A DNA stretch of 64,000 nt from Bythopirellula polymerisocia. Its GTDB lineage: Bacteria > Planctomycetota > Planctomycetia > Pirellulales > Lacipirellulaceae. The position numbers were made by a program, and so were the translations under genes. Numbering within the stretch: the first letter of the stretch is position 1; every line of letters begins with the position of its first letter. The stretch is taken from contig NZ_SJPS01000005.1 of the NCBI RefSeq assembly GCF_007860015.1, positions 124,001 to 188,000 of the forward strand, in the 5' to 3' direction. Positions 1 through 64,000 of the stretch are shown piece after piece. The notes below the pieces were generated by a model. The model did no database searches. It had not been told where the DNA came from and was given only the letters and a program-made list of their open reading frames with translations.

Positions 1-1561
1 TCCCTTGAGCATGGTATTCGCGGATGTCGCGGGAATCGTCCATCTGAGCCTCGTACAGACTTGTCTTTCCCCCTGCAGTGACAGGTGATGCACTCGGCCC
101 GGATTGGTCGTAATACCCCGGTGGCTGAGGCCCAAACGTAGTGTCATTGATGATCGTGCCCTTCGATCCCACCAACCAGTTTTGCGAAGTTGGTGGGTTT
201 TGCACGATGAAGCTGTCGGCCGTGGAGTTCCAGACCACCATGTTTGCACCTGCCCAGCCATGGCCAGAACCGAAATTGCCTCGATTGCGGGCATTGATTT
301 GATCCCCCTCGATGGTGATGTTGTCAAACAGTGTCCCCGTGGCCCAGCGTTGGTGGGGGCCGGTCTCATCGAGGGCTGTATGTGCCACCGAATTGTGGAA
401 GACATTGGGTCCTCCCGGCTGTGTGCTGTTGTTGACAAAGTCGTGTCGGCCTTCATTTGCAACAGAATTGGTGACCAATCCCAACTCGCCACTCAAGTCA
501 AACGTGTAGCGTCTTTCACCGGTTACAACACTGATCGGAGTCTCACTGATTGCATTGTCCACCGTGACCCATTTAGCACCAGGATTGGCCACGACCGAAG
601 AGTCGCCAAAATGCTTCGATAGCGTGTTTCGCACCCAAACGTTCTGTGCATCATCGATCGAGACAAACTCCCAAGCATGATTCTCGTCTGTGGGAGATGT
701 GAAGTCCGAATCACCGCGCAAGTTTTCAATTCCCACGTTTTCAATGCGATTAGTCCATGTGTAGCGACGTATCGTCCCGCCACCATAGGTTTGATCGAAT
801 GACTGAGGAAGCGGGGCATCAACAAAAACGCGATCGCCCTCGATACGCGTGATCACGCGATCGAAATACAATTTGAGCGTGGACGACGTCCACTGGTTAA
901 CCGTACCACCATCCGAGCGAGGCGGGATCATATCCATGCCCAGTTCACTGATCCAATTGCTAGGGGTGGGACGCGTGACCCGCACTGTATCACCCACCGT
1001 AAAACCAGAGGTCGAGTCCACTCGAAAACTTCGCGAACCTACCGGCACGACCTTATCAATCATGTTCCGCGTCGAGCCAGTAAGCGATTGCGAACCGGAA
1101 CCTCCTACTTCGATCAGTGAGCGTTGAGTTGTTCCCCGCGCATGGAGCACCGTCTCGTTCGATTCGCGGCCTACGCCGCGTAGCACAACGCCGCTGGTGT
1201 TGATTGTTAGTTTTGTGGCGATGTCGTAGTCGCCGGCTTCCAGCAGCACGGCACCGCGAAACCCGTTCGGTCCAAGTGGCATCGCCGAGACTAGATTGAT
1301 CGCCGCCTGGATGGTGGCCGTATCATCGCCTGCAACCGGAGAAACGGTGATAATCGTCGGTACGTTGTTGGGAATGAGTTCGGTCCCTCGCCCGCGATAA
1401 CCAACGTTGGAAAACTCCATGATGCGATCCCCTTCCGCATCGGGCACATAGACGAGTCTGCCCGTAGCACCGGTCTGCACCCATTGGCTCTCCGCCGCCA
1501 GGCAGGGATACGCTAGCAAAACCCCAATCGCAACGAGGGAGTAGCGATTTAGAAACATCAT
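1..1561 (-). CDS. Secreted right-handed beta-helix protein (pectate-lyase-like), 3' end cut by window edge
   Basis: The minus strand is open from an ATG pair at 1561/1558 to the left edge, so this is the first 520 codons of a longer gene. It starts MMFLNRYSLVAIGV and continues to a signal-peptide-like end (AYPCLAAES), so the product is probably exported. Residues about 60-110 resemble the start of a parallel beta-helix enzyme, with TIQAAINLVSAMP followed by GAVLLEAGDY, a pattern typical of pectate-lyase-like folds. Later residues contain N- and G-rich turns such as NNSTQPGGPNVFHNS. It is divergent from the XylR-type regulator and near a PL6 lyase, so a role in polysaccharide breakdown is inferred. 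I cannot assign a CAZy family: the C-terminus is missing and no catalytic residues can be placed. It could also be a non-enzymatic beta-helix surface protein. Confidence 0.75.
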   Translation of the reverse strand, partial: MMFLNRYSLVAIGVLLAYPCLAAESQWVQTGATGRLVYVPDAEGDRIMEFSNVGYRGRGTELIPNNVPTIITVSPVAGDDTATIQAAINLVSAMPLGPNGFRGAVLLEAGDYDIATKLTINTSGVVLRGVGRESNETVLHARGTTQRSLIEVGGSGSQSLTGSTRNMIDKVVPVGSRSFRVDSTSGFTVGDTVRVTRPTPSNWISELGMDMIPPRSDGGTVNQWTSSTLKLYFDRVITRIEGDRVFVDAPLPQSFDQTYGGGTIRRYTWTNRIENVGIENLRGDSDFTSPTDENHAWEFVSIDDAQNVWVRNTLSKHFGDSSVVANPGAKWVTVDNAISETPISVVTGERRYTFDLSGELGLVTNSVANEGRHDFVNNSTQPGGPNVFHNSVAHTALDETGPHQRWATGTLFDNITIEGDQINARNRGNFGSGHGWAGANMVVWNSTADSFIVQNPPTSQNWLVGSKGTIINDTTFGPQPPGYYDQSGPSASPVTAGGKTSLYEAQMDDSRDIREYHAQG

Positions 1562-1893
1562 CCGCGGCCAATCATTGATCAGTGCAAGGGAATCGTGTGA
1601 CGTCGGGAATCGACGACTATAAAAGAGAATCTCTCTGTCCTACTTCTATTAAACCCACATTAATAATCAATTGCACGTGAATGGTTGGCAATCTGAAAGA
1701 CAAACAAGACTTCCGTTTTTTTGGCAGTTTGGTGCTGCAGACAGAAACGATCTCCTTTGGGCGGTCATGTTGGCTGCTGTTTCAACGGCACGTAAGCGTG
1801 TCACTCCTTTTCTCAATCTCGGAGAATTAGAGATACGTGAAAATCGGAACCGGATGCTGAATTTTAGGATAACCACCAGGGTCCCGATTCTGT
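1562..1893. promoter_or_regulatory. Divergent intergenic region between the beta-helix gene and the XylR-type regulator
   Basis: A 332-bp A+T-rich stretch between two outward-facing genes, with a clear AT-rich core around 1645-1675. It must carry both promoters. Reading frames open here on both strands overlap each other and match no family, so they are not called genes. I could not identify a convincing operator. Confidence 0.4.
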
Positions 1894-3132
1894 ATGATTT
1901 CGGGAAGACACTTCCGACTTTCAGCAAATCCTTTTCACTTATGGCCTAATCATGACCATCAGGCGGGAATCTTGCTCCACGTTGCGCTACTCATCGAAAC
2001 TTCCCGTGAATACGCGCGAGGACTGCTGCGCGGGGTTGCCCGATATCACCGGGAATTTGGCCCCTGGTCAATATTTTTTGAGCCCCATGGACTCAATGAT
2101 CCGCCCCCTTCCTGGTTAAAAACCTGGAAAGGGCACGGCATTTTGGCCCGCATCGACGACCAGCGTATGGCCGACGCGATCCTTGCAACAGGGATCCCGG
2201 CCGTGGATGTCCGTGGCGCCTTTCAGGACTTGGGCCTCCCTTTTATCGGGGTCGACAACCAGCCCGTGTCCCAACTGGCCTACGAACATCTCAAAGACTG
2301 CGGCCTACGCCACTTTGCCTTCTGCGGAACCCCTCGTGGTGAAAACCCCAATCAAGATCTCCGCTGTGATTTCTTCATCGAACAAGTAAACCAGGCGGGT
2401 TCCAAGTGTGAGGTTTTCCTGGTCGAACAAGGAAAAAGAAAGACCCCTGATTGGGAAAAACAACAGCAACAGCTTGCCAATTGGCTCAGGACGCTGCCCA
2501 AGCCTGTAGGAATCATGGCCTGTCACGATGATTGTGGCCGATGGGTGTTGGATGCCTGTCGTCGGGCCGAATTGCAGGTTCCCGATGAGGTAGCCGTGAT
2601 CGGAGTCGATAACGATCCCTACCTTTGCAACCTTTGCACTCCGCCTCTTACCAGTATCGACGTCAATTCGAGTCGCATCGGTTTTGAGGCGGCGAAGCTT
2701 CTGCACCGCTATATGGAAGAAAAGAAGGTCCCCACCGAAGCCGTACTCCTGGGCCCCCCATCTGGCGTAGCCGCTCGCCAGTCGACCGACATGCTCTCGG
2801 TTGAGGATGAGGAAGTAGCCTCGGCTATTCGTTTCATCCGGGAAAAAGCGGTAGAGGGAATCCTAGTGCAAGACGTTTTAAAACTCGCCTCGCGCTCGCC
2901 AAGCACTCTCGAGAGACGTATCAAACGGATACTCGGCCGCACAATCAAGGCAGAAATTACTCGGATCCGCCTGACAAGGGCCAAGCTGCTTTTAAGTGAA
3001 ACCGAGCTCCCCATCTCGAAAATCGCCCTTCGCACGGGTTTTAGCGAGCCAAAATACTTCTGCGACGTCTTTCGCAAGAACGAAAACATGACCGCAACGG
3101 CTTACCGAAATCGGTTCCGAGATCGAGATTGA
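1894..3132 (+). CDS. XylR-family transcriptional regulator (periplasmic-binding-like sensor plus AraC HTH)
   Basis: The protein is 412 residues. Residues about 30-300 match the LacI/PBP1-like sugar-sensing domain of XylR-type regulators, beginning HVALLIETSREYARGLL, with PDEVAVIGVDND as the usual landmark. Residues about 315-405 form an AraC-type double helix-turn-helix (LPISKIALRTGFSEPKYFCDVFRK). Such proteins bind a sugar in the N-terminal domain and activate nearby carbohydrate genes. The ATG at 1894 gives about 28 extra residues before the conserved start; an in-frame TTG at 1972, preceded by aggcggga, would begin just before HVALL and may be the true start. It is divergent from a beta-helix enzyme gene and upstream of the PL6 locus, so control of that locus is inferred. 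Confidence 0.9.
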   Translation: MISGRHFRLSANPFHLWPNHDHQAGILLHVALLIETSREYARGLLRGVARYHREFGPWSIFFEPHGLNDPPPSWLKTWKGHGILARIDDQRMADAILATGIPAVDVRGAFQDLGLPFIGVDNQPVSQLAYEHLKDCGLRHFAFCGTPRGENPNQDLRCDFFIEQVNQAGSKCEVFLVEQGKRKTPDWEKQQQQLANWLRTLPKPVGIMACHDDCGRWVLDACRRAELQVPDEVAVIGVDNDPYLCNLCTPPLTSIDVNSSRIGFEAAKLLHRYMEEKKVPTEAVLLGPPSGVAARQSTDMLSVEDEEVASAIRFIREKAVEGILVQDVLKLASRSPSTLERRIKRILGRTIKAEITRIRLTRAKLLLSETELPISKIALRTGFSEPKYFCDVFRKNENMTATAYRNRFRDRD

Positions 3133-3450
3133 GCGAGATTCGAATGATGAATAGGGAGATATTGGAACTCAGATGAACACTGATTGGACGTATATTCGCG
3201 GATCAGAGCCACTTCAAAGAAATCCACGTTAATTCGCTATATAAGCGTTTGTGCGCGGCCCATTTCTTTCTCATTAGCCTATGCAAACTGCCGAAAAAAC
3301 GGAGTCGGGATGCGAAATAAAAGATTGCCTGAATTGTAATCCATGCCTTTAATAGAAGCAGTAGCTTTTCGTGAATGTCTGTTTCGAGCATAGTTTTTCA
3401 CTTTTGCTTGCTTTTTTGTTTCTTGTTCACTTTGAGAGGGGATTGTTCTA
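3133..3450. promoter_or_regulatory. Intergenic region upstream of a PEP-CTERM gene
   Basis: 318 bp without a credible gene. The end carries a strong ribosome-binding site (gagagggga, about 3431-3440) ahead of the ATG at 3451. Frames open here on the minus strand are low-complexity or cut into the next gene and are not supported. Confidence 0.3.
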
Positions 3451-4392
3451 ATGAACTCCACAAGACGAACGACTTTTCTACTTTCTGTGAGTGCTTTTGT
3501 AATAGCATCTCTACTCACTGCTTCCCTGCAGGCAACTGTAATCGTCGATGACGACTGGTCTGACGGCGACCTTGCCAAGACTGGTGCCCTTGACACAAAC
3601 TGGTGGACTTCAAGTTCCAGCAGTGGGATCGAGGTTTCCGTCGGATCCATGGGTTTGGTCACGGGCACATCAGGTCGCGGAATCCACACCGTGTTTCCAG
3701 CACAAACATTGGCCAACGTCGGGGACAAGATCCTTGCGACGTATACGTTTACTACTCCTGCTACGGTTGGACGACCTTCTTCTGCTCCTTTTCGGGTCGG
3801 ACTTTTTGACTCACTTGGCCGTGCAGGATTAAATGCCGACGTATCCGCTTCATCAGGTTCGCCGAACGAGCTTTATGGTTGGACTGGGGCCGTACCCCCG
3901 ACTGCTGGTTTGCCGGGCTACATGTTGGACATGGATCTTGGCGATGGCACCACCGAAGATCTGAATTTCCGCGAACATGATACGGCTAATGCCACCGGTC
4001 GGTTATTGGCAACAACGACTGGATTCAACAGCGTCCCTAACAGTGGCCCCGATGGTGCCTATCAGTTCCTTCCTGACACCACTTATACAGGTTCCTTTCA
4101 AGTGAAAAGAATTAGCGCCACTGAAATGGAGCTCACTGGTACGCTGGATCCGGGTATTGGCGGCATAGCGACTCACACCGTTACCGATGCATTTGATTCG
4201 AATACTATCGACATGCTTGGTTTCCATGTGAACTCGAATATTTTCGGATCTTCAAACGTTGCCGGAGAGGCTGATAACGGTATTGATTTTTCAAACATCA
4301 CAGTCGAGTTTTGTGCAGTTCCAGAACCCGCATCAGTCGCTCTTCTGATTGGGGCCTTGATCGCCTTGCCTGGTTTGGGCAGACGCTTGTAA
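3451..4392 (+). CDS. PEP-CTERM sorting domain protein
   Basis: 313 residues. Residues 1-30 are a signal peptide (positively charged STRRTTF, then a hydrophobic stretch, ending SLQAT). The middle is a beta-rich extracellular domain, rich in S/T/G, with no family I can name. The last 24 residues are a classic PEP-CTERM tail: VPEPASVALLIGALI followed by a basic end GRR. Proteins of this kind are exported and then processed by an exosortase (XrtA type) for envelope or extracellular polymer attachment. No exosortase is in the window, but an XrtA-associated FemAB gene lies at 44014. A hairpin terminator follows at 4426. Role in the polysaccharide locus is inferred from position only. Confidence 0.85.
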   Translation: MNSTRRTTFLLSVSAFVIASLLTASLQATVIVDDDWSDGDLAKTGALDTNWWTSSSSSGIEVSVGSMGLVTGTSGRGIHTVFPAQTLANVGDKILATYTFTTPATVGRPSSAPFRVGLFDSLGRAGLNADVSASSGSPNELYGWTGAVPPTAGLPGYMLDMDLGDGTTEDLNFREHDTANATGRLLATTTGFNSVPNSGPDGAYQFLPDTTYTGSFQVKRISATEMELTGTLDPGIGGIATHTVTDAFDSNTIDMLGFHVNSNIFGSSNVAGEADNGIDFSNITVEFCAVPEPASVALLIGALIALPGLGRRL

Positions 4393-4425
4393 TTCGATAA
4401 ACTTTCAGTTTCTATGCTAATTGAG

Positions 4426-4462
4426 ACCACGAATGTGGAAGTTCTGCTTCGACATTCGTGGT
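4426..4462 (+). terminator. Rho-independent-like hairpin after the PEP-CTERM gene
   Basis: Perfect 11-bp inverted repeat (4426-4436 with 4452-4462), 15-nt loop, followed by ttctttg. It lies 34 bp after the stop codon at 4392. Confidence 0.7.
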
Positions 4463-4898
4463 TCTTTGCCTATTAGTACTAGAACGAATGGTTGTGATCA
4501 GCTTATTGAATTAATTCGCTCATGGGACGTTTTCAGAATTAAGCCGACACGACGGCAAAGGCTTACCACAACCATTTTCGTGAGCTCGTCGGGGGAAGCA
4601 AAACGCTTGCTTAGCAGTCGACAATTTCACGATCTATTCACCGGTCAAGGAATCCGCCGGTGAGGCCAATCTCATAAATGCCGAAATTTCAGAATCAATT
4701 TCTGAGTAATTGGATTGTCGGATTTGAATTATTCGAGCAGGATAGGTACAGGCGAAGAAGACTCTTCCGTTTAAGCCTCTCAGTTCTGCTCCTTCACTGA
4801 CATTGGACACAAGCCGTAAAGCTTTGGGTTTAGTTACAGCTCTTCGAGGTTTTTTCCAAAAGCTCTTTGTTTCTCAATCATCAAGAAAGGTTCCTCTC
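4463..4898. other. Non-coding stretch between the two PEP-CTERM genes
   Basis: About 430 bp in which I see no supported gene. A short open frame at 4421-4663 starts inside the terminator and resembles nothing known. The region should hold the promoter of the dockerin/PEP-CTERM gene; the ribosome-binding site gaaagg is at 4885-4890. Confidence 0.35.
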
Positions 4899-6401
4899 AT
4901 GAAAACAACCCGAACAATTTTGGCAGTAACGGTTGCCATTCTATTGACTCTTGTGCCTGCTTCCTTACAAGCAGCCGTTGTGTTAAGTGACGGCTTCGGC
5001 GATGCCGATCGCAACAATGACAATGTGATTGACGGCTCGGATACAGATACAGGCACTGACGGAATTGGCACCTACATTCCTGCCCGTAGTTCGAATACCG
5101 CCATGGCCACGAATAATGAAGTAGCTACCGCATTGGATTCAAATGACAAGGGCTTGCGCTGGTTGTCGAATTCAGGTTTCACCGGATCAAACACCGGTGA
5201 TCGCAGGGCATTTATCGCAATTGTTGACGATGCAAATCTTGCGATGGTGGAGACACAACCCACATCTGTCGCTGGCGGTTTGGGTACCACTGCCATCAAT
5301 GACGGCTACGCGCTTTCCTACAACTCTAAGGGTCGTGGCAACTCGATGACCGCCATTTTCGGTCAAACAGTTTCCCTCGGGCCGGAGGTGGGGGACCAAG
5401 TTAAAGTTAGTTTTGATTTTCGTGTATGGGCAGATGCACCCAACGCCAATGCCGTGCAGCAACCGGATGACGCCCAATTGCGATTCGGCCTCTTTCAAGA
5501 TACCGACAGCCAACTAGGGCAGATCAACCCGGTAGCTGGTCCCGATGTAGATGGCGCAATGACTTCTGCGAGATGGGGATTTGACGACGGTTACTTTGAT
5601 GGAACGAGAGGATCTATTGCCGTCACAGGAAGTGATATCGGTAGCACAAATGATCGCGGTTGGTATGGACAAGTCGTCGTTGAGAATCCGAATGGCTCAT
5701 TTCCTCCGCCGTTTGGCCGACAAAACGGTGGTGACTGGCGAATTCGGGAAGAGACCAACGTGCCAGGGGCCGATCCAAATGATAAACGCATCATGCAAGG
5801 AACCGGTGATGACGATACCGTCGCTGTCCCCCAGCCTATGACTCCGGGTGGAAACGACTTTGGTTTGATCAATCTGGTTGTTGGTAATGTCTATAACCTA
5901 TCGCTTACATTGGAGAGATTCACCGACGTGAATCCTGGCGATACTATCAAGGCAAGCTTGACGACGACTGATCGAGCGAGCGGTCTCTCTTATACGTTGT
6001 CTGACTACGAAAATGTGATGGTAGATGACGGGATGGGTGGCATGATTCCCGATGGAATCTCGAGCGACTCCTGGGACTACTTTGCACTCCGCAACACGGG
6101 TCTCGATGACATGGACTTGCTGGTCGACAACTTCTTGCTTGAAATCTTTGGAAGCAACGAGCCGAGTGACAACGCGGACTTCGATGGTGACGGTGACGTG
6201 GATGGTCGTGACTTCCTTGTGTGGCAACGGGGCGGATCGCCAAACGGAATTAACTCAGGCGATTTGGCCCTTTGGAAGTCCCAGTACGGGACGACGCCCC
6301 TCGCAGCGGCAATCGGTGCTGTGCCAGAGCCTTCGTCGCTGCTGTTGCTTAGCCTGAGTGGCGTATTGTCTCTTGCCGTGCGTCGTCGAAGTAGAAGTTA
6401 A
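4899..6401 (+). CDS. Secreted dockerin-like and PEP-CTERM protein
   Basis: About 500 residues from the ATG at 4899. I prefer this start over the upstream ATG at 4803 because it has a ribosome-binding site and begins directly with a signal peptide (MKTTRTILAVTVAILL ... SLQAA). The bulk is a beta-rich extracellular domain. Near residues 425-470 is a planctomycete dockerin-like segment with calcium-loop pattern DFDGDGDVDGRDFLVW and a second half-repeat GDLALWKSQYG. The tail VPEPSSLLLLSLSGVLSL followed by RRRSR is a PEP-CTERM sorting signal. Calcium binding by the EF-hand-like loop is expected. Ligand is unknown; its place in the locus suggests cell-surface polysaccharide handling. Confidence 0.85.
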   Translation: MKTTRTILAVTVAILLTLVPASLQAAVVLSDGFGDADRNNDNVIDGSDTDTGTDGIGTYIPARSSNTAMATNNEVATALDSNDKGLRWLSNSGFTGSNTGDRRAFIAIVDDANLAMVETQPTSVAGGLGTTAINDGYALSYNSKGRGNSMTAIFGQTVSLGPEVGDQVKVSFDFRVWADAPNANAVQQPDDAQLRFGLFQDTDSQLGQINPVAGPDVDGAMTSARWGFDDGYFDGTRGSIAVTGSDIGSTNDRGWYGQVVVENPNGSFPPPFGRQNGGDWRIREETNVPGADPNDKRIMQGTGDDDTVAVPQPMTPGGNDFGLINLVVGNVYNLSLTLERFTDVNPGDTIKASLTTTDRASGLSYTLSDYENVMVDDGMGGMIPDGISSDSWDYFALRNTGLDDMDLLVDNFLLEIFGSNEPSDNADFDGDGDVDGRDFLVWQRGGSPNGINSGDLALWKSQYGTTPLAAAIGAVPEPSSLLLLSLSGVLSLAVRRRSRS

Positions 6402-6420
6402 AGCTATTTTCTCCCAAACC

Positions 6421-6457
6421 CTTCCTCGGCCACAACTGCGATCGATGGCCGGGGAGG
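6421..6457 (+). terminator. GC-rich hairpin after the dockerin/PEP-CTERM gene
   Basis: A 12-bp stem with two G-U pairs (6421-6432 with 6446-6457), loop 13 nt, 20 bp after the stop codon. No strong T tract follows, so it may act with Rho or as an mRNA end stabiliser. Confidence 0.5.
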
Positions 6458-6720
6458 GGAGGATTTGGCCACAGATCGAAGGATTAAGCACGGATAGATC
6501 GTAGTTCAGAAAAGCTTTTGAACATAAGGAAGCTGAGAGAGCAGAGAGAAATGCATCGAAACTTTGGTTGCTCTGTTGCCTACTGTTCAAGACTTTGGAT
6601 TTGAATCCAACATTCAATTCAAGTCAATTCAAGTTAAAAATAATGTGAAATGCGGCAGTTTGGATGCCGTTGGTGGTCTCGTCATTTCAGTAGCGTTAGG
6701 TAATTAGGAGCATCGTATCC
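6458..6720. other. Intergenic region upstream of the DUF1559 gene
   Basis: No gene seen. It contains short overlapping direct repeats of attcaa near 6610-6640 and a ribosome-binding site (aggag, 6705-6709) ahead of the ATG at 6721. Confidence 0.3.
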
Positions 6721-7755
6721 ATGTTCACGACTAGTTGTCAGCAATGCTTAGGCAGAAGAGTTTCAAAGGGCTTTACACTCGTCGAGCTTCTGGTGGTGAT
6801 TGCTATCATAGGCGTCTTGGTAGCCCTCTTGCTACCGGCTGTGCAGGCTGCTCGTGAGGCAGCCCGGCGGATGTCTTGCACCAACAACTTGAAGCAGGAC
6901 GCTTTGGCGGATCTCAACTATGAAAGTACTAACGGTAATCTGGTTCCTGCCAGGCTTGGTCCCGACTCAACCGGTTCAAGAGAGATGAGGGAGTTGAGGA
7001 CAGCGGTAGAACGCTCGGGAGCGAGTGGGTTTGTCCTATTGCTCCCCTATATAGAGAAAAACGCTTTGTACGCTCAACTCGATGTGTACGACAATCAAAG
7101 TATTTGGCCCGCACAAGACTTCGTTGTAGGTAACTGGAAAACTCCGGACAGGCTCACGGCGATCGGTACTAGTGTTGCTGAGTTTATTTGCCCCTCCGAG
7201 GGGAGCAAGCCGTATCGGGAAGACTGGACCTCTTGGGATCCTCCTCCGGCAGTTGGTTCCTATGCCTTCGTGGGAGGTCACCGAGGCGTGAACGGTGGAG
7301 CGCTCTACACTCCCGTAAACGCTTGTATGGTAAAACATCACAACACGGGCCCTCATCTATATCGGACAGTCGTCCAGCTTAAGCAGATTCAGGATGGTAC
7401 TAGCAATACGATTTCCGTGGGTGAAACGATCGAGAACTCGATTGGAACCATCAACGGAGCAAATGCTTCCAACATCTGGTCCTATGTCCTCCGTTATCTG
7501 GATTGTTTTCGAGTCACCGATGTGGCCCTCAATACGCCCCCCTGGGCCGAAACGCTCAACGTGAACGGGGACATTGTCAATGGTGCCTTCGCCAGCAGAC
7601 ATCCGGGTGGTGCGCAATTCGCATACGTTGATGGACATGTCGGGTTTCTGCAAGAGGATATCGATTTGGAAACGTATCGCGACCTTTCCACCATTGCAGG
7701 ACATCGGTCAGTGATGGATCAAATTGACAAAAATGAGACTTGCAAAGGGGACTGA
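6721..7755 (+). CDS. DUF1559 domain-containing pseudopilin-like protein
   Basis: 344 residues. Residues 17-50 hold a type IV pilin/pseudopilin cleavage and methylation signal, [17 protein letters not shown], followed by the helix [15 protein letters not shown] that marks the planctomycete DUF1559 family. The rest is the extracellular DUF1559 domain, with the typical C-terminal feature [17 protein letters not shown]. These proteins are abundant in planctomycetes, membrane-anchored by the N-terminal helix and probably assembled or displayed by a type II/IV-like system; exact function is not established. It is followed by two small lipoproteins with almost no gap, a common arrangement for this family. 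Confidence 0.92.
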
Positions 7756-7778
7756 TCTCCCTCGGGTTAATAACAAAT

Positions 7779-8345
7779 ATGACACATTATTCAATAACAT
7801 TTCCGGTAGAGGTTATTCGACTGGTTATCCTCTTACTGCTCGGCGCATCGTTGGGGTGTGATGAACCTCCGGTTCGTTTTCCAGTTGCCGGAAAGGTGCT
7901 CATTGATGGCCGGCCATTGCCAACTGGTTCAATCCGTTTTGTGCCGAAGTCGGGGCGTCCGTTTACGAGCAAGATTATGAAAGATGGTTCCTTCCAGTTG
8001 TCTGAGAATTCTGTGTCGGCTTCACAGCAACAACTTGGTGTGTTCCCCGGTACCTACCAGGTGGCCGTTTCCGCTACCAAGATCCTCAGCGAAGGATCGA
8101 ACGAAGTCGAATGGCTGGCTCCCAGTAAATATGCTGATTCCACTACTTCAGGCATTGAACTGAATATAGCGGGACCGAAGGAAAACCTGCAAATCGACCT
8201 TACCTGGGAAGGGGATGAACTGTCCGAGGACGTGAGCGCAAGTGATGCTGAGAAAATACATCAGGCTCAAGATGCATCAGAAGAGGCTACATCAGACTCT
8301 ACTACTGACAAACCTCAGGATGAGGAGGCTCCGGAGAAATCGTGA
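7779..8345 (+). CDS. Lipoprotein with transthyretin/carboxypeptidase-regulatory-like fold
   Basis: About 188 residues from the ATG at 7779. An alternative start at 7740 overlaps the end of the DUF1559 gene and gives an unusually long leader. The N-terminus is hydrophobic and ends in a lipobox-like GASLGC, so it is probably a lipoprotein. Residues about 30-130 carry the planctomycete pattern VAGKVLIDGRPLPTGSIRFVP, then PGTYQVAV, matching carboxypeptidase-regulatory/transthyretin-like beta sandwiches. The C-terminal 40 residues are acidic and low complexity. The stop overlaps the GTG start of the next gene, implying translational coupling. The function is unknown; the family usually sits beside DUF1559 genes. 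Confidence 0.8.
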   Translation: MTHYSITFPVEVIRLVILLLLGASLGCDEPPVRFPVAGKVLIDGRPLPTGSIRFVPKSGRPFTSKIMKDGSFQLSENSVSASQQQLGVFPGTYQVAVSATKILSEGSNEVEWLAPSKYADSTTSGIELNIAGPKENLQIDLTWEGDELSEDVSASDAEKIHQAQDASEEATSDSTTDKPQDEEAPEKS

Positions 8346-8800
8346 AATCTGAATTCAATGTATCTATATTTGGCCAGAGTATCGCGCAGAGTAACTGGCG
8401 GTTCGCCTTGTTGTTGTCTTTCATGGCAGTGATTCTAGGCTGCGGTGATGGTCGACCTGCACGGGTAAATGTATCCGGGCAGGTGTTGATTGATGGAAAG
8501 CCTCTCACGGTTGGAAACGTCAAGTTTGTTCCTGAGGGTGCTCGCCCCTCATCTGGAGCAATCGATTCAAACGGCAACTTTACACTCACCTGTTACGACG
8601 GGGGAGATGGAGTCGTTCCAGGAACACATCGCGTGCAGGTCTCCGCAATGGAGGTAATTAGTGCGAGCAAAGTGAGATGGATGGCGCCGCCAAAGTATGC
8701 CGATTTCCTCACATCAGAACTCAGTTATGAGATTACAGAGCCGACGGATGATTTGAAGATTGAACTAACGTGGGATGGCGGGAAGCCATTTGTCCAATAG
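8342..8800 (+). CDS. Second transthyretin-like lipoprotein, paralogue of the preceding gene
   Basis: 152 residues from a GTG start that overlaps the stop codon of the preceding gene by four bases. The hydrophobic leader ends in FMAVILGC, a lipobox-like cleavage site. The mature part repeats the neighbour's pattern: VSGQVLIDGKPLTVGNVKFVP, PGTHRVQV, then WMAPPKYAD and LTWDG. The match in order and spacing shows the two genes arose by tandem duplication. It lacks the acidic tail of the first copy. Function unknown; probably an envelope lipoprotein working with the DUF1559 protein. Confidence 0.8.
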   Translation: MKSEFNVSIFGQSIAQSNWRFALLLSFMAVILGCGDGRPARVNVSGQVLIDGKPLTVGNVKFVPEGARPSSGAIDSNGNFTLTCYDGGDGVVPGTHRVQVSAMEVISASKVRWMAPPKYADFLTSELSYEITEPTDDLKIELTWDGGKPFVQ

Positions 8801-8818
8801 ACTCTGGCTTCGCTCAAC

Positions 8819-11149
8819 ATGAAAACGCATCCCTTGACTTTAACGGATCCTTGGAATTGCTGCGCCATAATTCTGATTGCTAGCCATTTATGGTGCACTA
8901 GTGCCTACGCAACTGAGTTTATGGTTTCTTCTGCCTCACAAATCACGACAGCCATGCAAACTGCCCAGCCTGGCGATACGCTCATCATGACCAACGGCAC
9001 CTGGACTAATCAGCAGATCAGTTTCGGTGGGTTTGGCAATTCTACGAACCCGATCACACTGCGAGCCGAAACCCCCGGGCAGGTGATCCTCAATGGAAAT
9101 TCAACGCTGGATATTACTGGTAGTTGGCTGGTGGCCGACGGCCTCAGGTTTGAGGGAGGCGCTCTCGCAAACGGGTCAAGTGCTATCGTTGAATTTCGCG
9201 GCTCCAAAGGGGAAGCAACCAATAGCCGACTGACTAACTCTGCCATCATTGGTTACAACCCCGCCAGTGTCGACGACCGATACCATTGGGTAGAAATTTT
9301 TGGCCAAAACAATCGTGTGGATCACAATCGGTTCGAAAATCAGAATCACTCTGGCGTTACCGTCGTCGTGCGGCGGGACGATACAGGAGCAGACAATCAT
9401 TTGATCGACGCCAATCACTTTGTGGATCGCCCGGTGCCAAACAATCCTAGCGATCCCAATGGTTTTGAGACGATTCGCGTGGGCACAAGCGACGAATCGC
9501 TCAGCGATTCGTTCACCACCGTGGAAAACAATCTTTTTGAGCGACTTGATGGTGAAATCGAGATCATCTCGAACAAATCGGGCCAGAATACCTATCGCTA
9601 CAACACATTTCGCGATTCAAAAGGGACTCTCACTCTCCGCCACGGAAACGATACGCTTGTTGAAGGAAATTTCTTTCTTGGGGGAGACACGAACAATAGT
9701 GGAGCAATTCGCGTCATCGGCGAGAGGCAGACGATCGTCAACAATTACATTGCCAATGTTGACGATCGCGCCGGTGGCGCGATATCCATTTCTGCGGGAG
9801 TTCCCAATTCGGCGCTGAATCAATACTACCAAGTCAAGGACGCCGTCATTGCTCATAATACCCTGGTCAATACCCAGGGAGTGATGCTCACATTCGACGA
9901 CGGGCTGGGAAGTAGCGGACGGACTTTAAAGGCAGAAAATGTCACCGTCGCCAACAACATTTTTCGCAGTGACGGACCGACAATCTTTGAGGGGAGTGAG
10001 GGTACGGGCTGGACTTGGGAAGGAAACATCGCCTTCGGTGGCAGTCTGGGTCCCAAAGCAGGCGCCGCCGGCATCACTGCAGTAGATCCCCAACTCCAAA
10101 TAGATCCCGATGGGCTTTGGCGGCTTAGTTCTACCAGCCCTGCTATCAACTCAGGAACCGGCAGTTACGGCGGCTTAATCGCCAACGACATGGATGGCCA
10201 GGCACGCATTGGAATTTTCGACATAGGTGCTGATGAGTTCTCCATGGCACAGATTGTCCGCAAGCCCCTTGCGGCTGCAGATGTGGGGCCAAGTTGGCTA
10301 GGTCCTGACGAACCCCCTGTCGGTGGTGGTGGTGGGGGATGCTTTGCCCGTGGCTGTTCGATCCAGGCGGAAGACTTTGCTGCCATTCTCGACCCCAACA
10401 ACAATGGCTTGTTTTATACTACGGTCGACGATACTGATGCCCTAGGGGGCAAGGCAATCCGAGCCCCTGGTGGGAATACATACACTCAGTCTGGCCCTCA
10501 AGACACGATTGCCGTCTACGACATGGAGTTCCAACAGGCCGGTACCTATCGCGCCTATTATCGGGCCAAGGGATTCAACGGCAGTTCAGACAGCCTCTAT
10601 GTTCCCAATAATTTTAATATCGATCCTACGGTGCAAGAGAACACTTCCAATGATAGCACCTACGTCTGGGAAGTTGGTAATACGTTCACGATCAGTCCAT
10701 CGAATGTCGGCGTTCCTCTCGAGTTTCGTATCGGTAAGCGTGAAGGATCGAATCAACTGGATGCCTTAGTACTCGACCTGGACCTCTCGCTCACTCCTGC
10801 AGAGCTGGACGCCTTGTTCGCACCGGTCTTTGACCCGGGTGACTTCAATGAAGATGGTTTCGTTGACGGAAACGATCTATTGTCCTGGCAGACAGGATAT
10901 GGGACTCCCAACTCAGCAAGCCATCTGGACGGAGATGCCGACGAAGATGGCGACGTCGATGGAAACGATTTTCTTATCTGGCAACGCGGATATACGGGGC
11001 CAGCGCCACTTGCCTCCCAGACCGTTGCGGTTCCCGAGCGTTCGGGGATGACGCTGTGTCTCATTGGTCTCCTGGTGTCGGCAGTTTGCACCAGGAGCGG
11101 CAACTCATTGCAACCTTTTATCAGGAGTATTCTCAGCCATGCCTCATAA
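8819..11149 (+). CDS. PL6-family polysaccharide lyase (alginate lyase / chondroitinase B type) with dockerin-like and PEP-CTERM-like tail
   Basis: 776 residues: signal peptide (about 1-31), a parallel beta-helix lyase domain (about 32-470), a carbohydrate-binding-like domain starting IQAEDFAAILD (about 520-660), paired dockerin-like loops (DFNEDGFVDGNDLLSWQ and DADEDGDVDGNDFLIWQ) and a PEP-CTERM-like end (VPERSGMTLCLIGLL). Two residues fit the catalytic pair of the PL6/chondroitinase B family: Lys253 in EIISNKSGQN and Arg274 in LTLRHGN, 21 residues apart as in chondroitinase B (Lys250/Arg271). The enzyme should cleave uronate-containing polysaccharide by beta-elimination outside the cytoplasm. 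Alginate is favoured by the nearby alginate-lyase-family and SDR genes. The stop overlaps the start of the next gene by 11 bases, so they are co-transcribed. Confidence 0.9.
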   Translation: MKTHPLTLTDPWNCCAIILIASHLWCTSAYATEFMVSSASQITTAMQTAQPGDTLIMTNGTWTNQQISFGGFGNSTNPITLRAETPGQVILNGNSTLDITGSWLVADGLRFEGGALANGSSAIVEFRGSKGEATNSRLTNSAIIGYNPASVDDRYHWVEIFGQNNRVDHNRFENQNHSGVTVVVRRDDTGADNHLIDANHFVDRPVPNNPSDPNGFETIRVGTSDESLSDSFTTVENNLFERLDGEIEIISNKSGQNTYRYNTFRDSKGTLTLRHGNDTLVEGNFFLGGDTNNSGAIRVIGERQTIVNNYIANVDDRAGGAISISAGVPNSALNQYYQVKDAVIAHNTLVNTQGVMLTFDDGLGSSGRTLKAENVTVANNIFRSDGPTIFEGSEGTGWTWEGNIAFGGSLGPKAGAAGITAVDPQLQIDPDGLWRLSSTSPAINSGTGSYGGLIANDMDGQARIGIFDIGADEFSMAQIVRKPLAAADVGPSWLGPDEPPVGGGGGGCFARGCSIQAEDFAAILDPNNNGLFYTTVDDTDALGGKAIRAPGGNTYTQSGPQDTIAVYDMEFQQAGTYRAYYRAKGFNGSSDSLYVPNNFNIDPTVQENTSNDSTYVWEVGNTFTISPSNVGVPLEFRIGKREGSNQLDALVLDLDLSLTPAELDALFAPVFDPGDFNEDGFVDGNDLLSWQTGYGTPNSASHLDGDADEDGDVDGNDFLIWQRGYTGPAPLASQTVAVPERSGMTLCLIGLLVSAVCTRSGNSLQPFIRSILSHAS

Positions 11150-12506
11150 CCATAAATCAGAAAGCAGCTCTCGCCGCGAATTCATCAAGACATCGGCACT
11201 GGCTGCTGCTGCAGCCGCACCCTATTTTGCACCGGCTTCAGTATTCGGAGCCAACGCGCCGAGCAATCGCGTAACTCTGGGCTTTATTGGCGTTGGCAAT
11301 CAGGGATTTCCCGTGATGCAGCGGTTCCTTGAGAACGATCAATGTCAGGCTCTAGCTGTCTGCGATGTGAATCGTGGGAGCAATGGTTATAAAGATGACA
11401 AGCATTTCTACGGACGCGAACCCGCGAGAGATGCTGTCGAAGGATTTTACGCGAAATCGAAAGAGTCGGGCTCCTACAAAGGCTGCGAAGCGTACAACGA
11501 TTTTCGTGATATCATCGGTCGCAAAGATATCGACGCAGTCGTCATCGCTGTTCCCGATCATTGGCACAGCATCATGACGGTTCAAGCTGCCAAGGCAGGC
11601 AAGGACGTTTATTGTGAAAAGCCTTTGGGGCTGACCATTGGCGATCAAAAAGCGATGGTCAAGGCGGTTCGCGAAAATGGTCGAATCCTGCAGACCGGCA
11701 GTCACGAGCGCTCCAACCCAAACGTCCGCAGATTGGTTGAAATCGTACAGAGTGGCGCCATCGGTGACGTGAAACGTGTCGTCGCTAATGTGGGACGTCA
11801 CAACATGATCAGCCCTGGCCCTGGGTGGAAGCCGATGCCGGTACCGGAGGGGTTTGACTACAAAATGTGGCTCGGCCCCGCGCCGGATGCTCCGTATCAC
11901 AAGGATCGTTGCCTCTATCGTTTCCGCTTTAACTACGATTATGCTGGCAGCCAGGTCACGAACTTTGGTGCTCACTCGCTCGACATGGCCCAATGGGCAC
12001 TCGGCATGGATAAATCTGGTCCCGTTCTGGTCGAGCATGTTTATGCTGACTACTTGCCGAAGGGGAGTCTGTTCAATGCGGCCACCTACACGCATTTTCG
12101 CTGCACTTACGACAACGGCATCGTCTTGGACTGCATGACAGGGGTTCCTGAAGTCCGCTGCATCATTGAAGGGACCGAAGGAAGCGTGCGCGTTGAAAAT
12201 CAAGGTCGCAATTTCTTCACGATCCCTGAAGGAATCAAGGCCAAAGTGTGTGGTACGGACGTACCTGATGTGTATGTGAGCAACGACGACCACCAGCGCA
12301 ACTTCATCGACTGTGTTAAGTCCCGCGAAGAACCGGCGGCATCTGTCGAAGTCGGTCATCGAAGTGCTACGGTTTGCCATCTGGGGAATATCGCACTGCG
12401 TCTTAAGACCAAAGTGAAATGGGATCCAGTTAATGAGCAGATTATTGGAAACAAAGAAGCGAGCGCCATGATGAACCGTCCAACGAACCAAGCCTGGCAG
12501 GCCTGA
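11139..12506 (+). CDS. Tat-exported Gfo/Idh/MocA family oxidoreductase
   Basis: About 455 residues from the ATG at 11139, chosen because it has the ribosome-binding site caggag and begins directly with a Tat signal (SSRREFIKTSALAAA). Residues 45-170 are the Rossmann fold (VTLGFIGVGNQG; later DAVVIAVPDHWH and DVYCEKPLGL, the EKP motif of the family). The rest is the Gfo/Idh/MocA C-terminal domain. The family oxidises or reduces sugars with NAD(P); exported members carry their own tightly bound cofactor. It overlaps the lyase gene and is followed after 38 bp by the enolase-superfamily gene, so it probably acts on oligosaccharides or sugars released by the locus. Substrate is not known. A long frame on the opposite strand is a shadow. 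Confidence 0.9.
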   Translation: MPHNHKSESSSRREFIKTSALAAAAAAPYFAPASVFGANAPSNRVTLGFIGVGNQGFPVMQRFLENDQCQALAVCDVNRGSNGYKDDKHFYGREPARDAVEGFYAKSKESGSYKGCEAYNDFRDIIGRKDIDAVVIAVPDHWHSIMTVQAAKAGKDVYCEKPLGLTIGDQKAMVKAVRENGRILQTGSHERSNPNVRRLVEIVQSGAIGDVKRVVANVGRHNMISPGPGWKPMPVPEGFDYKMWLGPAPDAPYHKDRCLYRFRFNYDYAGSQVTNFGAHSLDMAQWALGMDKSGPVLVEHVYADYLPKGSLFNAATYTHFRCTYDNGIVLDCMTGVPEVRCIIEGTEGSVRVENQGRNFFTIPEGIKAKVCGTDVPDVYVSNDDHQRNFIDCVKSREEPAASVEVGHRSATVCHLGNIALRLKTKVKWDPVNEQIIGNKEASAMMNRPTNQAWQA

Positions 12507-12544
12507 TTTCCTGATTTATGCGAATGCAACCTTAGCTAAACCGT

Positions 12545-14008
12545 ATGACTCCACCTAACTCACCACAAACGCTTGCGAAACTATCGACGACTGGCAAGTC
12601 GACCGATATCGCCATCGCTGGTGTGGAGCTGTACTTTTTGCCAGTTACCACACGCGTGCCGCTTAAGTTCGGCTCAGAGACGTTGACATCCGTTACGTGT
12701 GCGCGAGTGCGCGTAAGTGTCGAAGACCGCTCTGGGCGCAAAGCAGAAGGTTGGGGCGAAACTCCGCTCAGCGTCCCTTGGGTCTGGCCTAGCACGATCT
12801 CTCATCGCACGCGAGACCTGGCTTTGCGAGATTTTTGTGAGCAGCTTGCGTCGGCTTGGTCTGCCTTTTCCATGTATGGGCATCCCCTAGAGATTGGCTA
12901 CGAGTTTCAAGAAAACATTTTGCCGACTCTTCTGGCAGGATTCAACCGAGACTGCGCGCTCGACGAACGTATGCCTCTCTTGGCCGGATTGGTTTGCTGC
13001 TCACCCTTCGATATTGCCCTGCATGATGCTTACGGAAATCTGCACGAACGTCCTATCTATGATTGCTACACCGCAGAGTTCATGAACCATGATTTGGCTT
13101 ACTTTCTGGAAGGCGTAGATTCAGAAGGAGCAGATTTCGAGGGCAAGTATCCTATTGATTTCATAAGCCCAAAAGTTCCCGAGACTCTTCCCGTCTGGCA
13201 CCTGGTAGGCGGCGTTGATCTGCTTGACCCGGCAGAAATGAATGGCGACATTCCGCTCGACGGCGAGCCATTTGTGCTCGAAGACTGGATCAATCGAGAC
13301 GGCTTGCAAAACTTAAAGGTGAAGCTCCGCGGCAACGATGCTGACTGGGACTTCGACCGTCTGGTTCAGGTCGGCTTGATTGCTGGCAGGCATGGCCCCT
13401 ACACACTCAGCGCGGACTTCAACTGCACGGTATTGGATCCCGCTTATGTCAACGCAGTTCTCGATCGACTTGCGGCCGAACATCGTGATATCTTCGATGC
13501 GATTCTCTACGTAGAGCAGCCATTTCCCTATGATCTCGAAGCAAACAAGATCGACGTTTCAAGTGTATCGAGTCGTAAGCCCCTTTTGATGGACGAAAGC
13601 GCCCATAATTGGCAGTTGGTGAGGCTAGGTAAGAAACTCGGCTGGACCGGTGTGGCTCTGAAGACCTGTAAGACCCAGACCGGCGCGATCCTTACTCTTT
13701 GTTGGGCCAAGGCCCACAAGATGAGTATTATGGTCCAGGACCTGACAAATCCGATGCTCGCTCAGATTCCTCATGTCTTGCTCGCTGCACACGCGGGAAC
13801 CATGCGGGGGGTCGAGTCAAACGCGATGCAGTTTTATCCCAAGGCCTCACTTCCCGAGGCAAAGGTCCATCCGGGCCTTTATCAACGTCGAGAGGGCAAG
13901 CTCGATCTGAGCTCGATCCAAGGCTCTGGATTCGGCTATCGTGTGAATGAAATTGCACGAGAGCTTGGCGATCCCGTCGCGACCTTCGGAAGTTTCGCAA
14001 AAGACTAA
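12545..14008 (+). CDS. Enolase-superfamily (mandelate racemase / muconate lactonising type) enzyme
   Basis: 487 residues. Residues 20-160 form the capping domain (VELYFLPVTTRVPLKFG, then GWGETPLS). Residues 250-470 form the (beta/alpha)7-beta barrel with the metal and catalytic motifs of the superfamily: LKVKLRG, LSADFNC, VEQPF and LMDESAHN. These enzymes abstract a proton alpha to a carboxylate using a magnesium-stabilised enolate; sugar-acid dehydratases are common members. The setting in a uronate-polysaccharide operon suggests a sugar-acid dehydratase or epimerase, an inference. It is longer than a typical 370-400-residue member because of an extra segment at about 160-235. Cytoplasmic: no signal peptide. 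Confidence 0.88.
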   Translation: MTPPNSPQTLAKLSTTGKSTDIAIAGVELYFLPVTTRVPLKFGSETLTSVTCARVRVSVEDRSGRKAEGWGETPLSVPWVWPSTISHRTRDLALRDFCEQLASAWSAFSMYGHPLEIGYEFQENILPTLLAGFNRDCALDERMPLLAGLVCCSPFDIALHDAYGNLHERPIYDCYTAEFMNHDLAYFLEGVDSEGADFEGKYPIDFISPKVPETLPVWHLVGGVDLLDPAEMNGDIPLDGEPFVLEDWINRDGLQNLKVKLRGNDADWDFDRLVQVGLIAGRHGPYTLSADFNCTVLDPAYVNAVLDRLAAEHRDIFDAILYVEQPFPYDLEANKIDVSSVSSRKPLLMDESAHNWQLVRLGKKLGWTGVALKTCKTQTGAILTLCWAKAHKMSIMVQDLTNPMLAQIPHVLLAAHAGTMRGVESNAMQFYPKASLPEAKVHPGLYQRREGKLDLSSIQGSGFGYRVNEIARELGDPVATFGSFAKD

Positions 14009-14030
14009 CGCATTCGGAAACAGTAAGTTC

Positions 14031-15266
14031 ATGATTCGAACCGCTTCGTTGTTGCTCACACTTCTACTGTTCATAAGTTCTTCGAGCGAGCTTGTAGCAG
14101 ACACGGAACCCAAGCTGCTGATTTGGGAAGGCACGCAACTCACCAAACTCAAGCAAGATCTAGATGATCCGACACCGGAATTGCAGGGTGCTGCAAAAAT
14201 GTTACGTCAGCAGGCGGAAGATGCACTGGGCAATAAATCTTATTCGGTGACCTACAACGCGCATGTGCCTCCCAGTGGCGACAAGCACGATTATGCCAGC
14301 TTTGGCGCCTATTGGTGGCCGGACCCTTCAAAACCAGATGGCTTGCCATTCATTCGCCGCGATGGCGTGACGAATTACAAGCAGAAGAAGCTGGGAGATA
14401 AGGTTCATTTTGGTGAGTTCACTAAAGACGTCGAGTCACTATCGCTCGCTTATTACTATTTCGAGGATGAACGCTATGCAAGACATGCGATCCATCTCAT
14501 TGACGATTGGTTTCTAAATCCAGAAACCCGCATGAATCCCCACCTCGAATATGCCCAGGCTGTGCTGGGACGTAACGAAGGCAAGAACTCTGGGGTTATC
14601 GATACCAGGGATTTCATGTATGTCCTCGAATCGCTTGAATTGCTCAAGGAATCCCCTACCTATAACCAGGATTTTGAAGACGGATTGAAGAGCTGGTTTA
14701 CGGAATACCTACAGTGGCTGCAAACCAGTGAGCTTGGCAAGAAAGAAAGTCAAGCAAACAACAATCACGGTACGTGGTACTATGTCCAAGCAATACGCAT
14801 TGCACTGTTTTTAGGCAAAACGGAATTGGCAAGAGAATTACTTGATCACGTCCGAGACAACTTGATACCCAGTCAAGTCGCGACTGATGGCACTCAGCCT
14901 GAAGAGCTCGCAAGAACCAACTCCTTCCACTACAGCATTTTCAACCTCCAAGCGATGGGTATCTTAGCCCGTATGGGGGAATCGCTCAATTACGATCTGT
15001 GGCACTATCGGGATGAAAATGGCAAAGGTATGCAGCAGGCCGCCGAGTATCTGCTCCCCTACGTGAATGGCGAAGCAGATTGGCCGCACGAGCAGATCAG
15101 TGAATACCACGTGTCGCCGCTTACTAACCAGATGTTCCGTATGATGTCGGTGCGATACGCAGAGCCAAATTGGCTAAATGTCTCTAAGAAGTTGCTAGAA
15201 GGCTATCCCCGGTTTGATTCCGCCATGTTAGTAAACGCTGCCTATGATGGGCAAAATGCGGAATGA
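14031..15266 (+). CDS. Alginate-lyase-family protein (PF05426-like)
   Basis: About 411 residues from the ATG at 14031; the alternative upstream start at 13947 lies inside the previous gene. The first 24 residues are a signal peptide (MIRTASLLLTLLLFISSSS). The mature protein has the alpha-toroid signature of the alginate lyase family: FGAYWWPDPSKPDGLPFIRR, the NNHGTWYYVQ segment with the Asn-His pair, and a later ARTNSFHYSIFNLQ segment carrying Arg and Tyr. The family breaks mannuronate linkages by beta-elimination. Together with the PL6 lyase it provides two unrelated lyase folds in one operon, suggesting polymer cleavage followed by oligomer cleavage. The exact polysaccharide (alginate or another uronate polymer) is inferred. 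Confidence 0.88.
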   Translation: MIRTASLLLTLLLFISSSSELVADTEPKLLIWEGTQLTKLKQDLDDPTPELQGAAKMLRQQAEDALGNKSYSVTYNAHVPPSGDKHDYASFGAYWWPDPSKPDGLPFIRRDGVTNYKQKKLGDKVHFGEFTKDVESLSLAYYYFEDERYARHAIHLIDDWFLNPETRMNPHLEYAQAVLGRNEGKNSGVIDTRDFMYVLESLELLKESPTYNQDFEDGLKSWFTEYLQWLQTSELGKKESQANNNHGTWYYVQAIRIALFLGKTELARELLDHVRDNLIPSQVATDGTQPEELARTNSFHYSIFNLQAMGILARMGESLNYDLWHYRDENGKGMQQAAEYLLPYVNGEADWPHEQISEYHVSPLTNQMFRMMSVRYAEPNWLNVSKKLLEGYPRFDSAMLVNAAYDGQNAE

Positions 15267-15302
15267 TTCATTGTCCAACCCACTATGGAGTTTGCATAAA
15301 AC

Positions 15303-16220
15303 ATGAAACCCAAAGAAATCATCTCACGACCTTCCCGGCGAGAATTCGGTGTAAGCGTCGCATTGGCTGCGGCCGCTACTACTCTTCCATCCAGGTTAAT
15401 TGCGGCCGAAGCGGTCAAACCAAAGCACAAATTCTGCGCATTCGTCAAGTTCTTGCAAGCACTCGATTACGATCAGCTGACCGAGGCAATTGCTGACGCC
15501 GGTTTTGACGGTGTCGAAGTGACCGCTCGAGAAAAGGAAGGATATATTCTCCCGGCTGCCGCGGCCGACGAGTTGCCCAAGCTCCAGGAAGCCCTAGCAA
15601 AAAGAAACCTGGAAATCACAATACTGACGACGGATATTTTGAGTGCAGACCAAACGAATGCAGGAGCAACGCTTCAAGCTGCTGCTGACCTAAAAATTCC
15701 CCGCTATCGTCTTGGCTTTCATCGCTATGATATGAAGCGACCCATCTTGAATCAGATCACAGAGTTACAACCTGCGTTCCGAGATCTTGCAGCGATGAAC
15801 CGCGAGCTCGGCATTGCAGGAATTTATCAAAATCATTGTGGGGCCGATTTCGTCGGGGCAACCATTTGGGATTTACACGAGTTGATCAAAGACTACCCTG
15901 TTACCGAACTTGGCTGCGTCTTTGACTTCCGTCATGCTGCCGTCGAAGCCGGTGAGGCCTGGCCCGTCTACTACAATGTGATGGAACCCCAGGTATCCGC
16001 TGTATCCGTTAAAGATTACGTCTGGGACGGGTTGAAGTCTCAGCACACCCCTTTGGGAAAAGGAAGACTTGACCCAAAATGTTTCAAGCTTCTGAATGCG
16101 TCAAATTTTTCGGGGCCGATCTCGGTTCACGTTGAATATCTCCCCAAAGCAGGAGTTGCGGAGAACCTGCAAGCGCTCAAGACGGATCTGCAAACCTTGA
16201 AGAAGATGCTTTCTGCTTGA
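15303..16220 (+). CDS. Tat-exported sugar phosphate isomerase/epimerase-like TIM barrel
   Basis: 305 residues. It begins with a Tat signal (SRREFGVSVALAAAATTLP) and an AEA processing site near residue 36. The remaining 270 residues form a xylose-isomerase-like TIM barrel, with recognisable metal-ligand strand patterns GFDGVEVTA and KDYVWDG. Exported members of this family are common in planctomycetes next to Gfo/Idh/MocA proteins. In some bacteria such enzymes epimerise or isomerise 3-keto sugars, so a similar job here is possible but not shown. It lies 36 bp after the alginate-lyase-family gene and 53 bp before the SDR gene, so it is part of the same transcription unit. Confidence 0.82.
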   Translation: MKPKEIISRPSRREFGVSVALAAAATTLPSRLIAAEAVKPKHKFCAFVKFLQALDYDQLTEAIADAGFDGVEVTAREKEGYILPAAAADELPKLQEALAKRNLEITILTTDILSADQTNAGATLQAAADLKIPRYRLGFHRYDMKRPILNQITELQPAFRDLAAMNRELGIAGIYQNHCGADFVGATIWDLHELIKDYPVTELGCVFDFRHAAVEAGEAWPVYYNVMEPQVSAVSVKDYVWDGLKSQHTPLGKGRLDPKCFKLLNASNFSGPISVHVEYLPKAGVAENLQALKTDLQTLKKMLSA

Positions 16221-16273
16221 GAAAAGACTTACGAAGCTAAGGCAATATTCACATTTAATGAGGGATCCTTCGC

Positions 16274-17032
16274 TTGTCGCGACTAACATCCAAAAAGGCG
16301 ATTGTCACAGGAGGTGGCCAGGGATTAGGTCGAGCCATCGTTGAAGAGTTAATGCGTCAAGGATGCGACGTCGCGATTCACTACTACAAGAGTGCTGAAG
16401 GGAGCCAGCAAGTCAAACAGGCTGCCCCTCCAGGTATACGTGCGGAATGCTTTTCCGCTGATTTGACTGACGAGTCGGCCGCTTCTGCGATGGTTAGCGA
16501 AGCTGTGAAATTCCTCGGCGGCTTGGAGATTCTTGTCAACAATTCGGGAGATATAATTGCGCGACGTAGGCTAGGCGAAGTTGATTTTGATTTTTGGCGA
16601 AGAGTCATGGATGTGAACGTCATGAGCATGATGTTTGTGACTCGCCAGGCCGTGCCACATTTACAAGCCAGTAAGAATTCCAGTGTTGTGAATGTTGCGT
16701 CTCTTGCCGGGCGCATGGGCGGGCATGCGGGATCTCTGGTCTATTCCACAGCCAAAGGTGCCGTACTCACTTGGACGAGGTCCCTGGCGAAGGAACTTGG
16801 CCCTCAGGGGGTCCGAGTCAATGCCATCGCTCCCGGTCTGATTCTTGGCACGGCGTTTCATGCAACGCATACGACACCGGAATCTGCCTCAGAAACCGTA
16901 GCTGGAATTCCCTTAGGGCGAGCGGGAAATCCGGCAGACGTGGCAAGGGCCGTGGCTTTTCTTGCAAGTGAATTCGACGGATTCATCACAGGAGCAACTC
17001 TGGATATCAATGGTGGAGTCTTCGGTTGCTGA
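16274..17032 (+). CDS. SDR-family reductase (candidate uronate/DEH or 3-oxoacyl-type reductase)
   Basis: 252 residues from a TTG start with a ribosome-binding site (gaggga) upstream. It is a classical short-chain dehydrogenase: nucleotide-binding TGGGQGLG (residues 12-19), LVNNSGD, catalytic Ser and YSTAK, and the end DGFITGATLDINGG. Most relatives are annotated 3-oxoacyl-ACP reductases. In alginate-utilising bacteria an SDR reduces 4-deoxy-5-hexulose uronate to 2-keto-3-deoxygluconate, and this context makes that role attractive. The sequence alone cannot separate these options. It is the last gene of the co-directional run that starts with the PL6 lyase. Confidence 0.85.
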   Translation: MSRLTSKKAIVTGGGQGLGRAIVEELMRQGCDVAIHYYKSAEGSQQVKQAAPPGIRAECFSADLTDESAASAMVSEAVKFLGGLEILVNNSGDIIARRRLGEVDFDFWRRVMDVNVMSMMFVTRQAVPHLQASKNSSVVNVASLAGRMGGHAGSLVYSTAKGAVLTWTRSLAKELGPQGVRVNAIAPGLILGTAFHATHTTPESASETVAGIPLGRAGNPADVARAVAFLASEFDGFITGATLDINGGVFGC

Positions 17033-17088
17033 AATTAAGCGTCAGCGCGATGCAATGGGTACAAAATTTGGTGCCGCAAGCACATGCA

Positions 17089-17313
17089 CTACGCAACGAC
17101 CTCTTTCTTGCGACTTCGCAGCAGCTGCACAACCAACACCAGAGAAATATATGCGGCGGCAAATCCGAGGCCCGGATAGCCCCCCTTTTTCATGATCGCC
17201 GATAGTCCTGCGGCGGTAGCTGCCAATGCGGCAAATCCCATGAGCATATTCCAGACTACTCGCTTCACACCTTGTGGCCTTTCGCTGCCCATCAGAGACT
17301 CTTGATTCCCCAT
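17089..17313 (-). CDS. Small two-helix membrane protein, function unknown
   Basis: About 74 residues from the ATG at 17313, reading MGNQESLMGSERPQ; a longer start at 17367 is possible. Two hydrophobic helices are visible: VWNMLMGFAALAATAAGLSAI and YPGLGFAAAYISLVLVVQL, followed by a basic end RSRKKE. The positive tail suggests that end faces the cytoplasm. A second minus-strand frame over the same bases lacks this organisation. No family recognised; it stands alone and opposite to its neighbours. It could be a real small inner-membrane protein or a chance frame. Confidence 0.5.
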   Translation of the reverse strand: MGNQESLMGSERPQGVKRVVWNMLMGFAALAATAAGLSAIMKKGGYPGLGFAAAYISLVLVVQLLRSRKKEVVA

Positions 17314-17798
17314 CGAGGATAATTTGACGATTTTTTTCAAGCAGTAATTCTTCCGACATGAAACCATCTACTTAAATTCATTGGTTGCGAAAAGGTCGGA
17401 CGCTAGAAAGAAAATTTGTTCTCATATACTTGAACTTCATGGTAACGGGGTAGGCGACTTGAGGTAAGTTCCGAAAAGCGAACGAGGACTACCGATTTTT
17501 AGTGTCGCTAGTCCTCGAAAACGGAATTAACCAAGTGGCTCTCGGACGAGGATTAGTCTCCAATCCTCCCAATCTACCTAAGAAGCATAAGGCTGTATCA
17601 ATTCTTCGCGATCCGAAAAAGGACTTCGCACTCGCACAGTGCATCGCGGTGATTGAATTGGTGCTCTTTGCCCAATCAAGGCCCCGTATATTTACGCTGG
17701 GTCATCTGCTATCCTAGATGTTTGGCCGCACAGCGAGTGCCTTTCTACTACACCATCTTTTCGACTCATTTCGAAACCGATTACCTAGGAGCCTTGCG
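17314..17798. other. Intergenic region with a perfect 9-bp hairpin
   Basis: About 485 bp between the small minus-strand gene and the Nramp-like gene. It holds a hairpin at 17483-17517 and otherwise no convincing gene; an open frame at 17502-17717 overlaps the hairpin and has no recognisable features. The ribosome-binding site of the next gene is taggag, 17786-17791. Confidence 0.4.
17483..17517. promoter_or_regulatory. 9-bp inverted repeat hairpin in the Nramp-like gene upstream region
   Basis: cgaggacta at 17483-17491 pairs perfectly with tagtcctcg at 17509-17517, with a 17-nt loop. The symmetry is equal on both strands, so it could be a terminator remnant, a binding site or a leader element. 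Its role cannot be told from sequence. Confidence 0.4.
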
Positions 17799-19403
17799 AT
17801 GGCAGAACAGTCCCAAGGAAGCAATACGGACACCGACCGATTGCAACGCGAAATCACCGAATTGCAGAGGCTGGATCAACTACCGTTTGCCAGTAGTGCG
17901 TTCGGCTATATCAAACGCACCGGACCTGGCCTTTTGCAAAGCGCAATGACCCTAGGCGCTGGAAGCGCCGCAGCATCTGTAATCGCCGGTGCCTCGTTCG
18001 GCTACAAGTTGCTCTGGGTCCAACCCGTCGCGATGTTCCTGGGAGTGATGATGTTGGGTGCGCTCAGCAACGTCGTACTCACCACGGGCGAACGCCCCTA
18101 CAAATCTTTTGGTCGCGAGATTGGCAAGTGGCTGGTGATCCTGTGGGCTCTAGGCACCATCATGGCCTCGGTCATCTGGCACTTTCCCCAGTATGGCTTG
18201 GCGGCCAGTGCCGCGCGTGATCTTGGCAACCTTCAGGGCGTCATAAGCGTTCCTGTCGAAGTCACCGAGGCGAATACTTTGCTGGCAGCGGCCGAGAAAA
18301 CGAAAGACAAGCCCCAAATCAATCAAGCCAAAGCTAATTTAAACCAGGTCAAAAAAGACACTACACTCTTGGGACTGGGCTACACTAATTCTGGACTGAT
18401 GCTGAGTTTTGGCGTAGGTATTCTCATACTTTGCATTAATATTGTCGCCACATTTAATTACGGCGGCGACTCACGCGGAGTCCGAATATACGAGTGGTTC
18501 CTGCGCGGCTGTATCGCCTTGGTGATTGTGATGTTTGGCATCGTCGTTGTAGCAAAATTCGATGTTGTAAGAGCCGAATTTGGCGAAATATGCAAAGGCC
18601 TTTTCGGGTGGTACGGAATCCCGAATCTTTGGAATCTCGATGGCACTCTGAACAATAGCACCGTGACTCAAGTGTTGGGCATGCTGGGTGCGGCCGTAGG
18701 GATCAACATGACCTTTCTCTACCCCTACTCGCTACTGAAGAAGGGTTGGGGCAAACATCACAAGAAACTTGCTCGCTGGGACTTGGGGATGACTATGTTC
18801 CTCCCCTTCGTGATGGTTACTTCGCTCGTAATTATCGCGATGAAAGTAGGCGGAGTTTATAGCGGAGCCGACGTCGTCAACACCACCATGCAACCATTGG
18901 AAGCCGCTGGAGTACTGAGCGGGGTGCTGGGGGACAATATGGGCCGAATTGTGTTTAATCTGGGCCTGATCGGCATGACCTGCGGTGCGATCAGTACACA
19001 CATGGTGGTTTGTGGTTTCACTTTCTGTGAAATGCTCGGTCTGGAACAAACCAAATCACGGTTCCGACTGTTCTCCCTCACTCCCGCAATCGGCATCCTG
19101 GGTGTGATCGCTTCCCTTCCCATGTGGTTTCCCGTGGCCGCATCGGCCGTATGCTTTACCATGTTGCCGATCGCCTACCTCGCATTCCTCATAATGAACA
19201 ACAAACGCAGCTATATCGGCGACGCCGTGGGGCATGGCTTCAGCCGTTTGGTGTTCAACGTCATCCTCGTAATCGCCCTGGCCGTAGCTACGATTGGATC
19301 GGGCATCAAGATTTACAGCAACGTTGTCAAGAAGATTCTGCCTGCCAAGGAGGTGACCGCCACCGCTCTCGTGTTACCAACCTCATTAGATGTTCAAGAG
19401 TAG
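17799..19403 (+). CDS. Nramp-like multi-pass transporter without canonical metal-binding motifs
   Basis: About 534 residues from the ATG at 17799, chosen for its ribosome-binding site; an upstream start at 17718 adds 27 residues. The protein is strongly hydrophobic with roughly 11 membrane helices. The first helix region GPGLLQSAMTLGAGSAAAS aligns with Nramp TM1, and FGYKLLWVQPVAMFLGVMMLG with TM2. The Nramp metal-ligand motif DPGN is replaced by GAGS, and the TM6 MPH motif is replaced by INM in VGINMTFLYPYSLL. A hydrophilic loop rich in K and Q sits at about residues 155-190. A divalent metal substrate is therefore not predictable. It follows the polysaccharide operon in the same direction and might carry a non-metal solute. 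Confidence 0.8.
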   Translation: MAEQSQGSNTDTDRLQREITELQRLDQLPFASSAFGYIKRTGPGLLQSAMTLGAGSAAASVIAGASFGYKLLWVQPVAMFLGVMMLGALSNVVLTTGERPYKSFGREIGKWLVILWALGTIMASVIWHFPQYGLAASAARDLGNLQGVISVPVEVTEANTLLAAAEKTKDKPQINQAKANLNQVKKDTTLLGLGYTNSGLMLSFGVGILILCINIVATFNYGGDSRGVRIYEWFLRGCIALVIVMFGIVVVAKFDVVRAEFGEICKGLFGWYGIPNLWNLDGTLNNSTVTQVLGMLGAAVGINMTFLYPYSLLKKGWGKHHKKLARWDLGMTMFLPFVMVTSLVIIAMKVGGVYSGADVVNTTMQPLEAAGVLSGVLGDNMGRIVFNLGLIGMTCGAISTHMVVCGFTFCEMLGLEQTKSRFRLFSLTPAIGILGVIASLPMWFPVAASAVCFTMLPIAYLAFLIMNNKRSYIGDAVGHGFSRLVFNVILVIALAVATIGSGIKIYSNVVKKILPAKEVTATALVLPTSLDVQE

Positions 19404-19572
19404 CTGTGTCGCGCTGCGTCTGAACATTTCGCCGGGGTAGAGTTTCACTTGCATGCCAAAAGAGATGATCATCTGGCGTTGTCATTCCTGAGATATTCCA
19501 AGGGATCTTGCCAGACTTCTCGACTAACCTCGAAAGGTTTTGCTTGAGTAGTTGCTGAGGTTTTTTACTTCT

Positions 19573-20904
19573 ATGAAACAATCCAAAGTTCTTTACACGA
19601 GTTCCATCGTAGCTGCCTTAGGTGGTTTTCTTTTTGGCTTTGATACGGTCGTTATATCTGGCGCTGAACAAACGATCCAAAAACTTTGGAATCTCAGTGA
19701 AACACTCCATGGACTGGCGATCAGTGCGGCGCTTTGGGGGACCGTTTTAGGATCGTTGATAGGAGGTTGGCCGACCGACCACCTTGGCCGGAAAAAGACC
19801 CTCATTAGTCTCGGGCTACTGTTTTTCGTTTCTGCCGTGTGGTCAGCGTTCGCACAGGACGTTAATTCCTTCATGGTTGCCCGCTTCATCGGCGGCCTGG
19901 GGATTGGCATTTCTACCGTTGCATCTCCTCTATACATCTCTGAAATCGCTCCGGCAAAACTGCGTGGCCGCCTTGCTGGAATGTTCCAATTCAACATCGT
20001 GTTTGGCATCTTGATGGCATTCATGTCGAATGCGTTGCTAAAGCAAATTGGGGAGAATGCTTGGCGCTGGATGCTTGGCGTCGAGGCGATTCCGGCGCTC
20101 ATCTATACACTTTCCTGTTTCGCAATACCTGAAAGCCCACGCTGGTTGATTGGTGCCCAAAAGAATATGGATGAAGGGTTGAAAGTGCTCGCGAAGGTCA
20201 ATGCCACTGCATCCAAAGCAGAAATAATACAAATTGCTGCGGACATTGAAGCAGCATCCCAGGAAGACACCCACGAGAGTGGATTTTGGACAATGCGCCA
20301 TCGTGTTCCGATCCTACTGGCGATTCTGATTGCATTCTTCAATCAGCTTTCTGGGATCAATGCAGTGCTGTATTTCGCTCCCCGCATTTTCGAAATGACG
20401 GGCTTGGCTGCCAAAGCTGCCTTGCTTCAATCCGTGGGAATAGGAATTACAAATCTTATATTCACGTTTCTTGGACTCTGGTTGATTGATCGCCTGGGCC
20501 GTCGCACTTTGTTAGTGATCGGGTCCTTGGGATATATTGCATCGCTTGGACTGTGCTCATGGGCATTCTATTCAGGCAACGTCTCCATTGTGCCTGCGTG
20601 CATTTTCGCATTCATCGCCGCGCATGCCGTAGGGCAAGGTGCCGTGATCTGGGTCTTTATTTCTGAGATTTTCCCTAATCAGCATCGTGCATCAGGGCAA
20701 TCCTTGGGAAGCTTTACCCATTGGATTTTCGCTGCACTCTTGACGCTCTTTTTTCCCAGAATGGTTACCGCTTTTAGCCCGGGTTCAGTGTTTGCTTTTT
20801 TCTGCGGCATGATGTGTTTGCAGCTTCTGTGGGTAGTGACCATGGTTCCAGAAACTAAGGGAGTGCCGTTGGAGCAGATAGAAGAACAACTAGGAATTCA
20901 TTAG
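19573..20904 (+). CDS. MFS sugar porter (xylose/arabinose-permease type)
   Basis: About 443 residues from the ATG at 19573 (an upstream TTG at 19552 is a weaker option). It has 12 predicted helices and the sugar-porter signatures GGFLFGFDTVVISGAEQ, the DHLGRKK loop between TM2 and TM3, IPESPRWL, DRLGRR and PETKGVPLEQ. These proteins import monosaccharides, usually with protons, across the inner membrane. Its position after the lyase operon suggests it brings in the mono-uronates or sugars made there; the substrate itself cannot be told from sequence. It is 169 bp after the Nramp-like gene and could be in the same unit. Confidence 0.9.
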   Translation: MKQSKVLYTSSIVAALGGFLFGFDTVVISGAEQTIQKLWNLSETLHGLAISAALWGTVLGSLIGGWPTDHLGRKKTLISLGLLFFVSAVWSAFAQDVNSFMVARFIGGLGIGISTVASPLYISEIAPAKLRGRLAGMFQFNIVFGILMAFMSNALLKQIGENAWRWMLGVEAIPALIYTLSCFAIPESPRWLIGAQKNMDEGLKVLAKVNATASKAEIIQIAADIEAASQEDTHESGFWTMRHRVPILLAILIAFFNQLSGINAVLYFAPRIFEMTGLAAKAALLQSVGIGITNLIFTFLGLWLIDRLGRRTLLVIGSLGYIASLGLCSWAFYSGNVSIVPACIFAFIAAHAVGQGAVIWVFISEIFPNQHRASGQSLGSFTHWIFAALLTLFFPRMVTAFSPGSVFAFFCGMMCLQLLWVVTMVPETKGVPLEQIEEQLGIH

Positions 20905-21007
20905 CCGTTGTTCTAGGCTAGGCTGCCTAACTCGCTTGTTCCAGGATACACAAGAAAGAAACCCGTTAGAGGCAACGAGTCTATTGGATTGCTGTTTGTT
21001 GTTAGAG

Positions 21008-21089
21008 CGGAGGGCATGGGACTCGAACCCACAACCGGTTACCCGGCACCTGAATTCCAATCAGGCCGCTAGCCATTCGCTTACCCTCC
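21008..21089 (-). tRNA. tRNA-Ser(GGA)-like gene
   Basis: On the minus strand an acceptor stem GGAGGGT/GCCCTCC closes with G73, the serine discriminator. The anticodon arm CCTGA-TTGGAAT-TCAGG gives anticodon GGA. A long variable arm with a CCGG/CCGG stem marks a class II tRNA, and the T arm is GTGGG-TTCGAGT-CCCAT. The D arm is odd: the AAGCGAATGGCTAGCGG stretch forms at best two or three pairs, and T8 is only found if the acceptor is shifted by one base. No CCA is encoded. The gene sits 93 bp beyond the 3' end of rho. Confidence 0.75.
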
Positions 21090-21182
21090 GAACAGATCGC
21101 TCGGAACCGCTATGATAGAAACGGTCGACTGCAATTGCAATCGCATCGCACCGAGGTGTGCGTAAAGAGTTAAGATTCATAC

Positions 21183-22502
21183 TCAGTCGATGGCGTTCGC
21201 GCCTTGAATAAGGTTGACAAACTCATCATTCGACTTGAACTTACCCAGTTTAGTAGTGAGCTGCTCCATCGCATCGATATGATGCATTGAGGAGAGAGTT
21301 CGCCGAAGCATCGTCGTGGCATGCAATGTCTGCGGAGGAAGTAATTTCTCTTCGCGACGTGTACCCGACTGTTCGATATCGATAGCTGGCCAGACGCGTC
21401 GGTCTGCCAATTTGCGATCAAGCACCAGTTCCATGTTGCCGGTTCCTTTGAACTCCTGGAAGATCAGATCGTCCATGCGGCTGCCGGTGTCGATGAGGGC
21501 CGTACCGACGATGGTAAGTGATCCACCTTCCTCAAAAGCACGAGCCGTGGCAAAGAGCTTTTTGGGAATGTCCATCGCTTTAATGTCCACACCACCGCTC
21601 ATTGTGCGACCAGTATTGCCGACCCACTTGTTGAACGCGCGGGCCAGGCGGGTGATCGAATCCATGAGCATGAACACATCTTTGCCCATTTCCGATAGTC
21701 GCTGGCAGCGAGCCACCACGAGTTGGGATAAGCGCACGTGGCTTTCCACGTCGTTATCGAGGCTGCTGGCAAACACATCGCCGTTAACAATATTGCGGCG
21801 CATGTCGGTGACTTCTTCCGGACGCTCGTCGATCAGCAAAACCATCAACGCCACATTGGGATAATTTTTCGACATCGCATTGCTGATGTGCTGCAGGAGC
21901 ATGGTCTTACCAGTGCGCGGCGGGGCCACAATCAATGCCCGCTGCCCTTTACCAAGTGGCGTAAGCAAGTCCATCACACGTGTGCTAATCGGTTCAGCAC
22001 CCGTTTCCAACTGAAACCATTCTTCTGGGTTGATTGGAGTCAATTGATCGAAATTCTTCACATCCAAATAGTCTTCTGGCGCGATTCCGTCGACATCCAA
22101 CAGTTCTCTCAGCCTCGGACCCTGTTGCTTACGGTGGTGTTGCACCATGCCGCTGAGCAAAAGGCCCTCCCGGAGGCCAAACTTTTCGATCATGGTTCCA
22201 GGAACGAAGGGATCGGTCCGCTCACGCGTAAAGTTGGTCGACGGGTTTCTCAGAAAACCGTAGCCATTAGGGTGCATTTCCAGCACACCTGAGCCGGGGA
22301 CCAGGGGCAACGGATCGCCACTCTCGGTGTAATCGGGTTCTTGAGAATCCTGGTAGGAACCTCGTCGACGGTTCCCGCCGCGATTGCCCCCACCAGACCG
22401 ATTCGACGGCCGACCGTTATTGCTGTTGTTATTGTTTCTGCCGCGGTATCGTCCACCGCCAGCTCCACCCGATCCACCTGATCTTTGACGCTTGTTCGCC
22501 AT
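21183..22502 (-). CDS. rho: Transcription termination factor Rho
   Basis: 439 residues from the ATG at 22502; a GTG directly before it at 22505 is also in frame. Hexameric RNA helicase that ends transcription. Residues 1-65 are a low-complexity Gly/Asn/Arg-rich segment (SGGSGGAGGGRYRGRNNN) instead of the usual Rho N-terminal helical domain. The RNA-binding OB fold follows (GVLEMHPNGYGFLR). The motor domain has Walker A APPRTGKT, Walker B LLIDERPEEVTDM, and the Q/R-loop segment SRMDDLIFQEFKGTGN. Everything needed for ATPase-driven translocation is present. The Walker A differs from the Escherichia coli PPKAGKT at two places. It is next to a tRNA gene and preceded by a long non-coding region. 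Confidence 0.97.
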   Translation of the reverse strand: MANKRQRSGGSGGAGGGRYRGRNNNNSNNGRPSNRSGGGNRGGNRRRGSYQDSQEPDYTESGDPLPLVPGSGVLEMHPNGYGFLRNPSTNFTRERTDPFVPGTMIEKFGLREGLLLSGMVQHHRKQQGPRLRELLDVDGIAPEDYLDVKNFDQLTPINPEEWFQLETGAEPISTRVMDLLTPLGKGQRALIVAPPRTGKTMLLQHISNAMSKNYPNVALMVLLIDERPEEVTDMRRNIVNGDVFASSLDNDVESHVRLSQLVVARCQRLSEMGKDVFMLMDSITRLARAFNKWVGNTGRTMSGGVDIKAMDIPKKLFATARAFEEGGSLTIVGTALIDTGSRMDDLIFQEFKGTGNMELVLDRKLADRRVWPAIDIEQSGTRREEKLLPPQTLHATTMLRRTLSSMHHIDAMEQLTTKLGKFKSNDEFVNLIQGANAID

Positions 22503-23788
22503 CACAATCTAAATCCCAAAGGTTCCTATCAAATAGTTGCCACCCTGAAAATCAACGGGCAACATTAAAAAAGCCAAAAAAGGCCAACATGAAAAATTTT
22601 GCTCGACCACCCTGCCCTACCCAGACCAGAGAGGAAATTTTCCCCACCGGGCGAAGCCCGATTTGCGGTGCCGGGCAGCGCTATAGTAGGTAACCGAGTC
22701 ACCTGAAACGTAACTGCTACCGGAAAATACCGTTCCCGGAAATGTGTTTCACCAGCGTCGTAATTTGGTGAGCAACCGAGAGACTCCCTGCCTCAAACAC
22801 CCAACAGACGGTGTGCCCCCAACCGATGGATTCACCGCTTGATTGCGATGATTTCGCTGGTGCAATTGATTCCTGATCTATCCTTACATCTTACTGGCGC
22901 GAATCAGGTAAACGCGCGAATCAGGAAAACATGTCCTCATATGCTTCAGAGTGAAATCAGTCTAATCACAGGCAATGCGAATTGCCAGCCCTACTTGAGT
23001 AAATTACCACACATAAATTACGAGCTGAATTCAAATGCATAACTTAGTGGAAACCACGAAAGACCAAAGTGAACTCCGCCCAACGTTACGTTTCTGCAGC
23101 CCCACTCAATTTCATTAAGGCAATGAGCCAGTAAAAAATCCCCAGCAGCCATCAGGCCATTTAGTGGATTAAAAATCGCAACCGGGAATCTCTCTAGCAG
23201 GATTCGGAAACCGGAATTGGACAAAATCAACTCACAAGCGAGAGTGCCTGTTCTTCACGAGGTTCCATTTAACCAGCGAAGAAGCCGAACATTGGCATTT
23301 AGAACCTGCCGGAGACGCAGGATTATGAACTCACCATAGTATTAGCCGAAAATACAGAACTGTCAAGATTAGTTCTCTATTTTGGGCCGGTTATCGCATA
23401 GTATTTTAATCTTGCGACAGCAATTGCAAATCTGGCAACCATTCTCTTATTCGATCGGTCCATGATATGGAGCATTTCGCTGACACCATGAAAAGGTAGG
23501 CAGGCAATCATGAGTAAATGTTCATAAAAGCATTCATAATAGGGACTTACGGAAATCCCATTTCCCGAGCAGAAACCATGAGTGCCAGCAATTCAAACCC
23601 TTCTCTCCGCAAAGTTTGGCTAATCGGAAGAATTTAACAAAGTTCAGAGTTCCCCGGTCCGATTTATCCGATCAGAGGCCCCTTTTCTAGCCGCCCTGTT
23701 TTCAGGTTCGAGAAGTGCTGCCCATAGCGGATCGGCCAATTTGGCATGATCATGTACCACAACTAGAACTAATGCGAACGGAATCGCC
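22503..23788. other. 1.29-kb non-coding region upstream of rho
   Basis: No credible gene; small open frames at 22839-23042 and 23018-23230 match nothing. On the rho side it holds possible leader hairpins: gttgcc/ggcaac about 22534-22557 and cgggc/gcccg about 22650-22663. A 12-base direct repeat gcgcgaatcagg occurs at 22897-22908 and 22914-22925. The length is unusual for a rho promoter region, and rho genes are often autoregulated in their leader. Confidence 0.4.
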
Positions 23789-25069
23789 ATGACCAACAAG
23801 AAGCTCATCACTTGCACTTTTCTTTCGTTGCTGGTCGGGACCACCCTTAGTCCCCTGGCCTTTGGTACAGAAGCTGTGAGATGGCGTGACAATCTCGACG
23901 CCGCAAAGATCGAATCTATCGAGTCGGGTAAGTTAGTGCTTCTGCACTTTTATACAACTACCTGCGGCCCCTGTCGCATGCTCGATGAAAGCGTCTTTTC
24001 GCAACCACAGATTGCCGAGTCACTCGAAAAGAACTACATCCCAGTGAAGATTAACGCAGAAGAAGCGCGGGCACTGGCCAGCGCCTATCAGATTGAACGA
24101 GTTCCTTCGGAAGTCGTCATGACTCCGCAGGGAAATGTGGTCGCCAAATTGTCTTGCCCTCAAAATGGTCCCGACTATATAGGCCAACTGTCGAATCTGG
24201 CCGATCATTATCGTGTCTACCAGTCGCGCGAAGGAGCACCTTCCCAGTCTCCAGTACAGTCTGCTTACGCGGGGCTACAAGTAGGTCAGTATCAACAACA
24301 GAACAAATATGCTCAGGATACTAATCAGCCCGGGCCACAAGCCGGTTCCCCAGCGACGACTAATAATCCTTATGCAGCTCAACCTAGCAAGACGGTGGCT
24401 GCTGCGACACCAGTTGCCAGCAATGCCTATGCTCCTCCAGCAAACAACCAGAATTCCGATGTAGCACTACCTGCGAATGCGATGCCCAACAGTTATCAAT
24501 CGCAGTCTGCGTCGGCACCTGCACAGGTACCACTAAATCGGCAGCCGAATGTTGCCAATAGTGCTGTCGCCCAGTCGAGTCCAACCGCTGCTACTTCTAC
24601 GACTCCGACTCATGTAATGAATCCGGCTGCGTCGCAAGTCGCCAAGGCATCGCACATCTCGCTCCGTCCTGAGTTGCCAGCGGGTAGTCCTCCCTTGGCA
24701 TTTGATGGTTATTGTCCAGTAACTTTGCGGTCCGCTCACAAGTGGGTAGCTGGTGATCCAAAATTCGGGGCCATTCATCGTGGCCGCACTTTCCTGTTTA
24801 CTTCCGACGAACAGCGTCAGCAGTTCTTCTCCAACCCCGATGCGTACTGCCCTGTCTTCTCGGGTATGGATCCAGTCATGCTGTTAGAGTCGAATCAAAT
24901 TGTCGAAGGCTCGCGCCGTTTTGGCTTTGAGTATCGTGGAGCGTTTTATCTATTCGCCTCACAAGAGTCGATGGAACGCTTCAAATCTCAGCCTGACCAA
25001 TTTGCGGCTGGGGTGAAGCAAGCAATGAATCGTATGACGAATTCGACGAGCGACACGGTATTGCGGTAA
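23789..25069 (+). CDS. Secreted thioredoxin-fold protein with C-terminal YHS-like repeats
   Basis: 426 residues. Residues 1-26 are a signal peptide (ITCTFLSLLVGTTLSPLAFG). Residues 30-130 form a thioredoxin fold with redox motif TTTCGPCRML and a cis-proline-like VPSEVV. Residues 150-290 are a Gln/Ala/Pro/Ser-rich linker. Residues about 295-415 hold two YHS-like units: PLAFDGYCPVTLRS through NPDAYCPVFSGMDPVM, then RRFGFEYRGAFYLFAS. YHS domains are short metal-associated modules. It probably acts in the periplasm as a thiol redox or metal-handling protein. The Cys pairs in the YHS part (GYCPV, AYCPV) suggest metal binding. A strong terminator follows at 25147. Confidence 0.85.
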   Translation: MTNKKLITCTFLSLLVGTTLSPLAFGTEAVRWRDNLDAAKIESIESGKLVLLHFYTTTCGPCRMLDESVFSQPQIAESLEKNYIPVKINAEEARALASAYQIERVPSEVVMTPQGNVVAKLSCPQNGPDYIGQLSNLADHYRVYQSREGAPSQSPVQSAYAGLQVGQYQQQNKYAQDTNQPGPQAGSPATTNNPYAAQPSKTVAAATPVASNAYAPPANNQNSDVALPANAMPNSYQSQSASAPAQVPLNRQPNVANSAVAQSSPTAATSTTPTHVMNPAASQVAKASHISLRPELPAGSPPLAFDGYCPVTLRSAHKWVAGDPKFGAIHRGRTFLFTSDEQRQQFFSNPDAYCPVFSGMDPVMLLESNQIVEGSRRFGFEYRGAFYLFASQESMERFKSQPDQFAAGVKQAMNRMTNSTSDTVLR

Positions 25070-25146
25070 TCAGCACTATCCGAAACGATTGCTTGTCAAT
25101 TACGCGCAGGCGGGCATCTAGGAGATTTGGGACGGATTGCGAAGAA

Positions 25147-25168
25147 GGCACCCCCTCCGAGGGGTGCC
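25147..25168 (+). terminator. Rho-independent-like terminator after the thioredoxin/YHS gene
   Basis: Perfect 8-bp stem ggcacccc/ggggtgcc with a 6-nt loop, followed by ctctct. It is 78 bp after the stop codon. Confidence 0.75.
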
Positions 25169-25239
25169 CTCTCTACCCAGGTGAGTCTTCGTAACGAACT
25201 GAATGCCATGCAATCTACAAGCGTGCGCAAAGAAAATCC

Positions 25240-25267
25240 TTGCCCATGAATTGAGATCTGGTACGAT
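25240..25267 (+). promoter_or_regulatory. Sigma-70-like promoter candidate for the 25274 RNA
   Basis: A TTGCCC box at 25240-25245 and TACGAT at 25262-25267 are 16 bp apart, each matching four of six consensus bases. The predicted start, about 7 bases after the -10, falls at the first paired base of the RNA hairpin structure. Weak on its own; the placement is the main support. Confidence 0.35.
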
Positions 25268-25273
25268 TACGGG

Positions 25274-25393
25274 TGAGCCTCTGTAAGCGCTACATGCCGA
25301 CGGCGAGCTGGTCCGAAGAATCAGTCAAACGGAGTGAGACTCGAGACACTGCGTAATACCAAGCTCGGCATGCTTGGAGAGGCTCCTTCTTTT
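25274..25393 (+). ncRNA. Candidate structured small RNA, about 120 nt, family unknown
   Basis: Closing helix gagcctct (25275-25282) with agaggctc (25378-25385), perfect over 8 bp, followed by ccttctttt, like an intrinsic terminator. An inner helix catgccga (25293-25300) with tcggcatg (25365-25372) is also perfect. A third helix tccg/cgga (near 25312-25332) and a hairpin gagt-gag-actc sit between. The 3' inner strand can instead form a local hairpin ccaagc/gcttgg (25359-25377), so two structures exclude each other. A promoter-like pair lies just upstream. It does not match SRP RNA, 6S, tmRNA or RNase P motifs I know. Nearest genes are on the other strand or 800 bp away, so it is probably free-standing. 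Confidence 0.4.
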
Positions 25394-25635
25394 GATTACG
25401 TGCCTGCTTTTCTTGAGGCCGACGTGCCCACTCGATAGCTACCGATTCTTGAATTGGCGTTGGATTAGCTAGGAGAGTTGTTAGGGGGGACGAAGCACTG
25501 CGATTGCTGACGCGGGCACTTGAGGAGCCCTATGTCTTGAGAGGTCGGAGAGAAAACTTCCTCTCTCACTTGAGCGATTCGAGAACAACTGCAAGAAGAT
25601 TTGCCGACTAACTGCTAATCGCTAATTGCTTCGCA

Positions 25636-25863
25636 TTATTCCCGCGTAGTATCAACGCCTTCATTGCCTTCTTCTGCTTCGAGAGCTTCCTTTACCAAGG
25701 CCGCCAGATCGATAGTCCCAGAGTTGATCGAGTCAAAAACCGACTCGCGCAGAGTCCGAGCATCGTACTCCGCAACCTTGGCCAAAATCTTCTTGATCTC
25801 ATCGGGAGTATGGCCTTGTTCCTTTAGCCAGGTTACCAGTTGATCGTGTTGTGTATCAGACAT
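25636..25863 (-). CDS. Small conserved-looking helical protein, function unknown
   Basis: 75 residues starting MSDTQHDQLVTWLKEQGHTP. The sequence is amphipathic and helical, with an EIKKILAKVAEYD core and an acidic tail (EALEAEEGNEG). No signal peptide or membrane segment, so it is cytoplasmic. Codon use and lack of overlap with another gene make it look real. No family recognised. The small size and heptad-like spacing would allow it to form a helical hairpin or dimer. Confidence 0.6.
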   Translation of the reverse strand: MSDTQHDQLVTWLKEQGHTPDEIKKILAKVAEYDARTLRESVFDSINSGTIDLAALVKEALEAEEGNEGVDTTRE

Positions 25864-26207
25864 AACGTTCGTGCCTAGTGTGATTGATACCTGAGAATGA
25901 ATGAATTGACACTGATGTTTGATTGTAGCAGGTTTTCAACAAGCGCCGAATCCTTTCCAATTTCATCAGTGGTGCCTAAGGTACTTGGATTTTGCTTAGG
26001 GGATTCGAGCATATAAGCCTATAAGAGCGGGGTGAGAGTCAACCGCCTAAAGAGAAAGACGACTTGACGATCAGAAACAATGAGAAGCCAAGTCGATCTA
26101 GGTAGCTTGAGCGTCATCCGTTAAAATAGGCGCCCGTGACCTTAAACCATTAGCCCCCTTCATGGAGTACCAGGGAGGAGGATTATATAGCACCTCAGGA
26201 TGACCCC
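25864..26207. other. Divergent intergenic region before the GNAT-nitrilase gene
   Basis: 344 bp, no gene seen. A purine-rich stretch (ggaggagga near 26174) lies 25 bp upstream of the next start but is too far to be its ribosome-binding site; a closer agga is at 26197. Confidence 0.25.
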
Positions 26208-27785
26208 ATGCCGAAAACTAATGACCAGAAACTTGCCATCAAAGTCCGTCGTTGGAAGAAGTCAGATATTCCTGCGGTCGTCGAATGTCAGATGGCTGCC
26301 TATCCTCAGATTGCCCGCGAGAGCCTTTGCGATGAGCGGAAGATGGAGATGCAACTTGAGGCATTTCCTGAGGGACAGATTCTTGCAGAGGTGGATGGGC
26401 GGGTAATTGGCTACTGCACCTCGCTGATCGTCCTGCTCGACGAGGATTCTCCCTGGTATTCTTACAACGAGATCACTGGAGTCGGCACATTCAGTACGCA
26501 TGATCCGAGCGGTGACACTCTCTATGGCTCCGACATCGCAGTCCACCCAGATTTTCGCGGACAGGGGGTGGCAGCCAAGTTGTATGTTCGGCGTAAGGCA
26601 CTCTTGAAGCGGCTGAATCTGCGACGCATGGTCGGTGGCGGCAGAATTCCTGGCTATTCCCAGTACTCCAAGAAGATGACCCCAGAGAGATACATCGAGA
26701 AGGTAAAGCGTGGAGAACTCAAGGACATGGCTTTGTCCGCTCACTTGAAGGCCGGTTACGACGTGCTAGGTGTTCACTACGCCTATCTAACCGATGGCGA
26801 GAGCATGAACTATGCCACCTTCCTGCAGCTGGAAAACCCCTCGTTCGATCCTGCCAAACGAATGATAGCCGGGGCCCCCATTCATCGACCCAACCGCAAA
26901 GTGCGTGTCTGTGCAGCCCAATACCAACTGCGGCCCGTTACCTCTTGGAACGATCTCGAGCGGCAGGTCGAGTTCTTTGCCCAGACAGCAAACGAATATC
27001 ATTGCCACTTCTTGCTCTTCCCCGAATTGTTCACGGCTCAGCTTTTCAGCATGTTGCCACCCGACATGGAAGCCTTGGAGGCGGTGCGAGTAGTTGCCGG
27101 GTACCACGAACAATATCTGGAACTCTTTAAGAAGACGGCTGCCGACTATGGTCTGTATATCATCGCGGGTTCTCATCCGGTCGAGACCGAGGGTGAGTTG
27201 CGCAACACTGCGCACTTGGTTACACCTAGCGGCAATGTCTACACTCAGGACAAGCTTCACATTACCTCGGTCGAACGGCACTACTACGACGTCCAACCGG
27301 GTGACAAACTCAAGGTCTTTGATACTCCACTGTGCAGAATTGGTATTCTTATCTGTTACGACGTGGAATTTCCTGAATTGGCCAGGCTTTTGACAGTCAA
27401 GGGTATCGATGTGCTCTTTGTCCCGTTTGCCACGGACGAGCGTAAGAGCTATCACCGCGTTCGCCACTGTGCCCAAGCCCGAGCAGTGGAAAACATCATA
27501 TATGTAGTACTCGCCGGCTGTGTTGGCAACTTGCCGCAGGTCCGTAGCTTCTTGGTGAACTATGGCCAAGCGGCAGTCTGTACTCCATGCGATGTGGCAT
27601 TCCCTATGGATGGCATCATGGCAGAAGCTGAGCCCAATTTCGAAACCGTTGTGATCTGTGAACTGGACCTGAACGACTTGGCCGTGCAGCGCGACCTGGG
27701 AAGCGTCAAACCCTTGCAGGATCGGCGGAGCGATCTCTACGAAGTCAACGCCTTAACGCCAGTAGAAGTGGTTTATGTCGAGTAA
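26208..27785 (+). CDS. Fusion of GNAT acetyltransferase and nitrilase-family amidohydrolase
   Basis: 525 residues. Residues 10-210 are a GNAT N-acetyltransferase domain (acetyl-CoA loop VHPDFRGQGVAAKLYVRRK). Residues 230-515 are a carbon-nitrogen hydrolase of the nitrilase superfamily. Its catalytic triad can be placed: Glu273 in LLFPELF, Lys349 in DKLHIT, and Cys383 in ILICYDVEFPE. The hydrolase would cleave an amide or nitrile bond. The GNAT domain would transfer an acyl group, so a substrate passed between the two sites is possible. Cytoplasmic. The substrate is unknown. Both active sites look intact, so this is not a broken fusion. Confidence 0.92.
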   Translation: MPKTNDQKLAIKVRRWKKSDIPAVVECQMAAYPQIARESLCDERKMEMQLEAFPEGQILAEVDGRVIGYCTSLIVLLDEDSPWYSYNEITGVGTFSTHDPSGDTLYGSDIAVHPDFRGQGVAAKLYVRRKALLKRLNLRRMVGGGRIPGYSQYSKKMTPERYIEKVKRGELKDMALSAHLKAGYDVLGVHYAYLTDGESMNYATFLQLENPSFDPAKRMIAGAPIHRPNRKVRVCAAQYQLRPVTSWNDLERQVEFFAQTANEYHCHFLLFPELFTAQLFSMLPPDMEALEAVRVVAGYHEQYLELFKKTAADYGLYIIAGSHPVETEGELRNTAHLVTPSGNVYTQDKLHITSVERHYYDVQPGDKLKVFDTPLCRIGILICYDVEFPELARLLTVKGIDVLFVPFATDERKSYHRVRHCAQARAVENIIYVVLAGCVGNLPQVRSFLVNYGQAAVCTPCDVAFPMDGIMAEAEPNFETVVICELDLNDLAVQRDLGSVKPLQDRRSDLYEVNALTPVEVVYVE

Positions 27786-27968
27786 GGGTAGCAACTGAAT
27801 GTAGATCTTGCGTAACTTGCCACGTTGTTCGTCAATGGGTTGTTATTGAGACTCGTCTTCAATAAGTGTTTGAGCAGTAAGAAGAATCCTTGGTCTTTAC
27901 ATAGGGTTATTGCTACTTTAATCTGCCGCCTTTCGCATCATTGAAAAAAGTATACGAGGAAACACAGC

Positions 27969-28709
27969 ATGGGACTCCGTAAGGAACTTGAGGTGAGCGG
28001 TAACTGGCTTTTCCGGTTTCGTAGCTTTGTTCCACTACTGTTCCTCATTCCGTTCCTGGTCAAGATGAGCAGCTATCATTTCCCTTGGGGAAGCAATGGC
28101 CTGCATGAGGTCATGCACATTGTCAGCATGGCAGTCGTTTTTTCGGGACTAGCTATTCGTGCCCTCGTAGCTGGCTACGCCCCGGATGGCACTTCGGGTC
28201 GGAACACGAGGCAGCAAGTCGCCCAAAACATTAATACCACCGGACTCTATTCGGTAGTTCGACACCCACTATATGTTGGCAACTTTCTGATGTGGGGTGG
28301 AATTGTTGTTTTTTGTCTGGACGCTTGGTTGATCTTGGTCTTCTGTCTCGGCTTTTGGTTGTATTACGAGAGGATCATGTTCGCAGAAGAGTCTTTCCTT
28401 CGTCAAAAGTTCGGAGAACAGTTTACTCAATGGGCTGCGCGGACTCCTGCATTTCTACCTCGGTTGTCAAACTGGGTGGCCCCATCACGTCCTTTTTCTT
28501 GGAGAAGAGTCTTGCGCCAGGAGTATACGAGCTTTTTCCTCGCAGTTGTTGCCTTATTCGGAGAGGAAATTCTGGAGCACTTAGCGTTGGACCATCGACT
28601 GGTATTCGAGCCAGAATGGGTGGCGTTCTTGGGCCTGGGTGCCATCGTTTACTTAGTGCTTCGCCATCTGAAAAAGCACACTAGTCTGCTGACCACAGCA
28701 GAAAGTTGA
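27969..28709 (+). CDS. ICMT/PEMT-like membrane methyltransferase
   Basis: 246 residues with four or five hydrophobic helices. The family signature VVRHPLYVGNFLMWGG and the following YYERIMFAEESFLRQKFG match isoprenylcysteine carboxyl methyltransferase and phospholipid methyltransferase relatives; they bind S-adenosylmethionine at the membrane face. Bacterial members act on lipids or isoprenoids. It is 67 bp upstream of a second gene with the same signature, so the two probably work on related lipid substrates. Exact substrate is unknown. The ribosome-binding site acgagga lies before the ATG at 27969. Confidence 0.82.
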   Translation: MGLRKELEVSGNWLFRFRSFVPLLFLIPFLVKMSSYHFPWGSNGLHEVMHIVSMAVVFSGLAIRALVAGYAPDGTSGRNTRQQVAQNINTTGLYSVVRHPLYVGNFLMWGGIVVFCLDAWLILVFCLGFWLYYERIMFAEESFLRQKFGEQFTQWAARTPAFLPRLSNWVAPSRPFSWRRVLRQEYTSFFLAVVALFGEEILEHLALDHRLVFEPEWVAFLGLGAIVYLVLRHLKKHTSLLTTAES

Positions 28710-28785
28710 AATAGTGTACGGCAAATCAAGATCGCTTTTTTAGGTCTCGTCCGACTGTATTTCCGCGTCCTATACTTTGGGTAGG

Positions 28786-29589
28786 ATGCTCAAGACTCAC
28801 GCAACCATCGTTTCCAATAATATGTCGGCGAAATCGCATTCAGCCCACGCCTGGCCCATGCGGTTGTGGCTTGCTGCGCCGGATTGGTTGTTTCGTGTGG
28901 TGGGAATGGCGTTCTTCGCAGTCTTTGTCTGGTTCAGCATGCAGAAGTACCTACGGGAAGATTTTTCAGAGATCGTTCCCTGGGCGCGTATGCCAGGCGG
29001 GCAAGTCATCCGCATGTGGTGGGTGCCGATGCTGGTGGACCTGACCTATCTGTTGATCGCCGTCAGCTTCCTGGTCCGCTTTCAGCCAAAGTCACGCGCA
29101 GCCGACGGCAGGATCATACTCATCACGCTGTTTACTGCCTTTGCGCCTTTTATTTTCGTCGTGTGGATGGCTCCAGTACTTGGCTTGCTCAATCCAACTT
29201 GGGAAGTCGCCTACAACGGTTTTCTCTGGCGGAGTCCGATTACCTGGTATTCCGCGCTTGTCGGAGGTATCCTCATCACTCTTGGCAATGTCCTCGATGT
29301 CTGGGGCTATCTGGTACTCTGTCGTAGCTTTGGCATCGTACCCGAGGCACGGGAGTTGAAGACCACCGGCCCGTACCGCTTTGTCCGCCACCCGGTCTAC
29401 TTGGGCCAATTCCTGGCACAAGCCGGCGTGTTCCTTTTTTTCGCTCGTCTGCACGTCATCTGGATAGGACTGTATTGCGCCTTCGTCGCTCTACAGCTCT
29501 ATCGCTCGAAGCTAGAAGATAGTGTCTTAGAACAGGCGTTTGGCGAAAATTACCTGCAGTGGAAACGCCGCACCTTCTGGTTTGTGTAA
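28786..29589 (+). CDS. Second ICMT-like membrane methyltransferase
   Basis: About 267 residues from the ATG at 28786; a TTG at 28777 and an ATG at 28822 are alternatives. Several membrane helices (VVGMAFFAVFVWFSMQ, LVDLTYLLIAVSFLV) precede the family signature FVRHPVYLGQFLAQAG and the end EDSVLEQAFGENYLQWKRR. Same family as the preceding gene but only distantly similar, so an old duplication or independent recruitment. S-adenosylmethionine-dependent methylation of an isoprenoid or lipid is expected. A hairpin follows the stop. Confidence 0.8.
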   Translation: MLKTHATIVSNNMSAKSHSAHAWPMRLWLAAPDWLFRVVGMAFFAVFVWFSMQKYLREDFSEIVPWARMPGGQVIRMWWVPMLVDLTYLLIAVSFLVRFQPKSRAADGRIILITLFTAFAPFIFVVWMAPVLGLLNPTWEVAYNGFLWRSPITWYSALVGGILITLGNVLDVWGYLVLCRSFGIVPEARELKTTGPYRFVRHPVYLGQFLAQAGVFLFFARLHVIWIGLYCAFVALQLYRSKLEDSVLEQAFGENYLQWKRRTFWFV

Positions 29590-29601
29590 AGTGGTTAGCC
29601 G

Positions 29602-29644
29602 CGACGCGCCCGCCGAGTGGAGTTCGGCAGAGCGGAGCGCGTTG
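29602..29644. repeat. Nested inverted repeat after the second methyltransferase gene
   Basis: An 8-bp stem with one G-T wobble (29602-29609 with 29637-29644) encloses gccga/tcggc. It lies just after the stop at 29589. GC-rich and palindromic, it looks like a short dispersed element or a terminator without a T tract. Confidence 0.4.
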
Positions 29645-29787
29645 ATTCTTCTCAGGACATGTCGGCACTGCTAGCACTTCTTGTGAGCGGGCTATTGACC
29701 TGAAATTGCTAATTCCACTATAAGCTCCCGGCATTCCTAGTAGTCACTCGCGAAAGTCGACTTGAACTCTGCTCTTAGTAGCGACAC

Positions 29788-31020
29788 ATGCTTCATTTGC
29801 AACGCAATCTCTGCTCAGCGATCTTCCTGCTTGCCTTGGCATCAAGTGCTTTCGCGCAGAATTTTCAACCTCCGCGCACCCCGTCTTATGGACAAGTCCC
29901 CCTTCTGCAGGTCGCCCCTGACGGGATGGTTCATCTCGATGGACCCTATGCGGCCTATTCGAACCCTGGTTATGCTGCGCCTGCTGGTACTATGGTCGGC
30001 CAACCCGTGATGTCCCAACCTCTGCCAAGCACTGCACCAAGTGCTTCAACGGAAGCTGGTTCATTTTCTGATTACTTCTTCAGAGCTCCGATTCCTCCTC
30101 AGTATGATCATCGCACTGGTTTTTTTGGTGAGTTTCTCTTCCTTAGAGCTCGCAATGCGGAAGTGGCATACGCTCTGCCAATCGACGGACCGGTCTTGCC
30201 CGTATTAGGAAACGAGGTGCCGATTGGTTCGACAGCCGTGGTCGACTTTGGTTATGACCCAGGATTTCGAGCAGGAGGCAGCTGGTGCTTGAGCGCTGAA
30301 AGCAGCATCGCTGTCCAATACACTTACTTCAGCAGCAACGCCTCCGGCTCCGCGTCGATCAACCCGGCAGATGGCGTGCTGCGTTCGTTGGTCACCCATC
30401 CGCTTGGCGCCAACGCGGCCACCGACTCATTGGATTCAAATGCCTCTTCATCGATCGACTACAGTCTGATTGATGCAGACTATCGAGGTTTAATCGTGGG
30501 CCGTGAATCTTGCGAAACTATGTGCGCTAGTGCCGTAAACTACATCATCGGTGGTCGCTACGCCACGATGGACCAAGACTTTGGTTCGAATTTCACTGCC
30601 GCAGGGACGACGTCGGTGAATACCAACATCAATTTCACCGGCGGCGGTATCCGCCTAGGTTTGACAGGGGAACAGCACACCACGGCAAGAGGCCTCTTCG
30701 TCTACGGCAGTGGCATCGCGAATCTTCTGGTTGGCGAGTTCGACGCGAGCTACCAGCAAACGAACACCTTCGCCGGAACTCAGGCCTTTACCAATTGGTC
30801 GGCAGGAAGAGTCGTACCCGTGGTGGATTTTGAAGTCGGAGTCGGTTGGGTTGGCCCTCGGCGACGGTTGAAGCTGACCGGTGGTTATATGGTCAGTGCC
30901 TGGTTCAACGTCGTGAAGACGGAAGACTGGATCAACGCGGTGCAGACCAGCAATTTCAGTAATCCCACCGGCACACTCACCTTCGATGGCCTCACGTCCC
31001 GCATCACTTGGGATTTCTAG
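29788..31020 (+). CDS. Lpg1974-family pore-forming outer-membrane protein
   Basis: 410 residues. Signal peptide in residues 1-24 (CSAIFLLALASSAFA). A proline/glycine/tyrosine-rich segment (about 25-95) leads to a beta-barrel domain that opens GFFGEFLFLRARNAEVAYA and continues with alternating strands, ending ITWDF with the C-terminal phenylalanine typical of outer-membrane barrels. The Lpg1974 family (relatives of the Legionella major outer-membrane protein) is widespread in planctomycetes and is thought to form outer-membrane pores. It is a single gene, followed by a strong terminator at 31022. Confidence 0.87.
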   Translation: MLHLQRNLCSAIFLLALASSAFAQNFQPPRTPSYGQVPLLQVAPDGMVHLDGPYAAYSNPGYAAPAGTMVGQPVMSQPLPSTAPSASTEAGSFSDYFFRAPIPPQYDHRTGFFGEFLFLRARNAEVAYALPIDGPVLPVLGNEVPIGSTAVVDFGYDPGFRAGGSWCLSAESSIAVQYTYFSSNASGSASINPADGVLRSLVTHPLGANAATDSLDSNASSSIDYSLIDADYRGLIVGRESCETMCASAVNYIIGGRYATMDQDFGSNFTAAGTTSVNTNINFTGGGIRLGLTGEQHTTARGLFVYGSGIANLLVGEFDASYQQTNTFAGTQAFTNWSAGRVVPVVDFEVGVGWVGPRRRLKLTGGYMVSAWFNVVKTEDWINAVQTSNFSNPTGTLTFDGLTSRITWDF

Positions 31021-31021
31021 T

Positions 31022-31060
31022 GCTGCTAGCCAGTTTCTCGCCTAGCAGCTTCTCTTTTTC
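31022..31060 (+). terminator. Intrinsic terminator after the porin gene
   Basis: Perfect 8-bp stem gctgctag/ctagcagc (31022-31029, 31042-31049), 12-nt loop, then ttctcttttt. Directly after the stop codon. Confidence 0.85.
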
Positions 31061-31222
31061 GGGCTTTCTCCAATTTTCTAGGCCGTAATATGTTTGCGTT
31101 GCCTGAACCACCCGTCTAGGATAGTCCCTAGCTGCCTGGCTAGTCTGAACGGTATGAATCCAGCAAAACAGGCAAGATTTGACCACATTGATTGACACCT
31201 ACACAACGAGGGGGCTCGTTCC

Positions 31223-34200
31223 GTGCTTCGTTGGAAATCTCTACTTACCATTGGTTTGCCAAAAGGGGTCCGCCGCAAGGCGCGCTCCAGGCCTCTTCTC
31301 ACACGCCGACTCACGGTCGAAACTCTCGAAGATCGGCGGATGTTGGCCGTGATGACGGTTACCGATCTCTCCGACGACACGCTCGCGAATTTGGCAGGTG
31401 ACAGCGTCTTGTCGCTCCGCGAGGCGGTGGAGGCGATCAACGCGGGCGCCGCCGTCGACGGCATCGGCCCCACTTCGGGAACATTTGGAGTTGACGACCG
31501 AATCGTGTTCGATTCCACCCTCTTCATCGGTGGGGCACAAACAATTACGCTTGCCGCTGGAGAGTTGCAGCTTAGTCGCGCGGTCACGATCACCGGGCCA
31601 AGCGACGCAATGCTGACTATCGACGCGAATCAGATGTCGCGTATCTTTGACATCACCGCCAACACAGGCGATTTTACATTCGACACCCTGACGCTCATAC
31701 GCGGAAGAACCACCGGCAATGTTTTGGAAGGAAGAGGCGGCGCGATTCGCTCGGTCACCAGTGGCAATCTAAGCATCATCGGGAGTACTATTTCTGGCAA
31801 TAGCACCACAGGTATTCTCGCCCATGGCGGCGGCGTCTATACCCTAAGCCCACTCACGCTGAACAACTCGACCGTGAGCGGCAACGACACTACGGGCCTT
31901 TTTTCCTACGGTGGCGGTGTGTATGCAGTTAATGATATCACACTGACCAACTCGACCGTGAGTGGAAACAACACCGCGACCAGTTCTAATGGCGGTGGTA
32001 TCTGGGGCTCCAGTGGACATCTCACGATCACCAACTCGATCTTGGCAGGCAATACGGCCGGCGGGGGCAACTCAGACCTGCGGCCTAGCAGTGGCACTCT
32101 CACGGTCAATTTCAGCCTGATTGGCACAGGGATCACCCCCTCCGTCGGAGACAATAATATACTCTCCAACGACCCAGGACTCGCGCCGTTAACGGACAAT
32201 GGTGGGACGACACTGACACACGCGCTCCTGCCCAATAGCCCAGCAATCAACGCGGGCGATCCGAACTTTACCTCACCACCCGACTTCGATCAGCGCGGCA
32301 TGGGGTTTGATCGCGTTAGAAATGGTCGCATCGACATCGGGGCGTTTGAGGTCCAAGATGTCATCGCGTCTCCGTTTATTGTGAGCACGCTCGAAGACGA
32401 GCAGACCAATAATGGATTCGTGAGTCTCCGCGAGGCGATTGCCAGTGCAAATACGACCGCCGGTGCCCAAGAAATCACATTCGACCCATCGCTAACCAGC
32501 GGTGGTGCGGCGACGATCAACATCGCAAGTCAACTCCCCACGATTACCGAGGCCCTCACGATCACCGGCCCCGGCGCCAATCTGCTCTCCATCGACGCGG
32601 GACTTGGCGGCGACGGGTTGAAAAACGGTAACGGCTACCGCATCTTCAACATCGACGATGGCACGGATACCGATATTGATGTTGAAATCAGCGGGCTCAC
32701 GCTCACAGGAGGTGATGTAGGAGGTGTCTCTCCAAATAGTTATGGAGGTGCGATCTTTAATCGAGAAAATCTCACCCTCACCAGCAATACACTCTCCGGC
32801 AATTCGGCCAGCGGCAACGGCGGTGCGGTCTCCAACTATGGCACGGCCACGATCACACAGAGCACCCTCTCTGACAATTCGGCCACTGGCTTAGGCGGCG
32901 GGTTGCACAACTTTATGGGCACGGTCTCGATCACTCAGAGCACCCTCTCCGGCAACTCCGCCAGCGAAAGCGGCGGCGGGGTCTTCAACTTGGACGGCAC
33001 GGTCATGATTACCCGAAGCACGCTCTCCGGCAATTCGGCCATCGAAAACGGCGGCGGAGTCTACAACGCACTTGGGACGGCCATGATCACCCAGAGCATC
33101 ATTTCGGGGAACACGGCCGCCACAGGAGGGGAGATCAGCAATGTCTTTAGCACGCTCACTCTCGACAGCTTCAACCTGATTGGTGACAACAGCAAGTCGA
33201 ACTTACAGGCGCTCAGTGGCGTCATCGGCGGAACCAGCGACATCCTTGCCACTAGCAACGGCACGAACCCCACGGACTTAGCTTCAATCCTCACTCCGCT
33301 GGCCGATAATGGCGGGCCGACACAAACCCATGCGCTCGTAGCTGGCAGCCCGGCCATCAATGCGGGCGATCCGAGCATTTTGTTCGACCCTGCGGAGTTC
33401 GATCAGCGTGGCACTCCGTTTGTGCGGGTAAAGAACGACCGCATCGACATCGGGGCAATTGAATCGGATTTTGCTCCTGTGACACTGGCGACCATCGTGT
33501 CGCTCGATGGCGGCGTACTTAGAATTCGAGACATGTCGGCAACCGGCAACGATGACGATTTGCAAATTTCGCTTTCCAGCGGCAACATCGTGATCATGTC
33601 GAATCAAACAATCGACACCGATATTCCTGGCTCAACCGGCACGGGGACGATGGAGGTTCGCGTGCCGCTGGCGTCGATTACTGCGAATCAAATCGACGTC
33701 GACACCGCCGCCGGCAACGATCGGTTGGAACTCGACTACGCAGGGGGATTCTTCCCGTTGGACGTATCGTTTGCAGGTGGCGACCCCACGACCGGTCCGG
33801 GCGATAGCCTTGCGATTACTGGTGGCACTTTCAGCTCTGTTACCCATACGCATACCGGGTCGGACGCGGGCAACATTGTACTCAACACGGGCACTACCGG
33901 CTCCACGATCACCTACACCGGTCTTGAGCCGGTCGATATGACCGGTAGCACAATCACCGACTTGTTCTTCAACTTGCCCGGCACGGCTGACAACGCCATA
34001 CTGGAAGACGATGGCACCTCAGGCAACGGTATCTCTCGAATCCGCAGCCAGAACGGCACGTTTGAAACGACGACGTTTACTTCGCCCACCAACAGTTTGA
34101 CGGTGAATCTGGGTAGCGATGCCGCGACCTTCACGGTCGCCAGTTTGCCCGACTACTCGCAGTCTCTCAACATCGAAGGCGAGGCTGGCTCTGATGCTGT

Positions 34201-37200
34201 CGTGTTTCAGGGCATGATCAATTTGTCGTCAACCGGCGCGTCGCTGACGGTTATCAATGCCGACGGTGGCATTACCGACGCGGCGGGAACGAGTTTGCTT
34301 GTCAATGGTACTGTCACTCTCAACGCCGCAGGGGGCGCTATCACTCTGGGCGATAATGCGGCCGACACGACAGAGCTGGGTATGCTATCGATCACAGGCG
34401 GGACAGTTTCAATCACCGAAGAGACTGCTGTATCGATCCAGAGTTTGGTCGCCACCACGGCAACCCTGGTCGCAGGCACAGACATTACCGATCTGACCAA
34501 CTCGAGTATTAATGTGGCGGGTTTAGCTACGCTCACGGCAGGTGGTTTGATTCAACTAGGTGACAACGTCGGCGACACGGTCAACTTCGGCAGCATTCAA
34601 GCTATCGGTACTTCGGTCTCAATCACCGAGGACTCGAATATGAACGTAGCCGGCGTAACGGCCACGGGCAACGTCACGCTCTCTGCCGACGATAATCTTT
34701 CCATAGCCGCCGGCGCCACCATCGACACCGATGGTAATGATTTGACTTTCAGTGCGGGCGACGATTTCTTGTTCGCAGCTGGGGCTTCGATCGTGAATGC
34801 TGGCAATGTGACCGTGAGCGCAGACCTGCCGGATGAGGATGGGGGAACAGGCTCGGTAGTCTCCTTCCTGGGCACGATCTCGGCCACGCAGTTAACGCTC
34901 AATGGCGGGAATGACTCGGATACCTTTATAGTCCTGCCGAGTGTGGATACGCCAATCAACGTGAATGGAGGCTCTCCTACTGCGGCACCTGGTGATCGCC
35001 TGTTGGTCCAGGTTGCAAACATTTCCGACGCCATCGTGCCGGCCGTGCCTCCGACCAGTGGAATGGTCGCCTTCTTTGCTTCGAGCCACCAAGCCATCAC
35101 GTTCACCAGTATCGAAACCTTGCTGGGGGGAACCTTGGTGGTCGACAATATAATCGACGAAGACGATGGCGACTTCTCGGCTGGCGACCTCTCCCTCCGC
35201 GAGGCAATCGGCATCGCGAACGTCAGTCCAGGTCCCGACTCGATCTCGTTTGCGGCAGCACTCAACGGTGGCACGATTTTGCTCGAGCTGGGCGAACTTG
35301 AGATCACCGAGGCACTCACAATCACGGGACTAGGTGCCAGCCTGCTAACCATCGATGCCCAGCAGATGTCGCGGATATTCAACATCACAGCGACAACCGG
35401 CGATTTCACGTTTGAAGGTCTGACGTTAACCGGCGGACGAACTATCGGCGACAATGTACTCATCGGAGATGACTCCACGTTCAACGGCGGTGCAATCCGC
35501 TCGCGCACTACTGGAAATCTCTCGATCAATGAGAGTGCAATCACCGGCAACAGCACTGCAGGCAATTACGCCTTTGGCGGCGGGATCGACGCCTACGACG
35601 TATCGCTAACCAACTCGACTGTAACCGGCAACAGCACTGCGGGAGCGTACGCTTTTGGCGGTGGGATCTCTGCTGCTAACCTGATCTTGACCAACTCGAT
35701 CGTTAGCGACAACAGCACTGCGGGAGAGTACGCCTTTGGGGGCGGGGTCTATGCCTACACTGTGACGCTATCCGACTCGACCGTCACCGACAACAGCACA
35801 ATGGAGAACGTTGGCTTGGGCGGCGGGATCTTTGCCTTCACGAATGTCATGCTTACCAACTCGACCGTCAGTGGCAATAGCACTGCGGGAGAGAGTTCCT
35901 CAGGAGGCGGAATCTTTGCGTACAACGATGTCGTGCTGATTGATTCGACCGTCAGTGGCAACAGTACCTCCGGCGCCAATGCTTACGGTGGCGGCTTGGT
36001 GGCCAATAATGTGGAGCTCCGCAATTCGACCGTCAGTGGCAACAGCACTTCGGGTGCCAATGCTTATGGTGGCGGTGTGGTTGCATTTGGCAATGTTTCG
36101 CTGACCAATTCAACGGTCTACGACAACAGTACCTCCAGCGCTGGTGCTGATGGTGGTGGAATTTGGGCTAACGATGGTGTCGTCACTATCGGCAGCTCGA
36201 TCGTGGCTGGCAACACGGCAGGTGGGAGCAATCCTGACCTGCGTCCTGGAACCGGCACGCTGACGGTCGACTATAGCCTGATCGGCGACACCACCGGTAC
36301 GGGCATCACAATTCTCACAGGTATGGAAAATCTGCTGGATATTTCTGCGGAACTCTTCCCACTAGCCGACAACGGCGGGCCTACACTCACGCATCTCCCT
36401 ATGCCAACTAGTCCCATCATTGATGCGGGTAACCCGGCTGACTTTGCGGGAATTGATGGCGTCCCTCAGTTCGACCAGCGCGGAAATCTTTTCTCCCGCG
36501 TGCGAGATGGCAACGGCGATGGAACCTCGCTCATCGACATCGGTGCCACAGAAGTGGAAAACCAGAACAACGGCCCTCAGGTGATCGGTCTCTTTGTGAC
36601 TGACGATCCTAACTACGACTTGTTCAACCCTGCTGAACCTACCGTCGCGGTGCAGAGCATTACAGTTCGTATGCGGGACTTACCCCCTCGATCAAGTGCA
36701 TTTACCGCCCCTGCCTTGGATTTCACTTTTGCTAACAACAAGGCGTTTTATTCTCTTATTGGAGACTCGACAGGCATCATACCCATCTTGGATGTGCAGA
36801 TCGACCAGGATCCAACCGTGCCTGGGCAACCGGCCACCGCCAACATTCGCATCCTCTTTGCCACTCCCTTGGCAGATGATCGCTTTACGCTGACACTATT
36901 GGATTCGATTCAGGACACGCTTGGCAACCGACTTGACGGCGAGTCGAATGCGGTACAACCGTTGACTCCTGATTTCCCGAGCGGCGACGGTGTTCCGGGT
37001 GGCGACTTTGTCGCAAGATTCACGATCGATTCACGACCCGAACTCGGGGTCTATGGTGCTGGCCAGGTATTCATTGATTCGAATGGAAACTACACTTTCG
37101 ATCCGAACAACACGGATGCTTCCAACCGCGATACTGTACTGCTTCTCGGCACTTCGAGCGACTCGATCTTTGCCGGAAAGTTCGTGGAAGCGGCAACCGA

Positions 37201-39202
37201 TACAGCCGGTGGATTCGACAAGCTGGCCGTTTATGGACGCGCGGGCAATCAATGGCAATGGCAAATCGACTTCAACGGCGATGGCATTCCGGACCTCATC
37301 AAGAACGAACCACTCAACATCAACGGCATCCCTGTTGCAGGCAACTTCGACGGAAACGCCGACAATGGCGACGAAGTGGGAGTTTTTACCGGCACGACTT
37401 GGTATTTTGACACGGATCACGACTTTCAGCTCAATTCGAATTCAGCGGTAACGATCGCGAATCTTTCCGGGTACCCCGTCGTGGGTGATTTCGACGGAAA
37501 CGGCTTCGAAGATCTGGCCACCTACAATCCGTCGTCCGGAAACAACGTTTTCTCGATCGCCACGGGGATAGCGTCCAACTCATGGTCCAACGTATTGGTT
37601 ACGTCTCGCGTCGGTGCCCAGGGAAGCGCCACTGGCTTTGCCGGAGTACGTGAGCGACCTATTGCAGCGGACATGAACGCTGATGGACTTGATGACCTTG
37701 GACTCTGGGTGCCGGACGGTCCCCAGTTAGTGACTGGTCAACTGGCTCAGTGGTATTTCCTTGTTTCAGGCGATAACCCGCTGACACCCTCCACCGAAAC
37801 GGACATCATTAATCGTTTCGTGGCAGGCGGAGGATTTGTTTCCTTCAGCACGGCGCCATTCGGTAACGATCTTTTCGCGCAATTTGGCAATAGCTTTATG
37901 CTGCCTGTCGTAGGTAATTTTGGTTTCCCATCTGCTTCAACAACCAATACTCCACAATCGCAAACTCCAGCGACCTTACCGGAAATCGCCAAGCCAGCTA
38001 CAACCCAGGTCTATATAGCGACAATTCTGCCGGCCACCAATCCAGAATCGATTGGCACACCGTCCGAGGCAGATTCGTCCACAAGAGAAGTGACCGAAAG
38101 AGGATTTACAAGACGCAAATTTGCGGGCAAGACGTCACGGATTGTTGAACCAACGAACACGGTCCCCCTGCCCTCAGATCTAGATCCATCTGAACAAGAG
38201 GCCAAGCCCGTTGAGCTAGCTTCCGAGTCAGTTGCACCAGAGCAACAGATAGCCCTGCTGGTCGAATCTCAAGTCACGATATCAGAATCCGCTCCCCCAA
38301 AATCTATTCTTGATGAATCCACTGAACAGCAAGCAACGGTCGAACAAGAAGTTCTTGAGAAGTCAATTGCGGTCCTCTCCAAGCAAGAGTCTGTACCTCA
38401 ACACTCCTTGCCAGCTATTCCAGGCGACGAGTCTCAGATTTCTACTATTGTAGAGCGGGTTGAATCACCAAGCGAAAAGCCAGCAGAAAAGACGTCCCCC
38501 GAATCGACCCTTTCACGCCTGCGGACATTGCGGTCTGCTACTTCGCGAATCAAGTCTGCTGATAAGATGGTTGTTGCGCCAATCCTTGGCGCCGCACCGC
38601 CACTTGCCGAAGAAGTTTACCCAGCTTCTGAGACGCTCGAAGTGGAGACTGTATCTCTCGGACTTGTTGACGACACCAATGAATTGCTTTTGACTCAAGA
38701 GTCAGGATCTGACGAAAAAGAACCGACACGCTTCAATGCAAGGTCATTGTTCAGCCCATTAAAGAGCAGAGCCACTCGTTTTGCCGCGCTGGCTGGAGAA
38801 TCCATTACCGAAGATACAAAGTCGGGACGAACTCCAGCACTCGAAGAGAAAGATACTACTTCAGCCAAGAAACCCGAGATCATCCCGAGCGTACCAGCTA
38901 TCGTGTCAGAGGAGGTGACCAAGAAGATTGGTTTTCAATTCCAAGTTGAATCAGTGATTTCAAAAAATTCTTCGCTTATTTCAGCTTCTCTAGAGTTGGG
39001 TTCATCACAGGAGACTCGGTTATCGCTGCGTCGTTTCAAAAACACCACAACAGAGGAAGTTTACTCAGCCAAGTCTTGGTCGGCGAAAACAGATCAGACT
39101 GAAATTGAGTCATCTCAATTGGCTGCCCTCGATTCAGCATTCGCCGATTTTTCGTCTCCAAGCGAAAAAGTAGCGTCAGATCTTGCGACACAGTGGGCTT
39201 AA
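31223..39202 (+). CDS. Giant secreted CSLREA / choice-of-anchor beta-helix protein
   Basis: 2659 residues from a GTG with ribosome-binding site gaggggg. Residues 25-45 carry the planctomycete export tag LTVETLEDRRMLA. Three CSLREA-type beta-helix modules follow (about 50-377, 385-749, 1306-1778), each opening with LSLREAV or similar and closing with DQRG ... IDIGA. Modules 1 and 3 are clear duplicates (MSRIFDITANTGDFTF versus MSRIFNITATTGDFTF). Residues 750-1305 hold a different repeat rich in LTAGG and SITE. Residues 1940-2245 contain FG-GAP-like units (DFNGDGIPDL, DFDGNGFEDLA). The last 410 residues are a Ser/Glu/Lys-rich tail without a recognised domain, ending ALDSAFADF. Probably a surface adhesin or matrix protein; function unknown. 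Confidence 0.9.
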   Translation: MLRWKSLLTIGLPKGVRRKARSRPLLTRRLTVETLEDRRMLAVMTVTDLSDDTLANLAGDSVLSLREAVEAINAGAAVDGIGPTSGTFGVDDRIVFDSTLFIGGAQTITLAAGELQLSRAVTITGPSDAMLTIDANQMSRIFDITANTGDFTFDTLTLIRGRTTGNVLEGRGGAIRSVTSGNLSIIGSTISGNSTTGILAHGGGVYTLSPLTLNNSTVSGNDTTGLFSYGGGVYAVNDITLTNSTVSGNNTATSSNGGGIWGSSGHLTITNSILAGNTAGGGNSDLRPSSGTLTVNFSLIGTGITPSVGDNNILSNDPGLAPLTDNGGTTLTHALLPNSPAINAGDPNFTSPPDFDQRGMGFDRVRNGRIDIGAFEVQDVIASPFIVSTLEDEQTNNGFVSLREAIASANTTAGAQEITFDPSLTSGGAATINIASQLPTITEALTITGPGANLLSIDAGLGGDGLKNGNGYRIFNIDDGTDTDIDVEISGLTLTGGDVGGVSPNSYGGAIFNRENLTLTSNTLSGNSASGNGGAVSNYGTATITQSTLSDNSATGLGGGLHNFMGTVSITQSTLSGNSASESGGGVFNLDGTVMITRSTLSGNSAIENGGGVYNALGTAMITQSIISGNTAATGGEISNVFSTLTLDSFNLIGDNSKSNLQALSGVIGGTSDILATSNGTNPTDLASILTPLADNGGPTQTHALVAGSPAINAGDPSILFDPAEFDQRGTPFVRVKNDRIDIGAIESDFAPVTLATIVSLDGGVLRIRDMSATGNDDDLQISLSSGNIVIMSNQTIDTDIPGSTGTGTMEVRVPLASITANQIDVDTAAGNDRLELDYAGGFFPLDVSFAGGDPTTGPGDSLAITGGTFSSVTHTHTGSDAGNIVLNTGTTGSTITYTGLEPVDMTGSTITDLFFNLPGTADNAILEDDGTSGNGISRIRSQNGTFETTTFTSPTNSLTVNLGSDAATFTVASLPDYSQSLNIEGEAGSDAVVFQGMINLSSTGASLTVINADGGITDAAGTSLLVNGTVTLNAAGGAITLGDNAADTTELGMLSITGGTVSITEETAVSIQSLVATTATLVAGTDITDLTNSSINVAGLATLTAGGLIQLGDNVGDTVNFGSIQAIGTSVSITEDSNMNVAGVTATGNVTLSADDNLSIAAGATIDTDGNDLTFSAGDDFLFAAGASIVNAGNVTVSADLPDEDGGTGSVVSFLGTISATQLTLNGGNDSDTFIVLPSVDTPINVNGGSPTAAPGDRLLVQVANISDAIVPAVPPTSGMVAFFASSHQAITFTSIETLLGGTLVVDNIIDEDDGDFSAGDLSLREAIGIANVSPGPDSISFAAALNGGTILLELGELEITEALTITGLGASLLTIDAQQMSRIFNITATTGDFTFEGLTLTGGRTIGDNVLIGDDSTFNGGAIRSRTTGNLSINESAITGNSTAGNYAFGGGIDAYDVSLTNSTVTGNSTAGAYAFGGGISAANLILTNSIVSDNSTAGEYAFGGGVYAYTVTLSDSTVTDNSTMENVGLGGGIFAFTNVMLTNSTVSGNSTAGESSSGGGIFAYNDVVLIDSTVSGNSTSGANAYGGGLVANNVELRNSTVSGNSTSGANAYGGGVVAFGNVSLTNSTVYDNSTSSAGADGGGIWANDGVVTIGSSIVAGNTAGGSNPDLRPGTGTLTVDYSLIGDTTGTGITILTGMENLLDISAELFPLADNGGPTLTHLPMPTSPIIDAGNPADFAGIDGVPQFDQRGNLFSRVRDGNGDGTSLIDIGATEVENQNNGPQVIGLFVTDDPNYDLFNPAEPTVAVQSITVRMRDLPPRSSAFTAPALDFTFANNKAFYSLIGDSTGIIPILDVQIDQDPTVPGQPATANIRILFATPLADDRFTLTLLDSIQDTLGNRLDGESNAVQPLTPDFPSGDGVPGGDFVARFTIDSRPELGVYGAGQVFIDSNGNYTFDPNNTDASNRDTVLLLGTSSDSIFAGKFVEAATDTAGGFDKLAVYGRAGNQWQWQIDFNGDGIPDLIKNEPLNINGIPVAGNFDGNADNGDEVGVFTGTTWYFDTDHDFQLNSNSAVTIANLSGYPVVGDFDGNGFEDLATYNPSSGNNVFSIATGIASNSWSNVLVTSRVGAQGSATGFAGVRERPIAADMNADGLDDLGLWVPDGPQLVTGQLAQWYFLVSGDNPLTPSTETDIINRFVAGGGFVSFSTAPFGNDLFAQFGNSFMLPVVGNFGFPSASTTNTPQSQTPATLPEIAKPATTQVYIATILPATNPESIGTPSEADSSTREVTERGFTRRKFAGKTSRIVEPTNTVPLPSDLDPSEQEAKPVELASESVAPEQQIALLVESQVTISESAPPKSILDESTEQQATVEQEVLEKSIAVLSKQESVPQHSLPAIPGDESQISTIVERVESPSEKPAEKTSPESTLSRLRTLRSATSRIKSADKMVVAPILGAAPPLAEEVYPASETLEVETVSLGLVDDTNELLLTQESGSDEKEPTRFNARSLFSPLKSRATRFAALAGESITEDTKSGRTPALEEKDTTSAKKPEIIPSVPAIVSEEVTKKIGFQFQVESVISKNSSLISASLELGSSQETRLSLRRFKNTTTEEVYSAKSWSAKTDQTEIESSQLAALDSAFADFSSPSEKVASDLATQWA
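35540..36170 (+). repeat. Tandem beta-helix coding repeat, 81-84-bp period, about eight copies
   Basis: Within the giant gene, a unit encoding roughly LTNSTVSGNSTAGAYAFGGG recurs every 27-28 residues, with DNA identity high between neighbouring copies. Pectate-lyase-like coils are about this length. Such repeats can change copy number by slippage. Confidence 0.8.
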
Positions 39203-39315
39203 CGTCATCGAAAACAGCATTTCTTGATGCGCGCCCCCTTTGGGCGATTAGACAGCTGATGCGGGGTGAGTGTCTTGGGGCTAGAAACGTGAGAATAGGC
39301 TGGCAGTCCACGACG

Positions 39316-39359
39316 CGCTGTAGCAAGCGAGGCCAACCAAGAGGGCCTCGCCTACAGCG
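39316..39359. terminator. 16-bp stem hairpin between convergent genes (possible dispersed repeat)
   Basis: cgctgtag pairs with ctacagcg and gcgaggcc with ggcctcgc, separated by a 3-nt bulge on one side, 9-nt loop. It overlaps the stop codon of the DUF1080 gene (39352) and lies 114 bp after the giant gene, so it can serve both as a bidirectional terminator. The palindrome with bulge is also typical of short dispersed repeats. Confidence 0.65.
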
Positions 39360-40416
39360 GAACGGGTACCAACCTCAGTTCGCGCACGTTCAGCTGTGGC
39401 GCCTTGAGAGTGATGCTCTCCGTTCCCGGCTCAAGAGTGAGGCGGCCAATTTGCTTGATGCGGTAGACTTGCGACGAGCCGGTACTTTCGATGGGGCTCT
39501 CAAGTTGCTTGCCGCCGGCCTGAAGGACTATCACATTACCGGCGTAATCGGACGTGGCGGACCATTCCAGGAAGACATCGTAGGTGCCAGGCTTGACTCT
39601 CTCGAGTTTCCAAACGGCTTCGCCATTGTCGGAGTAGAATTTTAATGCGTCCCACCCTGAGACATATGCGAATTGACCGCGATCGGTCTGAGCCGCGAGT
39701 GCGGACAGCACGATCTCACCTTGTGCGTTCGGTTGAATATGATCAATCTTCCCGTAGGACTTAATTGGATTACTTTTTGAGCCTTGATGGATTTCGATGT
39801 CTTTGAACATCACCAGCATTTCGTTGCCGGAGTGCATCTGCATGGCGAGTTGTCCAGCGGGTCGGCTGGGATCGTCTGTGACTTGGGCGCTAATCACACC
39901 GTTGACCTTTACGGTCACATCACCGCCGTCGGCAGCGATTTCTAGATCGTTCCACTCGTCAGGCTTGAAATATTCATGCTGCGATTTTTCGGTGGGCTTC
40001 GAGACCCAGGCACGGCGATAGCTTTCGTAGATTCCGCCCGAGTTGTGGCGGGGATCGACTTCGATTTGCAGTCCATGAGCCTTGTCGGGCTTTTCGACCA
40101 CCATGCGAATGTAAAATCCACTGTTGCCTTTGAGCGACTTAAATTTGAGCCGTAGGGTGAAGTCGCTATAGACTTCATCACTGACAAGGAGTCCGTATAG
40201 TTTGGCTGCCTTCTGCGTCTTTCCGACGATAGCGCCGTCTTCCACGACCCAGTCGCCGTCGCCCTCCTGGTGCCAGCCGGCGAGAGTTTCGCCATCGAAC
40301 AGAGAGACCCAGTACGGACCTGCATTGGCCGCACAGGCAATTCCGCTTGTTGCCAGGCCGAAAATCAGAGTCCAGGAGAGTGTTTGGATTGTCTTGCGTT
40401 GTTTCATGGTTCTCAT
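39352..40416 (-). CDS. DUF1080 (3-keto-disaccharide hydrolase-type) exported protein
   Basis: 354 residues (start 40416; an ATG at 40407 also fits). Signal peptide in the first 30 residues (FGLATSGIACAANA). Residues 32-215 are the DUF1080 concanavalin-like domain: SLFDGETLAGWHQEGDGDW, GNSGFYIRMVVE and the HNSGGIYE loop. This family includes enzymes that cleave 3-keto-glycosides made by exported Gfo/Idh/MocA oxidoreductases. Residues 240-354 form a carbohydrate-binding-like jelly roll (DVFLEWSATSDYAGNVI). A Gfo/Idh/MocA gene lies at 42238, so a linked 3-keto sugar pathway is possible. Substrate unknown. Confidence 0.87.
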   Translation of the reverse strand: MRTMKQRKTIQTLSWTLIFGLATSGIACAANAGPYWVSLFDGETLAGWHQEGDGDWVVEDGAIVGKTQKAAKLYGLLVSDEVYSDFTLRLKFKSLKGNSGFYIRMVVEKPDKAHGLQIEVDPRHNSGGIYESYRRAWVSKPTEKSQHEYFKPDEWNDLEIAADGGDVTVKVNGVISAQVTDDPSRPAGQLAMQMHSGNEMLVMFKDIEIHQGSKSNPIKSYGKIDHIQPNAQGEIVLSALAAQTDRGQFAYVSGWDALKFYSDNGEAVWKLERVKPGTYDVFLEWSATSDYAGNVIVLQAGGKQLESPIESTGSSQVYRIKQIGRLTLEPGTESITLKAPQLNVRELRLVPVPL

Positions 40417-40681
40417 TGTTCACGAATTGGCTGGGATTGGAAGGCGCGCTCTGGTGCGCTGGCGCTCCGCATCGCTGCCAGGCATACTTCGCATGATTTC
40501 ATAGGTAAAGTAGACTCAATTGAATGCGAAGGGGGCCATGGGTTACAATAGTTGTTATGCTCCTGAGCAATAATTGCGGCAAAAACACGCGTTCACTGCT
40601 TGTCAGTACCCTGTGGTCGACGCCGAGGGTTGGAGGATGCCCCTGCTAGTCTTGTTCTCGAATTGGTTGAAATCTAGACAT

Positions 40682-42100
40682 ATGAATACCCGTTTTAATT
40701 CGGTATCGGTCGTTACTTTGCTCGCAGCGATGCTGACGCTGAATCATTTTGCGGCGGCGAATTCGGGGGTAGACTTCCGCACCCAGATTCAGCCGATTAT
40801 CGAGACGGCGTGTGTTAGTTGCCATAGCGGCGACGAAGCCGATGGCGAGCTGCGACTGGAGACTCTGAAGACTGCCATGACGGGTGGCAGCAGTGGGGCG
40901 GCGATCGTCCCAGGCAAACCTGATGAGAGCCTGTTGTACACATACATCACGTTGCCTGCTGACGACGATCTGATCATGCCGCCCGACGGGCCGCTGGAGA
41001 AGGCGCAAATTGAGCTTGTCAAGCAATGGATCGCCCAGGGTGCCGAATGGCCGAGCGAGGTCACTCTTAACGCACGCGAAGTTGTTCCGCAGAAGTCTGA
41101 ATCTCCCGACAACCGGGAACTTGTGCGAAAAATCTGGACAACGATAGACAAACATTCGGGCGAAACTTCAGAATCTGATATGAAGGCTTACCAGGAACAA
41201 ATCCCCAAGACAGGTGTCGAATTCTGGATGGAGGCAATTCCGGGGGGCAAGTTTATCATGGGTAGTCCCCCTGATGAGCCTCTACGGGAAGCTAACGAGG
41301 GTCCCCAGTCAGAAGTAACCATTTCACCATTTTGGATGGGTCGGCATGAAGTTACTTGGGACGAGTACGAACCGTTTATGATCACAAAAGTTGACCGGCA
41401 CAAGAACGGTGCTCGCACCGACTACGACCCGGTCAAGCACGGCCTGGTCGACGCGATCAGCCAACCGACAGCACCTTATATCGAAATGAGTTTCGGGATG
41501 GGGCAGAGCGGGTATCCGGCCATCAGCATGACGCAACATGCCGCCAGCAAGTATTGCGAATGGCTCAGCGCCCAAACAGGCCACTTCTATCGTCTGCCGA
41601 CCGAGGCGGAGTGGGAGTACGCCTGCCGCGCCGGTTCAACGACGGCCTACTCGTTTGGCGACGACCCGCAAAAACTTGATCAATATGGCTGGTACTATGA
41701 CAACAGCAATGAGAAGTATCAAAAGGTGGGCCAGAAAAAGCCGAACGCCTGGAGCCTGTACGACATGCATGGCAACGTCAGCGAATGGACGATCGACCAG
41801 TATTTACCCGATTATTTCGAGCGTCTGGAGGGGAACGCTGAGAACCCGCTGGTCAGACCGAAAACACTCTACCCGCGAACTGTACGTGGGGGTAGCTGGT
41901 ACGACGATCCGGAGCACTTGCGCTCGGCTTACCGATTTGGTTCTGATCCGGCATGGAAACAGCAAGATCCCCAATTACCCAAAAGTATCTGGTATCATAC
42001 AGATGCCCGTTGGCTAGGTTTTCGGATCGTCCGACCACTGAAAACCCCAAGTGCCGAAGAGATGGAGTTTTATTGGAATAGCGCAACTAACAAGCGGTGA
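40682..42100 (+). CDS. Exported protein joining a cytochrome-c motif to a SUMF1-like domain
   Basis: About 472 residues from the ATG at 40682 (signal peptide MNTRFNSVSVVTLLAAMLTL ends at AAANS); upstream starts are less likely. Residues 30-120 hold a planctomycete-type cytochrome-c domain with one CVSCH haem site and the LPADDDLIMPPDGPL segment. Residues 180-465 are a formylglycine-generating/SUMF1-like fold (EAIPGGKFIMGSP, FYRLPTEAEWEYACR, DMHGNVSEW, VRGGSWYDD). The catalytic cysteines of real formylglycine enzymes are missing: the segment after RGGSW reads YDDPEHLRSAYR. So it is unlikely to make formylglycine. It may bind haem and a ligand. It is divergent from the DUF1080 gene. Confidence 0.87.
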   Translation: MNTRFNSVSVVTLLAAMLTLNHFAAANSGVDFRTQIQPIIETACVSCHSGDEADGELRLETLKTAMTGGSSGAAIVPGKPDESLLYTYITLPADDDLIMPPDGPLEKAQIELVKQWIAQGAEWPSEVTLNAREVVPQKSESPDNRELVRKIWTTIDKHSGETSESDMKAYQEQIPKTGVEFWMEAIPGGKFIMGSPPDEPLREANEGPQSEVTISPFWMGRHEVTWDEYEPFMITKVDRHKNGARTDYDPVKHGLVDAISQPTAPYIEMSFGMGQSGYPAISMTQHAASKYCEWLSAQTGHFYRLPTEAEWEYACRAGSTTAYSFGDDPQKLDQYGWYYDNSNEKYQKVGQKKPNAWSLYDMHGNVSEWTIDQYLPDYFERLEGNAENPLVRPKTLYPRTVRGGSWYDDPEHLRSAYRFGSDPAWKQQDPQLPKSIWYHTDARWLGFRIVRPLKTPSAEEMEFYWNSATNKR

Positions 42101-42237
42101 CCAAACAATTTTAGCTTGTGCTTTGTCAGATACCTAGATTTGGGATATTATAAGTAAAACGTGTAGGATTGCGGTTGATTCTTATCAACCCTCTTTCTTG
42201 CCCACTACTCACCTCAACCTACTCTCTCTCCCTAAGA

Positions 42238-43638
42238 ATGACCATGAGAAACCAATTCAACCCACAATCCGACCGTCGTCAGTTTATTAAAATCGCTGGG
42301 GCAGCATCGGCACTGAGCACTCTGACGCTTCCAAGTGTCCACGCTGCTGAAGGTGCAGGCAATAAGATTCAACTTGCCCTCATCGGCTGTGGGGGGCGTG
42401 GAACCGGTGCTGCTGGAGATGCACTATACGTGAAGAACGACAACGTTGAATTGCAACTTGTCGCCATGGCCGACGTATTCGAGCATCGTCTTGCTTCCAG
42501 TCACGAGGAAATTACGAAGTTCACTGAAAGCGACCCCGACAAGGTCAATGTCCCCGAAGATCAACGGTTTGTTGGATTCGACGCGTACCGCAAGGCAATG
42601 GACCTTTTGCGTCCTGGCGACATTGCTATCTTCGCTTCGCCACTTGCGTTTCGACCTCTCCACTTTCAGTATGCGATTGAACGAGGCCTCCATGTGTTCA
42701 TGGAAAAGCCTCTTGTTGCCGATGGTATCACTGCCAAGCAGATGAATGAACTTGCTGCTCAAGCCGATGCCAAGAATCTTAAATGCGGCGTGGGGCTCAT
42801 GGTTCGTCACTGTCGCGGGCGGCAAGAATTACACCAGCGAATTGCCGACGGAGAGATTGGCGATTTGATTGCCATGCGGGCCTATCGAATGCACGGCCCA
42901 GTTGGCTCGTGTTTCTCAACGGCCAAACCTGCTGATCGTGATGAATTGATGTGGCAGATCGAACGGTTTCACAGCTTTTTATGGGCCAGCGGTGGCTTGT
43001 TCAGTGACTTTTATATTCATCAGATCGACGAGGTCTGCTGGATGAAGAATGCCTGGCCCGTTAAAGCCCAAGCCCTTGGCGGTCGGGAATATCGCGATAA
43101 ATACGTCGATCAAAACTTCGATGTATATGCTGTCGAGTATACTTTCGACGACGGTTCCAAATTCTTTTTCGACGGCCGCACCATGACCGGCTGTCGCAAC
43201 GACATGTCGAGCACCGTCCATGGCAGCAAGGGATCGGCCATCGTCAGCGAGGCAGGCCATACACCAGGCAAGGTTCGCACGTTCAGTGGCCAACGGCAAA
43301 ATCGCCGGGATATCGTTTGGGCCTATCCTCAGCCAGAACAGAACCCCTACCAACTTGAGTGGCAAGACCTCGTCGATGCGATCGTCAACGATCGTCCCTA
43401 CAACGAAGTCCCCCGCGGTGTCGAAGCCAGCCTCGTCGGCAATATGGGCCGCATTGCGGCACACACGGGCCAGGAAATTACCTTCCAGCAGGCGCTCGAT
43501 TGGCCGCACGAACTCGCGCCAAACATCGCCGACTTTACTCCCAACGGCCCCGCCCCAGTGATGCCCGACGCCGACGGTCGTTACCCGATACCTAAGCCGG
43601 GTATTGTTCGAGACGCGGAGTATGAGTTATTGACTTAA
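42238..43638 (+). CDS. Tat-exported Gfo/Idh/MocA family oxidoreductase (second copy)
   Basis: About 466 residues (ATG at 42238 or 42244). N-terminus has a Tat signal, DRRQFIKIAGAASAL, ending SVHAAEG. The Rossmann part follows (IQLALIGCGGRGTG) with MEKPLVADG as the EKP motif. The C-terminal domain is complete. It resembles the oxidoreductase at 11139 in design but is clearly a separate lineage. It lies downstream of the cytochrome/SUMF1 gene and 2.6 kb from DUF1080, forming a probable 3-keto-sugar set. A strong terminator at 43676 follows. Confidence 0.9.
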   Translation: MTMRNQFNPQSDRRQFIKIAGAASALSTLTLPSVHAAEGAGNKIQLALIGCGGRGTGAAGDALYVKNDNVELQLVAMADVFEHRLASSHEEITKFTESDPDKVNVPEDQRFVGFDAYRKAMDLLRPGDIAIFASPLAFRPLHFQYAIERGLHVFMEKPLVADGITAKQMNELAAQADAKNLKCGVGLMVRHCRGRQELHQRIADGEIGDLIAMRAYRMHGPVGSCFSTAKPADRDELMWQIERFHSFLWASGGLFSDFYIHQIDEVCWMKNAWPVKAQALGGREYRDKYVDQNFDVYAVEYTFDDGSKFFFDGRTMTGCRNDMSSTVHGSKGSAIVSEAGHTPGKVRTFSGQRQNRRDIVWAYPQPEQNPYQLEWQDLVDAIVNDRPYNEVPRGVEASLVGNMGRIAAHTGQEITFQQALDWPHELAPNIADFTPNGPAPVMPDADGRYPIPKPGIVRDAEYELLT

Positions 43639-44013
43639 GGGCTGGTAGCGTCACCTAACGCGTTGGAAGAAAAAGGGGGCAGAACGGTTTTAAAAAAACG
43701 ATCTGCCCCGATTTCTCTCCGAAATGAGAGTAGAATGTCCCGTTATCTTCGCCGCTATCTTGTGCTGGGGGTTAAAGGCTCAAGCAGCTTGCTGGTGATA
43801 TGGGGCCGACCAGTGCAATTCTAATTAGTGCTCGTTTGTAGCGGCGGGAATCAATTCTCCTATCAGTCAGTTGGATTGATGATCGACGAGTCTGCACTGC
43901 GAAACCGCCTGCGAGGTGGTCGGCGGGAATCCGGTGATGGCTCAGAAAAACGCTGAAATAATGCGCTGAGAAGGCCACCATCAAGAATTCATCCAGATTA
44001 TACTAGAAGGATT
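43639..44013. other. Intergenic region before the FemAB gene
   Basis: 375 bp holding the terminator at 43676-43709 and a weaker inverted repeat near 43909-43925 (accgcct/aggtggt). No gene seen. Confidence 0.4.
43676..43709 (+). terminator. Terminator after the second Gfo/Idh/MocA gene
   Basis: Perfect 8-bp stem ggggcaga/tctgcccc, loop 18 nt containing an A/T tract, then atttctc. 38 bp after the stop codon. Confidence 0.7.
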
Positions 44014-45141
44014 GTGAGTTCTGATCGGTTCCCCACGTCCTGGCAATCTTTCAGTATGGGTCACATCGATGTCATCGAGAAAGCGTTTGGCACACAACCT
44101 CTAATCAATGTTGTGGCCCATAACGAACTGCGCACGCGGCTGAGCTATTGGCAAGAATTTCTCGCGCGTCAGGGTGCGGGACCGCTGAATCGTGATCCCT
44201 CGTGGTTGTTGATCTTGGCTGAAGGGCGAGGGCATGTGCCCTACTGTTTGGAAGCGATTTATGGTGGGCAAGTCAGGGGGATACTCCCTTTGGCACTGGT
44301 GGCCGGTCCACTCTTCGGACGGTTTCTGGTGAGCCTCCCGCATGTGAGTAGCGGGGGTGTTTGTGCGGACAATCCCGCGACGGCGCTCGATTTGGTGGAT
44401 CAAGCCATTGCGCTCGCCGACGATTTGAACGTCGATTTTCTTGAATTGCGCCACCAGCGTTTGATACCACATGCGCAACTGGAACACGTGGTCACCGACA
44501 AAGCCCATATGCTGATGGAGTTGCCTGCGGACGAAGGCCTGCTGTGGGACCAAGTCGGCACCAAAGTTCGTAATCAGGTCCGCAAGGCGGAGAAATTGTC
44601 GTTTCGTGGGACTTGGGGGGGCGTGGAAATTCTCGACGAATTTTACACGATCTACACCCGGCGCATGCGCGACTTCGGAACGCCCACCGATAGCATGGTG
44701 TTGTTCGAGCGGATTCTGGCTTGCTTTCCGCAGCGGGCCGAATTGATCGTCGTGCGGCAGCTAGATCGACCGGTCGCGGCGGCGATGGTGCTACATGGTC
44801 AGGGGTTCTCCGAGATACACCGCAGCGCCTCGCTTACCGAGTTGCGTTCCACCGGCGTCAACACCTGGCTGCATTGGCAGGCGTTACTGCGCGCGCAGCA
44901 GCGCGGCAATCGACTCTTTGATTTCGGGCGTCCGACTGTCGGTTCCAGTGTCTACACGTTCAAGAAACGCTTTGGCGCAAAACCTCAGCCTGCGGCCGTG
45001 CAGCACTATTTGCGCCGCGGTTCGCCCGAGGCGCTACGACGCGCGGGAGGCAAGTTCAATTTGCCGATCAAGCTGTGGGGTTGCTTGCCGGTCTACGCCA
45101 CGCGGTGGCTGGGGCCTTGGATCACGCGGGGGATGCCGTGA
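44014..45141 (+). CDS. FemAB-like acyltransferase associated with XrtA/PEP-CTERM systems
   Basis: 375 residues from a GTG with ribosome-binding site agaagg; ATG at 44056 is a possible alternative start. It has the GNAT/FemAB fold: LPLALVAGPLFGRFLVSLP, KVRNQVRKAEKL, and the conserved end RLFDFGRPTVGSSVYTFKKRFGA shortened as FDFGRPTVG. This matches the TIGR03019-type proteins found with exosortase XrtA in extracellular-polymer loci; they are thought to transfer an amino acid or acyl group to an envelope substrate. No exosortase is in the window, though three PEP-CTERM-like tails are (at 3451, 4899 and 8819). Cytoplasmic or membrane-peripheral. Confidence 0.85.
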   Translation: MSSDRFPTSWQSFSMGHIDVIEKAFGTQPLINVVAHNELRTRLSYWQEFLARQGAGPLNRDPSWLLILAEGRGHVPYCLEAIYGGQVRGILPLALVAGPLFGRFLVSLPHVSSGGVCADNPATALDLVDQAIALADDLNVDFLELRHQRLIPHAQLEHVVTDKAHMLMELPADEGLLWDQVGTKVRNQVRKAEKLSFRGTWGGVEILDEFYTIYTRRMRDFGTPTDSMVLFERILACFPQRAELIVVRQLDRPVAAAMVLHGQGFSEIHRSASLTELRSTGVNTWLHWQALLRAQQRGNRLFDFGRPTVGSSVYTFKKRFGAKPQPAAVQHYLRRGSPEALRRAGGKFNLPIKLWGCLPVYATRWLGPWITRGMP

Positions 45142-45601
45142 TTTACTGCTCTCGTCGCTGGCGAAACTTCGAGCACAGTCGCCGGCAAAATGGAAAGTTA
45201 CCACATTTGTCTTTTCTAACTTGACAGACTCTTACAGGAACGGTTCTATCGACCGCCGCTACATAGGGATGTGGCCTTGACGCCCTAAAACACCCTCCTT
45301 CGGGGGGGAAGTACCGGACTTGAGTGAATGGTCGGGGGCGTTTCTCTGCCGTTGACGTAGACGCCCTGGCTTGCCTCTTTCTACCCAGCCAGATGAGGTT
45401 CATCCGAGTAAAGTATGCGTTGGTTTCATCGCAGTGGGGTGGCTCCGAAACCTGGGGGTATTTAGCGGTTTTTTTTGTTCCTACAGTTTGTCGTAACTTT
45501 GCGCAAGTTTTTGGCCGCGCGATTTGTTAGAATCAGCCTTGCAAAAGTTGCCGTGGCCCACGTTCGTGCTGCGCAGATCTTTGACAATTGAACCCTTTCC
45601 A

Positions 45602-45645
45602 CTCTAGCTCAGGTAGCCACCTCGCTCGCAGCGACTGGGCTAGAG
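45602..45645. repeat. Two-tier inverted repeat, possible structured element
   Basis: ctctagctcag (45602-45612) pairs with ctgggctagag (45635-45645) over 11 bp with one G-T wobble. Inside it tcgct/agcga forms a second stem with a 3-nt loop. Left side carries a 9-nt bulge. This nested design suggests a structured RNA or a dispersed short repeat. Confidence 0.45.
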
Positions 45646-45710
45646 ATCCGTCGGTAGAGTACCTGACCTTCGATTGCGCAAAGCGATTTAGTTTTGTCAC
45701 GCGGAGCCAT

Positions 45711-45729
45711 AGTTTTGTGTTACAAAACT
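45711..45729. promoter_or_regulatory. AT-rich palindrome agttttgt/acaaaact
   Basis: Perfect 8-bp inverted repeat with a 3-nt spacer, followed by cacaaaaa. Symmetric and AT-rich, it fits a protein-binding operator or a weak terminator. No gene start is close enough to decide. Confidence 0.3.
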
Positions 45730-45976
45730 CACAAAAACCTAAGGAGTCGTATGCCACGTAAGTCGTGTCCTGCCAATGAGTTGAAGCGAGCATGACTAAT
45801 AGAAAAAGAGGGAGTTTTGTTTTGTAAAAAAAGAATTCTACGAAAAGACCGTGACAAAACCCCTGCCCCGGTGCGCAGAAGCGAGCAAAGATTGCTGGCT
45901 TCGCGCATGCCGCGGTCGCCCGGCGGATGCTTCATCCGAAAAGATCCCCAGTTGAGCGAAGTATGCTGCGGAAGTT

Positions 45977-47722
45977 TCAGCGACTGACCCAGTCAGAAAG
46001 TTGAGCCAAGTTTCCCAAATCCATACGCACCAGCGCGTCATGGGGACAGGCACGTTGACACGCTGGCCCACCGACCTGATCAGCACACAGGTCGCATTTG
46101 GTCGCCTTGTGGATCGGCTGCTGGGTATTTTGGTCGACAAGAATGGCTCCACTCGTGTCGCGGACCTCGACCATGTTAATATTGCCATAAGGACAGCTAT
46201 TGGCACACGTGCTGCAACCAATGCAAGTAAGGTCGTTGATCCGCACGATGCCAGTGGCTATATCGCGACCAATTGCTCCCGTGGGACAGCCAATCATACA
46301 GACCGGGTCCGCACAGTGCATGCAGGCCTGAGCAATCATGAACGGCCCATGGCGCTGGCCCTGGCGAACAAAGCGGGGATTGTTGTCGTGGGTCGCGGCA
46401 CATGCCCGCACACAATCGTCGCATCGTGTGCAACGATCGAGATCAATGACCATAGCTTGTTGGCCATTGATAAGCCGTCGCTCGACCAGGAATTCCAAGA
46501 GCGGGGTATCGATTCGCGGTTGTTCATCGCCAAGTTGCCCGTCACGAGACTGGCAATGCTCCGTGGTGCAGGAGACTGCGTGCTTCATAGCAACTTCAGC
46601 CAACGACTCTCGCGAACAGTACGGGAAAACATGCTCTGAGAGTACTTGCTGAGGGATGCGCAGCACGTCGACGTAGCCGAGTGCCCGCATGGAATGAGTT
46701 AACGAGGTTATTTCACTTCCCATGGCGGACTGAATCGCCTCGCTAAGTCCGAACACCTGCCCCTTGCCCAAGTAGGCAACCGTGCGATGTCCGCTTCCAA
46801 AATGGTGACTCAACCGGGCAAAGCCCGAACGGACCAGCAGGATGCCATCGCAAGGGGAACCCTCTTCCGCAATCAATGGTTCAGTGACGATTGCTTCAGG
46901 CCGCATCTGACGAGAAACATCAAAGGTAGCGTGCCATTCAAAGTTGCCATGTGACTCGAAGACGGTATCCGCGACAACCTTCTCCAAGGCATCGGGGGGC
47001 AACTGCGACAAGAGAGGCGTTTCACGGAGATGGACCCGCAAGCTGTTCTGACGGTAGAGCTGTTCGACGTGTTGACGGAGCGAATCAGTGTGTCGCATCA
47101 TATCGCGCAAACCCTGCCAACGGATTTCTAGAAGCCACGCTTCCCCTTCAGCCAACACCGTTGCCGTACGAGGTGTACGAGTAAGTGCGGCAAGTTCTCC
47201 GAATATTTCGCCCGGCTTGAGCGTCACCGTGCGAGAGTCACCCAAGACTCGTGGCACATCTTGCAGAAAGACTCGAGTCTGGGTGAGATCGGCCACCTCT
47301 TCGATATTGTCGTCGACAAAATCCTGTCTCGCACGGATTGCCTGACGAACTTCTGGCAGTTTTGGGCTACGCCACATGCGGACGAGTGATTTCAGGAAAC
47401 CTTGTTTTTGGTTTGGTTGCCTACCAAGCAATTCGGGATCGAGTCCCGATAGCACCACCTGCGCTCGACCTCGCAAGACGAGAAATGCACTGTTACCGTA
47501 GTCCCCCTCGCGGACGATGATGCCTCCGCTGGGGTAGTAATTGATTCGAGTGTCGTTCTTGAGGATCTCTCGCAGGGGCAAGGCCGAAGGAAACGCCGAC
47601 GTGTCCATCTCGTAGAAGGGATCCAGCTCAAGGAGTTGATCGACTTCGGCATCACCCATGGCATTGCCAAAGGGTGCATCCCAGCGTTGTGGTCGCTCGA
47701 CGGCTACTTCTAACAACGACAT
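45977..47722 (-). CDS. Fusion of two cyclic-nucleotide-binding domains with a four-cluster 4Fe-4S ferredoxin
   Basis: 581 residues. Residues 60-210 are a cNMP-binding domain with an intact phosphate-binding cassette, GEIFGELAALTRTPRTATV (Glu176, Arg185), and a roughly 70-residue insertion (92-168). Residues 240-365 are a second, degenerate cNMP domain (FGLSEAIQSAMGSEI, no cassette Arg). Residues 425-575 are an NrfC/DmsB-like ferredoxin with four complete cysteine sets: CTRCDDCVRAC, CMHCADPVCMIGC, CIGCSTCANSC and CDLCADQVGGPACQRAC. Sixteen cysteines match four 4Fe-4S clusters. No signal peptide, so cytoplasmic. It is last in a three-gene operon with a tetraheme cytochrome and a flavin reductase. 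A cyclase gene lies across the divergent promoter region. Electron flow gated by cyclic nucleotide is inferred. Confidence 0.92.
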   Translation of the reverse strand: MSLLEVAVERPQRWDAPFGNAMGDAEVDQLLELDPFYEMDTSAFPSALPLREILKNDTRINYYPSGGIIVREGDYGNSAFLVLRGRAQVVLSGLDPELLGRQPNQKQGFLKSLVRMWRSPKLPEVRQAIRARQDFVDDNIEEVADLTQTRVFLQDVPRVLGDSRTVTLKPGEIFGELAALTRTPRTATVLAEGEAWLLEIRWQGLRDMMRHTDSLRQHVEQLYRQNSLRVHLRETPLLSQLPPDALEKVVADTVFESHGNFEWHATFDVSRQMRPEAIVTEPLIAEEGSPCDGILLVRSGFARLSHHFGSGHRTVAYLGKGQVFGLSEAIQSAMGSEITSLTHSMRALGYVDVLRIPQQVLSEHVFPYCSRESLAEVAMKHAVSCTTEHCQSRDGQLGDEQPRIDTPLLEFLVERRLINGQQAMVIDLDRCTRCDDCVRACAATHDNNPRFVRQGQRHGPFMIAQACMHCADPVCMIGCPTGAIGRDIATGIVRINDLTCIGCSTCANSCPYGNINMVEVRDTSGAILVDQNTQQPIHKATKCDLCADQVGGPACQRACPHDALVRMDLGNLAQLSDWVSR

Positions 47723-47736
47723 AAGTGTCTCGCGGT

Positions 47737-48804
47737 CTATTTAGTCTTGTATTGGGCTGGCGCGGGTAAGAGCGGATCGATTGCGGCGAGTGAGCTGCCA
47801 TCTGTTTGAGCGGCAAAGTTATAGGCTGCCTTCCCGACAGAATCAGCGGCGGCCGTGAGCTCGGCGTTGTGGTTGAGCTTCAGCGGTACGCTTAATGCGG
47901 CATGCAGGGCATCGTCGATATGGGGATCGCTGACGCGTTGGCTGATGTCGTAGAGCTTACGTTTCAGACCGGCCGCCCGTTGGGCCGCGGCTATGCCGAA
48001 GGGGGCTTTGGAAGTGGCCTGTGCGGTGGCGCGGAGACTTGCTTCGAGATCGGCCAGAACGCCGACAACGTACATCACGCGGAGTTGTTCAGGAGCTGAT
48101 TGGGCATTCGCCGCTCCCCCCGTGCGCAGAAAGTTGTGTCGTACCATCCCTTGGGACCAGGACACCAGTTCGAATTCCTTGCTCCCAGCCGCGTGGTCTC
48201 CGACGTTTACCAACGCTTCATTCGGAGTCGTGTGGCAAGCAAGGCACTGCCGCGCGATGAGATACAGATTGGTTGGGTTATTCATTCCCGCCTGAACGCT
48301 GGTCTCGATCCGTTCTTGGCGGTGTTCAGGAGTTTCAGATTCCTTGGTGGCGTTTGGTCCACCGTAATCGTTATGTAAGGCGATCCAGTCCCTTGCCGCT
48401 CCATGGCACGATTCACAGGAGACTCCTGCGACCACACGAATCCGCTCGTCAACCTGTTGCTGAGTGTAATGACAATTGACGCAGGTATCATTGCGTTTCA
48501 CACTGCCAAGTCCCAACCGATCGGCAATGGCTTTTGCCTCGGCTTTGCGATGCAGCGAGTCGAAGGTGGTGAAGTGTGGTGTAGCATGCCAGGCTTGCAT
48601 CTCATTTTCATGGCATTTCGTACAGGAGTCGGGCCCCAGCATTTCGGCGGGGTCACTGATGATTTGATAAATCTGATTTTCGGCTTCGGCGGCGACTAGA
48701 GAGGCAGAACAGTACAAATACAAGCACGATGCAAAACAACGAAGCATTGCCTTCTGACAATGCCACTCGTGTTTCGTTCTGATTTTGGCGAGACAATGAT
48801 CCAT
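47737..48804 (-). CDS. Exported tetraheme cytochrome c (c554-like)
   Basis: 355 residues from the ATG at 48804, which touches the stop of the upstream gene; an ATG at 48747 (MLRCFASCLYLYCSASLVAAE) starts directly at the signal peptide and may be the real one. Four haem-binding CXXCH sites: CTKCH, CVNCH, CESCH and CLACH. Extra histidines (HATPHFTTF, HNDYGG) could be distal ligands. Resembles cytochrome c554-type proteins used in periplasmic electron transfer. The C-terminal half is alpha-helical and has no further haem sites. Its position between a flavin/2Fe-2S reductase and a cNMP/4Fe-4S protein implies one redox pathway across the membrane. Confidence 0.88.
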   Translation of the reverse strand: MDHCLAKIRTKHEWHCQKAMLRCFASCLYLYCSASLVAAEAENQIYQIISDPAEMLGPDSCTKCHENEMQAWHATPHFTTFDSLHRKAEAKAIADRLGLGSVKRNDTCVNCHYTQQQVDERIRVVAGVSCESCHGAARDWIALHNDYGGPNATKESETPEHRQERIETSVQAGMNNPTNLYLIARQCLACHTTPNEALVNVGDHAAGSKEFELVSWSQGMVRHNFLRTGGAANAQSAPEQLRVMYVVGVLADLEASLRATAQATSKAPFGIAAAQRAAGLKRKLYDISQRVSDPHIDDALHAALSVPLKLNHNAELTAAADSVGKAAYNFAAQTDGSSLAAIDPLLPAPAQYKTK

Positions 48805-50088
48805 TTAAGCGTCCAGTACCACTTCACCCTGAGGCTGTCCGATGCATGTGAGGCACTCATCGTCGCCCAGCGGAACACCCGGTGTCTTGCTGTGGGCGAC
48901 TTTGCCGCTACGAACCTTCACGAGACATTGTCCGCAGTTGCCCGCACGGCACCCAGAATCAAGTACCAGTCCCGCATCTTCGGCCAAGTCCAAGAGATCC
49001 GAGAAATCACCTTTCCACAGTAGTTCGGTGTTCGACTTGGTAAACTCGACACGACAGGGTTGGCAAAGTGTATTGCCTTTTTTGTGCAAGCTTTTTACCG
49101 ACGCCGGGCCGAATGCCTCGAAGTGTATGTGCTTTTCTGGGACTCCCCAATTCAATAAGCCTGGCACAAGTTGCTCCATCATGCCTGCAGGCCCGCAGAG
49201 ATAAAAGCGAAAGTTACTAGAGGGGAGCAACTGTCGCAGGCGGACAATGCTGATGTGACCCTGATATTGGTAATCTCGGCCCAACCTGTCATCGGCCAAA
49301 GGTCGTGAGTAGGTGATGTCGCTATGAATATTCTCGGCTTGGGCAAGCGATGCGATCTGCTTCTTAAAAGGGTGTTCACTGCTGTTTCGAAATCCAGCGA
49401 AGAAGTACACGCTCCTGGAGCTTCGCTCATGGACGATGGAACTGGCCATGCTCAAGAGGGGAGTGATACCGACGCCACCCGCAATGAGCACGATGGGTAA
49501 ATGGTCGGTAGGATCGAGAAAAAAAGCTCCCTGTGGTGCTTGCACCTTCAGCTCGCTGCCAACCTTCGCACGATGGTGAAAATAGCTGCTCCCTTGGCCA
49601 GACGGCAGGTCAGCTCTTTCGAGTGGAGACTCCGACCTCTTGATGGTAACGCGGTAGTAATCTTCGCGGGGGCGATCGGAAAGCGAATAACAGCGGACGA
49701 TCGGCTTTCGGTGTGGATCAACGGGCAAACTAAAGGTCAGATATTGCCCTGGCTCGAATCGTGGTAATGCTCGGCCATCGGCGGCAACTAGGTAGAAACT
49801 CTTGTAGCCGACAGCCTCATCCACGATAGCTGCTACACGAAAGGGCCTTTCACCAGCCCAGGCACGGTAGATTGGCTTGGTAGCTCTAGCATACTTCAGC
49901 TCACCTGCTAGTTGCTTCTCAAATCTAGTGCGCTGATCTTGGTAACGACGACGAAGCCTGCTTGTCCTGGATCGGTTCCCCACGATGGTAGCAAGCGCCT
50001 CCAGGCCACTCACCCCAATCAGGGCGGCTCCTGAAACGATTCCTAGCGATTGCCAATCCACGTTGCATCCTTGCAAGTCTTGAGTCAT
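48805..50088 (-). CDS. Membrane-anchored flavin reductase with plant-type 2Fe-2S domain
   Basis: About 427 residues from the ATG at 50088, which follows ribosome-binding site aggaagg; an ATG at 50103 is also in frame. A single N-terminal membrane helix (LGIVSGAALIGVSGLEALATI) anchors it. Next come an FAD-binding fold (RCYSLSDRP), an NAD(P)-binding fold (IVLIAGGVGITPLLSMAS) and a C-terminal 2Fe-2S ferredoxin with DSGCRAGNCGQC and CLTC as ligands. Relatives include flavohaemoglobin reductase domains and HCP reductases. It would pass electrons from NAD(P)H to a one-electron carrier. First gene of the three-gene operon; its end abuts the cytochrome gene, so translation is coupled. Partner not proven. 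Confidence 0.9.
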   Translation of the reverse strand: MTQDLQGCNVDWQSLGIVSGAALIGVSGLEALATIVGNRSRTSRLRRRYQDQRTRFEKQLAGELKYARATKPIYRAWAGERPFRVAAIVDEAVGYKSFYLVAADGRALPRFEPGQYLTFSLPVDPHRKPIVRCYSLSDRPREDYYRVTIKRSESPLERADLPSGQGSSYFHHRAKVGSELKVQAPQGAFFLDPTDHLPIVLIAGGVGITPLLSMASSIVHERSSRSVYFFAGFRNSSEHPFKKQIASLAQAENIHSDITYSRPLADDRLGRDYQYQGHISIVRLRQLLPSSNFRFYLCGPAGMMEQLVPGLLNWGVPEKHIHFEAFGPASVKSLHKKGNTLCQPCRVEFTKSNTELLWKGDFSDLLDLAEDAGLVLDSGCRAGNCGQCLVKVRSGKVAHSKTPGVPLGDDECLTCIGQPQGEVVLDA

Positions 50089-50288
50089 TTTGCCTTCCTG
50101 CATCGGCGGAAGACTAGGGAAGCGGCATTATTTCGCAACCTGCGAGGTGTGTCGAGAACAAATCGCCATCATAGCTAGCGGAGGGTGGTATTGATTCTGC
50201 GGACCGTGAGGGCAGGGTTGGAGCAGGGAATAACCTACCTTCTCATAGGGGCTGTTCAGCGCTGAACCCCTTGTTTTCCTGAGCCTGC
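50089..50288. promoter_or_regulatory. Shared divergent promoter region of the redox operon and the cyclase
   Basis: 200 bp between outward-facing starts (50088 minus, 50289 plus). It must carry both promoters. I found no clear cAMP-receptor-protein palindrome. The short distance supports co-regulation of the cyclase and the cyclic-nucleotide-binding redox operon. Confidence 0.4.
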
Positions 50289-51791
50289 ATGGCAGCCACG
50301 ATGCTCGACTCTTCGCCCCCTCCTTTCACGCACGACTTTGCTCCTCTGCTGGGTAAGGCTGCGCTCGCTAATTTCTCTCCACATCTTGGCAATGCTACGC
50401 CGATTGAGGGTCCCTCGTCGCTCACCTGGAACAAATGGCTAACTGCCATTTCCCAGTTGCATCGAGCATCGGCGGATTCACCGGCTTTTTTTTTAGATGC
50501 CGTACGATTCGCCATCGAAACGATTGGACTCGATGCGGCCTGCGTTTTGAGTTATGCAAGTCAGCCTCACGGCGGATCGTGGCACGAGCTGGCAAACGAT
50601 GGCTGTGCGGTCAGTGGAAAAGTGCGGCCGGATGAGACGGTTTTGAGAATGCTCGCGGGCAATCCGGTGGCTTGTTATCAATCAAGTCTGCCGAACGTAG
50701 CGGGAGTTGTTGACACGCAAGCTGTGGCACTCGCACCAGTTCTTGATTCTTCCGGCGAATTGATCGGATGCATTTATGGCGTTCGCAATAATTACGGATC
50801 CAATCGGCGGAGGGGTATTCGGCCTTTCGAAGCACGCATGTTACAAGTGCTGGCCGAGTCAGTAGCCGTGGGTATCGCTCGCATCGAGCTAGAAAAGGTG
50901 GCGGCACGGACCCGTGTGTTATTGGAACAAGCCTTTTCGCCAACTGTTGTCGGGCATATTCAGCGCCATCCCGAGTGTCTTGCTGGTCAGCTGCGCGAGG
51001 TAACGCTGCTGTTTTCCGATCTTCGAGGCTTCACTTCGTTGGCCGAGACATTGCCTCCCGCCGAGTGTTATCGATTGCTGGGGGATGTGATGGAAGTTTT
51101 TACTGCCGCTGTGATCGATCATGCGGGGATTGTCGTCGACTATTATGGCGACGGATTACTCGCAATGTGGAACGCTCCAATTGACCAGGCTGAGCAAGCA
51201 GACTTGTCATGCAGAGCAGCACTAGCCATGTTCGACGCTCTAAAACGAGTTTCCGAGCAATGGCTTCCTACAATGCAGGTTCCCTTGGAAATGGGCATTG
51301 GCATCCACACAGGGGAGGTGCTAGTTGGCAATGCAGGGACAAAGTTCCGCCTGAAATACGGTCCCCGCGGAAGCAATGTTAATCTAGCCAACCGCGTGCA
51401 GGCCGCCACCAAACAACTCGAGACACCGCTCCTTATAACCGGGCCAACACAGCAGAAGTTATCGAACCGTTTTTTCTCTCTTCGAGTTTGTACGGCGCGA
51501 CTCCCTGGGCTGGAACAACCGGTGGAACTTTTCGCAGTTTATCCTGCAAGCTTTTCTGCGGAGGTTAAGGCTCGGTTAGATCAATACTCCCATGCCCTCC
51601 GGAACTACGAGGCAGGAGAATTCACACATGCCGAGGAACTGTTGTCTGATCTCGTGAGGGCTGACTCGGTCAGCCCGGCACGTTTCTTGGCACATCAGGC
51701 CGCTACGATGCGGCATGCGGAAATCGGTCGTCGGGCTTCGGACAAGGGCATCGGGAAGATGGATTGTGTGATCGATATTTTTGAGAAATAG
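50289..51791 (+). CDS. GAF-domain class III nucleotide cyclase
   Basis: 500 residues. Residues 55-200 are a GAF-type sensor (FFLDAVRFAIETIGLDAACVL; ALAPVLDSSGELIGCIYGV). A short helix links to a class III cyclase catalytic domain (about 225-400). Both metal-binding aspartates are present, Asp244 in LFSDLRGFTS and Asp288 in DYYGDGLLAMW, 44 residues apart as usual. The base-recognising positions are unusual: the Lys before GD is Asp284 and the usual Asp is Ser362 in YGPRGSNVNLANR. The transition-state Asn and Arg (NLANR) remain. It should make a cyclic nucleotide, but cAMP or cGMP cannot be chosen. No membrane segment. A C-terminal region (420-500) is helical. Confidence 0.9.
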   Translation: MAATMLDSSPPPFTHDFAPLLGKAALANFSPHLGNATPIEGPSSLTWNKWLTAISQLHRASADSPAFFLDAVRFAIETIGLDAACVLSYASQPHGGSWHELANDGCAVSGKVRPDETVLRMLAGNPVACYQSSLPNVAGVVDTQAVALAPVLDSSGELIGCIYGVRNNYGSNRRRGIRPFEARMLQVLAESVAVGIARIELEKVAARTRVLLEQAFSPTVVGHIQRHPECLAGQLREVTLLFSDLRGFTSLAETLPPAECYRLLGDVMEVFTAAVIDHAGIVVDYYGDGLLAMWNAPIDQAEQADLSCRAALAMFDALKRVSEQWLPTMQVPLEMGIGIHTGEVLVGNAGTKFRLKYGPRGSNVNLANRVQAATKQLETPLLITGPTQQKLSNRFFSLRVCTARLPGLEQPVELFAVYPASFSAEVKARLDQYSHALRNYEAGEFTHAEELLSDLVRADSVSPARFLAHQAATMRHAEIGRRASDKGIGKMDCVIDIFEK

Positions 51792-51800
51792 TCGTGAAGA

Positions 51801-53045
51801 CTATTTCTTTAGATTCTCACTCTCGGGCATGGGCAAGGCCTCAGCCAACTCTGTTGCCTTACGCATCCCAGGGAGCCAATACTTATCTAGAGGACAAAAG
51901 ACTTGTACGAAGTAAGGCAAAGGCAGATTGGAATAGGTTGGTTGCAACAATATGGGTTCGCCGTCGCTTAGGATGAGACATCCTGACGTTTCAGACGAAG
52001 GGACAGAACAGTTGCCTGTGACTGTCAGTCCAGCAGAACTCATTTGGAATTTACAGGCCAGCTTCTCAAATGATAGTCCGTCGGCGGCATGAGCTATAGA
52101 GAGTTTTTTTCCTGCTACGCAGAATAGTGACTTCCTCAGTGCCGTGGTAAGAGAGCTGCTGATCTGGCCAGCCTCCGATTCGAGCGACCCTTTTGCATCA
52201 CTGATGCGGTGCTTCTGCAAGTGGAGAGTCTCAAACTGCAGGCTCGCTGTAGAACGCAACGTGTGCGGAGAATCGTTGCCGAGCCACTCTTGCAAATCGA
52301 TTGGTGAGAATGTCCCTTGCAAAGTTCCCTCTGTGGAGTCCTGGGCAGTATGAAGTTGTAATGCGCCTGTAAAATTGGCGGCGTTCCATCTGGACGCCCC
52401 TGGGATTAAATCCGCGAAGAACCAAGCAGGTAGTTGACCCTCTCGGCAGTCGAGGGACAAATCCCAGCTACCGTTTTCTGCTCGCTCAACTTGAAATCGC
52501 AAGTGCCCACGCTCTGCTTCAGCAGTTACCACGTCGGCCTGGACGATCAACTTGCGATCCAACGCTTTCATATCCTTAATGACTATCACCACATTGGCCA
52601 ATTCGAAAACCTGGCTCGCACTTCGCGCGAATAATAGTTTGTCTACTTTGATAGTTACTGAGGGAAGTTCAGCATCGGAGAGCCAGCCCTGCAATGTTCT
52701 TGTCAGATCGTCCATCTTATTGCAAGATAATTCGATCTGATCTGCAAAGATTGAATGGTCAGACAGCAAGTGCAGCTTATCGACCGTGGCGAGAGTGGAA
52801 TCTGATTGCAAATCAGCGAGGCGGACTGCGAAGAGTTGCCGTTCTCCGGGAGAGGGTGCAGTCACCTTTGAAATGCTGGAGCGAATGTGCAGGTTATTCT
52901 CCAGCACACGTTGCCAGTCCTGCTCCTGCCACGGGCGATGAAAGTAGAGCACGCCAACGACTGAGAATACCGTCGGCACAATGCACGCGAGAACGTATAC
53001 GGCGCGGCAAACACGGCGCTGAGTTCTTTCATGCATCGAGAACAT
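51801..53045 (-). CDS. Membrane-anchored protein of unknown function (AsmA-like layout)
   Basis: 414 residues. One N-terminal helix (AVYVLACIVPTVFSVVGVLYF) after a basic start suggests a signal anchor with a large extracytoplasmic part. The rest is beta-rich with periodic strands (VDKLHLLSDHSIFADQIELS, LSLDCREGQLPAWFFADLI) that recall AsmA-type lipid-handling proteins, but similarity is too weak to claim. It converges with the cyclase (9-bp gap) and is followed, on the same strand, 47 bp later by nothing until aroC upstream. No enzyme motif seen. Confidence 0.65.
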   Translation of the reverse strand: MFSMHERTQRRVCRAVYVLACIVPTVFSVVGVLYFHRPWQEQDWQRVLENNLHIRSSISKVTAPSPGERQLFAVRLADLQSDSTLATVDKLHLLSDHSIFADQIELSCNKMDDLTRTLQGWLSDAELPSVTIKVDKLLFARSASQVFELANVVIVIKDMKALDRKLIVQADVVTAEAERGHLRFQVERAENGSWDLSLDCREGQLPAWFFADLIPGASRWNAANFTGALQLHTAQDSTEGTLQGTFSPIDLQEWLGNDSPHTLRSTASLQFETLHLQKHRISDAKGSLESEAGQISSSLTTALRKSLFCVAGKKLSIAHAADGLSFEKLACKFQMSSAGLTVTGNCSVPSSETSGCLILSDGEPILLQPTYSNLPLPYFVQVFCPLDKYWLPGMRKATELAEALPMPESENLKK

Positions 53046-53092
53046 CCTTGTTCCCTAAGTGGAAAATAGTAATTAGTAGGCGGTTGGAGTTT

Positions 53093-54232
53093 TTATCGTT
53101 CGCGGGCCATTTTCAAAAACATTTCATAGCGTCCCAGCATCTCCGACAAACTGTCGCCGCCGAATTTGTCGACCACCGCGCAGGCGATCTCAAATGCCAC
53201 GACATTTTCGACGATTACACTGGCCGCTGAGATCGCACAAACGTCGCTTCGTTCGTAGCTGGCTTCTACGGGTTCTTTGGTGTCGAGGTTTACTGATTCG
53301 AGGGGCTTTGCCAACGTGCTTATCGGCTTCTTGGCAGCACGAATCACGATCGGCTGGCCATTGGTCATGCCGGCTTCCAGGCCCCCGGCATTGTTTGATG
53401 GTCGCGTATAGCCCAGGTTGGGGGTGTCCTTTTTACTTTCGTCATAGTGAATCGGATCGTGTACTTGGGACCCTGGACGCCGAGCGGCCTCGAAACCCAT
53501 GCCGATCTCGACTCCTTTGATCGCCTGAACAGCCATCACCGCTTGAGCCAGTCGACCATCGAGCTTGCGGTCCCATTGGGCGTGTGTCCCCAATCCAAAG
53601 GGGACGCCATCGACACGTACTTCTATGATCCCTCCGAGAGTGTCACCGTCCTTGCCTGTTCGGTCGATGAGTGCCTTGATCGCAGGATCCCGGTCCAGGT
53701 TCAATCCATACAACTCACTCTGATCGCGGATCGAGCGTTGCTCGTCGAGAGTTCCTTCAATCGGCTCAATCCGTTCACCACCGACTTCCGTCACATAACC
53801 GAAAACGGTGATCTCAAATGCCGCGAGCAATTGTTTGGCCAGGGCTCCTGCTGCAACGCGAACGGCCGTCTCACGGGCCGAGGCTCGCTCCAACACGCCG
53901 CGAATGCTGCCGAGAAACTTCATCGCTCCAGTGAGATCACCGTGTCCAGGCCGTGGGCGTGGCAGGTCATCAAGCCTTTCAAGTTTGTAGTCACGATTGA
54001 CCACCTCCAACGCGATCGGGCTTCCTAGTGTAACCCCGTGCCAGATTCCCGTGCGAACATCAACCTTGTCGGTCTCGATCCGTTGTCGTCCTCCACGGCC
54101 ATAGCCACCCTGGCGGCGTTTGAGTTCCACGTCGATTGCGTCAGTATCGACTGTCACCCCTGCGGGGAAACCGTCCACCAGGGCAATCAGTGTTTTGCCG
54201 TGCGATTCGCCGGCGGTCCAGTAGCGAAGCAT
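53093..54232 (-). CDS. aroC: Chorismate synthase
   Basis: 379 residues, the length of standard chorismate synthases. The start MLRYWTAGESHGK is the conserved N-terminal signature, with RRQGGYGRGGR, GIWHGVTLGSPIA, RPGHGDLTGAMK and SARETAVRVAAGALA as further family blocks. It makes chorismate from EPSP with reduced FMN, the last step before the aromatic amino-acid branch. Cytoplasmic. The histidines of the active site (ESHGK, RPGHGD) are present. It stands alone between a hypothetical membrane protein and a non-coding region. No oddity apart from ordinary position. Confidence 0.97.
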   Translation of the reverse strand: MLRYWTAGESHGKTLIALVDGFPAGVTVDTDAIDVELKRRQGGYGRGGRQRIETDKVDVRTGIWHGVTLGSPIALEVVNRDYKLERLDDLPRPRPGHGDLTGAMKFLGSIRGVLERASARETAVRVAAGALAKQLLAAFEITVFGYVTEVGGERIEPIEGTLDEQRSIRDQSELYGLNLDRDPAIKALIDRTGKDGDTLGGIIEVRVDGVPFGLGTHAQWDRKLDGRLAQAVMAVQAIKGVEIGMGFEAARRPGSQVHDPIHYDESKKDTPNLGYTRPSNNAGGLEAGMTNGQPIVIRAAKKPISTLAKPLESVNLDTKEPVEASYERSDVCAISAASVIVENVVAFEIACAVVDKFGGDSLSEMLGRYEMFLKMARER

Positions 54233-54815
54233 AGAGGGTAGTGGTTAGAGGCTAGAGGTTAGGGGAAGAAAGTCCGTGCGGGAGGGTAGAATCCCGCTAG
54301 CTTTTTTGCAATGCGAAACAAAGGTTATTCTACAATGGCGAAGTGTGGAAGGATAGGCAACCCAGTAGTCTGCTATCTGCTGCTACCCGCTGCTACTCGA
54401 GGCCGAGACGGATCCGCGTGGAGAAATATTGAACACGGAGATGGAATACATCTCAGAATCATGGTATGGCCGTTTTCAGGCTCCGATGAGGATCATTTGA
54501 TCCCAGCGTTTTCAACAAACTTTCGGCTGTCTGCTATTCCGTGTGAACGCAAAGTGGATTACTGGTGTCATTACTTGGCGACTTGAGTGAATCCAATCGT
54601 CCAAAAATAGGTGTCGGCAACGAAAATAGTAGATGTTTTATCAAACTAAGAGACGGCAAGTATCTTGAATGCTTTATGAGATATAATTGCCTGTGGCCAG
54701 AGGCGTAGGGAAGTCTAGCCACCTCATCGCAGTTTACGACGAACAGGAATGAGGGATCTGCTTCGGTAAGTGGGAGTGTGCCCAAAGATTCACGCCCACA
54801 CTTCAACCCATGCAG
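54233..54815. other. Non-coding region upstream of aroC
   Basis: 583 bp. Near 54240-54275 and 54365-54405 there are short purine-rich and ctgct-type repeats (ctgctatctgctgctacccg). Open frames at 54311-54586 and 54534-54806 are not supported. Nothing else identifiable. Confidence 0.35.
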
Positions 54816-56645
54816 TCAGGGCGCGTGAATCACTTTCTCATCAGTATATTTCGAAGGGGAAGCCACCAGAGTCGGCGATTCTTGTTTTGGTTCCGGCTCG
54901 GCTTTGATCACTTGAACAGCTGAAATAGAACGGCCTTTGCTGCATGCCAAGACGCTTTGGATCTGCTTGGAGTCAGGAGGCCCAGCTGGGTAATTCGTTT
55001 CATAAAATGTTGGCGGTTCATAGGTCCAACCCGCTTCGAGCAGTTTCTGTTGCTCTTGGAGCTTGTGGTACAAATAGCGCCCGGCAATGGGGGCAGCAAG
55101 ACGCGAACGCCATCCGAACTCGCCATATAGATCTTCCAGCAGCTCGTTGATCTGAGCGACATACTGAGGATTATCGCGATACTGGCGCCGAGTTGCCCAG
55201 AGGACTCCCGCATAGCGGACCGGAAGATTCGTTGCCTCGTGGGCAAACCTCGCACGGATACGCGGATCAGGGTGATTCTTGTATTTAAGCCAGCCACGCA
55301 GAACTGTCCGGACGATGCGGACCACGCTGGGGCCGTTGACTTCAAAGTCACGACGAAATGCACGGAGCAAAAACTCCGTCTCTTGGCCATCTTTGATGTG
55401 CGGATGATGGTAGTTAAATATGTGTTGCCCGTGAATGTCGGCGATGGAAACATCCCCTAAACTCTTGAGCGACTCATTCGCCTCATGCTCGCTGAACAAA
55501 GGAGTGCCGGGAATCGGAGTGTAGAGCATGAACTGGTGAAACTCTGTGTTGTGACTCACGGCATGTTCGATGGCTTCGTCAATGTTCTCAGGCGTGTGGT
55601 CTTCCAGTCCGATGATGCTCGATCCCAGGACACGAATCCCGTGATCTCGGAGCACCTTTACAAACTGGACCGTATCGGTGCCTGAGAGCTTTGTGTACTG
55701 GGACCCTTTGCCTTCAAGCCCGAGCCAAACCCACGAGACACCCAGTGCAACCAATTGCTCCATGGTGTATTTCTGCAAGACATTGGCCGAGCTGAAGACA
55801 TAAAGTGACCAGGGTTTACCATGTTTCTCAATTCGCTCCAGCAGTCCTAAAGCACGATTTTGGTCGAGGAGAAAATTTTCATCCATGACGAAGAAAGATT
55901 TCACGCAGAGGGATGATTCTAGTTCGGACATGATCTCATAGAGTTCATCACCGGTTTGGTAATACTCAATGAATTTGCCTTTACCCCCGAACATCGCTGA
56001 GGTCGAGCAGAAATTGCAGCCTATCGGGCAGCCGACTGATGGGATCAAAGTCGCGCAGTCGTCACCCGGATGATTGCGCAGAATGACGCCCATGATTCGT
56101 GAACCAATATTTGCACGTACCACGGGATGTCGAATGGGCTGATGCTCATCTTCACCGAGGAACTTACGCATCCATCGTACTCCATCCCCCCGAACGATAT
56201 GATCTACGTCGGCGTACTTCGGCAACACCGAGAGATTTGCAATGTGCCCACCGACCACAATCGTTGCGGTCGGTTGGTGCTTGCGTATTAGCTTGCACAT
56301 GCGGCGAACCTTGAGCAAGTTGGTCATGATCGAGCTAATGCCAATGATGTCGTACTGGTTGGTTTTGAGTTCCTCAACGAATCGTGCTTCCGTAGGGAAA
56401 TCGAGTAACGTACAAGGGGCTTGCAGATTGACTTGAATCAGCATCAGACCCCACGAGCGATTGAAAGTGCGTAGTGAAAAGCCTTGCTGCACTCGGGTTA
56501 CCTGATTGTGGTAAAGCTCCATCGGATTGATGAGCCGACTGCCGTAGGCGTCGTCTTGGGCGTAAGGCCCGAAGACACTAGTGAGCAGTACGCGGGCGTT
56601 CGTACCCCTGGGATGCAGCGGATGGTTGGAAGTAGGCTTAGACAT
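54816..56645 (-). CDS. B12-binding-domain radical SAM protein
   Basis: 609 residues. Residues 70-170 are a cobalamin-binding-like Rossmann domain (YDIIGISSIMTNLLKVRRM, ATIVVGGHIANLSVLP). Residues 200-430 are a radical SAM TIM barrel with cluster motif CPIGCNFC, followed by FVMDENFLLD. The C-terminal 170 residues are helical, ending in a Lys/Pro/Glu-rich tail. Proteins of this class do radical methylations or rearrangements on lipids, natural products or cofactors. No partner genes are near, so substrate cannot be guessed. It stands alone with a 583-bp and a 1.1-kb gap on each side. Confidence 0.88.
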   Translation of the reverse strand: MSKPTSNHPLHPRGTNARVLLTSVFGPYAQDDAYGSRLINPMELYHNQVTRVQQGFSLRTFNRSWGLMLIQVNLQAPCTLLDFPTEARFVEELKTNQYDIIGISSIMTNLLKVRRMCKLIRKHQPTATIVVGGHIANLSVLPKYADVDHIVRGDGVRWMRKFLGEDEHQPIRHPVVRANIGSRIMGVILRNHPGDDCATLIPSVGCPIGCNFCSTSAMFGGKGKFIEYYQTGDELYEIMSELESSLCVKSFFVMDENFLLDQNRALGLLERIEKHGKPWSLYVFSSANVLQKYTMEQLVALGVSWVWLGLEGKGSQYTKLSGTDTVQFVKVLRDHGIRVLGSSIIGLEDHTPENIDEAIEHAVSHNTEFHQFMLYTPIPGTPLFSEHEANESLKSLGDVSIADIHGQHIFNYHHPHIKDGQETEFLLRAFRRDFEVNGPSVVRIVRTVLRGWLKYKNHPDPRIRARFAHEATNLPVRYAGVLWATRRQYRDNPQYVAQINELLEDLYGEFGWRSRLAAPIAGRYLYHKLQEQQKLLEAGWTYEPPTFYETNYPAGPPDSKQIQSVLACSKGRSISAVQVIKAEPEPKQESPTLVASPSKYTDEKVIHAP

Positions 56646-57761
56646 GACAAACCACCTCGTGAAAAAGTCGCTTGGCTACCAACCAACAGGGTCCTCAGCG
56701 CAGTACTTGAAACGACGACTATGTGGTCGGTGATTGCCGTAATACAACACTTATCCTACATCAGTTCCATCGAATGGTCGAGTTGGCGATGAAGTGGAAA
56801 AAGACTTGAGATCTGGGAAGTGATGCCAAGTGGGCATACCAGTATTCTCTGGAGTAGGTCGACGGCTCCGGCAACATCCCAAATCAATATATCGCCCGGA
56901 GTTTTTGTTCGAAAAAATCCCCCGTTAAGCCCCGCTGGGAGCTGACAAGCCCACTCGCATCAATCCCTATACCATCCACGAGCGATATAGAGCGGAAATC
57001 TGGGCGGTCCGAGAAACCTCTCAATCAGTGCGAAACTAACCATTTTCCCTGGCAATAGTTACGATTTTACACAGTGATTAACGACCGATGGTGAGATCAT
57101 CCCCAGATCCAATTATCCCGAGCAACATACTGGATATAAGGTTTTGATTTTTCGCGATAGTTTGGCCTGAAACTAGGTTTAATGGATTCTATAGCCGAGT
57201 TGTTCTTTCTCTTTTGGCAATAGGCGGACCTCACAAACGAAACCATCTATAGTGTCTTGCAAAGCACTTCGCGCCGGCTTATGCGGGCTGGTCGCAATCC
57301 TTCTTCTTGCAGAAATTGATCTCCCTGAAATCGCCTCGACTGACGGCAGGTGCTCACGATATCTTTTCAAGAACATCTGGTAATTTTCAACCGATCCCAA
57401 TTCGCCTTGCCGATGGCAACGCACAATAATTCGATTGCGCTTGATAAAGTTCATTCCCGATTGCTTCAGCTATTTCGCGCTCGGAGACTGTCTAGCAACG
57501 TTTGCTAGTATGATTCGAGTGCAGCCCCAAACAATTGGGAAGAGTATTTCGGAACACTTTGTGTCGTCCAGATTTGTCAAGTAACCTGACGAGGACGCTC
57601 GCACAATCTACTCCAATAATTCTCAGAAATTCACTTTCCCTTGGGCAAACACAAAGTCGGCGTAGTTGGGGGCCAGAATCTTGTCGCCTCGGTATAGATG
57701 TGATCAGCCCGAAAGGATATCAGTATGGGGAGATTCTAGGCGCCGATAATTCGTGAGCAGT
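56646..57761. other. 1.1-kb non-coding region upstream of the radical SAM gene
   Basis: No supported gene. A 91-codon minus-strand frame at 57179-57454 lacks a ribosome-binding site and any recognisable domain. No tRNA, repeat array or strong terminator found by eye. Confidence 0.35.
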
Positions 57762-58322
57762 CTAGTGTTTGGTGCCACACGCAATTGCCACGGCGCAGGA
57801 GGTACAGCTTGCACAGCCCCCTTGGCCCATGGCCTCTTCGGTACCACAACTGGGGCCGCAGCCTTCGGTGAGCGTCTCGGTGAACTTGCGGAATTCAACT
57901 TTAGTTTCGTAAGTGGCGGCTAGACGCTCGATGACCCCAGTGGCGGAGCTAGGGACCTCGCCGAGGAAATAAAAGAAGAGGCCCTGGCCGTCGAAGAGAT
58001 GCTCCACGTCGACGAGTACGGCGGGGACCGCTTCTGACGCCAACAGGTCGCTGCAGGCGGCAAAGGCCTCGTGGCGGTGCTTTTCCAGGCGGGCAAGCAG
58101 AAGGTCGTCCTCTATGGTGACGCGTCGCAGGATTTGACCCTCGGCGGCGGCCTCCTGGATGAAACTGGCCTCAGGCTCAGGGGTAGCCAGGATTTCGCCG
58201 ATTTCTAGACCCCGCGGACTGCGGACGATCACCCGGGTCTGGCGAGGGTAGCGGGTCGCATCGACCGACGCAAAACGCCCGACGTGTCCTAGCAAGCTGT
58301 AGCGAACTAAATGGTATCCCAT
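57762..58322 (-). CDS. PSP1-domain protein with cysteine-rich C-terminus
   Basis: 186 residues. Residues 1-145 match the PSP1 C-terminal domain, with ARLEKHRHEAFAAC, HLFDGQGLFFYFLGE and ATYETKVEFRKF as landmarks. In other bacteria such proteins (YaaT/RicT) work with RicA and RicF, which carry iron-sulfur clusters. The last 32 residues are unusual: they hold seven cysteines (CGPSCG, GGCASCTSCAVAIAC), enough to bind a metal or cluster. This tail replaces the need for separate cluster proteins or marks a lineage-specific variant. Cytoplasmic. Divergent from bioB. Confidence 0.87.
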   Translation of the reverse strand: MGYHLVRYSLLGHVGRFASVDATRYPRQTRVIVRSPRGLEIGEILATPEPEASFIQEAAAEGQILRRVTIEDDLLLARLEKHRHEAFAACSDLLASEAVPAVLVDVEHLFDGQGLFFYFLGEVPSSATGVIERLAATYETKVEFRKFTETLTEGCGPSCGTEEAMGQGGCASCTSCAVAIACGTKH

Positions 58323-58452
58323 ATCCCTAGTTTGACGGTTTGGGGCGTCGAAGGCTAGTTGGGGTTTGGTGATTCCACCTTGCGAATTAGGCGTTGGTTT
58401 GCATACTACATAGGAGTAAAAAGCGTCTCTTTCATTAAATGTGAGCTAACTT

Positions 58453-59508
58453 ATGACGAATGCAGCCCCCGCCAAACCTTCCACGACCTGTCAAAAATCC
58501 TCAGTTGAAACCACTTGGCAGGCCCTGGCCACTCGTGTTCTGAAGGGAGATGAGCTATCTAAATCTGAGGCCGCGGATGTGTTGGCATGCCCTGATGAAG
58601 AGGTCCTAGACCTCTTGCATGGGGCGTTCCGCGTTCGACAGCACTACTTCGGCAAGACCGTCCAACTCTATTTCTTAATGAACGCCAAGAGCGGACTCTG
58701 TCCGGAAGACTGCAGCTACTGTTCCCAGTCCAAGGTCTCTGAGGCGGAAATCCCGCGATACAATCTCCTCAATCGAGAGCAAATCCTTGCTGGGGCACAA
58801 GCGGCTGCCGAACGGGGCGCTAAGACTTATTGCATCGTCATTTCAGCTCGCGGACCAAACGAGCGGGAAATGGCAGCAGTTGAAGAACTTATCCCTGCGA
58901 TAAAGCAGCATTACAAGCTGGATGTCTGTGCTTGTCTGGGGCTTTTGACCTCTGAGCAGGCCGAGCGATTGAAAGCCTGCGGTGTTGACCGGGTGAATCA
59001 TAATTTGAACACGGGAAGCGAATACTATGGCGAAATTTGCTCGACTCACACATACCAAGATCGAATCGAAACGCTGCAAGCTGTACGGAAGGCCGGCATG
59101 GAACTTTGTTCTGGGGGAATCATCGGCATGGGCGAGGCTCCCCGGGATGTGGTGGATATGGCTCTCGAATTGAGGGCACTAGGAGTCGAATCCATTCCCG
59201 TCAATTTCCTCAATCCCATCGAGGGTACACCACTGGCGGGACAGACAGAACTTACACCCAACTACTGCTTGAAGGTGCTAGCAATGTTTCGCTTAGTGAA
59301 TCCTGATCGTGAGATTCGCATCGCCGGGGGCCGAGAGCTGCGCCTGCGTAGCTTGCAGCCACTGGGCCTCTACGCAGCGAATTCGATTTTTGTGGGAGAC
59401 TATCTCACCACGAAAGGCCAATTGCCTGAGGCCGATTATGCGATGATTCGCGATCTTGGTTTCGAGGTAACGAACGAATCTCGACCTGCTACTACTGCTT
59501 CTCGCTAG
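58453..59508 (+). CDS. bioB: Biotin synthase
   Basis: 351 residues. Radical SAM enzyme that inserts sulfur into dethiobiotin. Cluster motif CPEDCSYCSQS carries the three 4Fe-4S cysteines, and the conserved PRYNLLNREQI region, HNLNTG, CSGGIIGMGE and the barrel end FVGDYLTTKG are all present. The Arg and Cys residues for the 2Fe-2S auxiliary cluster (AGGRELRLRS, CACLG) are visible. Start chosen at the ATG at 58453, giving a slightly long N-terminal extension (about 50 residues before the barrel). Divergent from the PSP1 gene. Full length and intact. Confidence 0.96.
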   Translation: MTNAAPAKPSTTCQKSSVETTWQALATRVLKGDELSKSEAADVLACPDEEVLDLLHGAFRVRQHYFGKTVQLYFLMNAKSGLCPEDCSYCSQSKVSEAEIPRYNLLNREQILAGAQAAAERGAKTYCIVISARGPNEREMAAVEELIPAIKQHYKLDVCACLGLLTSEQAERLKACGVDRVNHNLNTGSEYYGEICSTHTYQDRIETLQAVRKAGMELCSGGIIGMGEAPRDVVDMALELRALGVESIPVNFLNPIEGTPLAGQTELTPNYCLKVLAMFRLVNPDREIRIAGGRELRLRSLQPLGLYAANSIFVGDYLTTKGQLPEADYAMIRDLGFEVTNESRPATTASR

Positions 59509-59662
59509 CAGATCGGCCTTTTCCAGGCCCTCCGGATTTCCTACTCTACTCGACCGGATTTTCTCTGAAGTTCAGCTCATTTTATCCAGGCGTCATTGCC
59601 GATAAGGTCAAGGAAGTGCTGGGGGCAGACTCTATCTATCTCCATGCGCAGGGAAGCGAAAA

Positions 59663-62008
59663 ATGTCTCGACGATTGTTATTCGGTATTGCTCTAGTTGG
59701 AATTCTAGTCAGCACTAGGACTTTGAGTTCTGCCCAAACACCCACCAATAGGTCTGGTGGATCAACACTGATTGATCGCTTAGGCCAATTAAAGAGTGTC
59801 TTTGTCCGCGATCAGAGCTCAAAGAATGATGAGTCGGATCACACCGCTCGGGCTTCTGCCGGAAATCGCACCACAAGTAATCGCAATGCTGCCAATCGCA
59901 ACTCGCGGCAACCGACTCGATCTCCCTCCACTGGACGCGTGCAACAGGGCGATTTACTTCCTAAGGGAATCTTTGACCGGAATGCGGACCCAGGGCATCG
60001 CGGCAATGAGTATGAATTGGGAGATGAAGTATTCAACGCCTCGCCTCGACGGGGAAGTAGTTCTGCCAGTACTCCAGAAGTGGAAAACAGCCGTAAGTCA
60101 CCCAGCACAACTCGTGAGAATGAATTGCAGGAAGCCCTGGCGGATTTATTAGCAACAGAACTCGATGAATCAGAAGTGGAATTTGAAGAACCAATTCCAG
60201 AAGACTCCTTCGACCGAATGCCTGCCGACAGCGAGCGGACAACGGCAAGATCGAATGGAAGCGAAGAATTTGATCTCCGGAGAGCATTGATTAGTAAATC
60301 TCAGAGTGGCTCTTCAGGTGTGTCGCGTCCCAGGAATGAAACCTCAATCCGCACTAATTCATCCAAAGCAATCGATGACCGGCGCCAGCAGTTGGAGTTC
60401 TTGGAACAACAGGCGGACTCGAATTTGCGATCTCCTTCTCATGGAGAGATTCTCAACCCCATACGAGATCGCCAGGCAGAGCGAGCCTTTAGTGGCATTC
60501 ATCAACCAGGTCAGCAGCCAGTTTCACGGATCGCTTCTAGCAACCCGCCAGCGAGTGGCAACATACTTTTTAGCAGCAAGCAACCCTTGATTGGTTCGCG
60601 AGTCGAGGGTCCACGACAGATTCTCATCGGTCGCGAAGCAACTTATCGGGTGACGCTGGAGAACTCCAGCGACACCACTGCGAGCGAGCTTTCAGCGGAA
60701 GTCCAGATCCCGGAATGGGCCGAAGTTGTCGAAGCAACTTCCACGAGTGGTGTTGTCCAGCAAGCAGACCCCCAAGCGGCAGGGATACTCAAATGGCAGT
60801 TGCAGAACCTAGCGGGGCGTTCGTCCCAATCACTCTCGCTCAAGCTCATACCCCGCAGTGGAAAACCGCTGAATATCTCAGTCCAGTGGACCCTCGCTCC
60901 GATTGCATCTCAGACAATTGTAGAGGTGCAAGAACCTAAGCTAGAAATGACTTTGGGAGGTCCGGAAGAGGTGCTCTACAACAAGGCCCAACGCTATCGC
61001 CTGTCGCTTCGAAATCCTGGAACCGGCAATGCAGAGAACGTTGTCGTCAAGCTGGTTCCTCCTGGCGGGGACGAACATTCAGCTAGCTCTCATTCTGTCG
61101 GCACCTTGCCGGCAGGTGGCTCTAAGGAAATCGAACTTGAACTCACAGCTCGCGAAGCAGGTGAGTTGTCCATGAAGGCAACTGCCACCGCAGCAGGAGG
61201 ATTGAAGTCCGAAGCGATCAAGAATGTACTCTGCCATAAAGCCGAACTCGAAATCGATTGGCGTGGCAGTGAGGAAAAATACGCTGGAACCGAAGCGTCC
61301 TATTACTTTCGCATTCGCAATCCTGGTACGGCAGATACCGAGCCGGTAACAGTGCAATTAAAGCTTCCCAGCGGCGCCAAACTTGCTTCCGCCAGCGAAG
61401 GCTATCGGCATGATGCGATTACGGGAGTCTTGGGTTGGCAACTTCCTGGGATCAAGGCCGGAGACGCACAGTTCCTACAAATCCGGTGCGAGGTTGCCCG
61501 GGCTGGTACAAATCGTTTTGAGGTAATCGCTCAAACGGAAGGAGGCGGACTACGCGCTTCTAATTCAATCGAAACCAACGTGATTGCTGTGGCGGACCTG
61601 AAGCTCGATGTAAGCGACCCCAAGGGTCCAGTCGCGGTTGGCGAGACCGCAATCTACGAAATTCGCATTCGTAATCGGGGTACCACGGAGGCGCCCAACG
61701 TGGGGGTAGTCGGCTTGTTCTCCGAAGGAATCGATCCCACAGCCGTCGAGGGTGCTCAGTTTACGGTTCGAGATGGCCGCGTGAGTATCCATCCAAACAC
61801 GCTTCCGGCTGGAGAGGAAATGGTGCTGCGAATTCGGGCTGTCGCGGCACGCGAAGGAACTCATGTCTTTCGAGCAGAGGTAACTTGCCAGGAACTCGAC
61901 ATCAAGCTGGCGGCAGAGGAGACCACAAAGTTCTACGAAGACCAGTATCGCTGGGCTGATGGTAAATCGGCCTATTCCAACGATAAATCTGGGGCAATCA
62001 CACGTTAA
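59663..62008 (+). CDS. Exported DUF11-repeat protein
   Basis: 781 residues. Signal peptide in residues 1-24 (LLFGIALVGILVSTRTLSSA). Residues 25-310 are low-complexity, polar and acidic (SRQPTRSPSTGRV, LDESEVEFEEPIPED). Residues about 310-770 hold four to five DUF11-like beta-sandwich repeats with motif YRVTLENSSDTTASE, YRLSLRNPGTGNAENV, YYFRIRNPGTADTEPV and YEIRIRNRGTTEAPNV. Such repeats are common in large planctomycete surface proteins. Surface location is likely; function unknown. It converges with rnd and overlaps it by four bases. Confidence 0.87.
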   Translation: MSRRLLFGIALVGILVSTRTLSSAQTPTNRSGGSTLIDRLGQLKSVFVRDQSSKNDESDHTARASAGNRTTSNRNAANRNSRQPTRSPSTGRVQQGDLLPKGIFDRNADPGHRGNEYELGDEVFNASPRRGSSSASTPEVENSRKSPSTTRENELQEALADLLATELDESEVEFEEPIPEDSFDRMPADSERTTARSNGSEEFDLRRALISKSQSGSSGVSRPRNETSIRTNSSKAIDDRRQQLEFLEQQADSNLRSPSHGEILNPIRDRQAERAFSGIHQPGQQPVSRIASSNPPASGNILFSSKQPLIGSRVEGPRQILIGREATYRVTLENSSDTTASELSAEVQIPEWAEVVEATSTSGVVQQADPQAAGILKWQLQNLAGRSSQSLSLKLIPRSGKPLNISVQWTLAPIASQTIVEVQEPKLEMTLGGPEEVLYNKAQRYRLSLRNPGTGNAENVVVKLVPPGGDEHSASSHSVGTLPAGGSKEIELELTAREAGELSMKATATAAGGLKSEAIKNVLCHKAELEIDWRGSEEKYAGTEASYYFRIRNPGTADTEPVTVQLKLPSGAKLASASEGYRHDAITGVLGWQLPGIKAGDAQFLQIRCEVARAGTNRFEVIAQTEGGGLRASNSIETNVIAVADLKLDVSDPKGPVAVGETAIYEIRIRNRGTTEAPNVGVVGLFSEGIDPTAVEGAQFTVRDGRVSIHPNTLPAGEEMVLRIRAVAAREGTHVFRAEVTCQELDIKLAAEETTKFYEDQYRWADGKSAYSNDKSGAITR

Positions 62009-63195
62009 GCCGGTTCAACTCGATCAAATACGAGCGGGTCTTCTGCACGAGCATTGTTGATTCGGATCGAACGCTTTCCTTCGAGTAGTTCGTCGATGAC
62101 ATTCCCCACAACTTCAGATCGCCAACCCTGGGCTAAAGCGGGCATATGTTGATCGCCGTTGATAAGTCCAATGCGATAAGCGATTAACTCTCGTACGTCC
62201 GAGGCGGTGCCCACCATACTGGTCGCAATCTCAGCACGACGGCAAATAGTTCCCAAAGCCGGCGCGAGAAATTGCCCGAGCAGATTTAATTGAGAAGGTA
62301 GCTCCACTTTGCGGTTTCCTCCATTGAGTCTTTCTGTGGGGCCTTCCAAGCCACACTTAACACAGTCAGCCAGTTCCTGTGCCTTCCGCTTGGCAGGGGT
62401 GCGTTCAATGCCACGTATCCCCATGATGCGATCTGGAGAGTCCACCTTGCGTTTGGCGATCTCTACCAAGAGATCATCCCGAAGAATCCTTCGTGGCGGT
62501 TGATTGCGGCTTTCAGCCTCTTGCTGTCGCCAGTTCCAAAGCTCCCTAACTATCGCGAGACTCCGCGAGCTGAGTTTTCCAATACCCGAAACGCGGCGCC
62601 AATCCTTGCGACTACTGGCAGAAATGACCTCTTGTTGCCAGGAAAGCATTTCGGCAGCGAACCACTCGCTACGTTCGAGCGTTGCCAAAAGTTGGGTGAA
62701 TCGCTCATGAAGTGGCAATAAATAGCGGACATCTTCCAGGGCATAATCAATCTGGGCCTTAGTTAATGGCCGACGCCTCCAGTCAGTACGCTGTTCGCCT
62801 TTGGCCGGTTGATGCCCCACAAACTTGTTAACGACGGAACTATATGACGAAGGGTATTCATTGCTGCAAAAGCCGGCGGCAATTTGAACGTCGAAAAGGT
62901 GCTTAGGGACGGCATCGACTGCTCGAAGGAAAAAATTGAGCTCTTCGCGGCCGGCATGGAGCACAGTGACATGGTCTCCAGACACCATCGTTTGCCAGAA
63001 AGGAGTCAAGTCATCCAAAGCAAGCGGATCGATGGCATCAAGAACGTCCGCAGTAGCAACCTGGATTAAACAAAGCTCAGGATGAAAAGTATCTTCGGAA
63101 ACGAATTCCGTATCGATCCCGATGATCGGAGCGCTCTGCAATTTGTCGCACAGCTTCTCAAGGTCTTCGGGGCTGGTAATGGTCGGAGGGGGCAC
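62005..63195 (-). CDS. rnd: Ribonuclease D
   Basis: 396 residues. DEDD-family 3'-5' exoribonuclease: GIDTEFVSE gives the first Asp/Glu, DYALEDVRYLLPLH carries the final Tyr/Asp region. Residues about 205-285 form an HRDC-type helical domain (QQEAESRNQPPRRILRDDLL). It trims 3' ends of tRNAs and other stable RNAs. Length is typical. The 3' end overlaps the DUF11 gene by 4 bp, convergently. No missing catalytic residue seen. Confidence 0.93.
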   Translation of the reverse strand: MPPPTITSPEDLEKLCDKLQSAPIIGIDTEFVSEDTFHPELCLIQVATADVLDAIDPLALDDLTPFWQTMVSGDHVTVLHAGREELNFFLRAVDAVPKHLFDVQIAAGFCSNEYPSSYSSVVNKFVGHQPAKGEQRTDWRRRPLTKAQIDYALEDVRYLLPLHERFTQLLATLERSEWFAAEMLSWQQEVISASSRKDWRRVSGIGKLSSRSLAIVRELWNWRQQEAESRNQPPRRILRDDLLVEIAKRKVDSPDRIMGIRGIERTPAKRKAQELADCVKCGLEGPTERLNGGNRKVELPSQLNLLGQFLAPALGTICRRAEIATSMVGTASDVRELIAYRIGLINGDQHMPALAQGWRSEVVGNVIDELLEGKRSIRINNARAEDPLVFDRVEPA

Positions 63196-63354
63196 TTGGC
63201 AGGTATCAAACAGTGGACGAGTCTAGGAAGTACATAGTGGGGAATTGGTTTAATTGGACAGTTACTGGGAGTAGTTTAATCGAACGAAGGTGTCACGAAC
63301 AGCCCGCCTGCGCACAGCAGTATGATAGAATCTGACAAAAAGCAAAGCCAAGCC

Positions 63355-64000
63355 TCAATGGTCCTCCACCGGAGCTGCAACTTGCGTATTGCCGGTCTCG
63401 TGAGGAACTCCATCGACGTGTGAGAGATTCTGCCATTGGTTTAAAAGCATGATCGGCAACAGAATCAAGCAGCTGTAACCCATATAGCCGAAGAAACTAG
63501 GCATTCTCACACCAGATTTTTCCGCAATCGCTTTGACCATAAAGTTGGGACCATTGCCGATGTAAGTCATGGCACCCATAAACACAGCACCGAGACTAAT
63601 TGCCTTGAGAATTATTTCTGGAACACCAGCCGTGACTGAGTGAATCATCGTCGGATCTTGAGCTGTTTTGAAGAACACGAGGTAGGTAGGAGCATTGTCG
63701 AGGAAGGAGGACAAAGCACCTGTAGCCCAGAAGTACCCCCCCGGCCCAAGAGACTTTGCTAACATATCGCCCTGCTCGGTGAGGATTTGCAAGGCAGGTT
63801 GCATGCAGACAAAGATACCTATGAAGAGAGCCGCAACTTCCACGATCGCAGCAAAATTGAAGTTATTTGCTTCTCTTATCTTTTTTGAGCCGAAGTGCAA
63901 GGATAGCGCCACTAAAGCGAGCTGGACGACTTCACGTAAAAACATCCAGGCATGCCAATCGGTACCTGGCACCGCCTTACGAGGATCGAGCAGTGCGACC
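63355..64000 (-). CDS. NhaD-like sodium/proton antiporter or related ion transporter, 5' end cut by window edge
   Basis: The minus-strand frame is open to the right edge, giving about 215 residues of the C-terminal part ([18 protein letters not shown] at the edge). Several hydrophobic helices are visible ([38 protein letters not shown]). The pattern [14 protein letters not shown] with the later [11 protein letters not shown] is characteristic of the NhaD/arsenite-permease/citrate-transporter (IT) superfamily. It probably exchanges sodium for protons at the inner membrane. Exact family (NhaD or other anion/cation transporter) needs the missing part. It ends with a polar tail and is separated from rnd by 159 bp. 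Confidence 0.8.

Follow-up and report, generated by a model that had tools for sequence, protein, structure and literature searches.

A ferredoxin with cyclic-nucleotide-binding domains as candidate valve of a putative PCC4-type electron conduit in Bythopirellula polymerisocia

A three-gene operon of Bythopirellula polymerisocia may well encode the entry part of a trans-envelope electron conduit of the PCC4 type, in which a protein that joins two cyclic-nucleotide-binding (CNB) domains to four predicted 4Fe-4S clusters would act as a cyclic-nucleotide-controlled valve. We place the probability of this reading at about 55%. The operon lies in a stretch of 64,000 nucleotides, referred to here as the window (contig NZ_SJPS01000005.1, positions 124,001 to 188,000). 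PCC4 is a putative porin-cytochrome c conduit for extracellular electron transfer that was named in Zetaproteobacteria, and both Planctomycetes and Zetaproteobacteria are listed in its description (He, Barco, Emerson and Roden 2017, PMC5566968). The likeness reported here is one of gene content and motifs. Because 28 of 43 genomes of the same family encode the CNB/Fe-S protein, and because the best 80 relatives listed in a search of named genomes also match it, most of them over nearly their full length and in several phyla, the module is not a chance arrangement.

Results

Gene content of the operon

A preliminary description of this DNA had proposed a three-gene operon with a class III cyclase diverging from it. 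All four open reading frames were found as described, with a gap of 185 bp (Table 1).

Table 1. Features of the operon and the divergent cyclase, in window coordinates
Feature	Position	Strand	Remarks
2xCNB / 4x[4Fe-4S] protein	45977..47722	-	581 aa; Fe-S gene, PCC4 subgroup II type
CNB1 of cNMP/Fe-S protein	47018..47653	-	About residues 24-235, limits by eye; Pfam, model, Foldseek
CNB1 phosphate-binding cassette	47147..47212	-	Residues 171-192, GEIFGELAALTRTPRTATVLAE
CNB2 of cNMP/Fe-S protein, cassette degenerate	46583..47017	-	About residues 236-380, limits by eye
Fe-S domain, HycB/HydN/DmsB-like	46019..46459	-	Residues 422-568; four 4Fe-4S motifs made up of 16 Cys
Tetraheme cytochrome, c554 family	47737..48804	-	355 aa; CxxCH at residues 61, 108, 130, 187
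FAD/NAD(P)H/2Fe-2S reductase, N-terminal anchor	48805..50103	-	432 aa; RCYS 137, GGVGITP 209, C-x4-C-x2-C 385
N-terminal hydrophobic segment of reductase	49984..50046	-	Residues 20-40; hydropathy
Divergent intergenic region	50104..50288		185 bp
Class III nucleotidyl cyclase	50289..51791	+	500 aa; weak N-terminal GAF match
Cyclase catalytic domain	50991..51467	+	Residues 235-393; alignment to Cya2 2w01

The joining of cNMP-binding domains to a predicted 4Fe-4S part in one protein was borne out by Pfam, with a cNMP_binding match at E 2.3e-25, several Fer4 families above cut-off and a PF13247 match of 37.9 bits (cut-off 26.2). The protein has 20 cysteines, 16 of which make up the four motifs, and all 16 are invariant in an alignment of 29 sequences. 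A long insert precedes the cassette of CNB1, in which Glu176 and Arg185 are located in FGELAALTRTPRTATV; the cassette of CNB2 is absent. The earlier claim of an intact first and a degenerate second domain was confirmed by sequence across 115 non-duplicate loci among the matches listed, which span several phyla: GE is kept in CNB1 at 113 loci and the arginine at 111, and a cassette-like CNB2 is found at 10, as order-level variants. The truncated L152 and the duplicates L073-L076 and L145 were left out of these counts, and altered CNB1 cassettes were also seen in L136 and L147. In an alignment of 82 sequences from several phyla, with a mean column identity of 48%, Gly175 and Glu176 are invariant and Arg185 is kept in at least 90%.

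A structure predicted from these 82 sequences (pLDDT 85.7, pTM 0.84) was used in place of an earlier, poor model from 29 sequences (pLDDT 61.9). Its top Foldseek match was the tandem CNB of PKG I beta; the tandem CNBs of PKG and PKA were matched with low whole-chain TM-scores.

The reductase carries FAD_binding_6, NAD_binding_1 and Fer2 matches above cut-off, in keeping with the membrane-anchored FAD, NAD(P)H and 2Fe-2S protein of the preliminary description, and its hydrophobic segment is N-terminal. The hydropathy scan also flags residues 202-220, where the NAD-binding match begins. Against NCBIfam, the reductase scores best with NO-inducible flavohemoprotein, below the cut-off of that family. 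Its gene is directly upstream of the tetraheme gene, and the four predicted heme sites of the latter's product, likewise described before, are accompanied by a PF13435 match (E 1.7e-16).

A CRP/FNR-like operator is not established in the divergent region. A perfect 14-bp palindrome is present at 50254-50267, and scans of the four related intergenic regions did not find it. When one mismatch is tolerated, the window genome has three copies (reversed control, 2) and a second genome, G005, has one (control, 3).

The neighbouring cyclase

The class III part of what had been described as a GAF-class III cyclase is clear (Guanylate_cyc, E 4.8e-19), while the GAF part is a weak match of 19.4 bits against a cut-off of 22.4. 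Asp244 and Asp288, which we take to be the two metal aspartates, and Asn365 and Arg369, presumably the transition-state residues, are invariant in 16 of 16 operon-adjacent cyclases, as are Asp284 and Gly358 at the substrate positions. The best solved relative is the Synechocystis guanylyl cyclase Cya2 (2w01), in which Glu488 aligns with Asp284 and the glycine is the same. Cya2 is a guanylate cyclase whose E488K variant shows adenylate cyclase activity (PMC5995499). The resemblance to Cya2 therefore makes cGMP plausible, and the replacement of Glu by Asp makes it uncertain; from the aligned residues, cGMP is plausibly a likelier product than cAMP.

The remainder of the proposed conduit

The preliminary description had spoken of an electron-transfer module and had noted the absence of a molybdopterin-type catalytic subunit. 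That absence held: a Pfam scan of six proteins encoded side by side in the window revealed no molybdopterin catalytic or NrfD-type subunit. We rejected a molybdopterin-type Fe-S subunit, as its partner is absent both from the scanned proteins and from the conserved neighbours; those widely conserved in relatives are the reductase, the cytochromes, a membrane protein and a porin candidate. The missing partner appears to be the membrane protein and a decaheme cytochrome, not an oxidoreductase. Rather than standing alone, the operon is better described as supplying the cytosolic and near-membrane components of a larger, PCC4-like conduit, whose genes are split in the window genome.

In relatives, the membrane protein, with two predicted b hemes, and the decaheme are encoded downstream of the CNB/Fe-S gene, often with a pentaheme cytochrome and a candidate porin. 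Two WX3HX13H motifs are present in 89 of 90 membrane proteins and SGXXG in 82 of 90 (duplicates included; 85 non-duplicate loci). The protein of the window genome has these motifs at W71 and W244, together with SGLVG, and a simple hydropathy scan flags three regions in it, compared with five transmembrane helices in the PCC4 paper. The membrane-protein gene lies at most 600 bp from the CNB/Fe-S gene at 57 of 75 named loci among the matches listed (duplicates L073-L076 and L145 left out) and at 20 of 41 family or order loci. In the window genome, its gene and that of the decaheme (L155, 10 hemes) are about 50 kb from the operon, and homologues of the pentaheme and the porin candidate are on another contig, G000:C6. 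The former matches the five-heme protein of locus L037 at 72%, the hemes of the copy itself not being counted, and the latter (G000:C6:274642-276426) matches the L037 candidate at 63%. The porin-candidate cluster has no Pfam match and ends in Phe in 37 of 41 members.

Of the 43 family genomes, 40 have either the complete set of CNB gene, decaheme, pentaheme and candidate porin or no member of it, and the porin candidate and pentaheme are found in 27 of the 28 that carry the CNB gene. A Mariprofundus MAG (L085) has the row porin, reductase, tetraheme, CNB/Fe-S, membrane protein, decaheme. At all nine loci L060-L068, the CNB/Fe-S part is preceded by an N-terminal extension that contains another two 4Fe-4S motifs. 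This extension is HoxU/NuoG-like in the four inspected and, by Pfam, in one, and a NuoE/NuoF-like gene adjoins in eight of nine (domains checked in one). Judged from these domains, more distant relatives appear to replace the reductase by NuoEF/NuoG-like parts.

Pairing of cyclase and cassette

The proposal that maker and receiver of a cyclic nucleotide stand side by side holds at 17 of the 26 family loci whose slot can be read (those of G004, of G031 and of L033, which is the second copy in G002, cannot and were left out) and at four further named Planctomycetes loci (L080, L081, L086, L096), but not at the other 9 of the 26. Because the cyclase adjoins the operon at these 17 and four loci, its non-conservation there, set beforehand as grounds for refutation, was not what we found.

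The cassette is intact at all 17 family loci with an adjacent cyclase and decayed at 6 of the 9 without (Fisher p 3.6e-4, relatedness ignored). Loci of the G039 type, for instance, have both cyclase and intact cassette, and their neighbours of the G018/G030/G035 type have no cyclase and carry His at 185. Among 39 Planctomycetes rows chosen for a tree (L058, L060-L070 and L111 left out), decayed cassettes occur only at rows without an adjacent cyclase and span three separate clades; of the 18 rows that lack an adjacent cyclase, 12 retain the cassette, L033 with its unreadable slot among them. There are counterexamples. L111 (Phycisphaerales) has a cyclase-like frame just beyond the decaheme and an altered cassette, RGAT; the Nitrospinae locus L105 has lost the arginine despite 14 class III matches in its genome; and G141 has an intact cassette and no class III match at 1e-5. 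Class III cyclases are present in 54 of 57 genomes searched, so their genome-wide loss can explain cassette decay in part at most. Beyond Planctomycetes, tblastn found no cyclase directly adjoining the cluster, with weak matches several kb off in L083, L109 and L141, and the pairing is therefore a lineage feature. Besides the cyclase, the family conserves two more genes next to the operon (clusters c7 and c8); they are kept without the cyclase at five loci (L035, L042, L044, L054, L055), and the cyclase is kept without visible c7/c8 at five family loci (L034, L036, L039, L040, L041).

Discussion

We propose that electrons from NAD(P)H would pass through the FAD/2Fe-2S reductase to the four 4Fe-4S clusters of the CNB protein, from there to the inner-membrane protein with its two predicted b hemes, and then via the periplasmic deca-, tetra- and pentaheme cytochromes and the putative porin to the outside. 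A nucleotide made by the Cya2-like neighbour, more likely cGMP than cAMP, would bind CNB1; CNB2 would serve as a structural relay, and a change in the CNB pair would alter docking of the Fe-S domain or its passing of electrons. The earlier interpretation is partly supported, and a cyclic nucleotide may open or close electron flow. In a more specific form, cGMP would gate the conduit directly: the neighbouring cyclase would be a guanylyl cyclase dedicated to it, with the GAF-like region as sensor, and would determine how fast electrons from NAD(P)H exit via the CNB-ferredoxin switch. This form we regard as tentative, with odds somewhat short of even.

The CNB pair might instead be a structural or assembly platform that is no longer, or never was, nucleotide-responsive, in a constitutive conduit. 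CNB2 lacks a cassette save in the order-level variants (10 of 115 cassette-like), three clades have altered CNB1 and kept the conduit genes, and several loci with intact cassettes have no adjacent cyclase. This reading is nevertheless unlikely given the conservation of Gly175, Glu176 and Arg185 in sequences that share 48% mean column identity and, among the 39 rows, the restriction of decay to those where the cyclase is not adjacent. Doubtful, too, is the reading in which the cyclase is a neighbour kept by synteny and CNB1 reads a general cAMP/cGMP pool. It would account for c7 and c8, likewise conserved and found at five loci without the cyclase, and would draw on the class III cyclases of nearly all genomes searched (54 of 57); yet the cyclase stays with the operon at five family loci without visible c7/c8 and at the four named loci, and in the family cassette decay tracks the adjacent cyclase.

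What lies downstream could also differ from our proposal. The periplasmic side may carry out local chemistry rather than extracellular transfer, for example with the c554-family cytochrome acting on NO or hydroxylamine. That family assignment, the below-cut-off flavohemoprotein match of the reductase, and the finding of the pentaheme at 27 and the porin at 25 of the 75 named loci among the matches listed, many of them short, point this way; the near-constant company of porin and pentaheme with the CNB gene in the family makes it quite unlikely. Alternatively, electrons could flow inward, supplied by Fe(II) or another donor outside the cell, as the PCC4 model draws them and as the habitats given with it would suggest (PMC5566968). 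We find this rather doubtful, since that model ends at quinone, whereas on the cytosolic side we find NAD(P)H flavin/Fe-S or NuoEF/NuoG-like modules, which most simply donate electrons from NAD(P)H; to reduce NAD+ with electrons from a donor of the Fe(II) kind, the cell would have to invest energy, and no source of it is evident.

If the valve reading is true, a cyclic nucleotide acts directly on an electron-transfer chain: a second messenger would control electron flow allosterically. Its target would be neither transcription nor a kinase nor an ion channel, and the conduit family concerned spans several phyla. CNB-type domains elsewhere switch kinases and ion channels; here one would sit on an electron-conduit protein beside the gene for the signal maker. 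The putative PCC4 conduit would gain a cytosolic donor, NAD(P)H, and a switch, and the CNB/Fe-S gene would mark such conduits in groups that include Planctomycetes, Verrucomicrobia and Proteobacteria. Matched comparison species would be available in lineages without the cyclase and with altered cassettes.

Several known systems share parts of this arrangement. The regulatory tandem CNBs of PKG and PKA have the tandem fold and a canonical cassette in CNB1 in common with it, but their output is a kinase, whereas here it is a four-cluster ferredoxin and CNB2 is degenerate. The Fe-S subunits HycB, HydN and DmsB share the 16-Cys four-cluster domain; here no molybdopterin or hydrogenase subunit adjoins in the window, and scores are far below the family cut-offs. 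At the two substrate positions, Cya2 and the window cyclase both carry an acidic residue and a Gly, but Cya2 has Glu where the window cyclase has Asp, and a CHASE2 N-terminus in place of a GAF-like region. In a Xanthomonas cGMP pathway, the product of the linked partner gene reportedly binds cGMP, with c-di-GMP signalling as its output in contrast to the electron transfer proposed here. The genes of that pathway, XC_0250/XC_0249 (PMC3770947), comprise, as here, a class III cyclase gene and a partner gene linked to it.

The closest likeness is to PCC4. Its traits are 4-, 5- and 10-heme cytochromes, a porin, an inner-membrane protein with two WX3HX13H and SGXXG, and a redox gene that lies upstream of the one for the tetraheme; in its subgroup II, the gene for the membrane protein has a pfam13247 Fe-S gene upstream (PMC5566968). 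Here, the window holds the 4-heme, L155 the 10-heme and G000:C6 a pentaheme homologue, and the WX3HX13H/SGXXG membrane protein, the PF13247 gene upstream of it in relatives and the redox gene before the tetraheme are all found. The PCC4 account examined mentions neither a CNB pair on the Fe-S protein nor a linked cyclase, and in the main text of that paper the word 'cyclic' occurs 0 times. Among the literature titles and abstract openings listed, no CNB domain tied to a multiheme conduit was found, nor was the phrase 'cyclic nucleotide-binding domain' in the text of papers among the matches listed. PCC4, as described in the account examined, ends at quinone; the system here, with its genes split in the window genome, is proposed to take its input from NAD(P)H.

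Genes of the window and their CNB domains

Four genes had been described here, and open reading frames, Pfam domains and motifs all confirm them at their places (see the table). What was called a GAF-class III cyclase is a class III cyclase, with a GAF match that falls under the Pfam cut-off. The 581-aa protein (hereafter CNB/Fe-S protein) has four 4Fe-4S motifs built from 16 of its cysteines, and its first cyclic-nucleotide-binding domain (CNB1) had been read as having an intact phosphate-binding cassette and its second (CNB2) as degenerate. Counts over 115 non-duplicate loci, among the matches listed, bear this out: CNB1 has Gly-Glu in 113/115 and Arg in 111/115, the Arg being followed by Thr/Ser/Ala and Ala/Ser/Thr in 102/115, versus a cassette-like CNB2 in 10/115, every one within L060-L070. 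An alignment of 82 sequences, which span several phyla and average 48% column identity, shows no variation at Gly175, Glu176 and Arg182 and at least 90% conservation of Arg185. For a structure model from this alignment (pLDDT 85.7, pTM 0.84), PKG I beta and PKA give the best solved matches through their tandem CNBs, a likeness of domain fold and not a whole-chain superposition, with low TM-scores.

Features of the window (G000:C5:124001-188000), its genome (G000; C, contig) and loci extracted around relatives (L). c7 and c8 are ORF clusters from relatives' loci; L155 is a further locus of the window genome
Feature	Location	Strand	Description
CNB/Fe-S protein	window 47722-45977	-	581 aa; Pfam cNMP_binding E 2.3e-25, several 4Fe-4S families
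Tetraheme cytochrome	operon neighbour of CNB/Fe-S gene		355 aa; four CxxCH, c554 domain
Reductase	in operon		432 aa; motifs for FAD, NAD(P), 2Fe-2S; hydrophobic segment at N-terminus
Class III cyclase	across 185 bp from operon		500 aa
Palindrome	window 50254-50267		perfect, 14 bp, GTTCAGCGCTGAAC; in reductase/cyclase gap; without a counterpart in the four intergenic regions of relatives that were scanned
c8 protein	window 51801-53045		414 aa; kept near operon in family relatives (14 non-duplicate loci); no match to families of Pfam or NCBIfam at E 0.1
c7			conserved operon neighbour; chorismate-synthase-like by eye
FemAB-like protein	window 44014-45141		near XrtA/PEP-CTERM-associated family, 254.2 bits vs cut-off 260.4
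Membrane protein and decaheme	G000:C5:223230-226045 = L155 8230-11045		~50 kb from operon
Decaheme	L155:8943-11045		Cys-rich N-terminal part ahead of single predicted transmembrane segment (residues 133-151)
Pentaheme and porin-candidate matches	G000:C6:274642-278915
Second, longer cyclase	G000:C13:50828-52120		open frame 632 aa, 36% identical; away from operon; homologues of similar length in many family genomes
Intervening genes	L031:12661-15900		374 aa and 497 aa, sizes like the window's FemAB-like and Gfo/Idh-like neighbours
Region with cyclase-like frame, Phycisphaerales MAG	L111:10636-15916		frame of 947 aa, convergent with decaheme gene; CNB1 cassette RGAT
Order-level pair	L060:9397-11889, 11900-13657		HoxU/NuoG-like + 2xCNB + 4x4Fe-4S protein; NuoE/NuoF-like fusion
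2xCNB/4x4Fe-4S proteins	L069:8324-10477; L070:8091-10280		long insert before second cassette; cytochrome cluster not detected in either locus

Putative conduit genes around the relatives

To define the neighbourhood, up to 20 kb was taken around relatives and the ORFs were clustered together with those of the best 80 named loci. Counts refer to 75 non-duplicate named loci (among the matches listed, many of them short) and to 41 unnamed loci of the family (Lacipirellulaceae) and order, window included. In family relatives the usual order is reductase, tetraheme, CNB/Fe-S, a membrane protein of ~275 aa and a decaheme protein. Among the named loci, 57/75 have the membrane protein at most 600 bp away on the same strand and 65/75 have the decaheme on that strand; a tetraheme relative is found anywhere in 65/75 (same strand 45/75), the reductase in 63/75 (57/75), the pentaheme in 27/75 and the porin candidate in 25/75. 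The unnamed loci gave membrane protein 28/41 (20/41 within 600 bp), decaheme 36/41, tetraheme 32/41, reductase 27/41, pentaheme 12/41 and porin candidate 14/41. Among the matches listed, the decaheme cluster (median 686 aa) has exactly 10 CxxCH in 89 of 106 members, and the pentaheme cytochrome and the porin candidate each occur in 41 loci, duplicates included, the latter ending in Phe in 37/41.

These genes occur together at the level of whole genomes. Of 43 family genomes, 28 have the CNB gene and 29 each the decaheme, the pentaheme and the porin candidate; all four are present in 27 and none in 13. The remaining three genomes, G004 (without pentaheme and porin), G012 (without the CNB gene) and G036 (without the CNB gene and decaheme), are assemblies that are fragmented or incomplete. 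In the nearest relative, G005 (86% identity), two genes separate the operon from the pair of membrane protein and decaheme (locus L031), an arrangement intermediate to the split in the window genome. The Cys-rich N-terminal part of the window genome's decaheme protein is possibly cytosolic and metal-binding.

Cyclase beside the operon

The cyclase, which the preliminary description paired with the CNB/Fe-S protein, is conserved beside the operon in most family relatives. It adjoins the operon divergently in 17 of the 26 family loci with a readable slot, window included (9/26 are without it), and in four more named Planctomycetes loci (L080, L081, L086, L096). This pairing is more than local synteny, because cyclase and c7/c8 are each kept without the other: the cyclase in five family loci where c7 and c8 were not seen, and c7/c8 in five other family loci, where the same slot looks like a clean absence of the cyclase.

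The CNB1 cassette is intact in 17/17 family loci with the cyclase and altered in 6/9 without an adjacent one (His for Arg185 in L053-L055, RPATV in L042 and L044, RMVTV in L035), giving a Fisher p of 3.6e-4 that ignores relatedness of the loci. When 39 chosen Planctomycetes rows (L111 not among them) are placed on a tree, altered cassettes appear in three separate clades; 0/21 rows with an adjacent cyclase have one, and 12/18 rows without an adjacent cyclase keep theirs intact. Where residue 185 is His (three genomes), two genomes give one weak class III match each and the third gives none. There are counter-cases: L111 (Phycisphaerales) has a cyclase-like frame just past the decaheme, yet RGAT in its cassette; L105 (Nitrospinae), whose genome gives 14 class III matches, has lost the cassette Arg; and G141 keeps an intact cassette with no class III match in the genome at 1e-5. 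Altered cassettes also occur outside Planctomycetes, in L136 and L147.

cGMP is the better guess for the cyclase product, because the best solved relative of the window cyclase is Synechocystis Cya2 (structure 2w01; E 2.3e-28), a guanylate cyclase whose variant E488K is active as an adenylate cyclase (PMC5995499). At one of two substrate positions, Gly358 is the same as in Cya2; at the other, Cya2 has Glu488, whereas 16/16 aligned adjacent cyclases have Asp284, and cGMP stays a guess because of this replacement. In the stretch read of the L080, L081, L086 and L096 cyclases, Asp stands at the E488 position in 4/4 and a KYG motif in 3/4.

Order-level variants

Nine order-level loci, L060-L068, encode a longer CNB/Fe-S protein (open frame 822-944 aa) with two extra 4Fe-4S motifs ahead of the CNB domains. 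Inspection of four of the nine showed a HoxU/NuoG-like 2Fe-2S motif, and one gave matches to Fer2_4 and Nqo3-like families. CNB2 has Gly-Glu in 9/9, with a variable Arg stretch in L064, L066 and L068; the CNB1 Glu is missing in L063 and L065. A NuoE/NuoF-like gene (ORF cluster c14; domains confirmed for L060) is present in 8/9 and the membrane protein and decaheme in 7/9, while the flavin reductase was not detected in these loci. By their gene content they are apparently an NADH-dehydrogenase-fed version of the same conduit; the NADH-side module would thus have been exchanged while CNB/Fe-S protein and conduit stayed. Such a swap is expected if the CNB/Fe-S protein is where the passage from NADH input to the membrane is controlled.

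Comparison with the putative PCC4 conduit

In gene content the cluster, its porin being a candidate, matches subgroup II of PCC4, a putative porin-cytochrome c conduit for extracellular electron transfer, as described in the main text of He et al. 2017 (PMC5566968). Subgroup II has 4-, 5- and 10-heme cytochromes and a porin. Its membrane protein carries SGXXG and, twice, WX3HX13H; the gene for this protein has a pfam13247 Fe-S gene upstream, and the tetraheme gene likewise has a redox gene upstream. Among the matches listed, the clustered membrane proteins have two WX3HX13H in 89/90 and SGXXG in 82/90, and the window genome's own has both. In L085, a Mariprofundus MAG of the class where PCC4 was named (PMC5566968), six genes follow one another: porin candidate, reductase, tetraheme, CNB/Fe-S, membrane protein, decaheme. 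The earlier interpretation was right in kind, but the system is larger, a partly known PCC4-type conduit whose path a cyclic nucleotide, if bound, may open or close.

He et al. draw PCC4 electrons from outside to quinone (PMC5566968), whereas the NAD(P)H modules, being cytosolic, suggest a reverse flow that starts at NAD(P)H and ends outside the cell. The word 'cyclic' is absent from the main text of PMC5566968, although a domain figure in its supplement may show CNB domains, and literature searches found, among the papers listed, none on a cyclic-nucleotide layer or a linked cyclase at a PCC4 conduit. Relative to PCC4, the apparent novelty lies in the putative cyclic-nucleotide control of its entry protein and in the linked cyclase.
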